Source of the DNA: Siphonobacter curvatus
GTDB taxonomy: Bacteria; Bacteroidota; Bacteroidia; Cytophagales; Spirosomataceae
Direction: 5' to 3'
DNA: 64,000 nt
NCBI RefSeq assembly: GCF_002943425.1
Contig: NZ_PTRA01000001.1
Span: 3,100,001 to 3,164,000, forward strand
The notes under the pieces are model-generated. The model had not been told where the DNA came from, searched no databases, and saw nothing but the letters and a program-made list of their open reading frames with translations. Numbering within the stretch: the first letter of the stretch is position 1; each line of letters starts with the position of its first letter. This document shows, piece after piece, positions 1-64,000 of the stretch. The position numbers and the translations under genes were made by a program.

Positions 1-1361
1 TGCGTTTTGCCTTCGGGCATGTGCTGAATAGATCTACGAACGGCATCTTTCACCCGTTTATCCAAGGCGGCGTATACGGAGTCCTGAAAAACGTATTTGA
101 TGTAATCCATATTATTGGGTCGCCGGACGATGCCATTGGTGATAAATACGTCCTTCACGCCATCGCCGTCATAGTCGGCCCAGAGCGGTGCCCAGCTCCA
201 GTCCGTAGCGGCCATGCCGAGTTGGGCGGCAATGTCCACGAAGCGTTTACCCTGTAAGTTTAATTGTAGACAATTGCGGGCATACTGATAGTGATACCCA
301 TAGCTGAGTTTGAACGAAAAAACGTCGAACGCATCTTCGCCCGCCGATGATTTTTCGACCTTTTCATCTTCGGGATACATATCCAGCGTCATCACGTCCA
401 GCCAGCCATCGTTATTAATGTCGGCCACGTCATTGCCCATCGAAAAGCGGCTGGTATGAGCAAACGTCTCTTTTAGTTTTTCGGTAAAGGTGCCGTTTCC
501 GTTGTTGTGATAGTAGTAGTCGTCTTCGTGAAAGTCGTTGGAAACGTAAATATCTTCCCAGCCGTCGTTATCCAGATCGCCCACGGAAATTCCCAGACCG
601 TAGCCCATCGGTGCTCCGTAGATACCTGCTTTTTCGGATACATTCACAAACCAGGGTTTCGCCTGGTTTCCCTTATCAATGATTTTATTTTCGAAGAGAT
701 AATCCCCGGCTTCGTTATCCCGCAGGAACCGGGCATTTACGTTGTTGTACGAAATGGCTTTATGAATGGCGTGATTGAGCAGATAACAATCTAGATCACC
801 ATCGTGATCGTAGTCGAAAAAAGCCGCCTGCGTTGAAAAGCCTGTAAAATCAAGTCCGTATTCAGCGGCCTTTTCCGTAAAGGTTCCGTCGTGATTGTTA
901 ATATAGAGTTCGTTTGAGCCTTCCAGTCCCCGGTAATTTCCGACAGCACACACGTACATGTCCAGCCAGCCGTCACCGTTGACATCGGCCATACTCACGC
1001 CCGTCTGCCAATCGGCAAAACCGCCTACGCCCGCCTGCTCGGTAACGTCTTCAAACTTCCAGTTTCCTTTATTAAGGTATAATTTATTTTTGCCACGGTT
1101 GCTAACGAAATACAAATCCGTTAGTCCATCGTTGTTAATATCTCCTGCCGCTACGCCTGCTCCATTATAGAAATACAGATATTCGACAATATTCAGGCTG
1201 TCGTCGTCTACAACGGTATTCTGAAACGCAATACCCGTTTGGGTCGAATCCAGGGTTTCAAATAGGGGTTTTTCATGGGAAGAAGTACAGGCCGTTAAGC
1301 CTATTAAGAAACCACTCGCTACGATTAGTACTTTCAGGACTACGTTACACTGATCACGCAT
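1..1361 (-). CDS. VCBS/FG-GAP repeat lipoprotein, C-terminus outside window
   Basis: The minus-strand reading frame is open from an ATG at 1361 to the window edge (about 453 residues), so the C-terminus is missing. The N-terminus is a lipoprotein signal with lipobox LTAC near residue 25. At least six calcium-binding FG-GAP/VCBS loops are readable, such as DINNDGLTDLYF, DVNGDGWLDMYV, DYDHDGDLDCYL and DLDNDGWEDIYV, which predict a beta-propeller. Proteins of this type (often with a C-terminal ASPIC/UnbV domain, not visible here) commonly follow susC-susD pairs in Cytophagales. It lies 87 bp after susD on the same strand, so it is probably the third gene of that operon. Its substrate is unknown. 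A surface-exposed accessory role in glycan binding is an inference. Confidence 0.85.
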   Translation of the reverse strand, partial: MRDQCNVVLKVLIVASGFLIGLTACTSSHEKPLFETLDSTQTGIAFQNTVVDDDSLNIVEYLYFYNGAGVAAGDINNDGLTDLYFVSNRGKNKLYLNKGNWKFEDVTEQAGVGGFADWQTGVSMADVNGDGWLDMYVCAVGNYRGLEGSNELYINNHDGTFTEKAAEYGLDFTGFSTQAAFFDYDHDGDLDCYLLNHAIHKAISYNNVNARFLRDNEAGDYLFENKIIDKGNQAKPWFVNVSEKAGIYGAPMGYGLGISVGDLDNDGWEDIYVSNDFHEDDYYYHNNGNGTFTEKLKETFAHTSRFSMGNDVADINNDGWLDVMTLDMYPEDEKVEKSSAGEDAFDVFSFKLSYGYHYQYARNCLQLNLQGKRFVDIAAQLGMAATDWSWAPLWADYDGDGVKDVFITNGIVRRPNNMDYIKYVFQDSVYAALDKRVKDAVRRSIQHMPEGKT

Positions 1362-1448
1362 TGACTAGTTGTTTACTGGGGCCAGTATCAATACAGGCCC
1401 CTTCCCAACCTGGAAAGGAGCCTGTAAAATAAGGTAAAGCATCTAAAA

Positions 1449-2966
1449 TTAATAACCCGGATTTTGCTTCAGCAAAGGGTTACTATTCATCTGGGTAGCT
1501 GGAATCGGCATCAGATTATACTTGGCATCGGTTACCGGTTTAAACTGCCAAGCTTTCTGCGTGAAGGATTTGAAACGAATCAAATCCGTCCGACGGCGAC
1601 CTTCAAAGGCAAACTCCCGTCCGTATTCTTTCAGCAGGTTATCCAGCGTCAGATCCGCAGCGGTAAAGTCTGCTACGCCTGCCCGCTTCCGGACCTGATT
1701 GATATACGGCAGAGCCTCCGCTGTTTTTCCCTGACGAATCAATGCTTCTGCCTTGGTCATCAATACTGAAGAATAGCGGAAAATCGGGAAATCGTTATCC
1801 TGATGTTCAATCAGGTTGTTCGCCTGAATTTGGAATTTTTGGAACCGTACGCCCTGATAGGCCAATGCCCGTTCGAGTGCATTGATTTCGGGGGTAAAGT
1901 TCAAGTCGTGCCGCTGCCCATCTACGCGGTCATCGTATTGAATCACCCGACCATCAGGGCCCGTTTGCGGACCCGCTAACCACATTTTCTTACGAGCATC
2001 CTGATCGGTAAACGTGGAATAGAAATCAGCATAGGTACAATACCCATTCCAAGGGCTAACCCCTAACCCATACTTCGATTGTAGAGCATAGTGTAGCGTA
2101 CGCATATGGAAGGTGTTACCCGTAGCAAATACCTTGTCGTAAGGAATGACGAAGATGTTTTCCATCATCGAGCCATTCTTGTCGTTGTTTACCGTAAAGT
2201 TATCCAGGAAGTTGGCCGACAACGAATACAACTTGGAGTTAATGACCGAATCCGCTTCTGCAGCAGCTTGAGCCCAGCGAGGCGTACCTGTGAATACCTC
2301 CGCGTTCAGATACACGTGAGCCAGCAGAGCATGTCCGGCACCGCGAGACATCCGTCCGTACATCGCAACGCTGTTCTCATTCCGCATGGAAGGGATAGCC
2401 TCTTTGAGTTCTTTTTCAATAAAATTGAAGACTTCAGCCCGGGTATTCTGTGCTGGATTTCCAGCAGGAGAGTCTTCCGTTAGAATGGGCACATTTCCGA
2501 ACAAATCAACCAGATAGTAGTAGTTCAGGGCTCGAATACCCCGTAACTCCGCAATCGTGTTCTCCTTATTTGCTACGTTGGACTCTTTCAGAGTACCAAT
2601 ATTGATATTAACGTTAGCAATACTGCGGTAGAAAGCCTCCCACGCTCCGTTGATGTTGGAGGGAATTACCGGTGTAAACTGATGCCGGGCTAGCTGCTGC
2701 CAGCGGCCATCATCGTACCAGTCGGGACCACGTGTGGGCACTACGACTTCATCCGTAGTGGTTTCCTGCAACACGAAGGGATCATCTACGAAAGACCGTA
2801 GCGTTCCGTAGGAGGAACCAATAACGGCGTTTAGATCGGACTCAGTAGCTGGGAAATTACTTGCATCGGCCCGATCGTATACGGTGGAATCCAGATTGGT
2901 ACAGGATTGATTGAAAATCATCATCCCCGTAAGCCCGAGTCCGTATAAAATTTTAAGCGTTTTCAT
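1449..2966 (-). CDS. SusD/RagB family nutrient-binding lipoprotein
   Basis: The 505-residue protein starts with a lipoprotein signal (lipobox NQSC at about residue 22). It has the helical TPR-like fold signature of SusD, including LRGIRALNYYYLVDLFGNVP in the middle and a C-terminal EYGREFAFEGRRRTDLIR segment typical of RagB/SusD. These proteins sit on the cell surface and form a lid over the partner SusC barrel, binding oligosaccharides or other large nutrients. It follows the SusC gene by 80 bp on the same strand and is almost certainly co-transcribed and complexed with it. No glycoside hydrolase is directly linked, so the ligand cannot be named from this window. Confidence 0.95.
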   Translation of the reverse strand: MKTLKILYGLGLTGMMIFNQSCTNLDSTVYDRADASNFPATESDLNAVIGSSYGTLRSFVDDPFVLQETTTDEVVVPTRGPDWYDDGRWQQLARHQFTPVIPSNINGAWEAFYRSIANVNINIGTLKESNVANKENTIAELRGIRALNYYYLVDLFGNVPILTEDSPAGNPAQNTRAEVFNFIEKELKEAIPSMRNENSVAMYGRMSRGAGHALLAHVYLNAEVFTGTPRWAQAAAEADSVINSKLYSLSANFLDNFTVNNDKNGSMMENIFVIPYDKVFATGNTFHMRTLHYALQSKYGLGVSPWNGYCTYADFYSTFTDQDARKKMWLAGPQTGPDGRVIQYDDRVDGQRHDLNFTPEINALERALAYQGVRFQKFQIQANNLIEHQDNDFPIFRYSSVLMTKAEALIRQGKTAEALPYINQVRKRAGVADFTAADLTLDNLLKEYGREFAFEGRRRTDLIRFKSFTQKAWQFKPVTDAKYNLMPIPATQMNSNPLLKQNPGY

Positions 2967-3046
2967 AAGAAAGTATGATATTCTGTAAATAAGCGTAATG
3001 CTTATTGCTGATTACGTAATAGAAATGGTGTTACTTATCTACTAAG

Positions 3047-6000
3047 TTAGAACGTTAACGAAACACCAGCTACCAGGGTACGAGCCCGTGGATAGTACGA
3101 AACGGGATCTACACCCGGTGAAAGGTTCACCGCCCGGTTATCATCGCTAATCGAACCATACTGGCTACGCGAATCTCCGGTACGCACTTCGGGATCAGCT
3201 CCACGGTACTTCGTAATAACGAAAATGTTTTGACCAGAAACGTAGACCTGAGCATTCTGAAGAACTTTTTTCAGACCCGGAATACGGTAACCCAAGCGGA
3301 AGTTGTCCAGACGAACAAAGGAGGCATCCTCCAGCCACAGATCAGACCAGGCCGAAGACACGCCCTTACCAATACCCGTTGTAAACGCATCTTTCAGCAA
3401 GTTTTCGCCGGGGAACCGGTTGGGGTTCGCAAAGTAGATGTACATCCCGTTGGCAACTTTCTGACCTAAACTTCCGCGGAAGAAGAAGGACAAATCCCAG
3501 TTCTTGTACGTGAAGTTGTTTTGCCAGCCTAAGGTCAGCTTGGGTTGAGCATTACCCAGGTAGGTACGGTCGGCACCGGCGGGTTGCGTTCCTCCACCCC
3601 CGAAGTCCTGATAAATGTACTCACCACGGTCATTAAAACCGGTAACCCGGGGACCGTAGAACGTACCGATGGCGTAACCTTCCTGCAACACGATGGGTGA
3701 TGCAATACCGCCCTGTCCGCTACCAAAACTACCGTATAAGAGAGGGCTGTTGGAGTTGTACTGGAACAGGTCGTTACTCAACGAGACGATTTTATTCGTA
3801 TTGTGGGCCAAGTTCAGGGTCGTACGCCATTCGAAATCCTGCTTGCTGATCGCCTGGAAATCCAAAGCTAATTCAACCCCCTTGTTGGTCACGCGGCCTA
3901 CGTTAGCCAGCACGTTGTTCGTTCCGGCAACGATTTGCTGCGAACCATAGCGAGAGCCAATGGCAACGGGATAGTTAAACAACAGATCGCGGGTGTCTTT
4001 GTAGTAAAATTCCAGCGAACCCGTCAGTCGGCCTTTCATGAAACCAAAGTCTACCCCAACGTTGGTCATGGCAGAAGTTTCCCATTTCAAGTCCGGGTTT
4101 GGGTTTTGTGAGTAGAAGTAAGCCGTCTGGAAACCACCGTTAGTATAATACGATCCCTGTGAACCGTACAAACGCCGGGCTGCGTAATCCGCAATACCAT
4201 CCTGGTTACCTGTGACGCCGTATCCGGCCCGCAGTTTCAAATCGCTGAAAAGGTTACTACTTTTAATGAAATCCTCTTCAATTAAACGCCAGCCCGCCGA
4301 CACGGAGGGGAACCATCCCCAACGGTTATTCGCACCAAAGCGGGACGATCCATCGCGGCGAATGTTGGCTGTCAACAGATACTTTTCGTTGTACGAATAG
4401 TTAAGGCGACCAATCAAACCTACCAGAATCGCTTCTGACTTGTACGAGTTTACACGGCGGTTAGTAGAACCATCGGCGTTGTCATTACCCGCTTCCAGGT
4501 TGTTATAGCCAAAGGCATCGGGGAAGTTGCGGTGTTCGGCACCAAAACCCTCGTTACTAACTTTTTGATACGTATGGCCCAACAGAACGCTGAAGTTGTG
4601 TTTATCAATCGTATTTGAATAGTTAACGGTGCTTTCGATCAAGCGATCCAGTACTTCCTGCGTTTCCCGACGAGCCCGTGAAATACTGTTTCCACTACCC
4701 CGGAAATAGCTAGGAATGAAGAAACCGTACAGGTAATCAAACGTACTCTGCGAAGCGTTTACGCCTACTTTTAATCCCTTAACAATTTCGTAACTAGCTT
4801 TGGCATTCAACAACGTTTGACGCTCTTTGCCTTCATTGGTCAACTGCATCAGACGAGCCAGTGGGTTTTCTACTTCAAACTGTCCCTGGGGTTGGTTGAA
4901 AGTTCCATCAGCATTGTAGATGGGCTGGGTTGGGTTAAACCGTACCGCTGAACGCAAGGCTCCGTAATCAACAAACTTTTTGTTGTTGGTTTGATGAGAA
5001 AGTAACAGTTGGATTTCCAAGCGATCATCTAACGCCTTTTGTACCAAGTTCAAGCGGGCATTAATCCGGTTAAATCCTGAATTCTTGATAATCCCTGGTT
5101 GATCCAGATAAACCAGTGACCCCCGATAGCTGAACTTTTCAGCTCCTCCACTAACGGCTACAGAGTGGTTTTGCGTCCAGGACGTCCGCGTCACCTGATC
5201 GAGCCAGTTGGTAGATGCTCCATAATCTTGGCCCGTAACATTTTGTTCTGTCAATTTCGCCCGAAATTCGTCTGGCGTCAGGAACCCAGGACGACGTACT
5301 TCTTTACCCATCGAAATGTAGCCACTGTATTCAACGGAGGTACGCCCCGCAGAACCTTTCTTGGTGGTAACAATGATGACACCGTTTGCCCCGCGTGAAC
5401 CGTAAATAGCTGCTGCTGAAGCGTCTTTCAATACGTCAACCGACTGAATATCTTCCGGAGCAACGCTGTTCAACGGAGCACCCGCTACCCCATCAATTAC
5501 AATAAGAGGCTCAGAGTTGGCTGACAACGATGAGGTTCCGCGTAAACGAATGGTAGGACGGTTATTGGTAGGATCACTATTAGGAGCACTGATGACCAGA
5601 CCAGATACTTTTCCCTGTACGGCTTGTAAGGGGTTATTCAATACCCCCGCGTTAAAGTCTTTCGAGGTTACCGTAGCGGTGGCTCCAGTTACGTCTGCTT
5701 TCCGCTGCGTACCGTATCCGACTACTACTACTTCCGAAAGCGACTGAGAATTAGGCTGTAACGTTACATCGAGTGTGGTCTGATTAGTAATATCGATTTC
5801 CTGCGAAATCATACCAACGGACGTAAAGCGAAGTTTTGAACCGGACGTAACGCTAATCTTATACGTTCCATCGGCAGCAGTTTGTGTACCATTAGAAGTA
5901 CCAACGACTAGGATGCTCACACCAGGGAGTTCGCTTCCATCTTCAGCTGAAGTAACCTTTCCGGTAAGGGTCCTTTGCTGAGCCCAGGTCGTCATGTTGA

Positions 6001-6097
6001 GAAGAATCATTAAAAGACTCAGACATGTGGTAGACCACTGTCTGAATTTACTTTTTTGACCCAACGAGCTACGCTGCAAGTAAGTCTGTTTCATCAT
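3047..6097 (-). CDS. SusC/RagA family TonB-linked outer membrane protein
   Basis: The protein has 1016 residues. A signal peptide ends near AQQ at residue 41. Next come a carboxypeptidase-regulatory-like domain (RTLTGKVTSAEDGSELPGVS onward), a TonB-dependent plug with the SusC hallmark YGSRGANGVIIVTTKKG (around residue 240), and a long beta-barrel ending in an aromatic-terminated strand (GVSLTF). It transports nutrients across the outer membrane using TonB energy together with the SusD lipoprotein downstream. Length and domain order are usual for the family. I see no linked ECF sigma/anti-sigma pair, and no clear TAnnTTTG box in the 280 bp upstream. Confidence 0.96.
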   Translation of the reverse strand: MMKQTYLQRSSLGQKSKFRQWSTTCLSLLMILLNMTTWAQQRTLTGKVTSAEDGSELPGVSILVVGTSNGTQTAADGTYKISVTSGSKLRFTSVGMISQEIDITNQTTLDVTLQPNSQSLSEVVVVGYGTQRKADVTGATATVTSKDFNAGVLNNPLQAVQGKVSGLVISAPNSDPTNNRPTIRLRGTSSLSANSEPLIVIDGVAGAPLNSVAPEDIQSVDVLKDASAAAIYGSRGANGVIIVTTKKGSAGRTSVEYSGYISMGKEVRRPGFLTPDEFRAKLTEQNVTGQDYGASTNWLDQVTRTSWTQNHSVAVSGGAEKFSYRGSLVYLDQPGIIKNSGFNRINARLNLVQKALDDRLEIQLLLSHQTNNKKFVDYGALRSAVRFNPTQPIYNADGTFNQPQGQFEVENPLARLMQLTNEGKERQTLLNAKASYEIVKGLKVGVNASQSTFDYLYGFFIPSYFRGSGNSISRARRETQEVLDRLIESTVNYSNTIDKHNFSVLLGHTYQKVSNEGFGAEHRNFPDAFGYNNLEAGNDNADGSTNRRVNSYKSEAILVGLIGRLNYSYNEKYLLTANIRRDGSSRFGANNRWGWFPSVSAGWRLIEEDFIKSSNLFSDLKLRAGYGVTGNQDGIADYAARRLYGSQGSYYTNGGFQTAYFYSQNPNPDLKWETSAMTNVGVDFGFMKGRLTGSLEFYYKDTRDLLFNYPVAIGSRYGSQQIVAGTNNVLANVGRVTNKGVELALDFQAISKQDFEWRTTLNLAHNTNKIVSLSNDLFQYNSNSPLLYGSFGSGQGGIASPIVLQEGYAIGTFYGPRVTGFNDRGEYIYQDFGGGGTQPAGADRTYLGNAQPKLTLGWQNNFTYKNWDLSFFFRGSLGQKVANGMYIYFANPNRFPGENLLKDAFTTGIGKGVSSAWSDLWLEDASFVRLDNFRLGYRIPGLKKVLQNAQVYVSGQNIFVITKYRGADPEVRTGDSRSQYGSISDDNRAVNLSPGVDPVSYYPRARTLVAGVSLTF

Positions 6098-6380
6098 TTG
6101 TAAGGGTTATGTATTGTATTAGTAAACTTGGTTAGAGTAAAGTGTCCATCTAATCTAAAAAAAACAAAATGAATCTATCAAATTTGTCTAGTATATTATT
6201 AGATGAATACATTTTTACTAGTTTCCGGTACGCAAACTACAATATTTAATTTACATAATACAATTTCTACCTTAAAGTTTAGAAAAAAACAATTTAAGCT
6301 TTTATACTTAGTAAAAAGTCTAAATCTATTGTCCTATGATTGTACTAAACGCATAAGTTTTTTGCGGATGAGTATTTATT

Positions 6381-7700
6381 TTACTGCCTGGTCTTGATTT
6401 TATTCAAAATCCAGGTTCCCACGGCATCTCCCTGATTAAAGCCATCGTCAATCGCTGTTTTAAAGTGAATTCCGCCGTATAGTCGGCTAATTGCGGCTTC
6501 GGTTGCCGCCGCTTTAAAGGAAGTATACTGACGCACGGGTAATCCATAAGCTATTTCAGAGGAATCCGCAAAGGTTAAATGATCCCCCAGTAAGGCCGAT
6601 AACGTAACCGCTGAAGCAGCGGAAACGACACTATGCCCGGATGGATATTCAGGAAAGGGTGGTGTTTGTAACAAAGGCTGCCACTGATCATCGATCAGGT
6701 TATTGATGTACGTTTCTGGTCGAATACGAACTGTACGGTATTTTTCATCCCAGCAAGCGATAAATCCATCAAATAAAGCGATGGACGTAAGCAGATACGC
6801 TTCGGCAGTTTGCATGAAATCTTTCTGGGTTTTTCGGGTGGTAAGACCCACGATGCTCATCCAGTGCCCACCTGGGGACATTTTCTTCGTAGCGAAAGCG
6901 GCGTGCCCCTGAATGTTCATTTTGAACGGATTGCAATCCCAGAAATTTGCGATTTCCTTCTCCTCTTCGGTGCTGAACTTTACGGCTTCGTATACCTCTT
7001 TCGCCTCTTTGTAACAATCGCTGGCGGGATTATCGCTGAAGGCTGGAAAACCTTTAAGCCGGAATTGAGTAGCCGAATCCAGGGCTAAAGGCCGGATTTT
7101 GGCCCAGAACGGTTCTAAAGCATCCATATACGCGGGTGGCGTAGGAACCCAGCTTCCTTTTTGATTCGTTACGGTATAGCGGAATCCCCGGGTTTCCTTA
7201 TACTGGTCTTTTAATGAGTACGCAATGACGTGTTTGGCCACTGCCTCACCATACTGCATGGAGCGTTCGTAGACGTCCGTAGGCAAAGCCTTTTCAAACG
7301 ATTCGTAAAAATCTTTTTCAAAATCATCAATCATATCGCCTGAGAAGGTCCACTGCCGACCGACCAGGAGAAAGGCCCGGCTACTGGCCAGAGGAAAGCA
7401 GTATTCCTGATCCGCTTCGGGCTTGGGCGTAGCCGTGTATTCATTCAACTGTCCTGCCATGCTCCGATACTGTGGATACGCGGGCAACAGAGCTTCATAG
7501 GCGGCTAAACTAGAATACGCGTAGATACGGGCGGCTACGGGCGGCCCGAATACATCGTGGATAATTACCTGCGTTAGTTTGCGTTCAGCCTTTCGTAAAA
7601 ATTCAGGATTATTAGTAAGACGGGTGTATTCCTGCTTGTTTTTCTGACAGCTACTAAAAATCAGAACAAGAAGAAGTAAGATGAGGGAAAGTGGCTTCAT
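6381..7700 (-). CDS. Vanadium-dependent haloperoxidase/PAP2-superfamily lipoprotein
   Basis: The 439-residue protein has a lipoprotein signal (lipobox FSSC at residue 15-18), so it is probably membrane-anchored in the periplasm. The phosphate/vanadate-binding triad of the PAP2/vanadium haloperoxidase superfamily is complete: K320-x6-RP (KYRTVRIRP, 320-328), PSGH at 353-356, and SRLYGGIHF with H413 followed by D418. Long alpha-helical N-terminal sequence matches the vanadium chloroperoxidase-like branch rather than short PAP2 phosphatases. Whether it oxidises halides or hydrolyses phosphoesters cannot be told from the motif. It is monocistronic on the minus strand, just upstream of susC; a TATTTTTG box lies about 42 bp before its ATG. 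Confidence 0.85.
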   Translation of the reverse strand: MKPLSLILLLLVLIFSSCQKNKQEYTRLTNNPEFLRKAERKLTQVIIHDVFGPPVAARIYAYSSLAAYEALLPAYPQYRSMAGQLNEYTATPKPEADQEYCFPLASSRAFLLVGRQWTFSGDMIDDFEKDFYESFEKALPTDVYERSMQYGEAVAKHVIAYSLKDQYKETRGFRYTVTNQKGSWVPTPPAYMDALEPFWAKIRPLALDSATQFRLKGFPAFSDNPASDCYKEAKEVYEAVKFSTEEEKEIANFWDCNPFKMNIQGHAAFATKKMSPGGHWMSIVGLTTRKTQKDFMQTAEAYLLTSIALFDGFIACWDEKYRTVRIRPETYINNLIDDQWQPLLQTPPFPEYPSGHSVVSAASAVTLSALLGDHLTFADSSEIAYGLPVRQYTSFKAAATEAAISRLYGGIHFKTAIDDGFNQGDAVGTWILNKIKTRQ

Positions 7701-7741
7701 TCGAACTTACTATCGTATTATTTTATTACAATAAATTATCA

Positions 7742-7749
7742 CAAAAATA
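7742..7749 (-). promoter_or_regulatory. Bacteroidota -7 box for the haloperoxidase gene
   Basis: The minus strand reads TATTTTTG here, matching the Bacteroidota -7 consensus TAnnTTTG, about 42 bp before the ATG at 7700. No good -33 TTG is at the usual spacing and the region is AT-rich, so this is tentative. Confidence 0.35.
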
Positions 7750-7875
7750 ACAAAACTGACATCATCCTATGTTATTTTTCAGGAATTAACTATAATTTTA
7801 TTTTCATACGATTTCCTACATGATCTGATCTCTCTAGATTTCGTGTTAACCTCCGTCAAACACAAGCATCCGTAG

Positions 7876-7883
7876 TATCTTTG
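7876..7883 (+). promoter_or_regulatory. Bacteroidota -7 box for the glycosyltransferase gene
   Basis: TATCTTTG matches TAnnTTTG and lies 88 bp upstream of the glycosyltransferase ATG, predicting a leader of about 80 nt. The -33 element is weak. The same octamer recurs just before the AsmA-like gene. Confidence 0.5.
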
Positions 7884-7971
7884 CCGGAAACAGTCGTTCG
7901 CAACGCATTTCGTGAACGTACCGTACAGTCAGTAGCTTTCCAGCCTGCTTTAGAAACGGAGTTATTTCTGC

Positions 7972-9090
7972 ATGAAACCCAACGTACTACACCTAAGTAC
8001 CCTGCATCGGGGGGATGATTCGCGAATGGTTCTGAAGATGGCAGTTAGTACGGCTCTGCGTTACCCGACTATCGTATTAGCAACGCCACCGCTGGACGCC
8101 GATACTTCCATCACTTTCCTTCCGATTTCCTACGAATCTTCATTACTGAAACGGTTACTGTTTGTACATCCACGGGTTTTGTGGCATAGTTTACGAATAC
8201 GAGCGAATATCATACACGTACACGCTCCCGAAGCCTTACCGATTGCGTTGTTGAATCAGTGGTTGGGATCGAAAGTCATTTTTGATGTGTACGAAAATAT
8301 GGCGAAGCAACTCGCTGGGAAGCAGATCAACAATAATCGGCTGTTTCGCTGGTTTTTCCGATTCTTCGACCGTATCGCTCGGCGGAAGTTTTACTTCATT
8401 TTTGCGGAAGATTCGTACCTAGAATCGTATGCGGGCGTACGGAAGCCGTCCATCGTCCTGCATAATTTTCCGGATCTTTCTCTATTTCCTTCGTCTGCTT
8501 CTTCAACAACGAGTAGCCCACCCGCCTTTTTTTATCTGGGACAAATCAGTAAGGCCCGTTGCCTGGATGTCATGATTGAAGCGTCCCGCCTTCTGCGGAA
8601 AGAGCACCCGGATTTTCGTTGGCATATTTTCGGAAAACCGGGATTTGATCTTCGTTCCTTTGAAGAAATTGAACAATTAACCGGCTATGAGGAGGTTAAA
8701 GAAAACCTGATTTTTCACGGCCATACGCCGGCTCCGGAAGCGTATCGAACGGGAGCTGGATGTTTGGGTGGGGTCGCCCTATTACGACCGATCGGTGATT
8801 TCCCCGGATCGTATCCCAGCAAACTCTTTGAGTATATGGCTTTGGGCTTACCCGTTATTACCTCCAATTTTCCTTTGTATCAATCGGTAGTCGAGAAAAA
8901 CGAATGTGGTTTTTGTATCGACCCTACTGATGCGGAGCAGTTGTACGAGTGCCTGAAGATTTTAATGGAGCAACCTGCCGTCCGAACCCAGATGGGTGAA
9001 CGTGGCAAACGGGCCGTCCGGCAACGTTACAATTGGGCTCACGAACAACAGCGGCTGCTGGATTTTTACGAACACGTCCTGCAAAACTAA
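7972..9090 (+). CDS. Glycosyltransferase family 4 protein
   Basis: The protein has 372 residues and no signal peptide. The C-terminal half carries the GT-B nucleotide-sugar-binding signature of GT4 enzymes: FFYLGQISKARCLDVMIEA (start of the second Rossmann domain), then GSYPSKLFEYMALGLPVITS with the conserved E-x-MA-GLP core, and a trailing EQLYECLKIL helix. It should transfer a sugar from an activated donor to an acceptor on the cytoplasmic face of the membrane, for polysaccharide or glycolipid synthesis. It stands alone between oppositely oriented genes, so the pathway is unknown. Its 3' end is only 31 bp from the convergent GH127 gene. Confidence 0.85.
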   Translation: MKPNVLHLSTLHRGDDSRMVLKMAVSTALRYPTIVLATPPLDADTSITFLPISYESSLLKRLLFVHPRVLWHSLRIRANIIHVHAPEALPIALLNQWLGSKVIFDVYENMAKQLAGKQINNNRLFRWFFRFFDRIARRKFYFIFAEDSYLESYAGVRKPSIVLHNFPDLSLFPSSASSTTSSPPAFFYLGQISKARCLDVMIEASRLLRKEHPDFRWHIFGKPGFDLRSFEEIEQLTGYEEVKENLIFHGHTPAPEAYRTGAGCLGGVALLRPIGDFPGSYPSKLFEYMALGLPVITSNFPLYQSVVEKNECGFCIDPTDAEQLYECLKILMEQPAVRTQMGERGKRAVRQRYNWAHEQQRLLDFYEHVLQN

Positions 9091-9121
9091 AAAGGTCCCT
9101 CTGAAGATGAACCTCTCTACC

Positions 9122-11092
9122 TCAGCGATTGTGTACCCAGACGGCCATTTTCCCAACGCCCCGGTGACTCCAGAGGTGGTACGGAATGGCGGTAAATTTC
9201 GTCCCGCCGGGGTTTTCCCCTTTGATGAGTACACTCGTGGTTATGAAATCCGGAGCGTTAACGGCTTTTAGTTTCGTCTGCTCATTAACGGAGATTTGCT
9301 CGACCTCACCACCGTTATCGACGCCCTCCACGCAGTATACAATCGGGCCGCGTTCGAGAGCAACTCGGCCCTGATCTGCTTTCACCTTTTCGTGAGCCAG
9401 TACTTTACGAATAGGCATTGGTAATTCCATTTCCACGACGTCCCCTTTCTTCCAGGTTCGCTGCAGTACCGCAAAGCCTTTTTCGAGTTGATACGTAGCT
9501 TTTTTTCCGTTGATTTTAATCGTGATAGGCTGAGCTCCGGCATTCTGATACCGGTATAGATCACCAGGCATGGGCTTGCCCTGAGCCCAGCCGGGAATTC
9601 GAATTCGTACCGTAAAGTCCGTAGCTTTTTCGGGTATGAGTGTCAGTTTCTGAAAGCCATTCCAGGGATAATTGGTCTCCTGCGTTACGGTAATCGGCTG
9701 ATTGTTGAGCGACACGTTAGCGGTACCCGCCATGAATAGATTTAGATACAAATCATTATTCCGAACAGCGTACACGTAACCCGGCAGAGAAGGCATGACG
9801 CGGGTAACGTTGGTGGGACAACACGAGGTCGCAAACCATTCGACCCGGGTCGCTTCACCGTTGAACTTGGTTACGCCATCGGCAGCCAGTGGATTAGGAT
9901 AGAAGAAATGCGTACCGTCCAGCGATACGCCCGACAGAAAGCCGTTGTACATGATTCGCTCGAATACGTCCAAATAAGCCGCATCGCCCGATTCCAAAAA
10001 CATCCGGTAATTCCAGAGCATCTGAGCTACGGAAGCACAGGTTTCGGCGTAGGCTTCTTGATTGGGTAATTCGTAATCTTCTCCGAACCCTTCGTTCATC
10101 CGGTTGGCTCCTACCCCGCCCGTCAAAAACATTCGTTGATCTACGGCGTTGTGCCAGAGTTTATTGAGGGCTTTGCCGTAGGTTTTGGCTCCCATTACCG
10201 CATCTACATCGGTCATACCCGCGTACAGATAACCCGCCCGTACCGAGTGGCCCACTACTTCGGTCTGCTCCGTTACGGGAATGTGATCCTGGAAGTACAA
10301 ACTATCGGCGTGCGAAGCACTGCCGTCGGGTTGTTGCACGATGAGAATCCGGCGAAGGTCTTTCCGACCCCGCATATCAATGAAAAATTTGGCCAGATCC
10401 AGGTATTCTTTCTTCTTAGTAGCCCGGTAGAGTTTAACCAGCCCCAACTCAATTTCTTCGTGGCCGGGTACCTCAATTAATTTTTCCGGACCGAATACCT
10501 TCAATAAATAATCGGCGTTTTTGGTGGCTACATTTAGTAAGGTTTTCTTTCCGGTAGCCTGGTAGTGAGCCACGGCGGCTTCGTACAAATGGCCTACGTT
10601 GTATAGTTCGTGCGAGCCATTTAAGAAATTAAACCGGGTATAGCCGGATCGCCAATCCCGGTCCATTATTTTATCGCCCAAAATAGTACGAATCGTGTAC
10701 AGGTATCCATCAGGTTCCTGAGCCGCCGCGATTTTAGTGATGACCGTATCCAGGTACGCCTCCAGTTTAGGATCGGGATGGCTGGCTAGCGAATAGGAAG
10801 CTCCTTCGACCACTTTGAAAACGTCGGAATCATCGAATCGCTGCCCCCGAAACTCGCCTTTCTTCAACTTTCCCGCAATAGCAAAATTGTCAATCCGACC
10901 CGTTTCCTCGCACTTTTGAAAAGCAAAAGGAATGGTTTGCGTACGGTTAGTTTCAATCCGGGGCTGCCAGAAAGCCGAGGTAATTTTAACGTTCGTAAAG
11001 GGTACGGGTTGGATGGGATAATCCTGGCTCCGGGCGGAAAACGTCAGGATTGAACCGAGTATTGCAGTGGTCAGGAAGGTACTTTTTCTCAT
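9122..11092 (-). CDS. GH127 family beta-L-arabinofuranosidase-like protein
   Basis: The 656-residue protein has a Sec signal peptide (cleavage near SARSQ, residue 20-23). It matches glycoside hydrolase family 127 (formerly DUF1680), whose characterised member HypBA1 is a zinc/cysteine beta-L-arabinofuranosidase. The catalytic features are visible: the ETC motif near residue 351, and the vicinal Cys pair in SCCPTNVTR near residue 420, where the first Cys is the nucleophile and both ligate zinc. A Glu in FGEDYELP just before ETC fits the acid/base. Substrate is probably an L-arabinofuranoside or related plant glycan released in the periplasm. It is not in an operon with either SusCD pair. Confidence 0.9.
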   Translation of the reverse strand: MRKSTFLTTAILGSILTFSARSQDYPIQPVPFTNVKITSAFWQPRIETNRTQTIPFAFQKCEETGRIDNFAIAGKLKKGEFRGQRFDDSDVFKVVEGASYSLASHPDPKLEAYLDTVITKIAAAQEPDGYLYTIRTILGDKIMDRDWRSGYTRFNFLNGSHELYNVGHLYEAAVAHYQATGKKTLLNVATKNADYLLKVFGPEKLIEVPGHEEIELGLVKLYRATKKKEYLDLAKFFIDMRGRKDLRRILIVQQPDGSASHADSLYFQDHIPVTEQTEVVGHSVRAGYLYAGMTDVDAVMGAKTYGKALNKLWHNAVDQRMFLTGGVGANRMNEGFGEDYELPNQEAYAETCASVAQMLWNYRMFLESGDAAYLDVFERIMYNGFLSGVSLDGTHFFYPNPLAADGVTKFNGEATRVEWFATSCCPTNVTRVMPSLPGYVYAVRNNDLYLNLFMAGTANVSLNNQPITVTQETNYPWNGFQKLTLIPEKATDFTVRIRIPGWAQGKPMPGDLYRYQNAGAQPITIKINGKKATYQLEKGFAVLQRTWKKGDVVEMELPMPIRKVLAHEKVKADQGRVALERGPIVYCVEGVDNGGEVEQISVNEQTKLKAVNAPDFITTSVLIKGENPGGTKFTAIPYHLWSHRGVGKMAVWVHNR

Positions 11093-11240
11093 AAAATGCC
11101 AGCTTGGGTACGTTTAACAACGCATTCTCTCAAAAAAATAATACCTCTTCGCTTCAAACGGTCCAGAAAATGATCGGGCTTGGCTAAACAACTCAACCAA
11201 GACCCGCTTCTTACTTCTTACCCTACTGCTCGCTCAAAAC

Positions 11241-12707
11241 CTACTCCATTTCCGCTACTTTTCCGCCATTCAGCTGAAGCATACGGGTTACGCATTGCGG
11301 GATTTCCTCGGTGTAATGCGAAACGTACAACAAGGTACGGTCCGTATTTTCGCACAGGCTATCGACGGTATCCCGAAAACGAATCATCTGATCCGTGTCC
11401 AGTCCCTGACAGGGTTCATCGAGAATAAGTAGGGGCGGGTTTTTGATTAAGGCCCGAGCCAGCAATACCAGCCGCTGCTGCCCGGTGGAAAGCTGAGCCA
11501 GTCGTTTATCATGATAAGCCTGTAGTTCAAACGCCGTCAGGAATTGTTCAACGTAAGCGGTCTGTTCGTCTTTGAGTTTTTTAAACAGACCCATGGTATC
11601 AAACAGCCCGGAAGCTACCACTTTCCAGACGTTTTGATCGCGGGGAAAGTACAAATGCAGCTCGGGTGATACGAATCCAATGTTTTTCTTAATATCCCAG
11701 ATGCTCTCGCCCGTACCCCGTTTCCGGTCAAACAAGTCAAAATCATTGGCGTACGCTTGCGGGTTATCGCCCGTAATCAAACTCAGTAAGGTAGATTTTC
11801 CGGAGCCATTCGGGCCAAGCAAAGCCCATTTTTCGCCCCGTTTTACTTCCCAGTTTATTCCGTCCAGTACTTGGGTTTCTCCGTAGCGAATCGAGATATT
11901 TCGCATACGGATGGCATAGTCAAAAGAAACCGCGGGCGTCAGCGGTTCGGGTAATTGAATCTGGTCACGCCGCTTAGCTGCGGCAGGGGGTACATAGTTC
12001 CATCGCAGTAGGGACTTGCCTTCGGGTAAATCAAGTATATGCGTAATGGGGTTGGGAATATCCGTCGGCGGAGCGACCATGATCAATGTCGTACCGGTTT
12101 CGGCAATGTGCGTGAGAATGTCGTGCAAAGCGGCCCGGCTCGCTACATCCAGGCCGACAAAAGGGTTATCCAGTAAAAGTACCTGCGGATTTTTCAGAAA
12201 ACTCAGCGTGAGCAACGTACGCCGGGTTTCGCCGTTGGAAAGCGAGGTAACGTGCCGATCCAGCAAATGACTAACCCGTAACCGTGTAGCCACTTCCTGC
12301 ACATACGCCTCCTCGTAAGCCAGCGGCGGTAGCTGTATCGAGTGAGCGTCGACGGTACCTACGGGTTTCACCTGGTTTTGCAGGACTTCCCATACCGTTG
12401 GACTTTCCACCGATGCATAACTATTGAACCGTTGCTGATAGAAGGTGGCCGAAGCGGCGATGTTTCGGTTAAAACTAAAATCGTTGGGCACTAATTCGAC
12501 GCTTCCTTTCGGTAGATCCGAACGAAACACGCCTCCCAATACGGATCGTTTTCCGGCCAGTATGGACAACAGCAAAGACTTTCCCGAACCCGTAGGCCCC
12601 ACCAAAGCCCAGTGTTGGCCTTTCTCCAGCGTCCAGTTTAAGTTTTCGATCAGGGTTTCTCGCTCCCAACCGATGCGGGCATTTATCAATTCAAAATGTA
12701 CAGACAT
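11241..12707 (-). CDS. Tandem ABC ATP-binding protein, ModF-like
   Basis: The 488-residue protein consists of two ABC ATPase domains in one chain and has no membrane segment. Domain 1 has Walker A GPTGSGKS (about residue 37), signature SLSNGETRR and Walker B LLLDNP. Domain 2 has Walker A GPNGSGKS (about residue 297), signature QLSTGQQRL and Walker B LLILDEP. Size and domain layout match ModF/PhrA of Enterobacteria (about 490 residues), a soluble ABC protein linked by context to molybdate genes but of unclear role. Molybdopterin genes occur in this window but 24 kb away. The first domain has LDNP instead of LDEP, so its catalytic Glu is replaced by Asn and this half may not hydrolyse ATP. Confidence 0.85.
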   Translation of the reverse strand: MSVHFELINARIGWERETLIENLNWTLEKGQHWALVGPTGSGKSLLLSILAGKRSVLGGVFRSDLPKGSVELVPNDFSFNRNIAASATFYQQRFNSYASVESPTVWEVLQNQVKPVGTVDAHSIQLPPLAYEEAYVQEVATRLRVSHLLDRHVTSLSNGETRRTLLTLSFLKNPQVLLLDNPFVGLDVASRAALHDILTHIAETGTTLIMVAPPTDIPNPITHILDLPEGKSLLRWNYVPPAAAKRRDQIQLPEPLTPAVSFDYAIRMRNISIRYGETQVLDGINWEVKRGEKWALLGPNGSGKSTLLSLITGDNPQAYANDFDLFDRKRGTGESIWDIKKNIGFVSPELHLYFPRDQNVWKVVASGLFDTMGLFKKLKDEQTAYVEQFLTAFELQAYHDKRLAQLSTGQQRLVLLARALIKNPPLLILDEPCQGLDTDQMIRFRDTVDSLCENTDRTLLYVSHYTEEIPQCVTRMLQLNGGKVAEME

Positions 12708-12761
12708 TCGCTACTGCTATTGTAGGCCAGGTTCTATGCTCCCAGCCGCGTTACTCTTTGG

Positions 12762-13349
12762 TTATTTTTTCCACTTCAGGGTGTTCACCAGATGCATCAC
12801 ATCCTGCTTGATGTACTCGACCACCGGAGCCAGGGAATCATTTTCCGTAGCCGTTTGCAGATACATGGCTCCGCGTAGGAAATGCTTCGTGGAATCCGTC
12901 GTATAAAACTGCATATGACTGGGTACATCCCCAGCAATTTCCAGCAGGGTAAAGGTCTGTCCGGACTTGCCCAAGGCGACGGCATCTTTCAGAGCGTAAG
13001 CCTTTTCCTGATGTTTGGCAGCTAGCTTGTAGGCGTCGGAAATAAAGCCCCGCAGACGTTCTTTACTGCCCTGTACAGGCTTGTAAGTCAGTTGAACATT
13101 AGCTTTCAGGGACGGATACGTAATGAAAATCCAATGGGGCTCGGCCCCTTTGAATGTATCCGGTTTGATGACTGCGGCTTTGGAATACTCGAAGGTATAC
13201 GGATGATTTTCCGTGAGGAGCTGATACGCGTGCGGAGGCAAATCAATCCGGGGGAAACCTTTGGGTTTGGGCGTATAATCTTCGCTACAAGACCATAGAA
13301 TACTACTCATTAAAAACGTCAGTAAGCTGTAAGAAAGAGTTCGGAGCAT
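12762..13349 (-). CDS. gldD: Gliding motility lipoprotein GldD
   Basis: The 195-residue lipoprotein has lipobox WSCS at residue 19-22 followed by the GldD signature YTPKPKGFPRIDLPPHAYQL. GldD is required for gliding motility and type IX secretion in Flavobacterium johnsoniae, and is conserved across Bacteroidota. Length is normal for the family. It precedes the tandem ABC gene by 54 bp on the same strand and may be co-transcribed with it. No other gld or spr genes are in the window. Presence of gldD suggests, but does not prove, gliding ability or T9SS. Confidence 0.9.
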   Translation of the reverse strand: MLRTLSYSLLTFLMSSILWSCSEDYTPKPKGFPRIDLPPHAYQLLTENHPYTFEYSKAAVIKPDTFKGAEPHWIFITYPSLKANVQLTYKPVQGSKERLRGFISDAYKLAAKHQEKAYALKDAVALGKSGQTFTLLEIAGDVPSHMQFYTTDSTKHFLRGAMYLQTATENDSLAPVVEYIKQDVMHLVNTLKWKK

Positions 13350-13423
13350 CTTTTTAGTGGTCTGTTTTCCGTTTTCTGTTTCAGACCTTACGTTCAGGAA
13401 AACGGTAAACGCTATAACGAAAA

Positions 13424-13450
13424 GCGGGAATCCAACTGATGGATTCCCGC
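13424..13450 (-). terminator. Intrinsic terminator after the AIM24-type gene
   Basis: Arms 13424-13434 and 13440-13450 form a perfect 11-bp GC-rich stem with a 5-nt loop. On the minus strand a short T run follows. It ends transcription of the gene whose stop is at 13494. Confidence 0.75.
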
Positions 13451-13493
13451 GAATTTATAATTATTTTCCTAGGAGTTGAATCCCGATGTTCGT

Positions 13494-14276
13494 TTACTCA
13501 AACAAGTTACCCAAGCCGCCCAGTACGGAACCACTTTCCTTGCCACTACCCGTAACACTGGTCATGGAACCCAGGGCATTCGCTAGTTTTACAATCGGCA
13601 TCGACTGAATCCAGACCCGCCCCGTACCCGAAAGGGTCGCCAGGAAGATACCTTCACCGCCGAATACCATGGATTTTAAACCACCCGAACGCTGGATGGA
13701 ATAGTTGATTTGTTGCTCAAAACCTACGATACAGCCCGTGTCAACCCGTAGTGTTTCATTATTCAGATACCGTTCGATGACCACCCCTCCGGCGTGGATG
13801 AACGCCAGTCCGTCGCCCTGTAATCGCTGGAGAATAAAGCCTTCCCCACCGAATAGTCCCGAACCGATTTTTTGATTGAACGTGATTGCCACTTTCGTAC
13901 CTAAGGCGGCACACAGGAAGCTATCCTTCTGGGTAATCAGGGCCTGTCCGGGTAAATTAGCCAGATTAATGGGTAGTACGGTGCCCGGATACGGAGCCGC
14001 AAAAGCCACCTTACGCTTGCCGTAGCCACGGTTGGTAAAGTGTGTCATGAAAAGCGATTCGCCCATAAGAGTCCGGCTTCCGGCCTGCAGGATTTTTCCC
14101 AGAAATCCACGGTCAGGTTCCGAGCCATCGCCCATTTTGGTTTCGAACTGAATGCCATCTTCCATAAAGAGCATGGCACCAGCTTCGGCAATTACGGTCT
14201 CGTTCGGGTCCAGTTCGATTTCAACGATCTGAATGTCTTCCCCAATAATCTTGTAATCAATCTCGTGGCTACGCAT
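13494..14276 (-). CDS. AIM24/TIGR00266 family protein
   Basis: The 260-residue protein has no signal peptide. It matches the AIM24 (TIGR00266) family of repeated beta-strand proteins: an N-terminal [17 protein letters not shown] segment, a central [20 protein letters not shown], and a C-terminal glycine-rich tail. The family is widespread and named for a yeast mitochondrial homologue, but its bacterial function is unknown. It is a single gene flanked by its own terminator. I see nothing odd in length or sequence. Confidence 0.85.
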
Positions 14277-14467
14277 GGTAGTGTTCAGGTTTTAAAGCGT
14301 TTGAGTCGTTTGATAAAGGGCCAGTAGCTAAAATAAAAGTTTATGGTTTTAGTGTCAATCACTGCTTTACACTATTCTCTTCCAGCCACTTATATAAAAT
14401 CCAATGTACTAAATACGGCTTCATGCTGATGACTCAAACCCCGCAACCTGAAACGTTCCAAACGTGG

Positions 14468-14743
14468 TTACTCCCCTAATTCCCGTTTGAGATCGTCCGG
14501 CAAATCGAAATCCTCCTCCTCTTCTTCGTCCTCACGTTTACGGCCCGGCAACGCTTCCAAATCATCCCGATGACGAAGTTTTTTATCGTCTACCGTTCGG
14601 TTCAGGAATTCGTTGATCTTGTCGATGGGCAGAGACATATTCAGCTCGCCAAAGTTATTAATCGTAATATCCAGACCTTCCAAGTCTTTATGAACTCTCG
14701 GCTTTTCGGGTTGAACGGGCTTTTTTGGTGATTTCTTAGCCAT
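14468..14743 (-). CDS. Small acidic hypothetical protein
   Basis: The frame encodes 91 residues with a basic lysine/proline-rich start, a middle segment ITINNFGELNMSLPIDKINEFLN that looks folded, and a very acidic tail (EDEEEEEDFDLPDDLKREL). No family is recognised with confidence; similar short proteins sit near gltX in related genomes as far as I recall, which is weak support. The real-gene call rests on the structured middle, charge partition and codon use. It has no signal or membrane segment, so it is probably cytosolic. Confidence 0.65.
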   Translation of the reverse strand: MAKKSPKKPVQPEKPRVHKDLEGLDITINNFGELNMSLPIDKINEFLNRTVDDKKLRHRDDLEALPGRKREDEEEEEDFDLPDDLKRELGE

Positions 14744-14752
14744 GGCTTTTAT

Positions 14753-14903
14753 GTTTTGAGTTTTGCGTGTCGGGTTTAGCGTTCAGATACGTACCTTGGA
14801 TCGGATCTTTCTTTCTTTTTTTAGTGTTCAGTCTAACTTTTTCGACTTTTTGCCAAAAAGGATGGGCCAACTCCAAACGCTAAACCCAAAACTCCGAACG
14901 CTA
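14753..14903. repeat. Imperfect long inverted repeat between gltX and a small ORF
   Basis: Arms GGGTTTAGCGTT (14772-14783) and its exact complement (14876-14887) are separated by 92 bp. A second pair, GAGTTTT at 14758-14764 and AAAACTC at 14888-14894, lies just outside. The same words (TTTAGCGTT, GAGTTT) build the perfect palindrome at 44553-44608, so both seem to belong to one dispersed family. Confidence 0.55.
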
Positions 14904-16394
14904 CAGGACTTTTGTTAATCGGTTGATGACTTCTGCTTTGCCCATGATTTCCATGGAAAGCATCAGATCTGGCCCAGCGGCAGCTCCGGTCAGTACCACC
15001 CGAAGGGGTTGCATAACTTTACCCAGTTTGATGCCTTTCTCATCGGTCACCTTATGCAAGGCTTCCTTAGCCGTTTCGGCGGTGAAGGGTTCAACGGCGG
15101 GCAGAGCTTCGGCGTAAGCCTGGACCACTCCGGCCACATCCGCGTTCCACTTACTGTTCATCACCTGCTCATCGTACTGCGTAGGAGCTTCGAAAAGAAA
15201 TTTCGACTGCTCGACGATTTCCTGGGGAAACGTGACGCGGTCCTTCAACAAATGCACGATGCTCTGTACTTGTTCCGCTGTAGAAGCAGGGAATGACGCT
15301 TTCAGTAATTCGGCTATCGAATCATCCGAACGTTGCCGCAGATACTGCTGATTAAACCACTTGGCTTTCGCAATATCGAAACGGGCTCCGGCTTTGTGAA
15401 TTTTATCCAGACTGAACGCCGTAATCAGTTCGTCCATCGTAAACATCTCCTGTTCGGTACCAGGGTTCCAGCCCAAAAAGGCTAAGAAGTTCACGACAGC
15501 CTCAGATAGGTACCCATCCTCGCGAAAACCGCGGGCCACGGTACCCGTTGCCGGATCTTTCCATTCGAGCGGGAATACCGGAAAACCGCCCAGATCCGCG
15601 TCACGTTTCGACAACTTGCCATTGCCTTCGGGTTTCAGCAACAGCGGCAAGTGAGCAAACTCAGGACGTTCCCAGCCAAAAGACTGGTATAATAATACGT
15701 GTAAAGGAGCCGAGGGCAGCCACTCTTCCCCGCGAATGACGTGCGTAATGCCCATCAAATGGTCATCCACCACGTTCGCCAGGTGGTACGTCGGCATACC
15801 GTCGGCTTTGAGTAAAACTTTATCATCGATCTGGGACGAATGCACGTTTACCCATTCCCGAATCAGGTCTTTAAAGCGAATTTCTTCTTTGGCCGGTACT
15901 TTCAGACGGATTACGTACGGCTCACCGGCGGCAATCTTCGCCTGTACTTCTTCCACGGGCAAAGTCAGCGAGTTCTTCAAACGGGTCCGCGTAATGCTGT
16001 TGTATTGAAAAGCCGAACCCTGTTTTTCAAACGTCTGCCGCATTTCGTCGAGTTCTTCCGGCGTATCGAAGGCGTAGTAGGCCTTGTCCGTAGCCACGAG
16101 CGTTTCGGCAAAGTCGCGGTACATGTGTTTCCGTTCCGACTGACGATAGGGTTCGTGGGGACCGCCCACGCCGATGCCTTCATCGATGGTGATACCCACC
16201 CAGGCCAAGGCTTCGAGGATGTAATTTTCAGCTCCGGGTACAAAGCGGTTTTGATCCGTATCTTCAATGCGAAGGAGCATCTTTCCACCCGTCTGGCGGG
16301 CGAATAGGTAGTTATACAAAGCGGTACGAACGCCGCCAATGTGTAAGGCTCCCGTGGGACTGGGAGCAAAACGTACGCGAACTTGAGTAGACAT
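14901..16394 (-). CDS. gltX: Glutamate--tRNA ligase
   Basis: The 497-residue class I aminoacyl-tRNA synthetase charges tRNA(Glu), in the cytosol. The ATP-binding HIGH motif appears as HIGG in RFAPSPTGALHIGG near the N-terminus, and KMSKS appears as KLSKRDA near residue 260. The frame stays open upstream to 16640, but homology begins at MSTQVRVRF, so the ATG at 16392-16394 is chosen. A TACCTTTG promoter box lies 84 bp upstream, within the extra open frame, which supports the shorter start. It is divergent from the TatD hydrolase gene. Confidence 0.96.
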   Translation of the reverse strand: MSTQVRVRFAPSPTGALHIGGVRTALYNYLFARQTGGKMLLRIEDTDQNRFVPGAENYILEALAWVGITIDEGIGVGGPHEPYRQSERKHMYRDFAETLVATDKAYYAFDTPEELDEMRQTFEKQGSAFQYNSITRTRLKNSLTLPVEEVQAKIAAGEPYVIRLKVPAKEEIRFKDLIREWVNVHSSQIDDKVLLKADGMPTYHLANVVDDHLMGITHVIRGEEWLPSAPLHVLLYQSFGWERPEFAHLPLLLKPEGNGKLSKRDADLGGFPVFPLEWKDPATGTVARGFREDGYLSEAVVNFLAFLGWNPGTEQEMFTMDELITAFSLDKIHKAGARFDIAKAKWFNQQYLRQRSDDSIAELLKASFPASTAEQVQSIVHLLKDRVTFPQEIVEQSKFLFEAPTQYDEQVMNSKWNADVAGVVQAYAEALPAVEPFTAETAKEALHKVTDEKGIKLGKVMQPLRVVLTGAAAGPDLMLSMEIMGKAEVINRLTKVL

Positions 16395-16477
16395 AGTAAT
16401 AGTTTCGGATGGCGGATGTACGAGCGTTCGATGCTGTCTGATCGATTCGTAACCTGGCTCCGCTCCAGTTGCTGCGA

Positions 16478-16485
16478 CAAAGGTA
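16478..16485 (-). promoter_or_regulatory. Bacteroidota -7 box for gltX
   Basis: The minus strand reads TACCTTTG, a match to TAnnTTTG, 84 bp before the gltX ATG. The same octamer serves hmuR at 35941-35948. I see no convincing -33 element. Confidence 0.5.
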
Positions 16486-16546
16486 CTTGTTTTCCAGGCG
16501 GCGTGTTTCGTTTTTTGCGTACGATTCGCTTTTCTTCCACCAAACG

Positions 16547-17203
16547 ATGGCTGATTTCTCTTTTTTGAATTTCCATACCCACCGTATCGAGCCCAACGAA
16601 GGGGCCGAGAGCATTTATAATGCCCATTTTTCGGAAGCAACGCCTGACGGGCAACGCATCAGTTTGGGCATTCATCCCTGGTACATCCAGGAAACAGCCA
16701 TCGATTCGCAACTAGGCCTGATCGAACAGGCTCTTCAGCAAAAGCAGTTAACCGCCGTAGGAGAATGTGGTTTGGATCGATTGACGGAGGCTCCCCTTTC
16801 CCAGCAACAAGCAGTATTTGAACGGCAGTTGCTACTGGCTAATCAGTATCAGATGCCCGTCATTATTCACTGCGTACGGGCGTTCCCTGAATTGATTGCG
16901 TTGGTCAAGCGTCTGAAGCTGAAGATTCCATTGATTGTACATGGCTTCAATGCCAATGAGCAGATTGCCCAGCAACTGCTCCAGCACGATTTCTATTTTT
17001 CCCTCGGTCATGCTTTACTAAAAGAAGAATCGAACGCTTCAAAGTGTCTGAAAATGATTCCGTTAGACAGACTTTTTCTGGAAACGGATGATCAGCAACT
17101 CCCAATTGACCGTATCTTTGTGGAGGCTTCCCGGCAGCTGAATTGCTCTGTGAATGAGCTACAAAATCAAATCTGGCAGAATTTTCAGCGGATTACGGCC
17201 TGA
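16547..17203 (+). CDS. TatD family metal-dependent hydrolase
   Basis: Starting at the ATG at 16547 gives 218 residues; an in-frame ATG at 16469 would add a basic stretch without homology, over the gltX promoter. Metal-binding residues of TatD amidohydrolases are visible: NFHTH near the start, the Glu in GECGLDR, IIHC, IVHGF and the late Asp in FLETDDQ. The family acts as 3'-exonuclease or phosphodiesterase in DNA repair or quality control. At 218 residues it is shorter than E. coli TatD (260), as is common for Bacteroidota. It is followed by tcdA after 21 bp, so the two are probably an operon. Confidence 0.85.
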   Translation: MADFSFLNFHTHRIEPNEGAESIYNAHFSEATPDGQRISLGIHPWYIQETAIDSQLGLIEQALQQKQLTAVGECGLDRLTEAPLSQQQAVFERQLLLANQYQMPVIIHCVRAFPELIALVKRLKLKIPLIVHGFNANEQIAQQLLQHDFYFSLGHALLKEESNASKCLKMIPLDRLFLETDDQQLPIDRIFVEASRQLNCSVNELQNQIWQNFQRITA

Positions 17204-17224
17204 TGAAGCGGTATCCTTAAAGAG

Positions 17225-18052
17225 ATGAGTTGGTTATCAAGAACTGAATTATTAATCGGGCCAGAAGGGCTCGATTTGTTAGCAAAGGCCCACGTTCTGG
17301 TGATTGGCCTGGGGGGTGTAGGCTCCTTCGCCGCCGAATTTATCGCCCGCTCGGGTGTGGGTGAAATGACTATCGTGGATGGTGATGTGGTAGACCCCTC
17401 TAACCGAAACCGTCAGTTACCCGCCCTGGCAACTACGCACGGACTTTCCAAGGCCGATCTCATGGCCGAACGCTTGCTGAGTATCAATCCGGAATTAAAA
17501 CTGCACGTACGCAAGGATTTTCTTTCCCCCGAAGCCGCCCGCGACATTCTCAATCAGCCGTTTGATTACGTCATGGATTGCATCGACTCGATTACGCCGA
17601 AACTGACGCTGCTGGAAACGGCGTATCAGAAGGGGTATCGCATCATCAGTTCGATGGGAGCGGGTGGGAAATTTGACCCAACGCAGGTACAGGTGGCGGA
17701 TCTGTTTCAGACCAAGTCCTGTACCCTCGCCTATTACGTACGCAAACGGCTGCGTCGCCTTGGCGTGCAATCGGGAATCAAGGCGGTGTACTCAACCGAA
17801 CTCGTACGAGCCGAATCGCTCATGCATACCGATGGTTCGAATTTTAAACGTTCGGCGTACGGAACAATCTCCTACCTTCCCGCTACGTTCGGAGCCGTCT
17901 GTGCTTCGGTCGTCATTCGGGATTTGCTGGGCGAACCCATCGCCGATTATGAAGCCTCCCAACTGGAGGCCCGGAAGAAAGAACAGCGGAAACGGGAAGA
18001 GTTTTTCCGTCTACAAGCGAAACGGAAAGCCAAACAGGCCTTAAAAAAGTAG
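17225..18052 (+). CDS. tcdA: tRNA threonylcarbamoyladenosine dehydratase (TcdA/CsdL)
   Basis: The 275-residue ThiF/MoeB/E1-like enzyme cyclises t6A37 of ANN-decoding tRNAs to ct6A, using ATP. The nucleotide-binding loop VIGLGGVGSFAAE and the NRNRQLPAL segment with the adenylation Arg are present, followed by VMDCIDSITPK. A C-terminal lysine/arginine-rich helix probably contacts tRNA. Length matches E. coli TcdA (268). The stop codon lies inside a palindrome that may act as its terminator. Confidence 0.92.
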   Translation: MSWLSRTELLIGPEGLDLLAKAHVLVIGLGGVGSFAAEFIARSGVGEMTIVDGDVVDPSNRNRQLPALATTHGLSKADLMAERLLSINPELKLHVRKDFLSPEAARDILNQPFDYVMDCIDSITPKLTLLETAYQKGYRIISSMGAGGKFDPTQVQVADLFQTKSCTLAYYVRKRLRRLGVQSGIKAVYSTELVRAESLMHTDGSNFKRSAYGTISYLPATFGAVCASVVIRDLLGEPIADYEASQLEARKKEQRKREEFFRLQAKRKAKQALKK

Positions 18053-18076
18053 GGCTGGACTAAAGTCCAGCCCTAC
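18049..18076. repeat. Perfect palindrome 1 with GGACTAAAGTCC core
   Basis: Arms 18049-18060 and 18065-18076 form a perfect 12-bp stem with loop TAAA, overlapping the tcdA stop codon. The core GGACTAAAGTCC recurs in the palindrome at 18191-18222. There is no T run, so it is not a classical terminator; a REP-like element is an alternative. Confidence 0.7.
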
Positions 18077-18144
18077 GAAAAGGGTCGAGTTTACAGCTTT
18101 TATTGGGAACGTTGGGTTTCTATTTCATAGTTTGACTAACTATT

Positions 18145-18180
18145 AAGCTACCGTTTCTTATCAAAAAGAGCCGGTAGCTT
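18145..18180. repeat. Hairpin between the two GGACTAAAGTCC palindromes
   Basis: AAGCTACCG (18145-18153) pairs perfectly with CGGTAGCTT (18172-18180) across an 18-nt loop that contains an A-rich stretch. It sits in the 179-bp convergent space between tcdA and susD, where no gene is seen. Confidence 0.6.
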
Positions 18181-18190
18181 GATCCCTATT

Positions 18191-18222
18191 CGAGGCTCTC
18201 GGACTAAAGTCCGAGAGCCTCG
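18191..18222. repeat. Perfect palindrome 2 with GGACTAAAGTCC core
   Basis: Arms 18191-18204 and 18209-18222 form a perfect 14-bp stem with the same TAAA loop and the same core as palindrome 1 but different outer sequence. It ends 9 bp from the susD stop codon and could terminate that transcript. Confidence 0.7.
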
Positions 18223-18231
18223 TCCGTTCAA

Positions 18232-19917
18232 TTAATAACCTGAATTTTGCGGGAAAGCTGAGGCACCGCCCGTGGTCCGGTCAATTTGCGTTTGCGGAAT
18301 AGGCCGTAGTGTATGGAATTGCTGAATGTTAGCCGCGTCCGGATTGTACTTTTTCACCCGCTCTACTAAAACGCCCCAGCGTTTTAGGTCGTACCAGCGG
18401 AACATTTCGCCGGCTAACTCGCGTTCGCGTTCTTCCATGATGAACTCCATGGTCAAATCAGAAACTTTGATCTTCATCGCTTCCTGCTGCCCAGGCCAGG
18501 CGGCCCGTACCCGAACGACGTTGATCGCGTCGGTGGCTTCCTGCATTTTACCGAGTTTCAGGTTTGCTTCGGCCAGAATCAAGTACGTTTCTGCCAGTCG
18601 CATCACGAACCAATCGCGGCTCCCCCACTCCGCCGTTACGTCCTGCCGTAGCGGATCGAAGAATTTCTTTAACGGAGGAAACAACGTAGGTCTGTACTGG
18701 CTCGGTACCAATATTTGGTACGGTTTAGCGGCTCGTTGATCCTGTGTCCATTCCACCCCAGGAATAAAGATGGCCGTATCTCCCGCCGCGAACGTAACTT
18801 TCGTTTTCGAGTTGTCGAACACGTTGGTAAACGTACCCGGATTATTCGCATACCAAGTGTCCTTGAACGTTTTCTTATACCGCGAATCTTTGTTACGGTC
18901 CGCCGGATTAAAGACTACGTTCAACATATAATTCGTCGGCATATACCGTTTCCAGGGCCGACCGTTGGCCAAATCCCGCTTCATCCCCGCCTGTACATCG
19001 TACTCATTCCCGAAAAACAAGTGGGTTTGATTCCCATTGTAAATTGTTCCCGTGTTGCTGGAGCTAGGCCCAATGTCCGTCAAGGCATCATTCGTGTACT
19101 GAACGGCAAAAATGATTTCACTATTGACCTGATTCGCCTGATCGTAAACACTGGCAAAGTCGTTTAACAAGGCGTACGAGTAGTTTTTCGTCACATTCTG
19201 AGCGTAGGTCGCAGCCTTGGTGTAATCATCCGCCGCCGCCGCTTCGGAGGTGGCTTTGGTCAGATAAACCCGGGCGAGCAAGTGTTCGCAAGCTCCCTTT
19301 GTAGCCCGACCGTAATCGGACGTAGTGGTAGGCAACTGCGTTACAGCCGCTTCCAAATCAGCCGTGATCGCCGCATAAATGTCCTTAACCGGAGCCCGGT
19401 TAAAGTCTTTTTTCGCTTCTAGGTTTCCCGTTAGCGTTAAAGCAACCGGCCCCCAGTTTTGTACCAATAGGAAGTAATGATGAGCCCGTAGAAACCGTAA
19501 CTCAGCGATCCGTGTGTTTTTACTGGCATCCGCCAAACCAGCCACCTGACCTGCATTGGCTTTATCGATGAGGATGTTCATCGTATTGATCGCCACATAG
19601 AGGTTGTTCCATAAATCCCTCAACAAGTCGACATTGGAGCCAAACTGGGTGGTGTACTGATTCATGTACTTATAACTACCGTCCGCTCCCATGGTGTACG
19701 TATCGGTACCGAATACGGTCAGGTTCGTACCAATTTCACGACCGTAGTAATCCCGTAACGATGCATACGCTGCCCGAACACCGGCTTCAAAACCCGCTGA
19801 TGTATCGTAATACTCCGCTCCTACAGATGAAATGGCTTTTTCATCAAGCAGGTTACTGCACGATTGCCCCGTCAGCATCAGACTGGCAATTAGAAGAGAA
19901 TACACTATTTTTTTCAT
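18232..19917 (-). CDS. SusD/RagB family nutrient-binding lipoprotein
   Basis: The 561-residue protein has lipobox GQSC near residue 20 and a SusD core: NTRIAELRFLRAHHYFLLVQNWGPV in the N-terminal third and EFIMEERERELAGEMFRWYDLKRWG near the C-terminus, both typical of SusD. It forms the surface lid of the SusC transporter encoded 44 bp upstream. No hydrolase or regulator is adjacent, so the ligand is not predictable. Confidence 0.95.
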   Translation of the reverse strand: MKKIVYSLLIASLMLTGQSCSNLLDEKAISSVGAEYYDTSAGFEAGVRAAYASLRDYYGREIGTNLTVFGTDTYTMGADGSYKYMNQYTTQFGSNVDLLRDLWNNLYVAINTMNILIDKANAGQVAGLADASKNTRIAELRFLRAHHYFLLVQNWGPVALTLTGNLEAKKDFNRAPVKDIYAAITADLEAAVTQLPTTTSDYGRATKGACEHLLARVYLTKATSEAAAADDYTKAATYAQNVTKNYSYALLNDFASVYDQANQVNSEIIFAVQYTNDALTDIGPSSSNTGTIYNGNQTHLFFGNEYDVQAGMKRDLANGRPWKRYMPTNYMLNVVFNPADRNKDSRYKKTFKDTWYANNPGTFTNVFDNSKTKVTFAAGDTAIFIPGVEWTQDQRAAKPYQILVPSQYRPTLFPPLKKFFDPLRQDVTAEWGSRDWFVMRLAETYLILAEANLKLGKMQEATDAINVVRVRAAWPGQQEAMKIKVSDLTMEFIMEERERELAGEMFRWYDLKRWGVLVERVKKYNPDAANIQQFHTLRPIPQTQIDRTTGGASAFPQNSGY

Positions 19918-19961
19918 GAATATTTTCCGTTGAAACCGAAATCGGTGTTTTCAATCGTTGG

Positions 19962-22900
19962 CTAAAATTTCGCGTTGATACCGAAGATGAATTGTCGAGC
20001 GGAAGGCGTTTGGCTTTCGGTTACACTATCCACCGTTTCGTTATCAATTCCTTTGTACTTCGACCGATATTCCGAGAAAATGAAGGGTTGCTGAGCCGCT
20101 ATATAGGCCCGCAGACTACTCATTCCGAGCTTCTTCGCAATACCTTCCGTGAAATTGTAACCCAGGTTAATATTCCGGACTTTCAGGAATGTACCGCTGA
20201 AGTAACGTAAGGTACTGGAATAGATAGGCGACTCCTGATTCTGGTTCGGACGAGGGAAATCGTTAGTTGGGTTATTCGGGGTCCAATAATTAATGTTCAG
20301 GTTATTGTAGCGACCCGCCAGCGTATTGAAGGTCTGGTGGAAGGCACTCGTGATAGTGCTCCCTACGCGGGCATACAGGAAGAACGACAGATCAAGTCCT
20401 TTGAAGCTAAAGCGGTTTGTCATACCCGCCGTAAACTTGGGAATCTGCGAACCAATGATCATCCGGTCGTGGTCCGCGTCAATTTTTCCGTCGTTGTTCA
20501 CATCAAGCAATTTTACTTCCCCTACGTTCTGACCGTATTTTTTAGCCAGTTCCTGCTCATCCGTCTGCCAGATACCCACTTTCTTGTAGTCGTAAATGGC
20601 CGTAATGGGTTGTCCAATAAAACGGGCATTTCCAATATCATCCACTTTACCGTTGAACAATTCGCGAATCTGCTCTTTGTTTTTCGTGAATTGTAAATCC
20701 GTGGACCAGCGGAAGCCATTCGCGGCATCGATGTTGATCGTCGACAGCGTAATTTCCAAACCCTGGTTACGAGTTTTACCCACGTTCCGCAGTACGCTTC
20801 CATACCCGCTCGTGAAGGGTAACTGATCGGAAAGTAATAAATCCTTCGTATCAGCCTGATACACTTCGATAGAACCGGCCAGTCTTCCCCGGAAGAAGCT
20901 ATAATCTAAACCAACGTTAGCCGTCGTCGTGGTCTCCCAACGTAAGTTCGGATTTCCGATCACATTAGGACGATAACCGTACGCCCCGATGGTATTCCAG
21001 GCGTATACTGTACGGGATAGCAATGTCTGCGTCTGATACGGGTCAATAGCCGTATTACCAATGGAACCCCAGCTACCCCGAAGTTTCAACTGATCCAGCC
21101 AGCTTACGCCTTTCAGGAATGCCTCGTTGCTCATGTTCCAGCCCAGGGCCAACGAAGGGAAAAAGCCGTATTTGTTATTTTTACCAAACCGCGAAGATCC
21201 ATCGTACCGGCCCGTCAAGGTCAACAGATATCGATCATTGTAGCTGTAGTTAACGCGGGTCATGAATGATTGTAAGGTCCACTGCGTCAGTCCCGTACCT
21301 ACGCCCGCAATCGTCGAGGCTTGACCCAGACTGTAGAATTCCTGGGTAGAAGCGGGAATACCATTCACGTTGATCCGAGCCGTTTCGTAGTTGTCCCGCT
21401 GAATGGAGTGCAGAGCCGTAATGTTCAGATCATGTACTTCGCGGAATTGTTTTTGATACGTCAGGATGTTTTCAAGCGTGTAGTTAAATCCTTGCGAGTA
21501 ATCGGTCATACCGCGAGGATCACCACCCCGACGGTCATTGGTAAACGTACCCCAGAAACGACCAAAGCGGCGGTTGGTGAAATCCGGTCCGAAATTGAGT
21601 CGGTACTTGAGTCCGTCTACGATATTCCATTCCCCGTAGAGGCTGTTGAAAATGCGGATCGTTTTCGTTTCGGCGATGTTGGCTCCGGGTACCACTTCTG
21701 CTGCCGGGTTTGACTGCAATCCATCCGAGGTAGGTAGAAAAATCAGGTTGCCGTTGTCATCGTAGGGTTTTCCCAGCGGATTTTCCCGTAAGGTTAATCC
21801 CAGCGGGTTAAAACCATTACCACCACCCGGATAGAACGTATCATTCCCATTCCCAACGCTGTATACGGCGAAAGTCGACGTACCTACTTTAATGCGTTTG
21901 GTAATCTGGTGGTCCAGATTGACCCGGAAGGAGTACCGCGTAAAATCCTGCGTTTTGATGATCCCTTTGTCCTGGAAGAAGTTACCCGAAATAGCAAACT
22001 GCGTTTTTTCACTACCGCCTTGTACACCTAACTGGTGACTCTGAATTTGCCCCGTACGGAAGATATACGACTGGTAATCAGTCGTACGATTGTTAGCGAT
22101 ACCATCCAATTCTACGGCTTCGAAGAGTTTGCTGTCCGCAGCGGGATCTGAATCACTGTATCGACCAACGGCCCGACGAGATTCGCGTTTGTACTCGGCG
22201 AATTCAGCCCCGTTCATGACATCAATTTTACCCAGTACTTGTGAAATACCGTAATAGCCATCGTAGCTCACGATCGTTTTGCCGGTAGTACCCCGACGGG
22301 TCGTGACGATCACAACGCCGTTGGCTCCCCGAGATCCGTAGATAGCGGTTGCTGAGGCATCTTTCAGTACCTCCATCGACTGAATATCGTTCGGGTTCAG
22401 ATCGTCAATACCACCCGCCAATGGAATTCCATCAACTACGTACAAAGGATCATTAGAAGCGTTGATCGAGCGACGCCCGCGAATCCGTACGGTAACGCCC
22501 GCTCCGGGTCTACTACCCGATTGTACGACATCAACCCCGGCGGCCCGGCCCTGTAAGGCCTGCCGGGCGTTCGTAATAGGCAATTCAGCGATTTCTTTGG
22601 AACTTACAGAAGAAATGGCTCCCGTTAACTGGCTCTTTTTTTGAGTTCCGTAGCCAACGACTACGACTTCCGACAATTCAGCCGACGAAGACGGAATAAC
22701 TAATTCCAGTGAGTTTTGATTGCCCACGGGGAATTCCCGCGTAAGATAACCTACGGAAGAAACCACCAGCGTAGCATTTTCGGGTACGCTTAAGGTAAAG
22801 CGACCTTCGGCATTTGTTACGGCTCCCCGCGTAGTTCCTTTGACTGAAACGCTGGCTCCGGGAATGGGTTGCGTATCATCTCCGGTAACTCGACCACTGA

Positions 22901-22970
22901 TGGGGCGATCCTGAGCAAATACATTCCAACCAAGTCCGAGCAAAAATAGACTTAGTAATAGGTTCTTCAT
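19962..22970 (-). CDS. SusC/RagA family TonB-linked outer membrane protein
   Basis: The protein has 1002 residues with a signal peptide ending at VFAQD (about residue 20), a carboxypeptidase-like domain (PISGRVTGDDTQPIPGASVS), a plug with YGSRGANGVVIVTTRRG, and a beta-barrel ending in FGINAKF. It imports nutrients with TonB energy in partnership with the SusD downstream. Length is usual. The 245 bp upstream are AT-rich, with no exact TAnnTTTG box in the correct direction that I can find. Confidence 0.96.
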   Translation of the reverse strand: MKNLLLSLFLLGLGWNVFAQDRPISGRVTGDDTQPIPGASVSVKGTTRGAVTNAEGRFTLSVPENATLVVSSVGYLTREFPVGNQNSLELVIPSSSAELSEVVVVGYGTQKKSQLTGAISSVSSKEIAELPITNARQALQGRAAGVDVVQSGSRPGAGVTVRIRGRRSINASNDPLYVVDGIPLAGGIDDLNPNDIQSMEVLKDASATAIYGSRGANGVVIVTTRRGTTGKTIVSYDGYYGISQVLGKIDVMNGAEFAEYKRESRRAVGRYSDSDPAADSKLFEAVELDGIANNRTTDYQSYIFRTGQIQSHQLGVQGGSEKTQFAISGNFFQDKGIIKTQDFTRYSFRVNLDHQITKRIKVGTSTFAVYSVGNGNDTFYPGGGNGFNPLGLTLRENPLGKPYDDNGNLIFLPTSDGLQSNPAAEVVPGANIAETKTIRIFNSLYGEWNIVDGLKYRLNFGPDFTNRRFGRFWGTFTNDRRGGDPRGMTDYSQGFNYTLENILTYQKQFREVHDLNITALHSIQRDNYETARINVNGIPASTQEFYSLGQASTIAGVGTGLTQWTLQSFMTRVNYSYNDRYLLTLTGRYDGSSRFGKNNKYGFFPSLALGWNMSNEAFLKGVSWLDQLKLRGSWGSIGNTAIDPYQTQTLLSRTVYAWNTIGAYGYRPNVIGNPNLRWETTTTANVGLDYSFFRGRLAGSIEVYQADTKDLLLSDQLPFTSGYGSVLRNVGKTRNQGLEITLSTINIDAANGFRWSTDLQFTKNKEQIRELFNGKVDDIGNARFIGQPITAIYDYKKVGIWQTDEQELAKKYGQNVGEVKLLDVNNDGKIDADHDRMIIGSQIPKFTAGMTNRFSFKGLDLSFFLYARVGSTITSAFHQTFNTLAGRYNNLNINYWTPNNPTNDFPRPNQNQESPIYSSTLRYFSGTFLKVRNINLGYNFTEGIAKKLGMSSLRAYIAAQQPFIFSEYRSKYKGIDNETVDSVTESQTPSARQFIFGINAKF

Positions 22971-23117
22971 ACAAGGGTAGAGGTTATCGTTTAAGTTAGT
23001 CTGATAGATTACATCGCTAAAATGACCTCTTTTGTCTCTACAAACCCTTATTTTTTAAACTTTTCAAAGAAAAAATTTAATATAAGTACTTATTAAATAA
23101 AATAATGATTTAAATAA

Positions 23118-23166
23118 TACAATACAAAAGGCCCTAATCAAGTAGATTAGGGCCTTTTGTATTGTA
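23118..23166 (-). terminator. Strong terminator after the BatA-type gene
   Basis: Arms 23118-23139 and 23145-23166 give a perfect 22-bp stem with a 5-nt loop. AT-rich outer arms and a GC core (AAAAGGCCC/GGGCCTTTT) give T runs in both directions, but the natural use is for the minus-strand gene ending at 23216. Confidence 0.85.
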
Positions 23167-23215
23167 AAAATATAACTTGGAAGAAGTATTTAATTTACTA
23201 GAAGTCAGTGGTTTA

Positions 23216-25261
23216 TTAGCCTTTCATCCATCGTACCAGAGCAATTTCGGTAAATAAAAAAATTAAAGCAGCGATGATGAACCACTTCCAGAGGTCTTTT
23301 CCCACGTGTTGTTCTTTATAGGCCGAAGCAACATCTGCTTTATTCACGTTATCGAATACCTGTACATTTTTACGATCTTTAAAAATGGCTCGTAACTCAT
23401 CCGGCGTGTACACCTGCATTTGCGATTCTTCATGGCCGTGGTTAAGGGCCAGCAAACGTACCAGCTGATTATTCAGCCGCAATTCGTAATAGCCTGATTC
23501 CAGGGCTGTACTACTTTGGCTCGACTGCGGTAATTCCAGATGCATTTGTGTACCAATCATCCGCTGTACTGGAATAAGTTCCAGTTTGTCTTTACGCAAT
23601 TGGTACACTGCATTCTTAGGGCTACCCGTTACATCGAGTATGAGATCTTTCGATTCAAAGGAATAAGCAATGGGCTCTTGGCGTACACTTAAAGCAGCAA
23701 TCTTGTAAAAAATGGGGAGGAACAACGCATGCTGAGCAAAATCACCGTACGTTGCTTCCAAGGGTGCCGCTAAGACATACACCCGCCCTTCACCGGATTT
23801 TGAGGAAGTCAGAAAGGGCTCGCCGGATTTAAAACTCAATAACTTATCGCCTACGGCTTGCCAGGACCATACAGCTGTGGCCGCTGGCATCGTTACTTGT
23901 TCCTTGCGAGTGGTCTCATCAAAAATGTCGCTAAAGAACGGATTTTGCCGGGAAGGCTCCGCCAGAAAAGTAGGTAACGAAGGCTGCCCCTGGATTGAAG
24001 CTATATTCTGAATACCCACTCCATTCAGCCAGGAACTATTACTAACCCGAGCGGGTGGGATGATGACCAAACTTCCGCCCCCCTGTACAAAGCGTTGTAA
24101 CTCGGTCAGTAAGCTTCCTTCCACCCGATCCACCCCTTCGAGTACGATGACGTTGGCAGCCTGAAATTTCCCAACGTCGACATTACTTACTGAAAAATTC
24201 TGTTGCTGAAAGAGGCTATCATTCGCAAAAACATTCGCAACAAAATTGCCTGATTTCTGACCATACACCTGAACCACGTTGATACGGGGAGCCGCATTGA
24301 GCACGAAGTAGTAATCATTGTCAAACAGTACCGGGGAATCCTCGAAGGTAATCTGACCCCGTTTGAAACCCTTTCCGCGTACGGTAAAATTGAACGTAGT
24401 CTGCACGTAGTTTTCAGCGGGAATCGAGACAATTTGCGTAGCTACTTGCGTTTCATCGAGTAACAGTTTAATGCCCAGATTTTCAACCGGCTTCGTGCCT
24501 GAATTACGAAGGCGTACGGTTACTACGTTGGACTGCATTTCCCGAATAAAGGGTGTATTCAACCACAGCGTATCTACAAAGACGTTTTGGGTAGCGGTTC
24601 CCTGCACAGGTACCAAAAAAAGCTGGGTACTGGAATCGGGTACTAACTTCTGTAAATCCCCCGTCGTTGATTTCTGAAAGTCTGAAAACCAAAACAATTG
24701 ATTTTTACCGGTACTATGGGCGGAGGCTAGTTGCTGTTGCCGTCGGTATACGCTTTCGAGCGAGCGACCCGCTGAAGCAAAATCAACGGAAGCCAATCGG
24801 TCCCGTAACTTCTGACTTCCCTGCAAGGCGTGTTCTTCCGCCCCAAACGTATTGGTAATCAGTTGTAAGGTGGGAGCATTCGGAAAATTTCCCAGTAATT
24901 CCTCCACTTTGGTAGCGGCTACATCGAGCAAACGACGATTGTCCACTAAGTTTTGCATCGATAGCGAGTTATCCAGGTAAATGCTGGTAACGCCATCCCG
25001 GCTCACGCCCGTCGTTTGGCTGGCAGGAATAAAGGGTTGGGCAAAAGCCAGAGCCAAACAAACCAATGCCAATATACGAGCCGCCATAATCAGCCAGTGC
25101 TTCAGGCGTCGAAAGCTACTGGTGGTCGTATTAATCTGTTTAAGGAAGCTGACGTTGGTGAAATACACTCGTTTGACTCGCCGGAAATTAAATAGGTGAA
25201 TCAGTACCGGAATAGCGGCGGCCAAGAGTCCCCAAAGAAAAGCAGGATACAAAAACTGCAT
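23216..25261 (-). CDS. BatA/vWA-type membrane protein
   Basis: The 681-residue protein starts with the BatA N-terminal domain (FLYPAFLWGLLAAAIPVLIH, then FNFRRVKRVYFTNVSFL) including a first membrane helix, a second helix near residue 65 (LALVCLALAFAQPF), and a vWA-like segment with a partial MIDAS motif YLDNSLSM. A large periplasmic part with CARDB-like beta domains follows, and a last helix (WFIIAALIFLFTEIALV) ends the protein. Similar proteins accompany Bat operons and DUF4159 proteins in Bacteroidota and are thought to act in envelope stress or assembly; function is unproven. It lies 229 bp after infB, behind a terminator, so it is probably a separate unit. Confidence 0.85.
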   Translation of the reverse strand: MQFLYPAFLWGLLAAAIPVLIHLFNFRRVKRVYFTNVSFLKQINTTTSSFRRLKHWLIMAARILALVCLALAFAQPFIPASQTTGVSRDGVTSIYLDNSLSMQNLVDNRRLLDVAATKVEELLGNFPNAPTLQLITNTFGAEEHALQGSQKLRDRLASVDFASAGRSLESVYRRQQQLASAHSTGKNQLFWFSDFQKSTTGDLQKLVPDSSTQLFLVPVQGTATQNVFVDTLWLNTPFIREMQSNVVTVRLRNSGTKPVENLGIKLLLDETQVATQIVSIPAENYVQTTFNFTVRGKGFKRGQITFEDSPVLFDNDYYFVLNAAPRINVVQVYGQKSGNFVANVFANDSLFQQQNFSVSNVDVGKFQAANVIVLEGVDRVEGSLLTELQRFVQGGGSLVIIPPARVSNSSWLNGVGIQNIASIQGQPSLPTFLAEPSRQNPFFSDIFDETTRKEQVTMPAATAVWSWQAVGDKLLSFKSGEPFLTSSKSGEGRVYVLAAPLEATYGDFAQHALFLPIFYKIAALSVRQEPIAYSFESKDLILDVTGSPKNAVYQLRKDKLELIPVQRMIGTQMHLELPQSSQSSTALESGYYELRLNNQLVRLLALNHGHEESQMQVYTPDELRAIFKDRKNVQVFDNVNKADVASAYKEQHVGKDLWKWFIIAALIFLFTEIALVRWMKG

Positions 25262-25369
25262 AAATACGACGTGTCAGCTATGGAAGGCGATCGGGCAGGA
25301 TGCTTCCGTGAAATGTTAGGTCCCCAGAGTCGGATTCCTGAAATAACTAAAAATATAGCGTATAAACGA

Positions 25370-25402
25370 AAAAGCCTTCACCCAAGTTGGATGAAGGCTT
25401 TT
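25370..25402 (-). terminator. Intrinsic terminator after infB
   Basis: AAAAGCCTTCA (25370-25380) pairs with TGAAGGCTTTT (25392-25402), extended by two inner GC pairs. On the minus strand the stem is followed by T-rich sequence. It closes the rimP-nusA-infB operon. Confidence 0.8.
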
Positions 25403-25489
25403 ATTTTGTTACTAGTTTTCAGTTGTTTGTTTTCGTTGACCGAAGATTTTTGACGAGTCCTCTGACCACTTACAACCCTCAACTATTGC

Positions 25490-28400
25490 TTATAACTTCC
25501 GTTTTACTTCCTGCATTTCGAAGCATTCGATGGTATCGCCTACTTCCAGGTCGTTGAAGTTTTTGATGCTCAGACCACATTCATAACCAAATTTCACTTC
25601 GGATACGTCGTCTTTGAAACGTTTCAGGGCCTGAATCTCTCCTTCGTGGATCACGATGAAGTCGCGGATTACGCGGATTTTGTTGTTCCGTTTCACCGTA
25701 CCTTCGGTTACATAGCAACCCGCAACGGTACCGATTTTGGAAATCCGGAATACTTCGCGAATGTCGATGTTGGCCGTAACCACTTCCTGGAATTCGGGTT
25801 CCAGCAGACCTTCCATGGCTTTCTTGATGTCCTCGATTGCCTGGTAGATGATGGAGTAATTCCGAATTTCGATTTGTTCCTGATCGGCTAAACGACGAGC
25901 GTTGAGCGAAGGACGAACCTGGAAGGCTACGACTACGGCATCCCCGGCAGAGGCTAACATCACGTCGGATTCAGTTACCTGACCTACGCCCTTATGGATG
26001 ATGTTAACATTAACTTCAGCCGTCGAAAGTTTAAGCAGCGAATCGGAAAGTGCTTCCACAGAACCATCCACGTCCCCTTTAACGATGACGTTAAGCTCTT
26101 TGAAGTTTCCAATCGCTTTCCGACGACCAATCTCTTCCAGCGTAATGTGCTTACGGGTACGGAGGGATTGTTCACGCAGTAATTGCTCCCGTTTGTTCGC
26201 AATTTCGCGGGCGTCACGCTCCGTTTCCATCATATTCACTTTATCACCAGCCGTGGGAGCACCGCTCAAACCTAAGACCTGTACAGGTGTAGAAGGCCCT
26301 ACCGATTTGACGCGTTGGCCTTTGTCGTCGAACATGGCCTTCACTTTACCGAAGAACGGTCCAGCCAGCATGACATCACCCACACTCATCGTACCATTTT
26401 GTACCAGAATGTTTGCAACATAACCGCGACCTTTATCCAAGGAAGCTTCGACTACCGTACCTACGCCACGTTTGTTAGGATTGGCTTTCAGATCAAGTAA
26501 CTCGGCTTCGAGCAATACTTTTTCCAGCAATTCATCAATACCTAAACCGCTTTTCGAAGAGATTTCCTGGGTTTGGAAACGTCCACCCCACTCTTCGACC
26601 AGGATATTCATTTGCGACAGGCCTTCACGGATTTTCTCCGTATTGGCACCGGGCTTATCTACTTTCGAGAAAGCAAATACCATCGGTACACCCGCATTCT
26701 GGGCGTGGTTGATGGCTTCCCGGGTTTGGGGCATCACGCTGTCGTCCGCTGCAATTACGATAATGGCAACGTCCGTCAGTTTAGCTCCCCGAGCACGCAT
26801 GGCCGTAAAGGCTTCGTGACCTGGGGTATCCAAGAACGCGATTTCGCGACCGTCGTTTGTTTTTACTTTATACGAACCAATGTGCTGGGTAATACCACCG
26901 GCTTCACCCGAAGCAACTTTCGTTTTACGAATATAATCCAGTAAGGAGGTCTTACCGTGGTCAACGTGACCCATGATCGTAACTACCGGAGCACGAGGTA
27001 CTAAGCTTTCCGGAGCGTCTTCTTCTTCAATCAGAGCTGATTCAACCTCTTCTTCGGCAGAGATGAATTGAACATCGAATCCAAATTCATCCGCAATGAT
27101 GGCGATGGCTTCTGCATCGAGACGTTGGTTGATGGATACGAACATACCCATGTTCATACACGTCTGAATGATGTCGTTGATCGAAACGTCCATCAAGGAT
27201 GCCAAGTCGCTGGCCGATACGAATTCGGTTACCTTCAGGATTTTTTCCTGTTCGAGTTCGTGCTGTTCGGCTTCCTCCCGGCGGCGAGCCCGATCCTGGC
27301 GACGTTCCCGACGACGATCTGCACCAAAGTTTTGCTTTTTGGCACCACCACCGCCCATCTGGGCCATCGTGTTCTTTACATTATCGCGTACTTCCGTTTT
27401 CGAAGGCTCATCGCGACGGTTACCACCCCGGTTATTATTATTCCGGTTGTTATTGTTGCGATTGTTGTTGTTATTATTACCTCCGCCCTGGTTGTTGTTC
27501 TGAGACTGGTTATTGTTCGCAGCGTTGTTGTTATTGTTGTTGCGATCCTGTCCCTGATTCCGATCCTGGTTATTGGAATTCTGATTCCCCTGATTTCCGC
27601 CCTGACGATTTTGGTTATTATTCTGGCGGTTATTAGGTTCGTTGCTGTTCGCGTTATTAGCGTTAGAGCGAGCCTGATTACGGTCCTGCTCTACAGGCTT
27701 AATACGCTTGCGTTTCTTTTTCTCGTTGTTCGAATTACCGCCACGGTTATTATTACCGCGGTTATCCTGTTTCGTTGGTAATTCGATTTTACCCAGCACG
27801 GTCAACCCTTTTAATCGATCGGCTTTTGCTTCAATCAATTCGGGCGGTGTGGCGGGAGGTGTTTCTGTCTTCACTTCCGGTTTTGGCTCTGGCTTTGGTT
27901 CTTGTTTGGTTTCTGGCCTTTGCTTCTGAAAATCTTTACGCTCGTTTGGTCCACCAAAACGAGGGTTTTGCGGTGGAGTACCGGCCGAGTTATTGGTTCG
28001 CTCGGGCGTTTGAGCTTTCTTTTCAGGCTCCTGCTTAGCAGCAGAGGCAGGCTCTACCACCGTAGCCACCGGGGGCGTTGCTACAACAGTAGGTTCAGGC
28101 TTTATTTCAGCGACAGGTTGAGGAGTTACTACGGGCTGTGGAGCTGGCGTTTCCACCTTCGCTTCCACTTTAGGTTCCGGTTTAACGGGCTCTGCCACGA
28201 CGGGTTTTTCAACCACAGGCTCGGGGGCAGCAGCAGGTACTACCGGTTTCTCAGCTACGGGCTGGGGTTTCGGCTCCTCGGGTTTTACGTCCGGTGCCTT
28301 TTCTGCCGCGGGTGTTTCCACCTTGGGTGCAGGAGGTAGGGCTGGTGCCGCAGGTTCCGCGGGTGAAGCTGCCGGAACAACGGGTTTACCCGTGCTCAGG

Positions 28401-28792
28401 TCAATCTTACCCAGCACTTTTAATCCTTGTAACCGAGGTTCTTCTTTGGCTGGCTCCTGAGGCTTCGTTTCTTCAACTACAGGAGTAGCGGCCGCTTCTT
28501 CCGACTTCTGACGGAAATACAGGGGCAAATCATCATCAGCCTTAGGACGAGCCGTCGCGGCGGGTTCAGCTGGCTTAGGTCCTTCTTTCAGCAAGTCAGG
28601 AGCACTAAATTCTTTTGCCAATACTTGGAGTTGTTCTCCCGTCAGTTTGGTATTGGGATTGTTGTCAATTTTAAATCCTTTGGCCGATAGTCGATCCACA
28701 ATGGTTCCCATGCCCACGTTGATCTTTCGTGCCGCCACATTTAAACGCATTGTTTGGATCTCTTCTGCCATGTTACTGTCTGAATTCGTCAA
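25490..28792 (-). CDS. infB: Translation initiation factor IF-2
   Basis: The 1100-residue GTPase places fMet-tRNA on the 30S subunit. The IF2 N-terminal domain is seen at the start ([21 protein letters not shown]), followed by about 350 residues of Pro/Glu/Ala repeats and a striking Asn/Gln/Arg/Gly-rich tract (about residues 340-470), then the second IF2_N domain and the G domain: G1 [10 protein letters not shown]3 DTPGHEAF, G4 SKVD. Domains 2-4 end at the C-terminus. The factor is longer than E. coli IF-2 (890) because of the linker. An internal ATG seven codons in (28771, [10 protein letters not shown]) matches the usual family start and may be the true one. It is the last gene of rimP-nusA-infB. 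Confidence 0.97.
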
Positions 28793-28915
28793 AACGAGTG
28801 GTTTATAAGTAAGAGTTTAGGGTGTTTTGAATACGGTATAGTGCGTAACGGATCTTGTTCAGATGGTTACGCACTATATATCCCATAGCTCGTAACCGTT
28901 AAACCTCCGTTTGCA

Positions 28916-30160
28916 TTAATCGAATTCCTGTCGCAGAATGTCCAGTACTTCATCGATGGTTTCTTCCTCCAGCTCCGTCCGGCGTACCAAGTCTTCCTTA
29001 CCCATGGCAAGAACGCTCTTGGCCGTATCGAGACCTACGCGGTGGAACTCATCAATGACCCACTGTTCAATTTCGTCGGAAAACTCGTTCAGTTCTACGT
29101 CGTCGTCGTCCACGGGCCCTTCGGTTTCACGGAAGACGTCGATTTCCATCCCTACTAATTTTCCTGCCAGCTTAATATTCTGACCACCTTTTCCGATAGC
29201 CAGTGAAATCTGATCGGGCTTAAGCCAGGCCGATACCCGCTTGTCATCCTTGTGAATGCTCATGCGGCTAATCTTGGCTGGACTTAAGGCCCGGGCAATC
29301 AACAACTCGATATTATCCGTAAAATTAATCACGTCAATATTCTCATTGTTCATTTCCCGTACAATCGTATGAATCCGACTACCTTTCATCCCTACGCAAG
29401 CACCTACGGGATCAATCCTGTCGTCGTAAGATTCTACGGCAACCTTGGCCCGCTCGCCCGGTTCACGTACCACGCGGCGTACCATGATCAATCCATCGGT
29501 TACTTCAGGAATTTCCTGCTCAAACAAACGTTCCAGGAATACTGGGGACGTCCGAGAAAGCGTGATTTTCGGAGTACCGTTGTTCATTTCTACTTTGTGA
29601 ATCACGGCCTTGGTCGAATCGCCTTTCTTAAAGCGATCCCGGGGAATCTGCTGATCACGGGGCAAACTTAATTCATTTCCCTGAGCATCCAGACAGATAA
29701 TCTCCCGTCCTAATACCTGATACACTTCTACCGTCAGCAACTCTCCTACCTGATCTTTGTAACGATAATAGAGCAATTCCTTCTCCATATCCTTTACTTT
29801 CTGAATCAGGGTTTGGCGAGCCGTTTGTACGACCCGACGACCAAAATCTTCCAGTTTTACTTCTTCCACTACTTCTTCGCCTACCTCAAAATCCTTTTCG
29901 ATTTTTTTAGCGTCAGCCAGCGGAATTTTATCGTAATCCCAAATATCTTCTGAATCATCATCCACGATTTCACGGGTCCGGAACATTTCCAAATCCCCGT
30001 TATCAGGGTTGATAATTACGTCAAAGTTCTCGTCAGTACCGTATTTCTTACGAATCATGGTCCGGAAGACATCTTCCAGAATTTTGATCATCGTCGGACG
30101 GTCAATGTTCTTCTCTCTCGCAAAATCGGCGAAGGAAGCAATCAGTTCTGCACTGTTCAT
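28916..30160 (-). CDS. nusA: Transcription termination/antitermination factor NusA
   Basis: The 414-residue protein has the NusA N-terminal RNA-polymerase-binding domain (IKILEDVFRTMIRKKYG), an S1 domain from about residue 130 and two KH domains (VGACVGMKGSRIHTIVREM and SLAIGKGGQNIKLAGKL). It modulates pausing, termination and antitermination. As in most Bacteroidota, it lacks the long acidic C-terminal repeats of E. coli NusA (495). It follows rimP by 96 bp and precedes infB, the conserved operon order. Confidence 0.96.
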   Translation of the reverse strand: MNSAELIASFADFAREKNIDRPTMIKILEDVFRTMIRKKYGTDENFDVIINPDNGDLEMFRTREIVDDDSEDIWDYDKIPLADAKKIEKDFEVGEEVVEEVKLEDFGRRVVQTARQTLIQKVKDMEKELLYYRYKDQVGELLTVEVYQVLGREIICLDAQGNELSLPRDQQIPRDRFKKGDSTKAVIHKVEMNNGTPKITLSRTSPVFLERLFEQEIPEVTDGLIMVRRVVREPGERAKVAVESYDDRIDPVGACVGMKGSRIHTIVREMNNENIDVINFTDNIELLIARALSPAKISRMSIHKDDKRVSAWLKPDQISLAIGKGGQNIKLAGKLVGMEIDVFRETEGPVDDDDVELNEFSDEIEQWVIDEFHRVGLDTAKSVLAMGKEDLVRRTELEEETIDEVLDILRQEFD

Positions 30161-30256
30161 CGGTTCGTCATTGGTTTTGTTGTTTTCCAGCCCACTGTTC
30201 CGGCTACTTGCGGAGTTAGGCTTTGCCTCGTCAGCTAAAAACGCCCGGTTACGCGA

Positions 30257-30730
30257 TCATTTAAATGAAACCAGCACTTGTGCCTTCTTAATTTCGGAAT
30301 AAGGTATTACGAGGTCTACCGAAGGTTCCTTTTTGGTTCCATCCGTAGTCAGGGTGATGGTGGAATCGGTTACCGCATTAAGTGTACCCATCTTCTCTCC
30401 ACCATCCAAGAACTGAACTCGTAGCTTACGACCGGCGTTGCGTTGGTATTGACGGGTTTGCGTAAGTGGAAAATCGACACCAGGAGAGGATACTTCTAAT
30501 GTATAAGCGTTTTCAAACAAATTCAGTTCCTCTAACTGCCGGCCCAATTCCCGACTCAATGCGGCACATTCGTCAATACTAATTCCGGCATCGCTGTCCA
30601 GTAAAATAGTCACTTTCGATTTAATACGGGACTCACTTACCTGTATATCTACCAGAAAATAACTTTCATCGGGCAGTAAGGCCGTAGCCAGCTCTGTTAT
30701 TTTTGCCTTCAAATTCATAGGACTCTTCAA
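30257..30730 (-). CDS. rimP: Ribosome maturation factor RimP
   Basis: The 157-residue protein is needed for 30S subunit maturation. The N-terminal alpha/beta domain contains LDSDAGISIDECAALSRELG and YTLEVSSPGVDFPL, the family signature, and the C-terminal SH3-like domain follows. An alternative start at codon 5 (30718, MNLKAKITEL) also fits the family. It is the first gene of rimP-nusA-infB; I see no exact TAnnTTTG box in the 270 bp upstream. Confidence 0.94.
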   Translation of the reverse strand: MKSPMNLKAKITELATALLPDESYFLVDIQVSESRIKSKVTILLDSDAGISIDECAALSRELGRQLEELNLFENAYTLEVSSPGVDFPLTQTRQYQRNAGRKLRVQFLDGGEKMGTLNAVTDSTITLTTDGTKKEPSVDLVIPYSEIKKAQVLVSFK

Positions 30731-31000
30731 GAGTTGCGTTGAAAATTAACGATAAATCCTTACTAATCAACGACTACTGCTTTATAGGATTTTTCCTTAC
30801 GGTCTATAAACAAAGAAGAGGAGTTTGCTGCCCCTCTTCATTCCGTTAAAATCCGATGCAAAATAAAGCTTTTTTTCCGTAATAAACAATATCCCTGTAT
30901 GTCCAGGCTTGAGTATTTCCGTAATAAGATCGCTTGCTTGGGGGAAATGAAACAATTTTGCGTTTTTTACGGAATCAACCCCATACCTATCTAGTAACAA

Positions 31001-32137
31001 ATGGCTTCCCGACACCCCACTGAAGGATTTTTTACCAAATTACTGGCTCTGGGTACTTACGCCTTATGTGCCTTTTTATTGATCGGCTATCTCTTAGGTT
31101 ATACCCTGTGGTGGACCCACTGGCTTACCGGATTCTGGCTCATTGGCATGCCTGAGGTGATGGTTCTGGTCGCGTTTTTAACGCTTTTCTGGTTTTTCAA
31201 AAAGGTAAGTCGAGCCTGGTTTCCCCTGTTGGTTCTACTCCTGGGCTGGCCTTTCTGGCAGCGGACCATCGGCTTCTCAGCTCAACCAACCGCCACGTCG
31301 AAAAGTCATAAAACACTGTCGGTCACAACGTTTAATACGACGTTTTTTAACGCTTCTACCTATTGGACTACCAAAGATTCTAGGCCCGCCCGAACCATGC
31401 TCACCTGGCTTCAGCATAGTGACTCGGATGTGCTTTGTCTACAAGAATATTATAATCAGGAAAATGCTAGTTACCCAAACGACTTTAAATCGACGGCTCT
31501 TTTGCAAAAGGCTGGATTTACCTATAAAGCCGTATTAAAAAATCTGAGCTGGTACGAAGGCGAGGCCCGCACGGGCGAGACCGGCTATTTAGGTCCCGTA
31601 CTATTTTCTAAATATCCTATTATTGATCAGGATTCCCGGGTTTTTGAAAATGCGGGAGGTCATAACGGTTACGTACGTGCGGATATCAGAAAAGGGAATG
31701 ATACGCTCCGGGTCATTAGCCTCCACTTGTATTCTATGGGGGTACGCGTTGGAAAGGTCGTCAAAGCCCCTAATTCGAAATCGGCTAAAGCCGAAACGCG
31801 AAGTATTCTTCACCAATTGAAAGCCGGTTTTATCGCTCATAACGAAGAAATTGACGAGATACTCAAAGAAGTAAAGAATAGTCCGTATCCCGTTATTCTT
31901 TGCGGCGATTACAATGAAGTGCCCACGGGTATCGCCTACGGGAAAACCCGTCAGTACCTTAAAAATAGCTTTGAAGAAGCCGGAAACGGGTTTGGTTTTA
32001 CGCTCAACCGTAGTCCTTGGTTGATTCGTATCGATAATCAGTTTCACAGTAATCATTTTAAAGTACTGCGTCATCAGGTGCATCGCGAGGTTAAGGGGTC
32101 CGATCACTTTCCGGTGCAAGTACTTTACCAATATTAG
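31001..32137 (+). CDS. Membrane-anchored endonuclease/exonuclease/phosphatase family protein
   Basis: The 378-residue protein has three N-terminal membrane helices (about residues 12-35, 43-65 and 72-90), then an EEP (DNase I-like) domain outside the membrane. Catalytic elements seen are LSVTTFNTTFF, the metal-binding Glu in LCLQEYY, the GDYNEVPTG Asp/Asn pair and the final GSDHFPV. Proteins of this layout are common in Bacteroidota; the substrate may be nucleic acid, phosphoinositide or another phosphodiester, and cannot be told here. It is a single gene closed by a strong terminator. Confidence 0.88.
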   Translation: MASRHPTEGFFTKLLALGTYALCAFLLIGYLLGYTLWWTHWLTGFWLIGMPEVMVLVAFLTLFWFFKKVSRAWFPLLVLLLGWPFWQRTIGFSAQPTATSKSHKTLSVTTFNTTFFNASTYWTTKDSRPARTMLTWLQHSDSDVLCLQEYYNQENASYPNDFKSTALLQKAGFTYKAVLKNLSWYEGEARTGETGYLGPVLFSKYPIIDQDSRVFENAGGHNGYVRADIRKGNDTLRVISLHLYSMGVRVGKVVKAPNSKSAKAETRSILHQLKAGFIAHNEEIDEILKEVKNSPYPVILCGDYNEVPTGIAYGKTRQYLKNSFEEAGNGFGFTLNRSPWLIRIDNQFHSNHFKVLRHQVHREVKGSDHFPVQVLYQY

Positions 32138-32151
32138 AGTGCTATTCAATG

Positions 32152-32185
32152 GAAAGGCCCGGCTGATGGATCAGCCGGGCCTTTC
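32152..32185. terminator. Bidirectional terminator between EEP gene and hmuY
   Basis: Arms 32152-32166 and 32171-32185 form a perfect 15-bp GC-rich stem with a 4-nt loop and A/T flanks (GAAAGGCCCGG / CCGGGCCTTTC). It serves the convergent genes ending at 32137 and 32203. Confidence 0.85.
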
Positions 32186-32202
32186 GCTTAGAGCGAATGG
32201 GA

Positions 32203-33597
32203 TTAGCTTCCCTTTTTCACTAACTTATATTCAATATTGGGATAGCCCCGTTCGCCGCCGTCCGTTGAGGTATAGTTAATGAACTTCAGTTTATACACGT
32301 TGCCGGCAGCATCTTTAATGACGTAGAAACGATCCGTTTTCACACCGGCCGGCGTTCCGTTCGGTCCGGCCGAGGTACGCCAGTTACCTCCAATTACGTT
32401 ACGATCGCTTTTGAAAGGCGTAGCCGCCACGTTGCTTTCGGCGTAAGCGTCATAGCTAGTGGTGCTGGTCAGGATTTCAGCGGCCTGCACACCCGCCAGG
32501 CTGTTGATTTGTACAAAGTCAGCGTATGGATACGGAATCGTTTCGGTGGCTTTATACGTCGTCAGTCCCCAAACGATGTCCCAACTGGCTTTCGCGGGTT
32601 CTCCTGCTACCACTTTACCCTGCGGCAGCGAAACGTAGCTGAAATTAACGTTTCCATCTTTGGTTACATCCAGCGTTTTAAACGTGGTTTCTGTAATGCG
32701 GGCATACTGTACAGTGTAGCCCGTTCCCTTGCGTAAAATCCGGATTTTATACCAGGGTTTCTGACCCGTACCCGATGCTCCCGGGTTCAGGATGTATACA
32801 GGGTTGTTAGCGTCCGTTGCTGAGATTTCCTTGATGGCCGTCTTGGTTAAGTCACCGTCCACATTATCAATAATATCGAACGTTCCCTGACCCTGCCCCA
32901 AAATCAGCGTGTTTGCCAGAGCTACCGTATCCGCTGCCGTCACCTGAGCCAGATCCGTTTTCGTAAGGGCTTTTACGGCCGCTCCCGTCGTCGCATTGAT
33001 GATTACGCGGAAGTCGCTTCCTCCAAAAAAGCCTAATTCCCAGCTGTTCCGGGCAATGGCCGTTTGGCTATTGCTGCTGAAATCCACGAATACCGAGTTC
33101 AAAGCACTCGATCCGCCAGCCCCACCATTGAGTTTCAGGGCAGAACCGCTGGAAATAATGGAAGAGAACTTCAGTTTTTCCTTGGCCGTTTGTCCGACCA
33201 CGAGCCCCGTACCGACGGATTTGATCGTGAAATCAATCGTTTCCGAACCATTGAGTACGATGTTGGCCGCCTTGGTTACTTTGAATGAAGTCGTCTTAGT
33301 GTTAGCTGGAACAGTCAGCGTAAGTGTATTATTTGTGGCCGCAGGTGTCGTCGTAAAGTGTGTACCGTAGGTAACCCCCGTGGGTGCCAGTTCGACGGTA
33401 ACATTAGTGGCCGCTGTCACCGTACGGTCCAGATTTACTTTCACCTCTAACTCGGTCTGATTCGCCGTAAATCCGACTTCACTGGCTTCAAATTGTACCG
33501 TATTGTCGGGTAGCGGCGGATCATCGTCGGTACAGGCTGGCACAAGGGCCGTTAGGCTTAACAGCAGAAAAATAGAGCGTAGTTTTTGCGTACTCAT
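32203..33597 (-). CDS. hmuY: HmuY family heme-binding lipoprotein
   Basis: The 464-residue lipoprotein has lipobox VPAC at residue 19-22. The C-terminal part resembles HmuY: SWELGFFGGSDFRVIINATTG, a region ASWDIVWGLTTYK and the ending YKLKFINYTS, matching the HmuY beta fold that captures heme at the cell surface. An N-terminal extension (about residues 30-140) with repeated Ser/Thr strands resembles a Calx-beta or immunoglobulin-like domain and is not in Porphyromonas HmuY (about 216 residues). It lies 32 bp after the TonB receptor gene, the hmuRY arrangement, so the receptor should import the captured heme. Heme specificity is inferred from family and neighbour only. Confidence 0.8.
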   Translation of the reverse strand: MSTQKLRSIFLLLSLTALVPACTDDDPPLPDNTVQFEASEVGFTANQTELEVKVNLDRTVTAATNVTVELAPTGVTYGTHFTTTPAATNNTLTLTVPANTKTTSFKVTKAANIVLNGSETIDFTIKSVGTGLVVGQTAKEKLKFSSIISSGSALKLNGGAGGSSALNSVFVDFSSNSQTAIARNSWELGFFGGSDFRVIINATTGAAVKALTKTDLAQVTAADTVALANTLILGQGQGTFDIIDNVDGDLTKTAIKEISATDANNPVYILNPGASGTGQKPWYKIRILRKGTGYTVQYARITETTFKTLDVTKDGNVNFSYVSLPQGKVVAGEPAKASWDIVWGLTTYKATETIPYPYADFVQINSLAGVQAAEILTSTTSYDAYAESNVAATPFKSDRNVIGGNWRTSAGPNGTPAGVKTDRFYVIKDAAGNVYKLKFINYTSTDGGERGYPNIEYKLVKKGS

Positions 33598-33629
33598 GGA
33601 TTTGCTTGATTGGGTTATTGGGAAAGGAA

Positions 33630-35891
33630 TTAGTGTTGACTCCAGTTGAAGGTTAAACCCAAGAAATACGAACGTCCGTAACTCATCGGAATCGGACCAT
33701 TGGTACTGTGGGCACTGCCGCTCTCGGTAGCCGTATTGTTTAATCGGGTTACGTTGAGCAGATTTTTTACGCCGCCCTGTAAGGTTAGGACTTTGAATAC
33801 GGGTTGAGACAACGACAAATCAAGCCAGTGGTAGTCCGCCGTTTCGGCAAGTTGGGTCTGTAAATCAGCCGTCGTTTGATATGAAGTGCGTTTGCCGGCG
33901 TATTTATAGAAAAGGTTGATCTGCGTACGCGATGGCTTGACGGTATAGATGACATTGGCATTGATTTCCGAAGACCAGACAAATTCCGGCAAATCCCGAG
34001 AGCTTGACAATTGATTAAAGCGTCCAATGTAGGAATACCCAAAATTGGTTTTAAGATCCTTCCACTGCAGCACATTATTGAGGGTCAGACCCGTCGTTTT
34101 GAAGCGATCAATGTTGACGGTACGCATGATTTTGGGGTCGGTTGGGTCGTTTCCGTACCCGATCAGATCATGAAAATCGTTGTAAAAGCCCGTAAGCGTT
34201 GAACTCAGATATACGGTTTTCTCCTGCAAGGCCAGCCAGGATAAGGACCCATTGAAACTGTTGGAGTACTCGGCTTTTAAATTAGGATTGCCTGCAATGG
34301 AGTGACTCGCATCGAAGAAACTGAAGTATAGTTCCCGCAACGCCGGCGAACGAAAACCCCGGGCGTACGCGAGTCGTACATCGAGTTTTTTCGTCAGTGA
34401 AAACTTGGTATTTAACGAAGGAATAACGGGCGGGGCATCATAAGCCGAATTTCGAATAAAGCGTAAGCCAGGACGCAGCACCAGGCCAGAGACGGGCCGG
34501 ATTTCGGATGAAACGTACAGGGCCATATCCGTAATGGAAGGCGTTCCGCTGATCCGGGCTCCACTGGCGTGATCGCGGTTCAGTTCCAAACCGGGTTGTA
34601 GCGATACGGCAGATGAAAGTTTGTACTGGGCCGTCGTCCGGAACATCACATTTTCGAAACGCGAAAGATCCTGCTGGCCCTGATCCGTCGAAAGCGTCCG
34701 GCGACCGGTATTCAAATCAATAACCGTCGATTGGGTGCGACGACTGTAGTCCGTATACGCGGCTACCGCATTCAGACTAAACCGATCATTCGCTTTCCAC
34801 TCGGCCTGCCCCTGATGCATCAGTCGACGGGTAATGAAATTCTGATCCAGAGCCCGATTGGTATTGGTATTGACCGCTCCTAATGCATTGATTTTTTCGT
34901 GTAGTCCATCGAGCCGATACCGAATGTTGAAAGTTTTCCCCGTGTAACCTACGATGCCATTTCCCAAGCCCTGAGCCTTTCCGTGCCAGTCCTGCGTACG
35001 GGTAGCCGAGTACCCCTGCCAGCCGCCAAAATCATTACGGGTTCCGCCCGCCGATACAAACCAGCCTTTTTTCTGCCAAGTCAGGTTAGCACTTTCGATG
35101 TGAGAGCCTTTGCCGGTAAAAGGAGCATACTCCTCCCCTACGCTTTCTTCCTGTACACGGGCCATGACGGAAAGTCGTTCGGCACCGGGTTTCTTCGTGA
35201 TGATATTGATAACGCCCGCCAGAGCATCCGATCCGTATGAAACGGACATGGGCCCTTCCACAATTTCAATGCGGGCGATGGTATTAATGTCGATCTGGTT
35301 GAGGCTTTCGCGGGTATCACCGCGGTCAAGCATGGGTACGCCGTCGAGCAGAATTTTTACGTTGCGGCCCGCCATGCCCATGAGTTGAATGTCAGAGGTT
35401 CCCAGAGCGGGATCATTGGAAAAGCGAATGCCTAATTCCGTATTCAATACGCCCACCAGTGAGGTCGCGGCCCGAGCCTGAATGCGTTCCAGTTCAATCG
35501 TCCGTACCTGAAAAACGGATTGTCGTAGGGACTGCGGTTCAAACTGACCCGTAACGACTACTTCCTGAAAATCCTTGTTTTCACTCCGAAGCTGAATATT
35601 CAGGGTCGTGGTTTCATTTTCCTTTACGTACAGGGCAAGTTCCTGACTACTCATTCCTACCCGACTCACCCGAATCTGGTACGTACCCGCTTTTAGTTCT
35701 TTAAAGCGATAGATACCCTGTTGATCCGATGCTACCCCATAGGTTGTGCCTTTGATCACTAACGAAGCAGCTTCTACGCCTTCTCCCTGTTCATCCGTCA
35801 CTTTGCCCATAACCTGACCCGTTTGAGCCCATAATAAACTCGTAATCAAGCTAAAAGCCAGTGCGACACTAATGGTTCGAAGGACAGCCAC
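33630..35891 (-). CDS. TonB-dependent receptor, HmuR-like
   Basis: The 753-residue outer membrane receptor has a signal peptide ending at LWAQ (about residue 22), a carboxypeptidase-like domain (GQVMGKVTDEQGEGVEAASL), a plug (VSYGSDALAGVINIITKKPG) and a barrel ending with an aromatic. It imports a chelated ligand using TonB. Linkage with the HmuY gene downstream points to heme. A 7-1-7 palindrome between promoter and start codon suggests iron-dependent repression. It is shorter than SusC proteins, as expected for metal/heme receptors. Confidence 0.9.
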   Translation of the reverse strand: MAVLRTISVALAFSLITSLLWAQTGQVMGKVTDEQGEGVEAASLVIKGTTYGVASDQQGIYRFKELKAGTYQIRVSRVGMSSQELALYVKENETTTLNIQLRSENKDFQEVVVTGQFEPQSLRQSVFQVRTIELERIQARAATSLVGVLNTELGIRFSNDPALGTSDIQLMGMAGRNVKILLDGVPMLDRGDTRESLNQIDINTIARIEIVEGPMSVSYGSDALAGVINIITKKPGAERLSVMARVQEESVGEEYAPFTGKGSHIESANLTWQKKGWFVSAGGTRNDFGGWQGYSATRTQDWHGKAQGLGNGIVGYTGKTFNIRYRLDGLHEKINALGAVNTNTNRALDQNFITRRLMHQGQAEWKANDRFSLNAVAAYTDYSRRTQSTVIDLNTGRRTLSTDQGQQDLSRFENVMFRTTAQYKLSSAVSLQPGLELNRDHASGARISGTPSITDMALYVSSEIRPVSGLVLRPGLRFIRNSAYDAPPVIPSLNTKFSLTKKLDVRLAYARGFRSPALRELYFSFFDASHSIAGNPNLKAEYSNSFNGSLSWLALQEKTVYLSSTLTGFYNDFHDLIGYGNDPTDPKIMRTVNIDRFKTTGLTLNNVLQWKDLKTNFGYSYIGRFNQLSSSRDLPEFVWSSEINANVIYTVKPSRTQINLFYKYAGKRTSYQTTADLQTQLAETADYHWLDLSLSQPVFKVLTLQGGVKNLLNVTRLNNTATESGSAHSTNGPIPMSYGRSYFLGLTFNWSQH

Positions 35892-35918
35892 GGGGTAATT
35901 CTGTTTCGTTATATTTAT

Positions 35919-35934
35919 TTAGATTTAATCTAAT
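35919..35934. promoter_or_regulatory. Fur-like 7-1-7 operator before hmuR
   Basis: TTAGATT-T-AATCTAA is a perfect 7-1-7 inverted repeat, the geometry of Fur-family boxes, placed at the expected transcription start just downstream of the hmuR -7 box and about 30 bp before the ATG. Repression by Fur with iron is inferred; the repressor gene is not in the window. Confidence 0.55.
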
Positions 35935-35940
35935 TAATCA

Positions 35941-35948
35941 CAAAGGTA
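35941..35948 (-). promoter_or_regulatory. Bacteroidota -7 box for hmuR-hmuY
   Basis: The minus strand reads TACCTTTG (TAnnTTTG) with a TTG at 35967-35969, 18 bp upstream. The predicted start of transcription falls in the 7-1-7 palindrome. Confidence 0.65.
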
Positions 35949-36007
35949 AAAATGATTCGGAACCCGCAAGCCTTTCCCCGAAAATTTTGATGGGCTTTAA
36001 AACAAAA

Positions 36008-36027
36008 AGACCGCCCGAAGGCAGTCT
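36008..36027 (-). terminator. Intrinsic terminator after moaE
   Basis: On the minus strand AGACTGCC-TTCG-GGCGGTCT folds as an 8-bp stem with a stable UUCG tetraloop and one G-U pair, followed by TTTTTGTTTT. It lies 75 bp past the moaE stop. Confidence 0.85.
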
Positions 36028-36101
36028 CAATAATTCATAAACTTTCTATCAGAAGATGCGGGCCGTAAAAAGCCTGTCACTCCTTCTTTTTTCAGGTTTG
36101 C

Positions 36102-36512
36102 CTAGGGATGGGCCTCCAGCCATTCCTCGCCGTTTTCGTAGATTTCTTTCTTCCAGATGGGTACCACCTGTTTTAAGGTATCAATCAACCAACGGCAGGC
36201 TTCAAAGGCATCATTCCGGTGCGGCGTCGAAACAGCAATGACTACGGCCACATCACCGATCGACAGGACGCCTTTGCGGTGTACCATCGCCACTTTTTCG
36301 ACGGGCCAGCGACGCGAGGCCTCTTCCGCCAGTTCTTTCATTTTCTTAACGGCCATCGAGTCAAACGTCTCGAATTCCAGTCGTACCACGTCTTTGGACT
36401 GGTTGTGATTCCGAACCGTTCCAATAAAAACGTCCACCGCTCCGGCTCGTTCGGCTTGTACCGCGTCGATACAGGCAGCAATGTCAATGGGCTGATCCGT
36501 GACAGCAATCAT
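36102..36512 (-). CDS. moaE: Molybdopterin synthase catalytic subunit MoaE
   Basis: The 136-residue protein converts cyclic pyranopterin monophosphate to molybdopterin with thiocarboxylated MoaD. The conserved segments GAVDVFIGTVRNHN, HRKGVLSIGDVAVVIAVSTPHR and the lysine-bearing PIWKKEIY are present. Length is normal (E. coli 150). It follows moaD by 21 bp on the same strand, forming a two-gene unit divergent from moaA. Confidence 0.95.
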   Translation of the reverse strand: MIAVTDQPIDIAACIDAVQAERAGAVDVFIGTVRNHNQSKDVVRLEFETFDSMAVKKMKELAEEASRRWPVEKVAMVHRKGVLSIGDVAVVIAVSTPHRNDAFEACRWLIDTLKQVVPIWKKEIYENGEEWLEAHP

Positions 36513-36533
36513 ACGTAAAAGTTTGGTTGAAAA

Positions 36534-36776
36534 TTAACCGCCACTCACGGGCGGAATCAGGGCAATTTCATCCCGTTCGCTCAAGGGTGTTTCGGCCTCG
36601 GCATATTCTTCATTGACGGCTACGAGCAACGACTTCAGCTCAGCCAGTTCCGGATAGCTCGTTCGTACGGACTCCAGCAGTTGTTGTACCCGGGCTCCGG
36701 GGGGCAACTGCACGACGTATCGCGACTGCCCAATGATATCACGGGTGATTCCGTACAGATGAATTGTTAATTCCAT
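36534..36776 (-). CDS. moaD: Molybdopterin synthase sulfur carrier subunit MoaD
   Basis: The 80-residue ubiquitin-like protein ends in the essential C-terminal Gly-Gly (IPPVSGG), which is thiocarboxylated and donates sulfur in the MoaE reaction. Other marks are the LYGITRDIIG start and EIALIPPVSGG end. It is the first gene of the moaD-moaE unit and starts 60 bp from the preferred moaA start on the other strand. Confidence 0.94.
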   Translation of the reverse strand: MELTIHLYGITRDIIGQSRYVVQLPPGARVQQLLESVRTSYPELAELKSLLVAVNEEYAEAETPLSERDEIALIPPVSGG

Positions 36777-36836
36777 TCTTCAAAGTTGATAAAGCTTGCG
36801 GAACAAGTGTTCAAATTTTTCGTTTATTTGTTTATC

Positions 36837-37838
36837 ATGCCAATTGATCGCCCACAAATCTATGACAATCACGGACGGCCCATCCAGTATCTGCGATTGG
36901 CCGTTACGGATCGCTGTAACCTTCGCTGCTTTTACTGCATGCCCGAAGAAGGCATTGCGTATCTGCCGAAGAAGCAATTGCTAACCTACGAAGAAATGCT
37001 TCGCATCACGTCGGTGTTGGCAGGACTGGGCGTACGGAAAGTGCGTATTACCGGGGGAGAACCTTTCGTACGGCATCAACTCCCTAATTTTCTGTACCAG
37101 CTCGCCGATATTGAGGGCATTGACGAAATCGCGATTACGACGAATGGTGTTTTAACGCAGAAATACATTCCCGATTTGAAGAAAATCGGTGTCAAAACCA
37201 TCAATTTAAGTCTGGATTCGCTGGATCGGCAGCGGTTTTATGAAATTACGCGGCGGGATGAATTTCCCAAAGTGGAAGCCTGTCTTTACGAACTGCTCGA
37301 CGCCGGTTTTGAAGTGAAGCTGAATGCGGTAGTGATGGAAGGCCGTAATATTGAAGATCTCATTCCGCTGGCACGACTTACGGAAAAATATCCGGTATCC
37401 GTACGTTTCATTGAAGAGATGCCCTTTAATGGGGAAGGTTCGCATTACCCTACCCTTCACTGGACGTACCGCCGGATTTTGGAACACTTACAAACGGAAT
37501 TCCCCGACATTCAAAAGCAAATCGATCCGCTTAACTCTACTGCTTATCATTACCAGATTCCCGGTTTTCTGGGAAGTATTGGCATCATTGCCGCCTTCTC
37601 AAGGACCTTCTGCGGCACGTGCAACCGCATTCGGATGACTGCTCAAGGTACGCTCAAAACCTGCCTGTACGACGATGGAGTTCTAAACGTTCGGGATTTA
37701 ATCCGCAGCGGAATCAGCGACGAAGCCTTACAACAGGAATTCATCCGCGTCTTCCAGAAACGACCGAAAGATGGCTACGAAGCCGAAAACAACCGACAAT
37801 CGCTGGTACATGAATCCATGACGACAATCGGTGGATAA
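36837..37838 (+). CDS. moaA: GTP 3',8-cyclase MoaA
   Basis: The 333-residue radical SAM enzyme makes the first step of molybdenum cofactor synthesis from GTP. The N-terminal cluster motif is CNLRCFYC, the C-terminal cluster region FCGTCNRIRM with a later Cys in LKTCLY, and the C-terminal GG is present (TTIGG). The frame is open to an ATG at 36786, but the start at 36837 (MPIDRPQIYD) matches the family and leaves 60 bp for divergent promoters with moaD. moaC, moaB and moeA are not in the window. Confidence 0.95.
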   Translation: MPIDRPQIYDNHGRPIQYLRLAVTDRCNLRCFYCMPEEGIAYLPKKQLLTYEEMLRITSVLAGLGVRKVRITGGEPFVRHQLPNFLYQLADIEGIDEIAITTNGVLTQKYIPDLKKIGVKTINLSLDSLDRQRFYEITRRDEFPKVEACLYELLDAGFEVKLNAVVMEGRNIEDLIPLARLTEKYPVSVRFIEEMPFNGEGSHYPTLHWTYRRILEHLQTEFPDIQKQIDPLNSTAYHYQIPGFLGSIGIIAAFSRTFCGTCNRIRMTAQGTLKTCLYDDGVLNVRDLIRSGISDEALQQEFIRVFQKRPKDGYEAENNRQSLVHESMTTIGG

Positions 37839-37849
37839 ACGATTTTACC

Positions 37850-37888
37850 AACAAAAACGACCCGTAGATGCTACGGGTCGTTTTTGTT
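37850..37888. terminator. Bidirectional terminator between moaA and TauE/SafE gene
   Basis: Arms 37850-37867 and 37871-37888 form a perfect 18-bp stem (core ACGACCCGTAG) with a 3-nt loop and A/T outer ends, serving both convergent genes. Confidence 0.88.
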
Positions 37889-37900
37889 TAAGAGTATCGA

Positions 37901-38632
37901 TTACGTAAACAATAATTTCAGCGTAGCAATGAACAAGCCCAAAGCCAGGGCATAACGCAGGGTGGGCACGTTGAAACGACGGGCTCCGGCGTAACCGCCC
38001 AATAAGCCTCCCACAAAAGCAAAAGCCAGCCAGTACAAAGTCTGTTGATCAGGTACGTAACCTTTCGTCAGTAACTTCGACAGTCCTGATACGGAATTCA
38101 CGAAAATGAATAAAGCCGAGATCGCTGCGGTTTCCTTTAGTTTGGCCCAGTTCATCAGCAATAGTACCGGACTTAAAATAATTCCCCCGCCAATACCAAG
38201 CATCCCCGAGAGTAGTCCAATAACTGCCCCTACGGCTAATCCACCCAGTAACGGAATGGGTGTCGTCGGATCTTCCGTAGTTTTGGGTCGCCAGAGAATG
38301 CGGCCAATGGCCAGAATCAGACATACGCCCAATAACTGTTTATACAACCCGGCACTCAGGGGTATGCCCGCCCCCACAAAGGCCATCGGTACGCTGGCCA
38401 GAGCGAAAGGCCAGAATTTCGGCCAGCTAAAGTGCCCGCTCCGATAAAATTGCAGGAAAGAGGACATCGATACAAACAGATTCAGTACCAGTGCGGAAGA
38501 CTTCATCAATTCGGGCTGCGTACCGAAGATAGCCAGTACGGCCAAATACCCACTTGCTCCACCATGCCCTACCGAAGCATACAAAAAGGCCACAATGCCA
38601 ATGGCCAGCATAATTATTACTTCTGTATTCAT
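37901..38632 (-). CDS. Sulfite exporter TauE/SafE family permease
   Basis: The 243-residue protein is almost entirely hydrophobic with about eight membrane helices. It has the TauE/SafE (DUF81) signatures YASVGHGGASGYLA at the start and LLSGMLGIGGGIILSPVLL in the middle, the two halves of an internal duplication. Family members export sulfite, sulfoacetate or other organic anions across the inner membrane. Being next to molybdopterin genes may be chance or reflect a molybdo-enzyme for sulfite; the enzyme itself is not here. Confidence 0.88.
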   Translation of the reverse strand: MNTEVIIMLAIGIVAFLYASVGHGGASGYLAVLAIFGTQPELMKSSALVLNLFVSMSSFLQFYRSGHFSWPKFWPFALASVPMAFVGAGIPLSAGLYKQLLGVCLILAIGRILWRPKTTEDPTTPIPLLGGLAVGAVIGLLSGMLGIGGGIILSPVLLLMNWAKLKETAAISALFIFVNSVSGLSKLLTKGYVPDQQTLYWLAFAFVGGLLGGYAGARRFNVPTLRYALALGLFIATLKLLFT

Positions 38633-38781
38633 ACGACCTGAGCTAGTACGATCGGAACGTTAAAAGGGCGTTGGCAAGCATTTAACGTTTGGTACAATTT
38701 TAGTTTTAAAACAAAAGATGCTTTGCCCCGATTCTTTTAAAAAGTTAGCGGCACCCCTTACGTGGGACAACCCCTATATTG

Positions 38782-38789
38782 TACTTTTG
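38782..38789 (+). promoter_or_regulatory. Bacteroidota -7 box for the ferredoxin gene
   Basis: TACTTTTG matches TAnnTTTG and lies 20 bp before the ATG, predicting a leader of about 14 nt. No -33 element is obvious. Confidence 0.45.
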
Positions 38790-38809
38790 TTTTTTAGCAC
38801 TTATAAGTA

Positions 38810-39079
38810 ATGAAACCACTACACGATACTTGTCCCTGGATGATTTTGATCTGCGAAGGTAGCAAATGCAGTCGTCGCCAGGATGATTTACGTCGAACCT
38901 TCAAGCATGAATTGAAAGAACGAGGATTGAAAAAACACGTAGAACTAGTCGAGATGGACTGTACCAGCCGCTGTAAGCAGGGACCCATCGTGGCCATCCA
39001 ACCCAGTAACCTCTGGTTGGGCGAAGTACACGAGTCTAACGTTCCCCGTATTCTGGATGAAATGTTTCGGGAAGAATAA
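38810..39079 (+). CDS. Thioredoxin-like (2Fe-2S) ferredoxin domain protein
   Basis: The 89-residue protein has the C-x4-C (CEGSKC) and C-x3-C (CTSRC) pairs expected for the thioredoxin-like 2Fe-2S ferredoxin fold related to the NuoE/HoxE cluster domain. It should act in electron transfer, or as a sulfur/metal chaperone; partner unknown. It has no signal and stands alone. Confidence 0.8.
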   Translation: MKPLHDTCPWMILICEGSKCSRRQDDLRRTFKHELKERGLKKHVELVEMDCTSRCKQGPIVAIQPSNLWLGEVHESNVPRILDEMFREE

Positions 39080-39465
39080 AACAGACTTCGGTCGTAACTA
39101 GAAAGTAGCGTGCGGTTTTTCCTTAAATAGATGAAACGATTACCCCCATTATTTAACTAAACTACCGATTTTCCCAATCTTACTTGGAAAGCTCCCTGCG
39201 TTTGAGCTGCCTCAACCTTCATCCCCTCATCTAATCTTTTTTCTCTAGTCCTCCTTCACTGGCAAGGTCTTTTTCCAACTATCTTTTTATGAATGGTTAG
39301 CGACGAGAACCCAGAAACGGGTTTTCTCAGCAACCTCACCAATAGCTTTAATCCCTTAGTTTCCTTTTTCTTTATACGGCTGATTTACTGGACATACCAG
39401 TTTAGTGATTAGTTCGTTTTTTAAGCTATCTTTAGAAGCTTGGATAACCCATTTACCGCCGATCT
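39080..39465. other. Intergenic region without a gene
   Basis: About 390 bp between the ferredoxin and AsmA-like genes hold no convincing frame. The T/C-rich sequence contains an imperfect hairpin at about 39304-39328 (GAGAACCC / GGGTTTTCTC). No tRNA or repeat is seen. Confidence 0.5.
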
Positions 39466-39473
39466 TATCTTTG
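39466..39473 (+). promoter_or_regulatory. Bacteroidota -7 box immediately before the AsmA-like ATG
   Basis: TATCTTTG matches TAnnTTTG exactly and ends 6 bp before the preferred ATG at 39480. Transcription would start at or next to the start codon, i.e. a leaderless mRNA, or else translation starts further in. A TTG at 39440-39442 lies 23 bp upstream. Confidence 0.5.
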
Positions 39474-39479
39474 TTACGT

Positions 39480-41987
39480 ATGAATTTCCATCACTTCCGA
39501 CGCTTATCCTTACGCTTGCTTATTCTTTGCCTGTTGCTGGGAGTGGGATTGATGACTGTGATTTATGCGTACCGGGATCGGCTTTTCCGGCAGATCAATC
39601 ATCAGATCAGTAACCAGATTCGGGGTAATTTTCATGCGGATAACTTTCGCGTTATTTTCTGGGAAGAAGCCACTCCCGGCTTGACGATCATTCTTCAGAA
39701 TGTACGACTGGAGGACGACCGTCACGACCAGCACCATACTGATTTTCTCAACGTTAGAGAAGTACGGGTTCGACTGAGCCTGATTGATTTGTTCCGTCGA
39801 CAGGTACAAATCAAACACATCCGGGTGATTGACGGGTCGGTGACGGCTTTTCGGGATGAAACTGGATACGCCAACTGGAGTTTATTTGAATCGGATAGCC
39901 TTACCCGCTCCATTCGCAAAAAGAAAAACCCGAACGGATTTTTAGTGGACATTAAGAAAGTCCGGCTGGAAAATGTTCAGGTGCATTTCAGTGATTCCCT
40001 CCGTCATAAATGGTACGGCGGTTTGTTCCGGGATGTAGAATGTCAAATCTCCCGGGATGGCAATCGCATCAAAGCCCGCATCCGGGGTCCGCTGCATTTG
40101 GATGGGCTCGCCTTTAACTCCTCCAAAGGAAGTTTTGGTACGAATCAGGAAACGGATCTTAAACTTAACGTTCAGCTTGATACGGCCCGGAAACTGCTTA
40201 CGCTAGAACCTTCTCGACTGGTTTTCGAAAAGAAAGATACGTTACACGCCCACGGGCATTTCCAATTCCATACCCGACGGCCCCCGGACCTTAATCTGTT
40301 CCTCCGGGTACAGGGGTTGGCTTTTTCCAAGACGCTGGATTTAATGCCTCGAAAGCTAGCCGTTGCTTTAGGGAAATTTAAGTACTATCCTGATATTAAA
40401 AAAGCGAACATACGCATTAGCGGTTCAACGGCTCCCGGTTCGGAGCCTCATCTGGATATTCGCTTTGCTTCTGGCCCCGCCCGGATGGAATCCGTACTGG
40501 GTTTATTGACGAATTTGCGGGTAGAAGGTTATTTTACCAACCATCTCGACCCAAAACTAGAAGCGGGTGATGCCAATTCTCGGATACTCTTCAGTCATTA
40601 TTCCGCTGACTGGGACGATGCTTTACCCGTCAGCGGCCGGATGGTACTGCATAACCTGCAGCACACACGAGCCTTTCTAACCACTACTGTAGATACGGAT
40701 TTGTCTACGCTCAACGAGACGCTCAATGCGACCAGTTACACTCTGAACGGCGGCAAATTGCGATTAAACGCACAGTACCGGGGACGGGTTGTGAATGTCT
40801 TTGACCCCAAAACGGGCGAACTGGCGGGTTTGTTACGCGGTAACCTGATTGTAGAAGATGGTCAGTTCCGATACCTTACCAGACATCTCAATTTTGACCA
40901 GTTAAACGTCCATGCGGTGTTTAATGAACGCGATTTGGTGGTAAAGCAAATCCAGACCCGGTTGAATACCAGCCCCATCACCATCCGTGGAACCATCAAA
41001 AAGTTAATTCCTTTTCTGACTTCTCCCCATACGCGTCTGTACGCCAAAGCCGAAATTTTCTCACCCAATCTGAATTTCAACGCGACCCAGTTTATGCCTC
41101 GTTCGCGTAAATCGTCGCCCCGTTTACGGGAAAAAGCTCGTCGGGATCTGATTGCCAAAGTAGATCGGGTGATTGACCAGTTGGAAACCGATGTAACCGT
41201 AAGTTTCAACAAGTTTCAATACCGGCATTTCAAAGCCTCGCAGGTGAAAGGTGAAATGTTGATTACGCAACGGAAATTACAGATCAAGAACTTGGCCATG
41301 AATGCCTTCCAGGGCAATTTCAATTTCTCAGGTCAGGTAGATTACATCCGTAATAATCCTTCCCGAGTGAATGTGGCCTGTGTACTCAAAAATAACAACG
41401 TTTCGGAGCTATTCCGGGCTTTTGATAATTTCCAGCAAACGACTATTACCCATCAGAATATTCGTGGATTGTTAAATTCGGAAGGAAAAATCAGTGTGAA
41501 ATTGCGGCCTGATTATACACTGATTCCGGGTACGTTCGATGGTTATTTGAACTTCAATTTACGAAACGGTGAACTCATCGATTTTAAACCGATTAAAGGA
41601 ATTCAGCGGTTCATTTTCAGAAATCGAAACTTTGATCATATTCGTTTTGCAACCCTTTCCAATCAGTTCCGCTTTAAAGGACGCGAAATCGAAATGGACA
41701 AAATGGGTATTGAATCGACCGCTCTTACACTCTTCGTAGGGGGCACGTATAGCTTTGGTAATCAAACGGACCTGTACGTACAAATTCCGCTCGCTAACCT
41801 TCGGAAACGGGATAAGGATTACGAGCTGGCCCGTCTAAACACCAAAGAAGCTCAGGGTTGGACGCTCAATCTGCGGGCGAAAGACGAAGGCAATGAGACC
41901 AAAATTCGGCTGGATCTAGGACAAAAAGTGCGGCAACGTAAAGCCAAACGTCAGCAACTGGGCAACGAAACGGTAGATCTTCGTTAA
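39480..41987 (+). CDS. AsmA-like large envelope protein
   Basis: The 835-residue protein has one N-terminal membrane anchor (RLLILCLLLGVGLMTVIYA) and a long beta-rich periplasmic part typical of AsmA/YhdP/TamB-like proteins, including ITIRGTIKKLI in the middle and the C-terminal DUF3971/AsmA_2-like region (FKGREIEMDKMGIES..LFVGGTYSFGNQTDLYVQIPL). Such proteins bridge inner and outer membrane and are implicated in phospholipid transport. The frame is open from 39405, but the ATG at 39480 gives a proper signal anchor and lies right after a promoter box. The isomerase gene follows after 62 bp. Confidence 0.8.
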   Translation: MNFHHFRRLSLRLLILCLLLGVGLMTVIYAYRDRLFRQINHQISNQIRGNFHADNFRVIFWEEATPGLTIILQNVRLEDDRHDQHHTDFLNVREVRVRLSLIDLFRRQVQIKHIRVIDGSVTAFRDETGYANWSLFESDSLTRSIRKKKNPNGFLVDIKKVRLENVQVHFSDSLRHKWYGGLFRDVECQISRDGNRIKARIRGPLHLDGLAFNSSKGSFGTNQETDLKLNVQLDTARKLLTLEPSRLVFEKKDTLHAHGHFQFHTRRPPDLNLFLRVQGLAFSKTLDLMPRKLAVALGKFKYYPDIKKANIRISGSTAPGSEPHLDIRFASGPARMESVLGLLTNLRVEGYFTNHLDPKLEAGDANSRILFSHYSADWDDALPVSGRMVLHNLQHTRAFLTTTVDTDLSTLNETLNATSYTLNGGKLRLNAQYRGRVVNVFDPKTGELAGLLRGNLIVEDGQFRYLTRHLNFDQLNVHAVFNERDLVVKQIQTRLNTSPITIRGTIKKLIPFLTSPHTRLYAKAEIFSPNLNFNATQFMPRSRKSSPRLREKARRDLIAKVDRVIDQLETDVTVSFNKFQYRHFKASQVKGEMLITQRKLQIKNLAMNAFQGNFNFSGQVDYIRNNPSRVNVACVLKNNNVSELFRAFDNFQQTTITHQNIRGLLNSEGKISVKLRPDYTLIPGTFDGYLNFNLRNGELIDFKPIKGIQRFIFRNRNFDHIRFATLSNQFRFKGREIEMDKMGIESTALTLFVGGTYSFGNQTDLYVQIPLANLRKRDKDYELARLNTKEAQGWTLNLRAKDEGNETKIRLDLGQKVRQRKAKRQQLGNETVDLR

Positions 41988-42049
41988 AACCGGATTACCT
42001 TTCAGGGGAAAAAGGAGCTTTTACCGTCTCTTTCTAAACTCTGAACCGT

Positions 42050-42967
42050 ATGAAATCTTCACTTTCCCGTCGGGCTTTTCTCCAGCAGGCAGGCTTGCTC
42101 ACTTCGGCTACGCTTTTAAGTAGTACGGAGCTTTGGGCGGCTAAAAAATCAGGCTTACAAATTGGGTATTCCGCTATTACCTGGGGCGGAAAAGACACAG
42201 ACGCCATCCGTGATATTGCTTCCCTGGGCTTTAAGGGTATTCAACTACGGGCGAATGCGTTTGGTCCGTACCGAAACAAACCTTCCGAGCTCAAAGCATT
42301 ACTGGATGACAATCACCTCAAACTGGTTATGTTTTCGAGCGGAAACGTAGAAATCGACCCGGATAAGGAAGAGAGTACCATCAATATGCACGTAGCTCAC
42401 GCCAGTTTTGTGAAAGCTCTGGGCGGAACGAGCATTCAGCTGACGAATAATGTTCGTCCGAAAGATCGGCAACCCACGCCGGAAGAACTTAAGCGACTGG
42501 CTCAGGTGATGAACGAAATTGGGAAGCAAACGGCCGATTTAGGCATTCAAACCGCCTATCATAACCACATGCACCAACTCGGGGAAACACCGGAGGAAGT
42601 GGATATCATTGTTCAGGAGATGAACCCCAAGTATGTGAAGCTCTTGCTCGACGTAGCTCACTATCACCAGGGCGGTGGCGATCCGGCCAAGGCCATCCAT
42701 CAGTACAAAGACCGAATTCACGCCCTGCATTTAAAAGACGTTCGCAGTCCCCTACCCGACAACACGAATCCCAAATCATACAAGTTTGTCGAGCTTGGCC
42801 AGGGCAACGTCAACTTACCTGCCGTATTCAAAGCCCTCGACGACATTAAGTTTAAGGGTTGGGGAATTATCGAACTCGATGGCGTACCCGACACCGGCAA
42901 AACGGCTCTGTCGTGTGCGGAAACCAGCAAGAAATTTCTTCTCGATCAGAAAATCTTGATGAGCTGA
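42050..42967 (+). CDS. Tat-exported sugar phosphate isomerase/epimerase (TIM barrel)
   Basis: The 305-residue protein starts with a twin-arginine signal (SRRAFLQQ, then a hydrophobic stretch to LWAA) and so should be folded and cofactor-loaded before export. The AP_endonuc_2/xylose-isomerase-like TIM barrel shows metal-ligand positions in TAYHNHMHQLGE, LLLDVAHYHQGGG, IHALHLKDV and GIIELDG. Members isomerise or epimerise sugars, or in keto-glycoside pathways act on 3-keto sugars. It begins a same-strand run with the DUF1080 and Gfo/Idh genes, all exported. Confidence 0.88.
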   Translation: MKSSLSRRAFLQQAGLLTSATLLSSTELWAAKKSGLQIGYSAITWGGKDTDAIRDIASLGFKGIQLRANAFGPYRNKPSELKALLDDNHLKLVMFSSGNVEIDPDKEESTINMHVAHASFVKALGGTSIQLTNNVRPKDRQPTPEELKRLAQVMNEIGKQTADLGIQTAYHNHMHQLGETPEEVDIIVQEMNPKYVKLLLDVAHYHQGGGDPAKAIHQYKDRIHALHLKDVRSPLPDNTNPKSYKFVELGQGNVNLPAVFKALDDIKFKGWGIIELDGVPDTGKTALSCAETSKKFLLDQKILMS

Positions 42968-43108
42968 TTCGGGCCGTACGACACGTTTCGAAGGAATCCT
43001 TTCGCTTTTACAGGGTAATGCTTAAAAAAGAGGTCTTTTACTGGAAGCTCTTCGTAAACTGGATACACGAAAAGTATTTCTGCCTTACTAATCATTAAAC
43101 AAGTCTGT

Positions 43109-44545
43109 ATGAAACGATTACCTTTACTACTGGTCGTCTGGTCTTTTGCCGGGCTTACCAGTGCCACACCACCGCAAGGGAAAGGCTCCTGGAAGAGTCT
43201 TTTCGACGGTAAAAGCCTGAAGGGCTGGAAAGTGGCCGAAGGCTCTGCTTCCGGAAAAGCCCGGTATGAAATTAAAAACGGTGAGATTATCGGCATTTCA
43301 CAAACCAATACCGCTAATACCTTCTTACTCACCGAGCAACAATACGGAGATTTTATTTTTGAGTGCGACGTTAAGGTAGACAACTCCCTGAATTCCGGTA
43401 TTCAGTTCCGCAGCCTGCAACGCGAAAACGATGGTCGCGTATACGGCTATCAGATGGAGATTGACCCCTCGGATCGTAGCTGGAGTGGCGGTATTTATGA
43501 TGAAGCCCGTCGGGGCTGGCTGGCCATGCCCACGAATTACGAGGCGGGAAAAAAGGCCTTTAAACGGGGCGAATGGAATAAGTACCGTATTGAAGCGATT
43601 GGCAATTCATTACGCACGTTCGTTAATGGCATTCCCGTTTCAAACGTCGTCGATGACCAAACGCTGAAAGGGTACATTGCTCTACAGGTACACAGCATTG
43701 GCAAAGACGCCAGTAAGGAAGGGAAAACCATCCAGTGGAAAAATATTCGTATTCAAACCGAAAACCTTCAACCTTCTCCCGTCGATCAGGCTCCGGTCGT
43801 GAATCTGGTTCCTAATACACTGACGGAACAGGAAAAAGCTCAGGGCTTCAAACTGCTTTTTGACGGAAAAACGAGTACGGGCTGGCGAGGTGCTTATAAA
43901 ACCGCCTTCCCCGAAAAGGGCTGGACGATTAAAGATGGCGTACTGAGCGTAGATAAAGGCGATGGAGCTGAAAGTACCAACGGAGGCGACATCGTGACCA
44001 ATGATTCCTACGGAGCTTTTGAACTGACCTTCCAATTTAAACTTACGGAAGGAGCTAACTCGGGTATGAAGTACTTCGTGAAAGAATGGTTACCCTATAC
44101 GCACGAATTCAAGCCCGGCCAAGCGATGACTGTACCCGATGGTTACGTAAAGAAAGGATCCGCCATTGGCCTGGAATTCCAGGTACTGGATGATGCCCGC
44201 CACCCCGACGCTAAACTCGGAGCGGCTGGCAATCGTACTATTGGTTCTTTGTATGACTTGATTCCGGCGGATAAAACGGGAGCGAACAAAGCAGCCGTGA
44301 AGCCGATTGGTGAATGGAATGAAGGCCGGGTCATTGTGTATCCCAACAATCACGTTGAACACTGGCTCAATGGCTTTAAATTAGTGGAGTATGATCGAGG
44401 TTCTCCCTTATTCAAGGCTTTGGTGGAACGCTCAAAATACGCTTCTTACAAAGGTTTTGGCATGGCTGAAAAAGGTCCCATCCTCATTCAGGATCACGGC
44501 GATGTCGTTAGTTTCCGCAGTATAAAAATTCGTGAACTTAAGTAG
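43109..44545 (+). CDS. Tandem DUF1080 (3-keto-disaccharide hydrolase-like) protein
   Basis: The 478-residue protein has a Sec signal (about residues 1-20) and two DUF1080 (PF06439) jelly-roll domains. The first begins WKSLFDGKSLKGWKV (about residue 30) with NSGIQFRS and a YGYQMEIDPS segment; the second begins FKLLFDGKTSTGWRG (about residue 248) with NSGMKYFVKE and IGLEFQVLDD. DUF1080 enzymes cleave 3-keto-glycosides and bind calcium. Most family members have a single domain of about 200 residues, so the fusion is notable. It lies between genes for a TIM-barrel isomerase and a Gfo/Idh oxidoreductase. Confidence 0.88.
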   Translation: MKRLPLLLVVWSFAGLTSATPPQGKGSWKSLFDGKSLKGWKVAEGSASGKARYEIKNGEIIGISQTNTANTFLLTEQQYGDFIFECDVKVDNSLNSGIQFRSLQRENDGRVYGYQMEIDPSDRSWSGGIYDEARRGWLAMPTNYEAGKKAFKRGEWNKYRIEAIGNSLRTFVNGIPVSNVVDDQTLKGYIALQVHSIGKDASKEGKTIQWKNIRIQTENLQPSPVDQAPVVNLVPNTLTEQEKAQGFKLLFDGKTSTGWRGAYKTAFPEKGWTIKDGVLSVDKGDGAESTNGGDIVTNDSYGAFELTFQFKLTEGANSGMKYFVKEWLPYTHEFKPGQAMTVPDGYVKKGSAIGLEFQVLDDARHPDAKLGAAGNRTIGSLYDLIPADKTGANKAAVKPIGEWNEGRVIVYPNNHVEHWLNGFKLVEYDRGSPLFKALVERSKYASYKGFGMAEKGPILIQDHGDVVSFRSIKIRELK

Positions 44546-44552
44546 TAGTGAG

Positions 44553-44608
44553 GTTTTGAGTTTAGGGTTTAGCGTTTGGGGAATAACGCTAAACCCTAAA
44601 CTCAAAAC
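44553..44608. repeat. Perfect 24-bp intergenic inverted repeat
   Basis: Arms 44553-44576 and 44585-44608 are perfectly complementary with an 8-nt loop. The left arm contains GAGTTTAGGGTTTAGCG. A degraded third copy (GTAAACTCTAAACC) follows at 44616-44629. It has no T run. The word family recurs at 14753-14903. It lies between the DUF1080 and Gfo/Idh genes, where it might also attenuate read-through. Confidence 0.8.
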
Positions 44609-44657
44609 ACTGACCGTAAACTCTAAACCGCAGCGGCGGACCGCTGAATTCTAACTC

Positions 44658-46007
44658 ATGGAAAACCGTAGGGATTTTCTTCGTAAACTTTCGCTGGCAA
44701 CAGCCGGATCGATGCTGAGCGTAAATGCCATGTCGGCAGCCAGCTACCGCAAAATTGTGGGTGCGAATGACCGCGTACGTGTGGCCTGCGTGGGTTACTC
44801 TGACCGTTTCCGGGCTTCCCACGTACCTCCCTTCAAGGCTTTGGCTAAGGAAATGAACTTCGAAATGGTGGCCGTATCCGACATCTGGAAACGCCGTCGC
44901 GAAGAAGGTAAAGCATTTCTGGAGAAGCAATTAGGTGGTACCATTAAAGATTACCGCAATAATGATGAGCTCTACGATTCCAAATCGGTAGACGCCGTTT
45001 TCATCAGCACAGCCGATTTCCAGCACGCCATTCATACGATCGACGCGGTAAAAGCCGGTTGCGATACCTACACGGAAAAGCCCCTGGCCGAAACCATGGA
45101 AGACGCCCGTGCGGTACTGAAAGCGGTCAAACAATCCGGAAAGATCGTTCAGATTGGCTCGCAACGCCGCAGTGGTGCCAACTACCACGCCGCCGAAGAA
45201 TTCATTAAATCGGGCAAGTTCGGTCCGATTACGATGGTAGAACTGATGTGGAACGTAAACCAGCCGGGTCGCTGGCGTCGTCCGGCCCTGGTCGCTCAGT
45301 GTAAAGAGGAGGATCTGGACTGGAAACGTTACCTACTTAATCGTCCGCACGAAGCGTTTGATCCACGTAAATATCTGGAGTACCGTTTATTCTGGCCCTA
45401 CTCATCAGGCATTCCCGGTCAGTGGATGAGCCACCAGATTGATACGGTACACTGGTTTTCTGGCCTGCCCCACCCCCGTTCGGCTGTCGCCAACGGAGGC
45501 ATTTATCAGTGGAAAGACGGTCGTAAAAACGCCGATACGCTCACCGTGGTCTTCGATTACGGTCCACTAAATGATCCGACGACGGGATTTCAGGTATCTT
45601 TTGCCAGCCGTTTTAGTAACTCAGCCGGCGGTACCAAGGAAATCTATTATTCGAACGGCGGAGAGTTGAATCTGGATACCAATAACATTTCGCCCACTGG
45701 AGGCCTAACGGCCCGCGAAGCCGCTGAGATGAACATGCAGGCGAATCTGTTGGCTTCGGGCAAGCTGGAAGGTCCCCGCGTAGAAACGGGAGCGAATACG
45801 GGTGGCGATCCCCTGACGTTCAATCACATCAAAAACTGGATGGAATGTGTACGCAGCCGTAAAACGCCTAACGCTCCCATCGAAGCCGGTTACCAACACT
45901 CGATTGCTACGATCATGTCGAATGCCGCGTACCGTACAGGACTGCGGGTAACCTTTGATGAGAAAAACCAGGAAGTAATGGCTGGTACTAAAGTTTTCAA
46001 ATATTAG
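44658..46007 (+). CDS. Tat-exported Gfo/Idh/MocA family oxidoreductase
   Basis: The 449-residue protein has a twin-arginine signal (NRRDFLRKLSLATAG). The NAD(P)-binding start is VRVACVGYSDRFRASH, where the usual GxGGRG loop is altered; the EKPLAETMEDA motif of the family is intact, and the C-terminal domain is full length. Exported members oxidise glycosides to 3-keto forms with tightly bound cofactor, in line with Tat export. It lies 112 bp after the DUF1080 gene, with a palindrome in between. Confidence 0.88.
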   Translation: MENRRDFLRKLSLATAGSMLSVNAMSAASYRKIVGANDRVRVACVGYSDRFRASHVPPFKALAKEMNFEMVAVSDIWKRRREEGKAFLEKQLGGTIKDYRNNDELYDSKSVDAVFISTADFQHAIHTIDAVKAGCDTYTEKPLAETMEDARAVLKAVKQSGKIVQIGSQRRSGANYHAAEEFIKSGKFGPITMVELMWNVNQPGRWRRPALVAQCKEEDLDWKRYLLNRPHEAFDPRKYLEYRLFWPYSSGIPGQWMSHQIDTVHWFSGLPHPRSAVANGGIYQWKDGRKNADTLTVVFDYGPLNDPTTGFQVSFASRFSNSAGGTKEIYYSNGGELNLDTNNISPTGGLTAREAAEMNMQANLLASGKLEGPRVETGANTGGDPLTFNHIKNWMECVRSRKTPNAPIEAGYQHSIATIMSNAAYRTGLRVTFDEKNQEVMAGTKVFKY

Positions 46008-46030
46008 TTTGAGTACGTTATCGCATATGG

Positions 46031-46059
46031 AAAAAGCGGCTCTTCTGGGGCCGCTTTTT
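46031..46059. terminator. Bidirectional terminator after the Gfo/Idh gene
   Basis: AAAAAGCGGC (46031-46040) pairs with GCCGCTTTTT (46050-46059), 9-nt loop, then TTGATTTGG. It separates the convergent genes ending at 46007 and 46115. Confidence 0.85.
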
Positions 46060-46114
46060 TGATTTGGAGTAGCAGTTTGAACAGTTCAGTTTACCCAATT
46101 TTCAGCTTATTCTT

Positions 46115-46603
46115 CTAGGTCGCTGCTGCCGTGGTTAGCATCGTCATGTACAAATTAATGGCGTACTGACAGGCCGTCACCAGTTCAAGAGGTACGGTTT
46201 GGTTACCTTCAATCTTTAGTTGGTACTCGTAATTCAGGTTGCTCCAATTATACTTCGGAATGATGAGCATGAGCGTGATTCCTTCGGTATCTTCCAGAAT
46301 AAAGTGATGATTCCATACCCCCCGGCTTTTGAGTAAGTATACCTTTTCGGGACCATCTACGGACAAACGGATGATGATTTGTCCCATCCAGTTAAACACA
46401 ATATCCCCCTGATCGACACCGTCGATAAACACGTCAAATTTGGAAGCCCAGGCATTTTTGGATTTAATCTTCAATTTCCGCTGGTTCACTGCTGCCTGGC
46501 CTACACTCGAAAACCAACTATCATAGGTAAACGTTACTTCAGGATTTTCAGCGTCCGAGTAAATTTCAAATCCTGATTCCACTGACTTAATTAAATAACT
46601 CAT
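46115..46603 (-). CDS. Hypothetical protein, beta-rich
   Basis: The 162-residue protein is not recognised. It has no signal or membrane helix. The sequence alternates hydrophobic and charged residues with many aromatic positions (VTFTYDSWFSSVG, DVFIDGVDQGDIVFNWMGQIII, YNWSNLNYEYQLKI), suggesting a beta-sandwich. It lies 36 bp after the DUF1684 gene on the same strand and may be co-transcribed. Some resemblance to LURP-one-like folds was considered, but no motif supports it. Confidence 0.7.
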   Translation of the reverse strand: MSYLIKSVESGFEIYSDAENPEVTFTYDSWFSSVGQAAVNQRKLKIKSKNAWASKFDVFIDGVDQGDIVFNWMGQIIIRLSVDGPEKVYLLKSRGVWNHHFILEDTEGITLMLIIPKYNWSNLNYEYQLKIEGNQTVPLELVTACQYAINLYMTMLTTAAAT

Positions 46604-46639
46604 CGCATACAGGTATTAACAGTTTCCTAAAATCAATCG

Positions 46640-47245
46640 CTACTCATGGTACGCCAATTCTCCCGCCCGTATGGCAAGGGGCAGATTATTTTCTTTCGGA
46701 GGAATGGGACACGTATACTCCGGTGAATATGCACAATACGGGTTGTAGGCTTTGTTAAAATCAATCGTAACCCGATTACCGGTGATGTCGCTTTCGGGAA
46801 TGTCCAGGTAACGACCCCCGCCGTAACTTTCCTTGCCCGAAGTCTGATCTTTGAAAGGGATGAAAAGCGTACCCGCCTCCGTACTTTCAAAGACGAGCAA
46901 TTCGCAGGTTTTTCCCTGTAGCTCAAACCGGACTTTTCCGTATAAAGTATACGTCTCGGTCTGCCCGCCCGTCATCTGTACCGCAAAGGTTTTCGTGCTT
47001 TCAGTTTCTTCCAGCTTCGCAAATACTTCATACGTAGAATCCGCCGGGAAATATTTCAGCCCCTGAAACCCGGCTTTGTCTTTGATGGGTGATTCACTAG
47101 AAGTGCGGTAATTCTGGTCCTTCTCCAGTCGCTCCATCCGCAAATCATCGGCATATGAGCCTTTTTTCTTACTACTGACGGAATAGACCACAATCCCCAG
47201 AATGGCGGCAGCAACAACGAATAAGAGTATTTTTCTTCCTGACAT
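46640..47245 (-). CDS. DUF1684 domain-containing protein
   Basis: The 201-residue protein has an N-terminal membrane anchor or signal (ILLFVVAAAILGIVVYSV). The DUF1684 signature is at the C-terminal half: GRYLDIP, TIDFNKAYNPYCAYSPEYTC and PIPPKENNLPLAIRAGE. The two cysteines in this motif are family-typical. Function is unknown, although DUF1684 proteins are common in Bacteroidota and actinobacteria. It is divergent from ribE. Confidence 0.88.
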   Translation of the reverse strand: MSGRKILLFVVAAAILGIVVYSVSSKKKGSYADDLRMERLEKDQNYRTSSESPIKDKAGFQGLKYFPADSTYEVFAKLEETESTKTFAVQMTGGQTETYTLYGKVRFELQGKTCELLVFESTEAGTLFIPFKDQTSGKESYGGGRYLDIPESDITGNRVTIDFNKAYNPYCAYSPEYTCPIPPKENNLPLAIRAGELAYHE

Positions 47246-47395
47246 AGTACGATCGGTACGCTGATTGTTAGCATTTAAACAATGAAAGTTTCAATCTTTC
47301 GGGGCTCCGTTCTATTCGGAACCAATTGTATTGCAACTTTGCTGTATCTCAGCAGTGCAAAAATCTACAACTTAACGGCAAAAGCCAATAATAAT

Positions 47396-47983
47396 ATGTT
47401 TACTGGAATCATTGAAGCGTTGGGAACGGTCACTGAACTTACTTATGCAGGTACCAACGTTACCTTCAGCATCGAGTCTCCGATTTCTCAAGAGCTGAAA
47501 ATAGATCAGAGCGTTTCACACAATGGTGTTTGTCTGACGGTCATTGCTGTAGGCGATGGTTACCATCAGGTTACGGCAATTGATGAAACGTTGAAAAAGA
47601 GTAACCTGGGCCGTTTACAGGCCGGATCCACAGTCAATCTGGAGCGTTGCATGCAGGCCAACGGCCGTTTCGATGGGCACATTGTTCAGGGGCACGTCGA
47701 CCAGACGGCCGTGTGTACGCGGGTGCAGGATGAAAACGGCAGCTGGCTGTTTGATTTTGAGTACGACGCTTCACTGGGGAACGTGACCGTAGAAAAGGGA
47801 TCGATTTGTATCAACGGAATCAGTCTGACGGTTTTTAATTCCGGCGTTCATACGTTTCGCGTAGCCATCATTCCGTATACCTACGAACATACAACCTTTC
47901 ATGCACTGGCCGAAGGTGATACGGTCAATCTGGAATTCGACATTGTGGGTAAATACGTAAAACGCCTGTTAGGTCAGGCTTAA
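47396..47983 (+). CDS. ribE: Riboflavin synthase subunit alpha
   Basis: The 195-residue enzyme dismutates two 6,7-dimethyl-8-ribityllumazine molecules into riboflavin. Two lumazine-binding repeats are present, beginning MFTGIIEALGTV and GHIVQGHVDQTAVC. The conserved VSHNGVCLTV and SICINGISLTV match the repeated substrate-binding site. The frame extends upstream to 47282 without homology; MFTGIIE is the invariant family start, so 47396 is chosen. CAACTTTG at 47334-47341 is one mismatch from the -7 consensus. It is not linked to other rib genes. Confidence 0.95.
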   Translation: MFTGIIEALGTVTELTYAGTNVTFSIESPISQELKIDQSVSHNGVCLTVIAVGDGYHQVTAIDETLKKSNLGRLQAGSTVNLERCMQANGRFDGHIVQGHVDQTAVCTRVQDENGSWLFDFEYDASLGNVTVEKGSICINGISLTVFNSGVHTFRVAIIPYTYEHTTFHALAEGDTVNLEFDIVGKYVKRLLGQA

Positions 47984-48134
47984 GTCAGCCTTTGTTTCGT
48001 ATTAAAACCAAATTAATTATTACCATATTCCATTTTTCACGTACGGATTCATACATTAGCTCGTTCGTTTATTCAGTATACTTACTGAAGACGTTTACTT
48101 TTCGACTTAATACAGAAAGCTATTCGCTGCTTTT

Positions 48135-49007
48135 ATGAACCGTAGAAATTTTATTCAGGCATCTTTAGGAATAGGTGCTCTTTCCGCAGTCGGACTCGAA
48201 GCTCTGGCTGCTACGCAGGCGAAATCCGTTGGGTTACAACTCTATACGGTTCGCGATGATATTCAGAAGCAGGGCATTGAGCGGGTACTGGAGCAGGTAG
48301 CCAAGCTAGGGTATAAACAGGTCGAGAACTTTAGCTATAATCAGGGTAAGTTTTTCGGTAAAACGCCCGCTGAGTATAACAAAATCTTGAAGGACAATGG
48401 ACTAAAAGCCGTCAGCGGACACTATACCACGGGCCGATCCACGAAGTTTGGCATGGGCGATGGTTTGACCCGCAATTGGGAAAAAGCCGTTGAAGATGCA
48501 GCGGCAATCGGACAAAAATACGTAGTATTGGCTTATCTGGTAGATGACGAACGCTCGGCGGAAGATTACAAGCAGTTATTCGGTATTCTAACAAAAAGCT
48601 CCGAAACGGCGAAAAAATCCGGGTTGACACTGGGTTACCATAACCACGATTTTGAATTCACGCAAAAAGTGGACGGCGAAAAGCCCTACGATTTATTGTT
48701 AAAAAATACGCCCGTAGTGATGGAGATGGATCTATACTGGGTGGAAAAAGCGGGCGAAAAACCCGCCGAGTATTTTGCGAAATATCCCGGTCGTTTTCCG
48801 CTCTGGCACGTCAAGGACATGGCTAAAACGCCCCAGCAGGAATTCGCGGAAGTAGGTACGGGTAGCATTGATTTCGCGGACTTATTCAAGCACGCGAAGC
48901 AAGCTGGACTCAAGCAATATTTTGTGGAACAGGATGTTTGCAAACGCCCACCCATGGAATGTATCAAAACCAGTATCGACAATATTCAAAAGGCCAAGTG
49001 GGGTTGA
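48135..49007 (+). CDS. Tat-exported sugar phosphate isomerase/epimerase (TIM barrel)
   Basis: The 290-residue protein has a twin-arginine signal (NRRNFIQASLG) ending near LAA. The TIM-barrel shows SVGLQLYTVRDD at strand 1, and metal-site residues in LGYHNHDFEF, VMEMDLYWV, PLWHVKDMA and FVEQDV. It is a paralogue of the gene at 42050 by family, but with a different active-site context (DLYW). Sugar epimerase or 3-keto-sugar processing is likely. It stands alone with a terminator after it. Confidence 0.88.
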   Translation: MNRRNFIQASLGIGALSAVGLEALAATQAKSVGLQLYTVRDDIQKQGIERVLEQVAKLGYKQVENFSYNQGKFFGKTPAEYNKILKDNGLKAVSGHYTTGRSTKFGMGDGLTRNWEKAVEDAAAIGQKYVVLAYLVDDERSAEDYKQLFGILTKSSETAKKSGLTLGYHNHDFEFTQKVDGEKPYDLLLKNTPVVMEMDLYWVEKAGEKPAEYFAKYPGRFPLWHVKDMAKTPQQEFAEVGTGSIDFADLFKHAKQAGLKQYFVEQDVCKRPPMECIKTSIDNIQKAKWG

Positions 49008-49032
49008 TTTCCCAGTAATAATAGATGCACAA

Positions 49033-49063
49033 CAAAGGTCAGTCGAGTTTCGACTGACCTTTG
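49033..49063. terminator. Bidirectional terminator
   Basis: Arms 49033-49046 and 49050-49063 form a perfect 14-bp stem (AAAGGTCAGTCGA) with a 3-nt loop and TTTT on the plus side. It separates the convergent genes ending at 49007 and 49067. Confidence 0.85.
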
Positions 49064-49066
49064 CTT

Positions 49067-49501
49067 TTAGTGTCCATACTGCTGATCTTCCTCTTCCTCC
49101 GGATCGGCTTTATCCCACATCGCCCGGAAAGTTGGGGCCATATACAGCATTTCTTCTACTTTACTACGGGCCGCGTGAAATAGACGGTAGTTATAACCCT
49201 GATTTATAATTTCGTCAATAGCAAAGATGAGTTGAGCCATGTCCCGCACATTCACGGAAAAATCCCTCACTACGTACATGGTAAAGCCGCGATCGTAATC
49301 GTCAGCGAAAAATAATACCAGAGCAAAATCTTCTCCCCACAAAAATGAAGTAACCTGGCTACGCGAAAAATCTTTGAACATTTCCCCATTGTCAACTAAG
49401 GCATCAATGATTTCAACGTCATTATTCGTAATGTAAAAATTTGGGGTAAGGTTGCGGGAGATTTCCTCCATAACCGGCCGTTGGGTTGATTGTTGAGCCA
49501 T
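49067..49501 (-). CDS. Hypothetical cytosolic protein
   Basis: The 144-residue protein is unrecognised. It has helices rich in aromatic and acidic residues (DVEIIDALVDNG, DFALVLFFADDYDRGFTMYVVRDF) and an acidic tail ending EEEEDQQYGH. The frame is open to 49630, but that part runs through the kdsA terminator hairpin, so the ATG at 49501 (MAQQSTQRP) is the sensible start. It is downstream of the kdn/kds genes but probably independent because of that terminator. Confidence 0.7.
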   Translation of the reverse strand: MAQQSTQRPVMEEISRNLTPNFYITNNDVEIIDALVDNGEMFKDFSRSQVTSFLWGEDFALVLFFADDYDRGFTMYVVRDFSVNVRDMAQLIFAIDEIINQGYNYRLFHAARSKVEEMLYMAPTFRAMWDKADPEEEEDQQYGH

Positions 49502-49567
49502 AAATTTGATCAATTTTTGGAGAAAATGTAACGTTTCCGTCCATTTCTCTGGCTGGATAAAAAAGAA

Positions 49568-49597
49568 AAAGCCCCCGGAGAATGCTCCGAGGGCTTT
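49568..49597 (-). terminator. Terminator after kdsA
   Basis: Arms 49568-49580 and 49585-49597 pair over 13 bp with a single mismatch, loop 4 nt, and a T-rich run follows on the minus strand. A second hairpin (TTGACTTC / GAAGTCAA, 49605-49627) lies between it and the kdsA stop. Confidence 0.8.
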
Positions 49598-49655
49598 GCT
49601 GAGTTTGACTTCAGGACTCGAAGTCAACAATTCTCCAAAATTCTTATGCCAGATT

Positions 49656-50507
49656 TTAAGCCAGCTCCTTTAACGTATTCCGGTACTTCACTTCTACGGC
49701 GTGGAGTTCCAGTAAGGGTTTCAGGAATTCTTCCAGTAGGCTAATATCCAACTGGCTAGCCGCGTCGCACAGAGCTTCGCTGGGGCAGGTATGAGCTTCC
49801 ACAAACAGACCGTCTACACCCGCAGCCACACCGGCACGAGCCAATACGGGAAGGTACTCACGAGCACCGCCTTTGGAATCTTTCGAAGGAATACCATACT
49901 TCCGGATGGCGTGCGTTACGTCGAATACCACGGGATAATTGGTACGAGCCATGTGGTAGAAGCTACGCGGATCGACCACAAGATCGTTGTAACCGAAGGT
50001 GTACCCGCGTTCGGTCAGAATGATCTGATCGTTGCCGGAATCTTCGATTTTCTTCACTGGATGTTTCATGTTTTCCGGAGCCAAGAACTGACCGTGCTTG
50101 ACATTCACAACACGACCCGTTTGAGCCGCTGCCGTTACCAGCATGGTTTGCATACAGAGGTAGGCCGGAATTTGGAGTACGTCCACTACTTCAGCTACGG
50201 GAGCTGCCTGATCGGGATAGTGGATGTCCGTCAGCAAAGGAAAACCAAACTGTTCCTTTACTTTCGCCAGAATCTTGATTCCTTTATCCAGACCGGGGCC
50301 AGAGTAGTAATCCAGACTCGAGCGGTTATCCTTCTGAAACGATGATTTATAAATCATCTTGATATTGAGACGTTCCGAAATCTCTTTGAGTTTTTCGGCA
50401 ACGGTCATCATGATTTTTTCGTCTTCGATAACGCAGGGACCTGAGATGAGAAACAACTCATCCGATCCACATTCGATATCGCCAACCCGTACGATTTTCT
50501 GCGACAT
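49656..50507 (-). CDS. kdsA: 3-deoxy-8-phosphooctulonate synthase
   Basis: The 283-residue enzyme condenses arabinose 5-phosphate with PEP to give Kdo 8-phosphate for LPS. Family signatures are LISGPCVIEDE near the start, SSFQKDNRSSLDYYSGPGL and GGAREYLPVLARAGVA. The Cys in SGPC corresponds to the metal ligand of class II (metal-dependent) enzymes, whereas E. coli has Asn. It follows kdnB by 28 bp, so synthesis of Kdo and its conversion to Kdo8N are probably co-regulated. Confidence 0.93.
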   Translation of the reverse strand: MSQKIVRVGDIECGSDELFLISGPCVIEDEKIMMTVAEKLKEISERLNIKMIYKSSFQKDNRSSLDYYSGPGLDKGIKILAKVKEQFGFPLLTDIHYPDQAAPVAEVVDVLQIPAYLCMQTMLVTAAAQTGRVVNVKHGQFLAPENMKHPVKKIEDSGNDQIILTERGYTFGYNDLVVDPRSFYHMARTNYPVVFDVTHAIRKYGIPSKDSKGGAREYLPVLARAGVAAGVDGLFVEAHTCPSEALCDAASQLDISLLEEFLKPLLELHAVEVKYRNTLKELA

Positions 50508-50535
50508 AATCTTAATTTTTAAGGGGTAACGACTA

Positions 50536-51630
50536 CTAGAGCCGCTTGAATAAATCCTTCAGTACATCAATGGTAATCACTTCCTGCCAGTTTTCACCAA
50601 TGGCGTGCAGCCACATGTGGGGCAGATTGTAGGAAACGTGAGCCATTTTGGTAATGGTTTCGTCGTCCCATTCCTTGGCCAGTCCCTGCGGCAAAGTTAC
50701 GTTAAAACGTTTCACCATCTGCTTAAACTCGGCAACCCCCTCGGGATAGTAATCCTCCAGATGGTTCATGATTAAACAGTTGGCGTAGCAGTGACGCGTA
50801 CCCAGAATTTTCGACAGACCATAACTCAGGGCATGGCAAACGCCTACTTCCGAATACGTCAGACTTAGGCCACCCATGAGGGAAGCTACCATCAGTTTGT
50901 CGTCGTTTTCGGGCGTTTGTCCGGCATTTTCGCCTAAGTAAATATCCCGGCAAAGCTTCATGGCCTGCTCGGCGTAGGCGTGTGAGTAGGCGTTATTGAA
51001 GTGCCCATTTTCGGATTCGATACAGTGAATGTACGTATCCATCCCAGTATAGAACCACCAGTCGGTTGGTACCGTAGCAATCAGTTCGGGATCGAGTACC
51101 ACCTGGTTAAATACGGTCCACTCACACTTCAAACCCAGTTTTTTAACCGGTCCCGTTAGTACCGCCGTCATCGAAACCTCGGCTCCGGTACCCGAAATGG
51201 TCGGTACACCGACGTGATACACGCCCGGTACTTTCACCAGATTCAGACCCTGATACAGCGTCGAAGAACCTTCGTTGGTCAGCATCAGCGACAGAGCTTT
51301 GGCAATGTCCATGACCGAACCACCGCCAATTCCGACGACACCCGAAGGAAGACCCTGTTTCGCCAGAATTTCGTCCCGCAGCGTATCAATCTGCTCGGTA
51401 GTAGGTTCGTGAACGTCTACGTCGATGAAGTATACTAGATCTTTGGCTTCCGCGGGGATCCGGGTTTCAAGTTCCTTCCCTTTGAAGTACTGGTCTACAA
51501 TGAAGACGAAATATTGATTATTTTCGGTCCGCTTGGGAGCCAGAATATCGCCCAATTGACTGAAACTGCCCCGTCCGTAAACGGTTTTTTCAATTCCTTT
51601 GAAATTCTTATGCATGGTACTATTGTTCAA
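50536..51630 (-). CDS. kdnB: 3-deoxy-alpha-D-manno-octulosonate 8-oxidase (KdnB), iron-containing ADH
   Basis: The 364-residue iron-containing alcohol dehydrogenase has the nucleotide-binding GIGGGSVMDIAKAL and metal-site residues DTYIHCIES and VCHALSYGLSKILG. Among Fe-ADHs, KdnB of Shewanella oxidises C8 of Kdo to the aldehyde, which KdnA then aminates to 8-amino-Kdo. Assignment to KdnB rests on neighbours kdsA (28 bp downstream) and the KdnA-type aminotransferase upstream, plus overall resemblance. Confidence 0.82.
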   Translation of the reverse strand: MNNSTMHKNFKGIEKTVYGRGSFSQLGDILAPKRTENNQYFVFIVDQYFKGKELETRIPAEAKDLVYFIDVDVHEPTTEQIDTLRDEILAKQGLPSGVVGIGGGSVMDIAKALSLMLTNEGSSTLYQGLNLVKVPGVYHVGVPTISGTGAEVSMTAVLTGPVKKLGLKCEWTVFNQVVLDPELIATVPTDWWFYTGMDTYIHCIESENGHFNNAYSHAYAEQAMKLCRDIYLGENAGQTPENDDKLMVASLMGGLSLTYSEVGVCHALSYGLSKILGTRHCYANCLIMNHLEDYYPEGVAEFKQMVKRFNVTLPQGLAKEWDDETITKMAHVSYNLPHMWLHAIGENWQEVITIDVLKDLFKRL

Positions 51631-51658
51631 TTATCATTCAGGATTGGCTTTAGGGAAA

Positions 51659-52044
51659 TTATTCCCAAACCATGGGTAAAGCATAATCCTGGAAAAAACG
51701 ATCTTTCGAAGCTACCGTTAGCTGTTCAGTCAACGCCTGAGCAATAATGATGCGATCGAAAGGATCTTTATGAAAAAGAGGCAATTGTTGAAGAGTCAGT
51801 AAATGTTCAAATTCGATCGGAATAATCTGAAAATTATTCCGATCAATGAAATCGAAAACTCCCGTAGGCTGGTGCCTAACTCAAGCTTTCCCAGACTCAG
51901 CTTAATACTAATTTCCCAGAGGCTCGCTACACTCAAATAGCATCGGTTATCGAAGCTTTTGATTTGCTCTCTTAGTTTTACTGGCAACGATTCATCACCG
52001 CCATAAAACCAGAGCAAAGCATGAGTATCCAGTAATACGTCCAT
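51659..52044 (-). pseudogene. PIN-domain (VapC-type) toxin with frameshift
   Basis: The frame from 52044 gives only 82 residues (start MDVLLDTHALLWFYGG, with SLWEISIKLSLGKLELG) and then turns into nonsense. Reading one extra T in the run at 51855-51858 restores a normal 128-residue PIN protein that continues FDFIDRNNFQIIPIEFEHLL, then HKDPFDRIIIAQ and ASKDRFF, ending at TAA 51659-51661. The first two catalytic acids (Asp6, Glu44) lie before the shift, and the last ones only in the other frame. PIN toxins are RNases. A T deletion or a sequencing error explains it; the short product should be inactive. It sits 2 bp after the antitoxin gene. Confidence 0.8.
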
Positions 52045-52046
52045 TC

Positions 52047-52250
52047 TTAGCGATATTCTTCGAACGCTTCCAGGGGGTCATCAAAGTCGTTACTCAGGTG
52101 TACTTTACCTTTCGCATAACCATACTCCCGTTCGTTTAGCGTAGACTCCCGGTCCATTTTCGCTTTCAAAAACTGGACAAAGTGCTCCACCTCCTGCTGT
52201 AATTCAGGACTGAGGGATCGGATTTCGGATAACAAGGTTGTACTTAACAT
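52047..52250 (-). CDS. DUF2281-type antitoxin
   Basis: The 67-residue protein has the DUF2281 pattern: an N-terminal helix LSEIRSLSPELQQEVEHFVQFLKAK and a C-terminal tail ending DDPLEAFEEYR that would wrap the toxin. It immediately precedes the PIN gene on the same strand (gap 2 bp), the standard antitoxin-toxin order. It is likely intact. The pair lies inside the kdnA-kdnB gene run. Confidence 0.8.
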   Translation of the reverse strand: MLSTTLLSEIRSLSPELQQEVEHFVQFLKAKMDRESTLNEREYGYAKGKVHLSNDFDDPLEAFEEYR

Positions 52251-52294
52251 CGTAATATGCTTTAAATGCCTTTCCGTTGCTAACTCTTCACTGC

Positions 52295-53500
52295 TTAGGC
52301 TTCTACCTGCTGTACTTTTTGTACCGCTGCAGACACCTTTTCAATCAGCGTGTCGATTTCTGCGTAAGTCCAGGTAACGCGGATTCCGAACGAAATCAGC
52401 CGACCAATGACTTCCTGTGATTTGGGAATGTCCAGATTTGCGTAATCCTGCGGAGCACCGAATTTCTCCACGCCCAGACGAGCCGCCGTACGCATTTCTT
52501 TCAGGTGATCCCACTGGTTGATAAAGTGGTACATATTGGTATACCAGTAGTTGAAGCCTCCCACGCCCGCGGCGTTCAGTTCAGCCACTACTTTACCCGC
52601 CGTTTCCGTATCGGGCAGCAGCAGGTTCAGGAACGTTGCTGAATCGCCCGATGGGTCTGGAATGGTGGCGAAGGATACACCGGGCACTTGCCCCAGTTTC
52701 TCCATCAGGTATTTTTTGTACTCGTTATTTTTTTCGCGTACGTAAGGTACCCGCTGGGTTTGTACTTTTCCGATGGCGGCGTGTAATTCCGAAATGCGGA
52801 AGTTGAAACCAATCACGGGATGTTGTTCCATCCCCCGGTTGTTACCAACGTGGTCGTGACCGTGGTCGGAGTAGCTGTCGGCCAGCTTATAAATTCGCTC
52901 ATCGTTCGTGACCATCACGCCACCTTCGGCGGCCGTCGCGATTTTGAAGAAGTCGTAGGAATAGGCTCCGGCTACACCCCATAGGCCCGTCGATACACCT
53001 TTGTAGCTGGCGGCCATGGCTTGTCCGGCGTCTTCCACCAGAATCAGGTTGTGCTCTTTTACCACTTCCATAATGGAATCCATGTCGGCCATTTGACCAC
53101 ACATGTGCACCAGACAGATGGCTTTCGTATTTGGCGTCAGAGCCTTACGGATGCCTTCTGCACTCAAACACAGCGTTTCATCCACCTCAGCGAACACGGG
53201 AATAGCTCCGGCAATCAGTACGGCTTCCACCGTGGCGATGTACGTAAAGGGGGGAACGATTACTTCGTCACCCGCACCGATACCCGCCGCAGCCAGGGCA
53301 CATTGTACGGCCGTTGAACCGGAGGATACCGCGTGAGCATACTTGGCTCCGACCAGTTTACAAACCTCCGCTTCAAATTCGCGGGCTTTCCAGATGTTAT
53401 TGCGTTGAGCATCGTGGTTATAACGGAAGAACATTCCGGTTTCCAGTACATCATTAATTTCCTGGCGTTCTTCTGCTCCGTATAGTTCGGTACCTGGCAT
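52295..53500 (-). CDS. kdnA: 8-amino-3,8-dideoxy-manno-octulosonate transaminase (KdnA), DegT/DnrJ family
   Basis: The 401-residue PLP-dependent aminotransferase has the DegT/DnrJ/EryC1 fold: YAHAVSSGSTAVQCALAA (PLP phosphate loop), LVEDAGQAMAASYKG and the Schiff-base Lys in SYDFFKIATAAEGG. KdnA of Shewanella aminates the C8 aldehyde of Kdo made by KdnB. The pairing with kdnB and kdsA on the same strand supports this; other DegT enzymes act on nucleotide sugars, but no such genes are near. It is separated from kdnB by the toxin-antitoxin pair. A CAAAAGTA (TACTTTTG) box lies about 76 bp upstream. Confidence 0.8.
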   Translation of the reverse strand: MPGTELYGAEERQEINDVLETGMFFRYNHDAQRNNIWKAREFEAEVCKLVGAKYAHAVSSGSTAVQCALAAAGIGAGDEVIVPPFTYIATVEAVLIAGAIPVFAEVDETLCLSAEGIRKALTPNTKAICLVHMCGQMADMDSIMEVVKEHNLILVEDAGQAMAASYKGVSTGLWGVAGAYSYDFFKIATAAEGGVMVTNDERIYKLADSYSDHGHDHVGNNRGMEQHPVIGFNFRISELHAAIGKVQTQRVPYVREKNNEYKKYLMEKLGQVPGVSFATIPDPSGDSATFLNLLLPDTETAGKVVAELNAAGVGGFNYWYTNMYHFINQWDHLKEMRTAARLGVEKFGAPQDYANLDIPKSQEVIGRLISFGIRVTWTYAEIDTLIEKVSAAVQKVQQVEA

Positions 53501-53575
53501 AATCTATTGTTTTCTGTTTTTACGGTTTTTCACTGTTCAGCAAACTTCCCTTTTTCGGGGAAATTTGTACGCCTG

Positions 53576-53583
53576 CAAAAGTA
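53576..53583 (-). promoter_or_regulatory. Bacteroidota -7 box for kdnA
   Basis: The minus strand reads TACTTTTG (TAnnTTTG) 76 bp before the kdnA ATG. The best TTG lies only 14 bp upstream, so the -33 element is uncertain. Confidence 0.45.
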
Positions 53584-53642
53584 GACATTCTCCGGGACAA
53601 AGGTTGATTTGCTTTTGACTTATTCCGGGAATAGCCGCTCGG

Positions 53643-54137
53643 CTAAGCCTCTATTTTTTCGATGGTACTCCGTTCCAGTTCAACGAAATCAAAGGCGTAT
53701 GTATGTTTTTCATCCGTGGGATGCGTCTCCCGGCTGAGTTCATGCCATTCCGCTGAATCCAGTTTAGGAAAGAAAGTATCGCCTTCCACGGATGCCTGTA
53801 CTTCCGTCAGATGAATCCGATCCGTGAGCGGTAAGGCCTGTTGGTAAATTTCGGCTCCGCCAATGATGTACACGTCGGATTCGGTACGAATGGCCTCCTC
53901 CAAGGAAGAGACGACGATACAGCCCGGTGCCTCGTAGTTTTCATTCCGGGTAATAATCACATTGGTACGATTGGGCAACGGTTTTCCGATGGATTCATAC
54001 GTTTTCCGACCCATCACCACGGTATGGCCCGAAGTGAGTTTTTTAAACTGCTTCAAATCATCCGGCAGATGCCATAACAGTTGATTATCTTTTCCAATGG
54101 CTCCATTTTCAGCCACCGCTACGACGAGGTGTATCAT
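53643..54137 (-). CDS. folA: Dihydrofolate reductase
   Basis: The 164-residue enzyme reduces dihydrofolate with NADPH. Motifs: IHLVVAVAENGAIGKDNQLLWHLPDDLKQF is the N-terminal active site region with the substrate Asp, followed by VVMGRKTYESIGKPLPNR and YIIGGAEIYQQALP. Length matches the usual 160. It is a single gene between the kdn region and sdaA, with inverted repeats upstream. Confidence 0.95.
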   Translation of the reverse strand: MIHLVVAVAENGAIGKDNQLLWHLPDDLKQFKKLTSGHTVVMGRKTYESIGKPLPNRTNVIITRNENYEAPGCIVVSSLEEAIRTESDVYIIGGAEIYQQALPLTDRIHLTEVQASVEGDTFFPKLDSAEWHELSRETHPTDEKHTYAFDFVELERSTIEKIEA

Positions 54138-54141
54138 TTTT

Positions 54142-54236
54142 GTTTTTAGTTGTTGGTTGATGGTTTTTAGTTGTTGGTTTTAGATTGTGATACCTTTCTC
54201 TTATACTCCATCAACGAACAACTAAAAACCATCAAC
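54142..54236. repeat. Direct and inverted repeats between sdaA and folA
   Basis: GTTTTTAGTTGTTGGTT occurs twice in tandem (54142-54158 and about 54163-54179). The left arm 54156-54175 is perfectly complementary to 54217-54236 (20 bp, 41-bp spacer). It may terminate sdaA or be a dispersed palindrome; the style resembles the repeats at 14753 and 44553, but the sequence differs. Confidence 0.7.
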
Positions 54237-54241
54237 CCCAA

Positions 54242-55594
54242 TCAGCATTCCGTCATACTCAGGGCCAAACCGGCTTCTGAGGTTTCCTTGTATTTCTGCG
54301 ACATGTCGCGGCCCGTGGCCCGCATGACTTTTAGTACGCTATCCAGAGATATTTTCTGGTACGAAGGATCACTGGCCATCGCTAGCAAGTACGCATTGTA
54401 AGCCTTTACGGCTCCCATCGCGTTGCGTTCGATGCAGGGAATTTGCACGTACCCGCCAATCGGGTCGCAGGTCATGCCCAAGTGGTGTTCGATCCCAATT
54501 TCGGCGGCGGCTTCTACCTGACCGATACTGCCGCCCGCCGCGTAGACCAGCATGGCCGCACCCATCGCCGAAGCCGTCCCGATTTCGCCCATACAACCCA
54601 TTTCTGCTCCGGAGATACTCGCATTGTGTTTCACCAGAAAGCCAATGGCGGCGGCGGCCAGTAAGCCTTCCCGCATTTTCTGGGGCGAGTAATGGAAGTG
54701 ATGTTTCATCAGATACGTCAATCCCGGAAATACGCCGGAAGCTCCCGACGTAGGAGCCGTGACGACGATACTACCCGCCGCATTCTCCTCCGAAGCCGCC
54801 AGGCAATAGGCGTTCAGAAACATCAGAAAACTATCGGAAGTCAGGGAGTGTTTTTTGGCTTGTTCGTACACCAGTGGAGCTTTCCGCTGAAGTTTGATTT
54901 TTCCGGGTAGCGTTCCTTTCGCCCGTAAGCCGCGTTTCACGGCCTTTTCCATCGCTTCAATAATGAAATCCAGCTTTCTATTGATTTCCTTTTCGGTTAG
55001 ACCCGTCAGTGATTTTTCATTCTGAATCATCAGCGACGCTAGCGTTAATCCCGATGTGCGTAAATGCGTGGTGAGGCCTTCCATATGCTCGTAGGGAAAA
55101 CGAGCTTCGGTCTCTCGCGTCCCTTCCATTGGCTGCCCTTTTCGCTGAATGAAGCCCCCGCCCACTGAATAGTACTCATGTTCCAGCAACACCTGTTGTG
55201 AAGCATCCGTCAGTTTAAGAACCATCGTATTCGGGTGCGGAAAATCCGTTTTCCCCCGGTGGTAGATAAAGTCGGCTTCCCCTACCCGAATTTCGCCGGG
55301 TACGGGCAACCTATACGTCTGGTCCGGCTTGGTCATCAGCTCCAGCAGGGCTTTCGGGTCGCAGGTATCGGGCAGCCAGCCCAACAATCCGCCCAGAATG
55401 GCCCGGTCGGTACCATGACCTTTGCCCGTTGCCGAAAGGGATCCGTATAAATGAATTTCTACGGAAGTTCCAGGCTGTTCTTCTTTTCGGATTTCCTGAA
55501 GAAAATCGTACGCTGCTTTCATGGGGCCAATCGTGTGCGAACTCGAAGGACCCGGTCCTACTTTAAATAGGTCAAATACAGAGGTGGTAATCAT
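54242..55594 (-). CDS. sdaA: L-serine ammonia-lyase
   Basis: The 450-residue iron-sulfur enzyme deaminates L-serine to pyruvate. The single-chain form has the N-terminal beta domain (VGPGPSSSHTIGPMKAAYDF) and the alpha domain with cluster cysteines in GCMGEIGTASAMGAA, TCDPIGGYVQIPC, and the ending MTEC. Length matches E. coli SdaA (454). No regulator is seen. Confidence 0.93.
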   Translation of the reverse strand: MITTSVFDLFKVGPGPSSSHTIGPMKAAYDFLQEIRKEEQPGTSVEIHLYGSLSATGKGHGTDRAILGGLLGWLPDTCDPKALLELMTKPDQTYRLPVPGEIRVGEADFIYHRGKTDFPHPNTMVLKLTDASQQVLLEHEYYSVGGGFIQRKGQPMEGTRETEARFPYEHMEGLTTHLRTSGLTLASLMIQNEKSLTGLTEKEINRKLDFIIEAMEKAVKRGLRAKGTLPGKIKLQRKAPLVYEQAKKHSLTSDSFLMFLNAYCLAASEENAAGSIVVTAPTSGASGVFPGLTYLMKHHFHYSPQKMREGLLAAAAIGFLVKHNASISGAEMGCMGEIGTASAMGAAMLVYAAGGSIGQVEAAAEIGIEHHLGMTCDPIGGYVQIPCIERNAMGAVKAYNAYLLAMASDPSYQKISLDSVLKVMRATGRDMSQKYKETSEAGLALSMTEC

Positions 55595-55659
55595 ATAATA
55601 TACCGTCAGGTATGTCGATGAAGTAGTATAAAACGTGTAAACTGCGTACGGATTCGAAA

Positions 55660-56574
55660 TTAAAGTTTGCCCTGCATTCCCCGGAGGAACTCTTCAATAC
55701 CCATGCGTTTCTTGCCTTCCAGCTGTAGTTCGTCGATCGCCAGCCAGCCGTCGCTGCAGCGGAATTGCAGATACGTTTTGTGATCGGTTCGGTAACTGCC
55801 GGGTTCGGCTGTATCCGTTTGTTCCGCAAAGGAAGCCCGGTATACTTTACAATTTTTGCCGAGAAGCGTAGTCCAGGCCGCCGGATACGGCGACAAACCC
55901 CGGATGTGATTCCGAACGGAAGTAGCGGATTGCTGCCAGTTGATCTCGCAGGTTTCCTTAAAAATCTTCGGAGCCATCTTGATTTCTTCGGCTTCCGGTT
56001 GCGGAATCTGCGGATACTCGCCCGCTTCAATGGCCCGAACGGTTTTCAGTACCAATTGCCCTCCCCGTTTCATCAGTCGCTCGTACACCAATCCTACCGT
56101 ATCGTCCTCGCTAATGGGTTCTTTTTCCTGAAAAATCAGTGGACCCGTATCAATCTCGTGTTGCAGAAAGAACGTCGTTACCCCCGTTTCCGTTTCACCG
56201 TTCATCAAGGCCCAGTTAATCGGAGCGGCTCCGCGGTATTGCGGTAATAACGAGGCATGTAGGTTAAACGTACCTTTAGGCGGCATATTCCATACCACTT
56301 CGGGTAACATCCGAAAAGCAACGATGACCTGAAGGTCGGCTTGATAACTTTTGAGTTCTTCCAGAAACTCCGGGTTTTTCAGTTTCTCGGGTTGTAATAC
56401 GGGCAATCCCACCGATACGGCGTATTGCTTCACGGGCGACTGCTGTAATTGTTGGCCCCGTCCGGCGGGCTTGTCGGGAGCCGTCACGACCGCCACTACT
56501 TCGCACTGGTTTTCCACTAGGGTGCGTAAGCTTTCGACGGCAAATTCGGGCGTTCCCAGAAATATAATTCTCAT
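55660..56574 (-). CDS. fmt: Methionyl-tRNA formyltransferase
   Basis: The 304-residue enzyme formylates initiator Met-tRNA. Motifs: MRIIFLGTPEFAVESL, APDKPAGRG and the catalytic FNLHASLLPQYRGAAPINWA with the SLLP loop; the C-terminal tRNA-binding domain follows (IRGLSPYPAAWT). Length is normal. It is not next to def; it stands as a single gene before the greA leader. Confidence 0.95.
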   Translation of the reverse strand: MRIIFLGTPEFAVESLRTLVENQCEVVAVVTAPDKPAGRGQQLQQSPVKQYAVSVGLPVLQPEKLKNPEFLEELKSYQADLQVIVAFRMLPEVVWNMPPKGTFNLHASLLPQYRGAAPINWALMNGETETGVTTFFLQHEIDTGPLIFQEKEPISEDDTVGLVYERLMKRGGQLVLKTVRAIEAGEYPQIPQPEAEEIKMAPKIFKETCEINWQQSATSVRNHIRGLSPYPAAWTTLLGKNCKVYRASFAEQTDTAEPGSYRTDHKTYLQFRCSDGWLAIDELQLEGKKRMGIEEFLRGMQGKL

Positions 56575-56753
56575 GCGTGCGTACGTCTTTAAAGTCTAAG
56601 TACAAAAATCCCCAAAGAGTGCCCAACAATTGGTATCCTGTCGGCATGAAGCACTTTTTTTCTGCACAAACATAAGCACTTTTAAACGGACCGCTTCAAG
56701 CTTTATAACCGCTTTCAGGCCCCCTGCTCTTCCGAAAAGACTTACGATTTCAC

Positions 56754-56783
56754 TTGCTTTTGGCGATAAATGTGCTAATTTTG
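56754..56783 (+). promoter_or_regulatory. Promoter of the greA leader/small RNA
   Basis: TTG (56754-56756), 19 bp spacer, and TAATTTTG (56776-56783) match the Bacteroidota sigma promoter in both boxes and spacing. Transcription would start near 56790, nearly 290 nt before greA. Confidence 0.65.
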
Positions 56784-56789
56784 TTCATC

Positions 56790-56919
56790 CAATAACAAAG
56801 CAGCTGTTAGGTAGTAGATAGAAGCGGTTGCTGTTGGAACTTCGGCGAGAAGATTGACTCTGTAAAGTAAGCCCAGGGGCTTTGTCAGCAGAACGATCTT
56901 GTCACCGTTCTTTTTTTTT
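56790..56919 (+). ncRNA. Candidate small RNA in the greA leader
   Basis: From the predicted start near 56790, a closing stem ACAAAGC (56795-56801) / GCTTTGT (56879-56885) encloses about 77 nt, and directly after it AGAACG (56890-56895) / CGTTCT (56906-56911) forms a hairpin followed by a run of nine T. This looks like a complete transcription unit of about 130 nt. A greA leader RNA (GraL) from early termination is known in E. coli; this one is inferred by analogy. No Rfam family was recognised; 6S-type RNA remains possible. Confidence 0.5.
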
Positions 56920-56927
56920 GTCGTTAC

Positions 56928-57015
56928 GTTAGAAGTCCCAAGCACAGGCATACTGAAGATCAGGCCGTTATTCACTACACTGCCTGATTTTTATCCTGTG
57001 CTTACTCGTTCTAAC
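56928..57015 (+). other. Rod-like RNA fold before greA
   Basis: Three nested perfect stems: GTTAGAA 56928-56934 with 57009-57015, AAGCACAGG 56940-56948 with 56995-57003, and ATCAGGC 56959-56965 with 56982-56988. Internal loops of 5x5 and 10x6 separate them and the apical loop is 16 nt. No T run follows. It lies 67 nt before the greA ATG. Confidence 0.55.
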
Positions 57016-57082
57016 TCAACCAATAGCCTCTTGGCAGAGAGCTAGTAAAAAACGTTAAACCTATAAAATTAGATTACTGATT

Positions 57083-57556
57083 ATGGGAAATATAGCCTAT
57101 TACACGGAAGAAGGTCTAAATAAGCTGAAAGCCGAATTACACGAACTGAAAACCAAAGGCCGTTCGCATATTGCTCATCAGATTGCGGAAGCCCGTGATA
57201 AGGGCGATTTGTCCGAAAATGCAGAATACGACGCAGCAAAAGAAGCTCAGGGTTTGCACGAATTGAAAATTGCGAAACTCGAGCAACTGTTAGCCAATGC
57301 CCGTATTTTGGATGAGTCCATTATTGATAGCTCAAAAGTAGCCATCATGTCAACTGTGAAAATTAAAAACAAGCGGAACAACATGATTGCAACCTATACA
57401 CTAGTAGCTGAAACGGAGGCTGACGTGAAAACGGGCAAGATTTCCGTGCAATCGCCTATTGGCAAAGGATTGCTGGGCAAACAAGTAGGTGAAATGGCCG
57501 AAGTATCGTTGCCTAATGGAAAAGCGGAATTTGAAGTGCTCGAAATTTCCCGTTAA
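57083..57556 (+). CDS. greA: Transcription elongation factor GreA
   Basis: The 157-residue protein has the GreA N-terminal coiled coil (YTEEGLNKLKAELHELKTKG, RDKGDLSENAEYDAAKEAQ with the conserved acidic tip) and the FKBP-like C-terminal domain (SPIGKGLLGKQVGE). It rescues backtracked RNA polymerase by stimulating transcript cleavage. Length matches E. coli (158). A long structured leader upstream suggests regulation at RNA level. Confidence 0.96.
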   Translation: MGNIAYYTEEGLNKLKAELHELKTKGRSHIAHQIAEARDKGDLSENAEYDAAKEAQGLHELKIAKLEQLLANARILDESIIDSSKVAIMSTVKIKNKRNNMIATYTLVAETEADVKTGKISVQSPIGKGLLGKQVGEMAEVSLPNGKAEFEVLEISR

Positions 57557-57577
57557 GTAAGGCTTAATCTTTACTGC

Positions 57578-57614
57578 AAACGAGGTTTGATCTGGGATCA
57601 AACCTCGTTTTTTT
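57578..57614 (+). terminator. Terminator after greA
   Basis: Arms 57578-57592 and 57596-57610 form a perfect 15-bp stem (AAACGAGGTTTGATC) with a 3-nt loop, followed by a T run. Confidence 0.9.
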
Positions 57615-57644
57615 ATACCCTTAGCCCCTTGCAAAACCGTCACC

Positions 57645-57677
57645 TTTGGCTACTTTACGCTGTTCTGTTTATTTTTG
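57645..57677 (+). promoter_or_regulatory. Promoter of the HIT-yciI genes
   Basis: TTTG (57645-57648) and TATTTTTG (57670-57677), 21 bp apart, match the Bacteroidota -33/-7 elements; the ATG of the HIT gene is 39 bp downstream. Confidence 0.6.
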
Positions 57678-57716
57678 GACGGCATACCTATTCTATGTTA
57701 CGTAAACCTCGTTACC

Positions 57717-58109
57717 ATGGCTTCTATCTTCACGCGAATCATTCAGGGCGAAATTCCCGCTCATAAAGTATACGAAGACGATCAGTATCTGGCCTTTCTG
57801 GATATTTCACCACTCACCGAAGGACATACTCTGGTGGTACCTAAGAAAGAAGTAGATTACATTTTTGATCTGGACGATGCTACACTGACGGGCCTGATGC
57901 TAGTCGCGAAAAAATTAGCTCCGGCCATTCAGAAAGCCTGTCCCTGTCTGCGGATTGGCGTAAGCGTCATTGGTCTGGAAGTACCGCATACCCACGTCCA
58001 CCTGATTCCCATGCAGTCCATGCGGGACATGAATTTTTCGAACCCCAAACTACAGTTCTCCCCGGATGAACTGGCTGCTACGGCCAGTCGCATCAGAGCT
58101 AATGTGTGA
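57717..58109 (+). CDS. HIT family nucleotide-binding protein
   Basis: The 130-residue protein carries the histidine triad PHTHVHLIP near residue 100 and the N-terminal IFTRIIQGEIPAHKVYEDD typical of HinT-type hydrolases, which act on adenosine phosphoramidates and related nucleotides. The frame is open to 57675, but that start would lie within the promoter box; MASIFTRII matches the family. It is followed by yciI-like after 3 bp, so they form an operon. Confidence 0.92.
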   Translation: MASIFTRIIQGEIPAHKVYEDDQYLAFLDISPLTEGHTLVVPKKEVDYIFDLDDATLTGLMLVAKKLAPAIQKACPCLRIGVSVIGLEVPHTHVHLIPMQSMRDMNFSNPKLQFSPDELAATASRIRANV

Positions 58110-58112
58110 GCT

Positions 58113-58400
58113 ATGCAATACTATATTCAGGCGTATGACTTTACGGACGAAAACGCCCTTATTCGCCGTATGCAGGCCCGACCGGCCCATTTGCAACGCA
58201 TGCGGGAATTAAAACAAGCGGGTCACTTCATCATGGGCGGAGCCATTCTCTCCGACGCCGGAGCGATGATTGGATCGGTTATCATTATGGATTTTCCGGA
58301 AGAATTCATGCTGATGAAGTGGTTGGAAACCGAACCCTATTTGCTGGAGAAAGTCTGGGATCGGATTGAAATTAAACCCTTTCGGCAAGCCGAAGTCTAG
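58113..58400 (+). CDS. YciI family protein
   Basis: The 95-residue protein matches the YciI family (ferredoxin-like fold): RPAHLQRMRELKQAGHFIMGGAILSD contains the conserved His and Asp pair of the presumed active site, and the C-terminal WLETEPYLLEKVWDRIEIKPF is typical. Function is not established; some members are dehydrochlorinase-like. Co-transcribed with the HIT gene (3-bp gap). Confidence 0.88.
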   Translation: MQYYIQAYDFTDENALIRRMQARPAHLQRMRELKQAGHFIMGGAILSDAGAMIGSVIIMDFPEEFMLMKWLETEPYLLEKVWDRIEIKPFRQAEV

Positions 58401-58475
58401 TTCGTTTTTACCGGAACATGCGGTCTATTTAGGGTTTTCTGTATATTCGTCGTCTCTCTTGTATAAAACCTGTTT

Positions 58476-59366
58476 ATGAATAGACGTTCCATGCTGAAGA
58501 AAACGGCTTCAGCAGCCACGGTAGCAGCACTTCCTACCCTGGGTACTTCTCTGGAGGCAGCGGCCTCACCTTTGCTTAAATTAAAAGGCAATATCAAACA
58601 TTCCGTATCGCGGTGGTGCTATGGCTCGATTCCACTCGATGAATTCGCTCAGGCTTGTAAAACCATTGGCATCGAATCCATCGAGTTGACCGGTCCGAGT
58701 GAATGGCCTACGCTGGCCAAATACGGCTTGACTTCTGCCCTGGGGCAAGCTGACAAATGGCCGGATGGTACGGGGTTGACAAGCTTTTTCAACAATCCTA
58801 AAAACCATGATAAGCTGGTTGATCTGTACGAAAAGCTTATTCCTGAGGCAAAGGCCGCTGGCGTTACTAATCTCATTTGTTTTTCAGGTAACCGAAATGG
58901 TCTGGATGACTACCAGGGTATTCTAAATTGCCAGAAAGTGCTCAAGCGGATCATGCCGACGGCGGAAAAAAATGGCGTTACGCTTACCATGGAATTGCTC
59001 AGTTCCCGCCACTCGCACCCAGACTATCAGTGCGATACTGTACAATGGGGTTCGGCTCTGTGCGAAACAGTAGGTTCTGAACGTTTCAAACTACTTTACG
59101 ATATCTTCCATATGCAATCCATGCACGGCGATCATATTCGTAACATTCAGCGGTACGGACAGTATATCAGCCATTACCATACGGGCGGTATGCCCAACCG
59201 TACGGAAATCGACGATCGTCAGGAAATTTATTATCCGGCCATTATTAAAGCACTCGTGGCGACGGGTTATAAAGGATACATTGGTCAGGAATTCGTTCCA
59301 ACCCCTAAAGATAAAGCCGGTATGCTCGAGTCCCTCAAGCAGGGCGTTCTGATTTGTGACGTTTAA
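58476..59366 (+). CDS. Tat-exported hydroxypyruvate isomerase-like TIM-barrel protein
   Basis: The 296-residue protein begins with a twin-arginine signal (NRRSMLKKTASAATVAALP). The barrel resembles hydroxypyruvate isomerases: VTLTMELLSSRHSHPDY (metal Glu), KLLYDIFHMQSMHGD, SHYHTGGMPNRTEID and GYIGQEFVPT. Whether the substrate is hydroxypyruvate is doubtful because the protein is exported; a sugar role as for the other two exported barrels is more likely. It has its own terminator. Confidence 0.87.
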   Translation: MNRRSMLKKTASAATVAALPTLGTSLEAAASPLLKLKGNIKHSVSRWCYGSIPLDEFAQACKTIGIESIELTGPSEWPTLAKYGLTSALGQADKWPDGTGLTSFFNNPKNHDKLVDLYEKLIPEAKAAGVTNLICFSGNRNGLDDYQGILNCQKVLKRIMPTAEKNGVTLTMELLSSRHSHPDYQCDTVQWGSALCETVGSERFKLLYDIFHMQSMHGDHIRNIQRYGQYISHYHTGGMPNRTEIDDRQEIYYPAIIKALVATGYKGYIGQEFVPTPKDKAGMLESLKQGVLICDV

Positions 59367-59390
59367 AACTCAAGCTTGTTAATGCCTTCA

Positions 59391-59419
59391 GAGGAGCCTT
59401 TTCAGGTTCCTCTTTTTTT
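59391..59419 (+). terminator. Terminator after the isomerase gene
   Basis: GAGGAGCC (59391-59398) pairs with GGTTCCTC (59405-59412, one G-U), loop 6 nt, followed by a run of T. Confidence 0.85.
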
Positions 59420-59754
59420 GCTTTATTTCTTACGAACCTGCCGTTTGAATCGGCATTCCCTACGCCTGTTCTTCGCACTACTCTCCGAACGTTTTTTCGG
59501 AAAAAACGTAAAACAGAACCATTCAGAGGTACTTCCCCGTACGCCATTTTTTCAAAATCCTGCTGCTTTTGCAGATCAGCCGCTGTTTACTACGGTTGAT
59601 CGAATTAGGTCCTTCTACCCCTGTTTCAGACTCCATCTTTGTAGAGTCAAACGGCAGATAATCGGCATGTATCGCAATGCTAACCTTCTCGAGCCGTAAG
59701 GTCTAAACACGAGTTACGCAATCGTTTGTACCGCTCATTTGCTCTATCAACTTT
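59420..59754. other. Intergenic region before the TonB receptor
   Basis: About 335 bp with no convincing gene. CATCTTTG at 59634-59641 is one mismatch from the -7 box TAnnTTTG and might start the receptor transcript with a leader of about 105 nt; no good -33 is seen. Confidence 0.4.
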
Positions 59755-62169
59755 ATGAAACCACTTCAATCCATTGTTCGTATTGGAAGTATTGTTTTAC
59801 TTGTATGGATCGGTTTTGGTGCTACTTACGCACAGCAACTCGCCGCAACGGATAAAAACACACGGACGCTTCGAGGTTACGTTCGGGAAGCTCAAACGGG
59901 ATCAGCCCTGCCCGGCGTAACGGTATCCATCGCCAGCTTGGGTATTGGTACTACTACGGACGTGAATGGTTATTATTCACTCGCCTTACCCGGTCGGCCC
60001 TTCGTGAAAATCGCTTTCTCGTTTATTGGTTACAAAACCGAAAGCATGGCCACCGATATTACTTCCAACGTGGATTTGAACGTTGAGATGCAGGCACAGC
60101 ATACAACCTTGAAAGAAGTGGTCGTAAAAAGTCACTCCGGTACGTCAAGCAAAGTTTCTGAATCGGTACAAATGTCATCTGTTTCAGTACCCATTCAGCA
60201 AATCAAAGAAATTCCTTCGCTTCTGGGCGAAAAAGATATTATTAAAACCCTGCAATTGATGCCGGGGGTACAGAAAGGTGCGGAAGGTTCGACGGGTATG
60301 TACGTTCGCGGCGGTGGCCCGGATCAAAACTTGGTCTTACTCGACGACGCTCCGATCTATAATACCTCGCACTTGTTTGGCTTTTTCTCACTCTTTAACG
60401 GCGATGCCATTCAATCCGTCAACCTGACGAAAGGTGGATTTGCCGCTCACCACGGCGGTCGTTTATCTTCCATTATTGAAATGGATATGAAAGACGGCGA
60501 TCAACACAAAGTACACGGCGAAGGTGGAATTGGGCTGATCTCTAGTCGTTTTACGCTCGACGGACCTTTGAAAAAAGGAAAATCCTCCTTCCTCGTATCC
60601 GGACGCCGTACCTACGCGGATCTGGTATTGAGTCCATTCGTCGCTGAAATGAAAAACAATACGGGTTATTTTTACGATTTGAACCTGAAAGCCAGCTTCG
60701 ACGTAACGCCCGATGATTACGTAAGCATCAGTGCCTACACGGGCAACGACCAATTTAAGTACAAAACGAATAGCAAACTTTCTAACGAAAGCGGAAGCCT
60801 CAACTGGGGTAACACCGCAGCTACCTTACGCTGGAAGCACCGTTTTAGTCCGGGACTTTCGCTGACAACATCGGCAGTATACTCGCAGTATCATTCCTTA
60901 GCTCGCATGAACCGCGACGTCGTCAATGAGGAAGAAAAAACTACTTATCACCTTAATAATCAGTCTGACATTCGGGATCTGATTTTCAAATCAGATGTAA
61001 CCTGGGTTCTCAGTGCTCAGCACGTAATTAAAACGGGTCTCACGGGTACTTCTCACCTGTTTACTCCTGCAAGCACGACGACCGTAGGTAACCAGCATGA
61101 AACCGTTACTGGTAATGCCGTACAGTTGAAAGGCCTGGAAGGAGCCGTTTATGTAGAAGACACGTACAGCCCTATTCCAGCCCTGAAAATCAATGCGGGC
61201 TTACGCGTAAGTGGATTTCAGGGTGAAACCAAAACGTACGTACAGCCTGAACCCCGTCTGGCCATTGCGTATACCATGCCTTATAATTGGGCGATAAAAG
61301 CTTCCTACGCCAGCATGAGTCAGTATGTGCATTTGCTTACGAACTCAGGCATTGGCCTTCCTACGGATTTGTGGATTCCGGCCTCCGATCATACGGCTCC
61401 TCAGTTTTCGCAACAGGTTGCATTTGGTATTGCGAAAGACATGCGTTCGGGTCTAAGCTTTACGGCCGAAGGGTTTTACAAAATCATGGACAATATGGTG
61501 GCTTACAAAGAAGGCTCTAGCTCACTTTCGTTCGGTACCGCCAATGCCGGTAATTGGGAAAATCAGATTACGCAAGGGAAAGGTTGGAGTTACGGAGCAG
61601 AGTTTCTGTTACAGAAAAAGACGGGCCGCTTTACGGGCTGGGCTGGGTATACGCTCTCTTGGACGCAGCAACAGTTTGACGAACTGAATTTTGGCAAGAA
61701 ATTCTGGGCTCGTTACGACCGTCGCCACGATGTTTCACTGGTAGGAATTTACCACCTTAACAAAAACGTAACGTTATCGGCTTCTTACGTGTACGGTACG
61801 GGTCAGGCTATGACACTGCCCAAGGGACAGTACTGGATCCAGGGAAATTCTTCAGTAAAAACGTTGGGTGAGACGAAAAACTACTACACCGGACGGGTAT
61901 TTCAAGAGTTTGGTCAACGGAATAATTTTCGGGCCGCCGCTTATCAGCGATTAGACGTAGGCGTGCAATTTCATAAAGCTAAAAACGGTCACGAACGTAC
62001 GTGGGAAATCAGCCTGTACAACGCTACGAACCATCAAAACCCCTTCTTCTACTACTTCGACGCTACGGATGTTTCTACAGTAGCTGGAAAGAAGAATATG
62101 GTAAACTCATTGAAGCAGGTTACATTATTTCCGGTATTACCGAGCGTTTCCTACAACTTCAAATTTTAG
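59755..62169 (+). CDS. TonB-dependent receptor with carboxypeptidase-like domain
   Basis: The 804-residue outer membrane protein has a signal peptide ending at TYAQQ (about residue 28), a carboxypeptidase-regulatory-like domain (LRGYVREAQTGSALPGVTVS), a plug with KTLQLMPGVQKGAEGSTGMYVRGGGPDQNLVLLDDAPIYN (family-typical DAPIYN segment shown in parts here: MYVRGGGPDQ, LLDDAPIYN) and a barrel ending SYNFKF. This class pairs with DUF4249 lipoproteins, as here. The ligand is unknown. Confidence 0.92.
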   Translation: MKPLQSIVRIGSIVLLVWIGFGATYAQQLAATDKNTRTLRGYVREAQTGSALPGVTVSIASLGIGTTTDVNGYYSLALPGRPFVKIAFSFIGYKTESMATDITSNVDLNVEMQAQHTTLKEVVVKSHSGTSSKVSESVQMSSVSVPIQQIKEIPSLLGEKDIIKTLQLMPGVQKGAEGSTGMYVRGGGPDQNLVLLDDAPIYNTSHLFGFFSLFNGDAIQSVNLTKGGFAAHHGGRLSSIIEMDMKDGDQHKVHGEGGIGLISSRFTLDGPLKKGKSSFLVSGRRTYADLVLSPFVAEMKNNTGYFYDLNLKASFDVTPDDYVSISAYTGNDQFKYKTNSKLSNESGSLNWGNTAATLRWKHRFSPGLSLTTSAVYSQYHSLARMNRDVVNEEEKTTYHLNNQSDIRDLIFKSDVTWVLSAQHVIKTGLTGTSHLFTPASTTTVGNQHETVTGNAVQLKGLEGAVYVEDTYSPIPALKINAGLRVSGFQGETKTYVQPEPRLAIAYTMPYNWAIKASYASMSQYVHLLTNSGIGLPTDLWIPASDHTAPQFSQQVAFGIAKDMRSGLSFTAEGFYKIMDNMVAYKEGSSSLSFGTANAGNWENQITQGKGWSYGAEFLLQKKTGRFTGWAGYTLSWTQQQFDELNFGKKFWARYDRRHDVSLVGIYHLNKNVTLSASYVYGTGQAMTLPKGQYWIQGNSSVKTLGETKNYYTGRVFQEFGQRNNFRAAAYQRLDVGVQFHKAKNGHERTWEISLYNATNHQNPFFYYFDATDVSTVAGKKNMVNSLKQVTLFPVLPSVSYNFKF

Positions 62170-62924
62170 TAAAAGCAGTTTCATAATAATAGAGCAGATT
62201 ACGGAAAAGGGAGAGGATATTCCACTCTCTTTTTTTGTTTATATACCTATCGACTACTCGTCCCGGAGCGTCCTCTATCTTTCTAGCTTTCCTTCGTTTT
62301 CTCTTGACATAGCTCATTTTTGTAGTAATGCTTGAATTATCTTGTAGTAGTACTTCTACATTTCTTACCAAAAAAGGGGCCTTTCCAGCCATTCAGGGGC
62401 CTTTTTTTGAAATATCAATTTCAAACAGCCCTGCACAATTACCAAATACAGACTATATCTTACACTTGATCGAATTGAAAAAGATAGCCCTGAAAATTCT
62501 GCCATATTTGTAATGTCAAAGGACAACAAGTAGATTTAAAAGTAAGCAAAAGATTAATTTACGAAGACGTTTCGAGCGTATAGTATGAAGCGTCACCCCC
62601 TTAAATCGTTCGCTTTTCTCCGCCAGGGTGTTTCTGCCCAACGAAGCGACCAATACTCCGCCAAGAAATGATTCCTTAGCAGACCTAACGGTCGCGATGC
62701 GATTCATACCAACAATTTATACCGATTAGAAACAGCTGCTCATTGCAGAGACCGCTACTCTCTCGCTTAACAGTTGTGTTTCAGCCTCAGTTTGGCTCCT
62801 GAAGCTGTTCGTGTACGCCACTCAGTCACTTGTAATCATTTAACATCATCAGACTTCCACCATAAGTCTGCCGGTAATACTACTGCCCAACTGCTCATTA
62901 TTAACGACTTTTCGAAACAGAACT
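62170..62924. other. Long intergenic region with two hairpins
   Basis: About 755 bp between the receptor and the DUF4249 gene, without a convincing gene. It holds a terminator-like hairpin with T run at about 62205-62233, and a second A6GG/CCT7 hairpin with two copies of AGGGGCCTTT at about 62370-62408. The rest, 62410-62920, has no recognised element; the word CTCCGCCA occurs twice (near 62629 and 62656). Confidence 0.5.
62205..62237 (+). terminator. Terminator after the TonB receptor gene
   Basis: AAAAGGGAGAG pairs with CTCTCTTTTTTT (two G-U pairs), loop about 9 nt, ending in a T run, 36 bp past the receptor stop. Confidence 0.75.
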
Positions 62925-63821
62925 ATGAAAGCTTTCTCTATCGTAATTGCTCTTTTGATTGTATTAGGCATGACTTCCTGCGTTAAACAATCTGACGATA
63001 TCACGATCACTAGCAACCCAAAATTGATCGTAGAATGCTATCTGAACCCTACGGATTCTGATATCATAGCCACTGTGAATGAAAATCGCCCTATCACGGG
63101 TGAAGGCAGCGGCAGCCGTAGTACGACTAACCCCGTACTGGATGCCACCGTTTTGTTATCCGATGGAAGCAAAGAAGTAAAGCTGACGAACACTAAAAAT
63201 AATATCTATAAGATTCAGGCTAAAGACTTTATGCTAATTGCTGGTCGTACGTATACGCTCAAAGTAACGGCCCCTGGATTACCCGCAACGGAAGCGACCT
63301 GTACCATCCCGAGTATGCTTCATGCCTTGGATGCAAAAGATAGTGAACTGAGCTACGAACAAGCTGACGCATCAACGTATAACGTATACCGTAAGAGAAG
63401 CTTAAGCTGGACTATTGCTGAATCCAGTCAGACGAACTACTACATGGTAGGTAGTGGCGAAGGTACTCCCGTTAAAATTAAAACCCTTAAAGGCGACTCT
63501 ACTTGCGTTCGTTTGAAAAATGCCGCGGTCATTGCCTTCCTGGATAATTCAAAAGCCACCAATCAGCACGTTACGACGGGTACGCTAAGTTTTCTGCTCG
63601 GTAAGGCAACCAGCAAAACCGATCAAAAGATTACGAGTGCGGCTCCCATGTATTCGTTCGTCTATCACGTAGACCACAATTACTACGAGTTTTTCCGTAC
63701 CGTAAAATTACAGCGTGAAGTAGGTGACAATCCTTTCGCTGAGGCAGTACCCGTGTACTCTAACATTCAAAATGGTCTAGGTGTATTCGGTGCGTATGTG
63801 GTACAGGTAAAAAGTTTGTAA
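62925..63821 (+). CDS. DUF4249 domain lipoprotein
   Basis: The 298-residue lipoprotein has lipobox MTSC at residue 16-19 and the DUF4249 start (PKLIVECYLNPTDSDIIATVNENRPI). The beta-rich remainder includes VLDATVLLSDGSKEVKLT and RTYTLKVTAPGLPATEATC, typical of this family, in which strand-rich domains cap a TonB receptor. DUF4249 genes normally follow a TonB receptor gene directly; here 755 bp with terminators lie between, so it may have its own promoter. Function is surface nutrient capture by inference. Confidence 0.85.
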   Translation: MKAFSIVIALLIVLGMTSCVKQSDDITITSNPKLIVECYLNPTDSDIIATVNENRPITGEGSGSRSTTNPVLDATVLLSDGSKEVKLTNTKNNIYKIQAKDFMLIAGRTYTLKVTAPGLPATEATCTIPSMLHALDAKDSELSYEQADASTYNVYRKRSLSWTIAESSQTNYYMVGSGEGTPVKIKTLKGDSTCVRLKNAAVIAFLDNSKATNQHVTTGTLSFLLGKATSKTDQKITSAAPMYSFVYHVDHNYYEFFRTVKLQREVGDNPFAEAVPVYSNIQNGLGVFGAYVVQVKSL

Positions 63822-63844
63822 CAACACCAATACATTTACATAGA

Positions 63845-63872
63845 AAACCCCGGCTTGGTAAGGCCGGGGTTT
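63845..63872. terminator. Bidirectional terminator after the DUF4249 gene
   Basis: AAACCCCGGC (63845-63854) pairs with GCCGGGGTTT (63863-63872), loop 8 nt, then TTATTTTTGGG. It separates the DUF4249 gene from the convergent partial gene at the window edge. Confidence 0.85.
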
Positions 63873-63894
63873 ATTTTTGGGTATAAACGAAGCA

Positions 63895-64000
63895 TTACAA
63901 GGCTTCCAACACCTGTCGGATTTCTTCCCAGTTCTTGAGTTTTAATTTTCGCTGGCTAGCGATTTCTTCGATCCGGCTGGCCTGCTCAGGTAATGCTTCT
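63895..64000 (-). CDS. C-terminal fragment of an unidentified protein
   Basis: On the minus strand the frame runs in from the window edge and ends in TAA at 63895-63897. The visible 34 residues, EALPEQASRIEEIASQRK then LKLKNWEEIRQVLEAL, are helical and charged. Too little is present to name the product; the amphipathic pattern and good codon use support a real gene end. Confidence 0.6.
   Translation of the reverse strand, partial: EALPEQASRIEEIASQRKLKLKNWEEIRQVLEAL

Follow-up and report, generated by a model that had tools for sequence, protein, structure and literature searches.

GraL of Escherichia coli, which arises from the greA leader, is by analogy the nearest functional analogue of the greA leader analysed here. 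The E. coli work describes a terminator in the leader, autoregulation by active GreA and levels of GraL that follow those of GreA, a loop that its authors call hard to classify (PMC6829880). A premature terminator combined with an antiterminator has been described at greA in Proteobacteria (Enterobacteria), bacilli and Clostridia, with greA/rnk ranking seventh among the attenuated gene families (Naville and Gautheret 2010, PMC2965389). By contrast with most of the leaders considered below, no upstream ORF is described in the passage of that paper concerning greA, and its main text lacks words beginning with Bacteroid-, Flavobacter- or Cytophaga-. Among the titles and opening abstract lines of the papers listed by literature searches, none reported an attenuator of greA in Bacteroidota or a greA-associated upstream ORF, and neither the Flavobacterium psychrophilum nor the B. 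thetaiotaomicron transcriptome paper names greA in its main text. Attenuators of the trp/his type are built, in order, of a short ORF, an antiterminator that is overlapped by the ribosome, a terminator and the downstream gene. The family greA leader has the same order of elements, but greA is not an amino-acid biosynthesis gene, and the family ORFs, which are enriched in CGA and encode an unconstrained peptide, show no run of a single control codon among those listed.

In the window, i.e. the whole 64,000-nt stretch of Siphonobacter curvatus DNA that was analysed, the succession of a promoter, an early terminator-like hairpin with a T run, and greA is confirmed as real. The promoter (56754-56783, + strand) is of the Bacteroidota type, with TTG at 56754-56756, a 19-nt spacer and TAATTTTG at 56776-56783; by alignment its -7 box is at the same place in 6/6 species of the window's genus, reading TAACTTTG in G083. 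The predicted transcription start, at ~56789, lies 294 nt 5' of the greA ATG (57083), in agreement with the first-pass annotation, which had placed such a promoter about 290 nt upstream of the gene. The 6-bp hairpin with nine T that it had reported is likewise present about 100 nt downstream of the promoter: in T1, a candidate intrinsic terminator (56890-56919, + strand), AGAACG (56890-56895) faces CGTTCT (56906-56911) across a 10-nt loop and runs into T9 (56911-56919), and the predicted product, expected at ~130 nt, comes to ~131 nt by coordinates. Compared with shuffled leaders, the leader folds with z -2.6 over 131 nt and z -3.4 over 293 nt. The gene downstream (57083-57556, + strand; NCBIfam NF001263.0, E 4.6e-53) encodes the transcription elongation factor GreA, and directly 3' of it a strong intrinsic terminator is found, with 15 pairs and a T run (57578-57614). 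On the other side fmt (55660-56574, - strand; NCBIfam TIGR00460.1, E 1.9e-82) is divergent from greA, so neither T1 nor T2, a further hairpin described below, both on the + strand, can terminate the fmt transcript. A generic promoter/terminator scan of the window listed neither the greA promoter nor T1, because it is limited to E. coli hexamers and loops of at most 8.

The sequence supports the GraL-like layout of early termination that the first-pass annotation had proposed, in that an intrinsic terminator lies between promoter and greA on the same strand (here by sequence), with a predicted short released RNA and predicted cis control of greA. By contrast with GraL, the family leader is longer and contains an antiterminator, joined in most relatives by an upstream ORF, and no relation to any Rfam family was found. 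Rfam gave no match on the window at gathering scores and none in the 501-nt leader region up to E 10; in 20 relatives there were four sub-threshold matches, none of them inside the greA leader. No Rfam family, among them the 6S models that had been suggested for comparison, explains the leader. 6S-Flavo RNA (RF01685) is found in the same phylum; a 6S identity was rejected by the absence of any Rfam match up to E 10, and an RF01685 search of the genome gave no match, though the positive control also gave none.

The window's family, which we take to be Spirosomataceae, was sampled through 89 of 121 genomes (70 first, then 20, one of them, G023, being repeated); G023 is a false miss in the 70-genome counts and is absent from the 69 leaders, though it does carry the element. 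In 69/69 family leaders T1 is preceded, at a distance of 87-170 nt, by a TAnnTT[TC]G box, and the frequency of this motif in control upstream DNA (96 per 67,750 nt) is such that the leader boxes exceed chance. After identical leader sequences had been merged for folding and alignment, 62 distinct leaders remained; the inner three pairs of T1 are identical in 60 to 62 of them, and the T1 stem is their consensus structure (RNAalifold), which shows T1 alone because the alternative structures exclude each other. A covariance model, R1, matches the window, itself one of the 62 training sequences, at 56840-56916 (E 4.1e-5). It gives one match per genome in 55 of 61 family genomes, including genomes outside the model, all 55 lying directly upstream of greA by comparison of coordinates, and no match in 98 class genomes, the window's own left out; both searches used stricter filters, so that weak copies may have escaped. 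With a single greA-adjacent match per genome (55/61), and none in the 98 class genomes, we reject a regulon of this element, and with a further box in only 1/69 family leaders we also reject a separate greA promoter after T1. Order-level leaders show that the AACGG stem recurs in other Cytophagales families. Outside the family, an upstream ORF, MSKFNPNLGVITRVVLWKDS, is found in L139 (the same stretch as L247; Microscillaceae); it stops 32-33 nt short of an AACGG terminator and is possibly an independent or older occurrence.

The family leaders differ in length, yet an ATG-started ORF of at least 8 codons, ending at -39 to -28 from T1, is found in 55/69 leaders and 24/25 genera; dinucleotide-shuffled leaders had such an ORF in a mean of 3.6 and a maximum of 10 of 69 (300 rounds). 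Widening the stop window to -39 to -20 brings the count to 61/69, and in the second fetch of 20 genomes 18 have the ORF, with stops at -26 to -35. The total is 79 of 89 family genomes, with stops 23-39 nt before T1 (28-36 nt in 66/79), where G007, which has a variant hairpin outside the T1 pattern and no ORF, is scored as a miss. Examples from named species are Dyadobacter L084, L085 and L087 and Larkinella humicola L086, with stops at -30 to -33. In L020, L022, L025 and L030, which represent four genera, the ORF stop is directly followed, before T1, by a hairpin that has a T run of its own, e.g. AATCACTCCTGCGAGTGATTTTTT. By position, the ORF would allow a ribosome to cover the antiterminator arm described below in the same 79/89 genomes.

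The peptide encoded by the upstream ORF is not conserved: within-genus changes fall on the three codon positions in the numbers 236/231/251, and 76 codon changes are synonymous and 384 are not. This absence of conservation led us to reject an arrest peptide, and it is also a point against an attenuation reading. No run of one control codon was seen among the ORFs listed. CGA accounts for 63% of ORF Arg codons vs 5-26% across the genes of ten genomes of the family and 20% at codons 2-15 of those genes, and its genus-weighted count is 28.2 in frame vs 11.4 and 8.9 in the other frames. One CGA is, however, common by descent to six related genera, so the apparent enrichment is suggestive only. The ORF is absent from all four genomes of genus g13 and from G007, which also counts against attenuation.

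The segment around the ORF stop has a predicted pairing partner within T1. In the window, folding and the covariation test define an antiterminator whose 5' arm (56847-56863, + strand) comprises GA (56847-56848), AAGATTG (56850-56856) and TCTGT (56859-56863) and overlaps the stop codon, and whose 3' arm (56888-56903, + strand) comprises 56888-56892, CGATCTT (56894-56900) and 56902-56903; folded without the T1 3' arm, the window leader has z -2.2. Since the antiterminator 3' arm shares nucleotides with both the loop and the 5' arm of T1, the two predicted structures are mutually exclusive. Between the arms lies an apical hairpin (56869-56882, + strand), seen in the G000 and G060 folds and in the alignment, and kept in the sister genome G060 via two substitutions and a register shift; a compensatory pair there was considered and rejected, as the alignment shows the shift with two substitutions instead. 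Across the family, folds of the same kind recur: without the T1 3' arm, the 5' arm and loop of T1 pair upstream, mostly with a segment 28-45 nt before T1, enclosing a stem, P1, and the mean z of such folds is -1.8 over 25 genera.

Exchange of segments between genera argues that the two sides of this pairing have changed together. Over 25 genera, matched segments pair at -8.16 vs -7.14 kcal/mol for shuffled combinations, with a median of 0.2% of shuffles as low (maximum 1.3%), or 0.3% (maximum 2.8%) with a shorter T1 segment; for the control segments, by contrast, 94% (upstream segment) and 25% (P1 3' half) of shuffles were as low. Another cut of the test gave 17 of 2000 shuffles as low. The inner stem P1 covaries, one pair being GC in 23, AU in 20 and GU in 9 cases, and for the whole structure 11-21 of 500 shuffles were as good in covariation score (11/500), doubly changed cells and paired share; the whole structure also scores above all slid versions. 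Measures of pair count and pair type showed no excess (313 and 407 of 500 shuffles as good). Taken column by column, the outer helix is partially supported, with 50.8 and 73.8% of cells paired, counts that are blurred because the antiterminator register shifts between genera; in some genera (g4, g12, g14, g16 and g24) the pairing is short or is displaced in the 5' direction.

The effect of a ribosome was modelled by barring from pairing the region between 15 nt 5' and 12 nt 3' of the stop codon, a footprint of assumed size, with G007 left out of the 88 leaders. The T1 5' arm is paired upstream with a mean probability of 0.63 in the free leader and of 0.31 with a ribosome at the stop, a fall seen in 31/34 genera, and 0.91 of the partner mass lies inside the assumed footprint. 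In a longer context (n=79) this probability is 0.63 without a ribosome, 0.45 when one is at the stop and 0.62 when it is nine codons earlier. In the model, a ribosome at the ORF stop is thus predicted partly to free the T1 arm, whereas one nine codons earlier does not. The smaller effect in the longer context and the 3/34 genera without a fall count against the attenuation reading.

On the features that were computed, i.e. conservation, ORF geometry, exclusive structures, covariation and the modelled ribosome effect, we favour a model in which the greA leader of the family is a ribosome-mediated transcription attenuator, with GreA made when translation lags; we consider this probable, while far from certain. 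RNA polymerase would start at the greA promoter and soon reach T1, the 5' arm and loop of which could pair instead with the upstream segment that overlaps or adjoins the stop codon of the short ORF, so forming the antiterminator. A ribosome at the stop would cover this segment, T1 would form and a short RNA would be released; if translation were absent, or lagging early in the ORF, the antiterminator would form and greA would be transcribed. GreA would thereby be produced when the leading ribosome, which also prevents backtracking, is missing. What we infer in this model is where transcription starts, that it terminates, that the ORF is translated, that the ribosome exerts control, and the physiological sense.

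GreA rescues stuck RNA polymerases, and Gre factors can also restart complexes that have backtracked. A study of coupling describes how backtracked polymerase is pushed forward by a coupled ribosome (PMC7165469). As ribosome and Gre factors both relieve backtracking, it would be physiologically sensible for greA expression to depend on the lack of a ribosome. It may be that the leader is more specifically a sensor of transcription-translation coupling for GreA, where an ORF of arbitrary peptide is slowed by rare CGA codons and the antiterminator, and so GreA, would be made when the ribosome is absent; this narrower proposal is possible and is advanced tentatively.

The leader in the window departs from this family form. 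It contains no ATG between 56784 and 56919, and the frame in question is a remnant or a TTG-started ORF, MLLELRRED (56828-56857, + strand), with TTG at 56828 or 56834 and TGA at 56855-56857, 34 nt before T1. In the genus sample of six genomes, five species lack the ORF ATG, i.e. the window's own and four of its five congeners, an observation that tells against attenuation there. In the remaining congener, G020, an ATG is present in the frame (MKSSMQTRTIHPLGLRRED), which closes with RRED*, its stop lying at -34; the window keeps LRRED* and the same -34. The alignment shows the block TTCGGCG(A/G)GAAGATTGA in 6/6 congeners, the conserved genus blocks including the antiterminator 5' arm with its TGA, and T1, and the stop codon is kept in 6/6. 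In the window's species either a TTG start would serve, or control by the ribosome would have weakened while the T1/antiterminator pair and a second hairpin remain.

That second hairpin is genus-specific, 88 nt long and predicted by folding and alignment (56928-57015, + strand), and the 113-nt stretch that holds it folds to -40.9 kcal/mol. Its inner, terminator-like stem, T2, pairs 56954-56965 with 56982-56993 and is associated with T5 at 56988-56992; the outer stems, with 5' arms at 56928-56934 and 56940-56948, close after the inner T run. The T2 inner stem is found in 6/6 congeners, its sequence changed in G020 and in G046/G072/G083, and the outer stem is weaker in G020. The hairpin could be a second terminator or an mRNA stabiliser. 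T1, by comparison, has an energy of -4.5 kcal/mol in the window and in G060 vs -8.7 to -9.7 kcal/mol in the four other congeners, being weak because one stem pair has been lost, in G000 and G060 only (2/62).

These observations bear on the first-pass annotation, the overall interpretation of which is partly supported. Its suggestion that most transcripts might end here as a small RNA finds no support, T1 being weak and the competing antiterminator strong. The 7-bp closing stem that it described does exist (ACAAAGC, 56795-56801, with GCTTTGT, 56879-56885), but it lacks conservation: one of its pairs is broken in the sister G060 (GGTTTGT), which is 98% identical, and the four other congeners have a different 5' region without it. 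The comparison with greA upstream regions of relatives that it had suggested bore out conservation of the layout, and there the antiterminator and T1 segments covary. What that reading lacked is a proposed switch between terminator and antiterminator, the ORF upstream of greA in the relatives, the hairpin at 56928-57015 and the spread across the class.

On these observations the leader in the window is a derived, possibly ribosome-independent version of the family switch. An explanation compatible with the attenuator model, and one that we consider quite possible, is that control by the ORF operates in the family and has been lost in the window's genus, where folding kinetics, a protein or T2 would now control greA. 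The lack of the ATG in 5/6 congeners, the T2 inner stem in 6/6 and the lost T1 pair speak for such a loss; the retention of stop codon and antiterminator arm in 6/6 congeners, and the possible TTG starts in G000, argue against it.

Beyond the family, the arrangement was followed in three hand-chosen or ranked sets: 40 of 139 class genomes, hand-chosen, with greA on the plus strand; 40 of 107 genomes of the order with a match, hand-chosen, all outside the window's family; and named loci, the best 80 of 594 across the phylum, rich in Flavobacterium. A terminator was scored as a hairpin of -4 kcal/mol or lower with at least 5 T in 8, within 250 nt 5' of greA, the scorer using a hand-entered energy table, and a box as TAnnTT[TC]G up to 160 nt before the terminator, a 250-nt view that misses some real promoters. 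A terminator precedes greA in 69/70 family genomes, 78/80 named loci (best 80 of 594) and 30/40 class genomes, and box and terminator together in 55/70, 76/80 and 27/40, respectively. In 271 control genes from twenty 20-kb stretches the corresponding numbers are 72 and 8, and for control genes with an intergenic gap of at least 100 nt box and terminator occur in 4/132. Judged from these sequence patterns, the order promoter, terminator, greA is a class-wide rather than a local arrangement.

Variants of it were seen in several genera. In the Pedobacter/Mucilaginibacter loci L097, L099, L100, L115, L121 and L140 the 5' arm of the greA leader hairpin carries ATGTAG (start-stop), which is absent in L116 and L124, and absent within the hairpin in Sphingobacterium L089 and L108; such a minimal start-stop could let a ribosome open the terminator. 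Two successive terminator-like hairpins precede greA in L115, L116, L153 and L154 (Mucilaginibacter, Aequorivita and Winogradskyella).

The wide spread of the arrangement bears on a simpler, GraL-like explanation, in which a constant or GreA-dependent share of transcripts would end at T1, so that a small RNA arises and greA is damped, while the ORF has no role. Many other Bacteroidia have no room for an ORF, the gap between box and hairpin having a median of 11 nt and being at most 20 nt in 46/76 named loci (from the best 80 of 594), and the window itself has no ATG-started ORF. In E. coli, moreover, catalytically active GreA is described as raising GraL and lowering read-through into greA (PMC6829880). 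Simple termination leaves unexplained, however, both the narrow position of the ORF stop in 79/89 family genomes and the covarying antiterminator, and we regard it as rather unlikely, though less so than the alternatives that follow.

It is very improbable that the element is a stand-alone, trans-acting small RNA that lies before greA by chance, greA having a promoter of its own. The T1 stem sequence is conserved beyond the need of a terminator, as its three near-invariant inner pairs indicate, and the recurrence of the AACGG stem in other Cytophagales families would also suit such an RNA. Set against this, a further TAnnTT[TC]G box between terminator and greA is found in 1/69 family leaders, 0/76 named loci (best 80 of 594) and 1/27 class genomes, and in the named loci (best 80 of 594) the median distance between the end of the T run and the greA start codon is 28 nt, with less than 45 nt in 49/76; all 55 model matches, too, adjoin greA. 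With almost no box after the terminator, greA transcription, on this sequence evidence, probably passes through the leader terminator. That the hairpin is the terminator of an upstream gene, or a chance hairpin, can practically be dismissed. In some distant genomes greA and the gene before it share a strand, so that the hairpin could serve that gene too and part of the class count could be 3' terminators, and terminator-like hairpins on the opposite strand of greA regions are frequent (16/70 family, 40/80 named from the best 80 of 594, 16/40 class), which makes a hairpin alone weaker evidence than box plus hairpin, but fmt is divergent in the window and the box precedes the hairpin far more often at greA than in the control genes (8/271).

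The survey of the Bacteroidia supplies many natural variants of a terminator in front of greA, with promoter and terminator often only ~10 nt apart, and in the family whose leaders carry an upstream ORF the position of the ribosome suggests itself as the concrete signal that is sensed. If the proposal of a coupling sensor is true, these bacteria would control an elongation factor in response to coupling, by a device built upon a GraL-like terminator that is class-wide.
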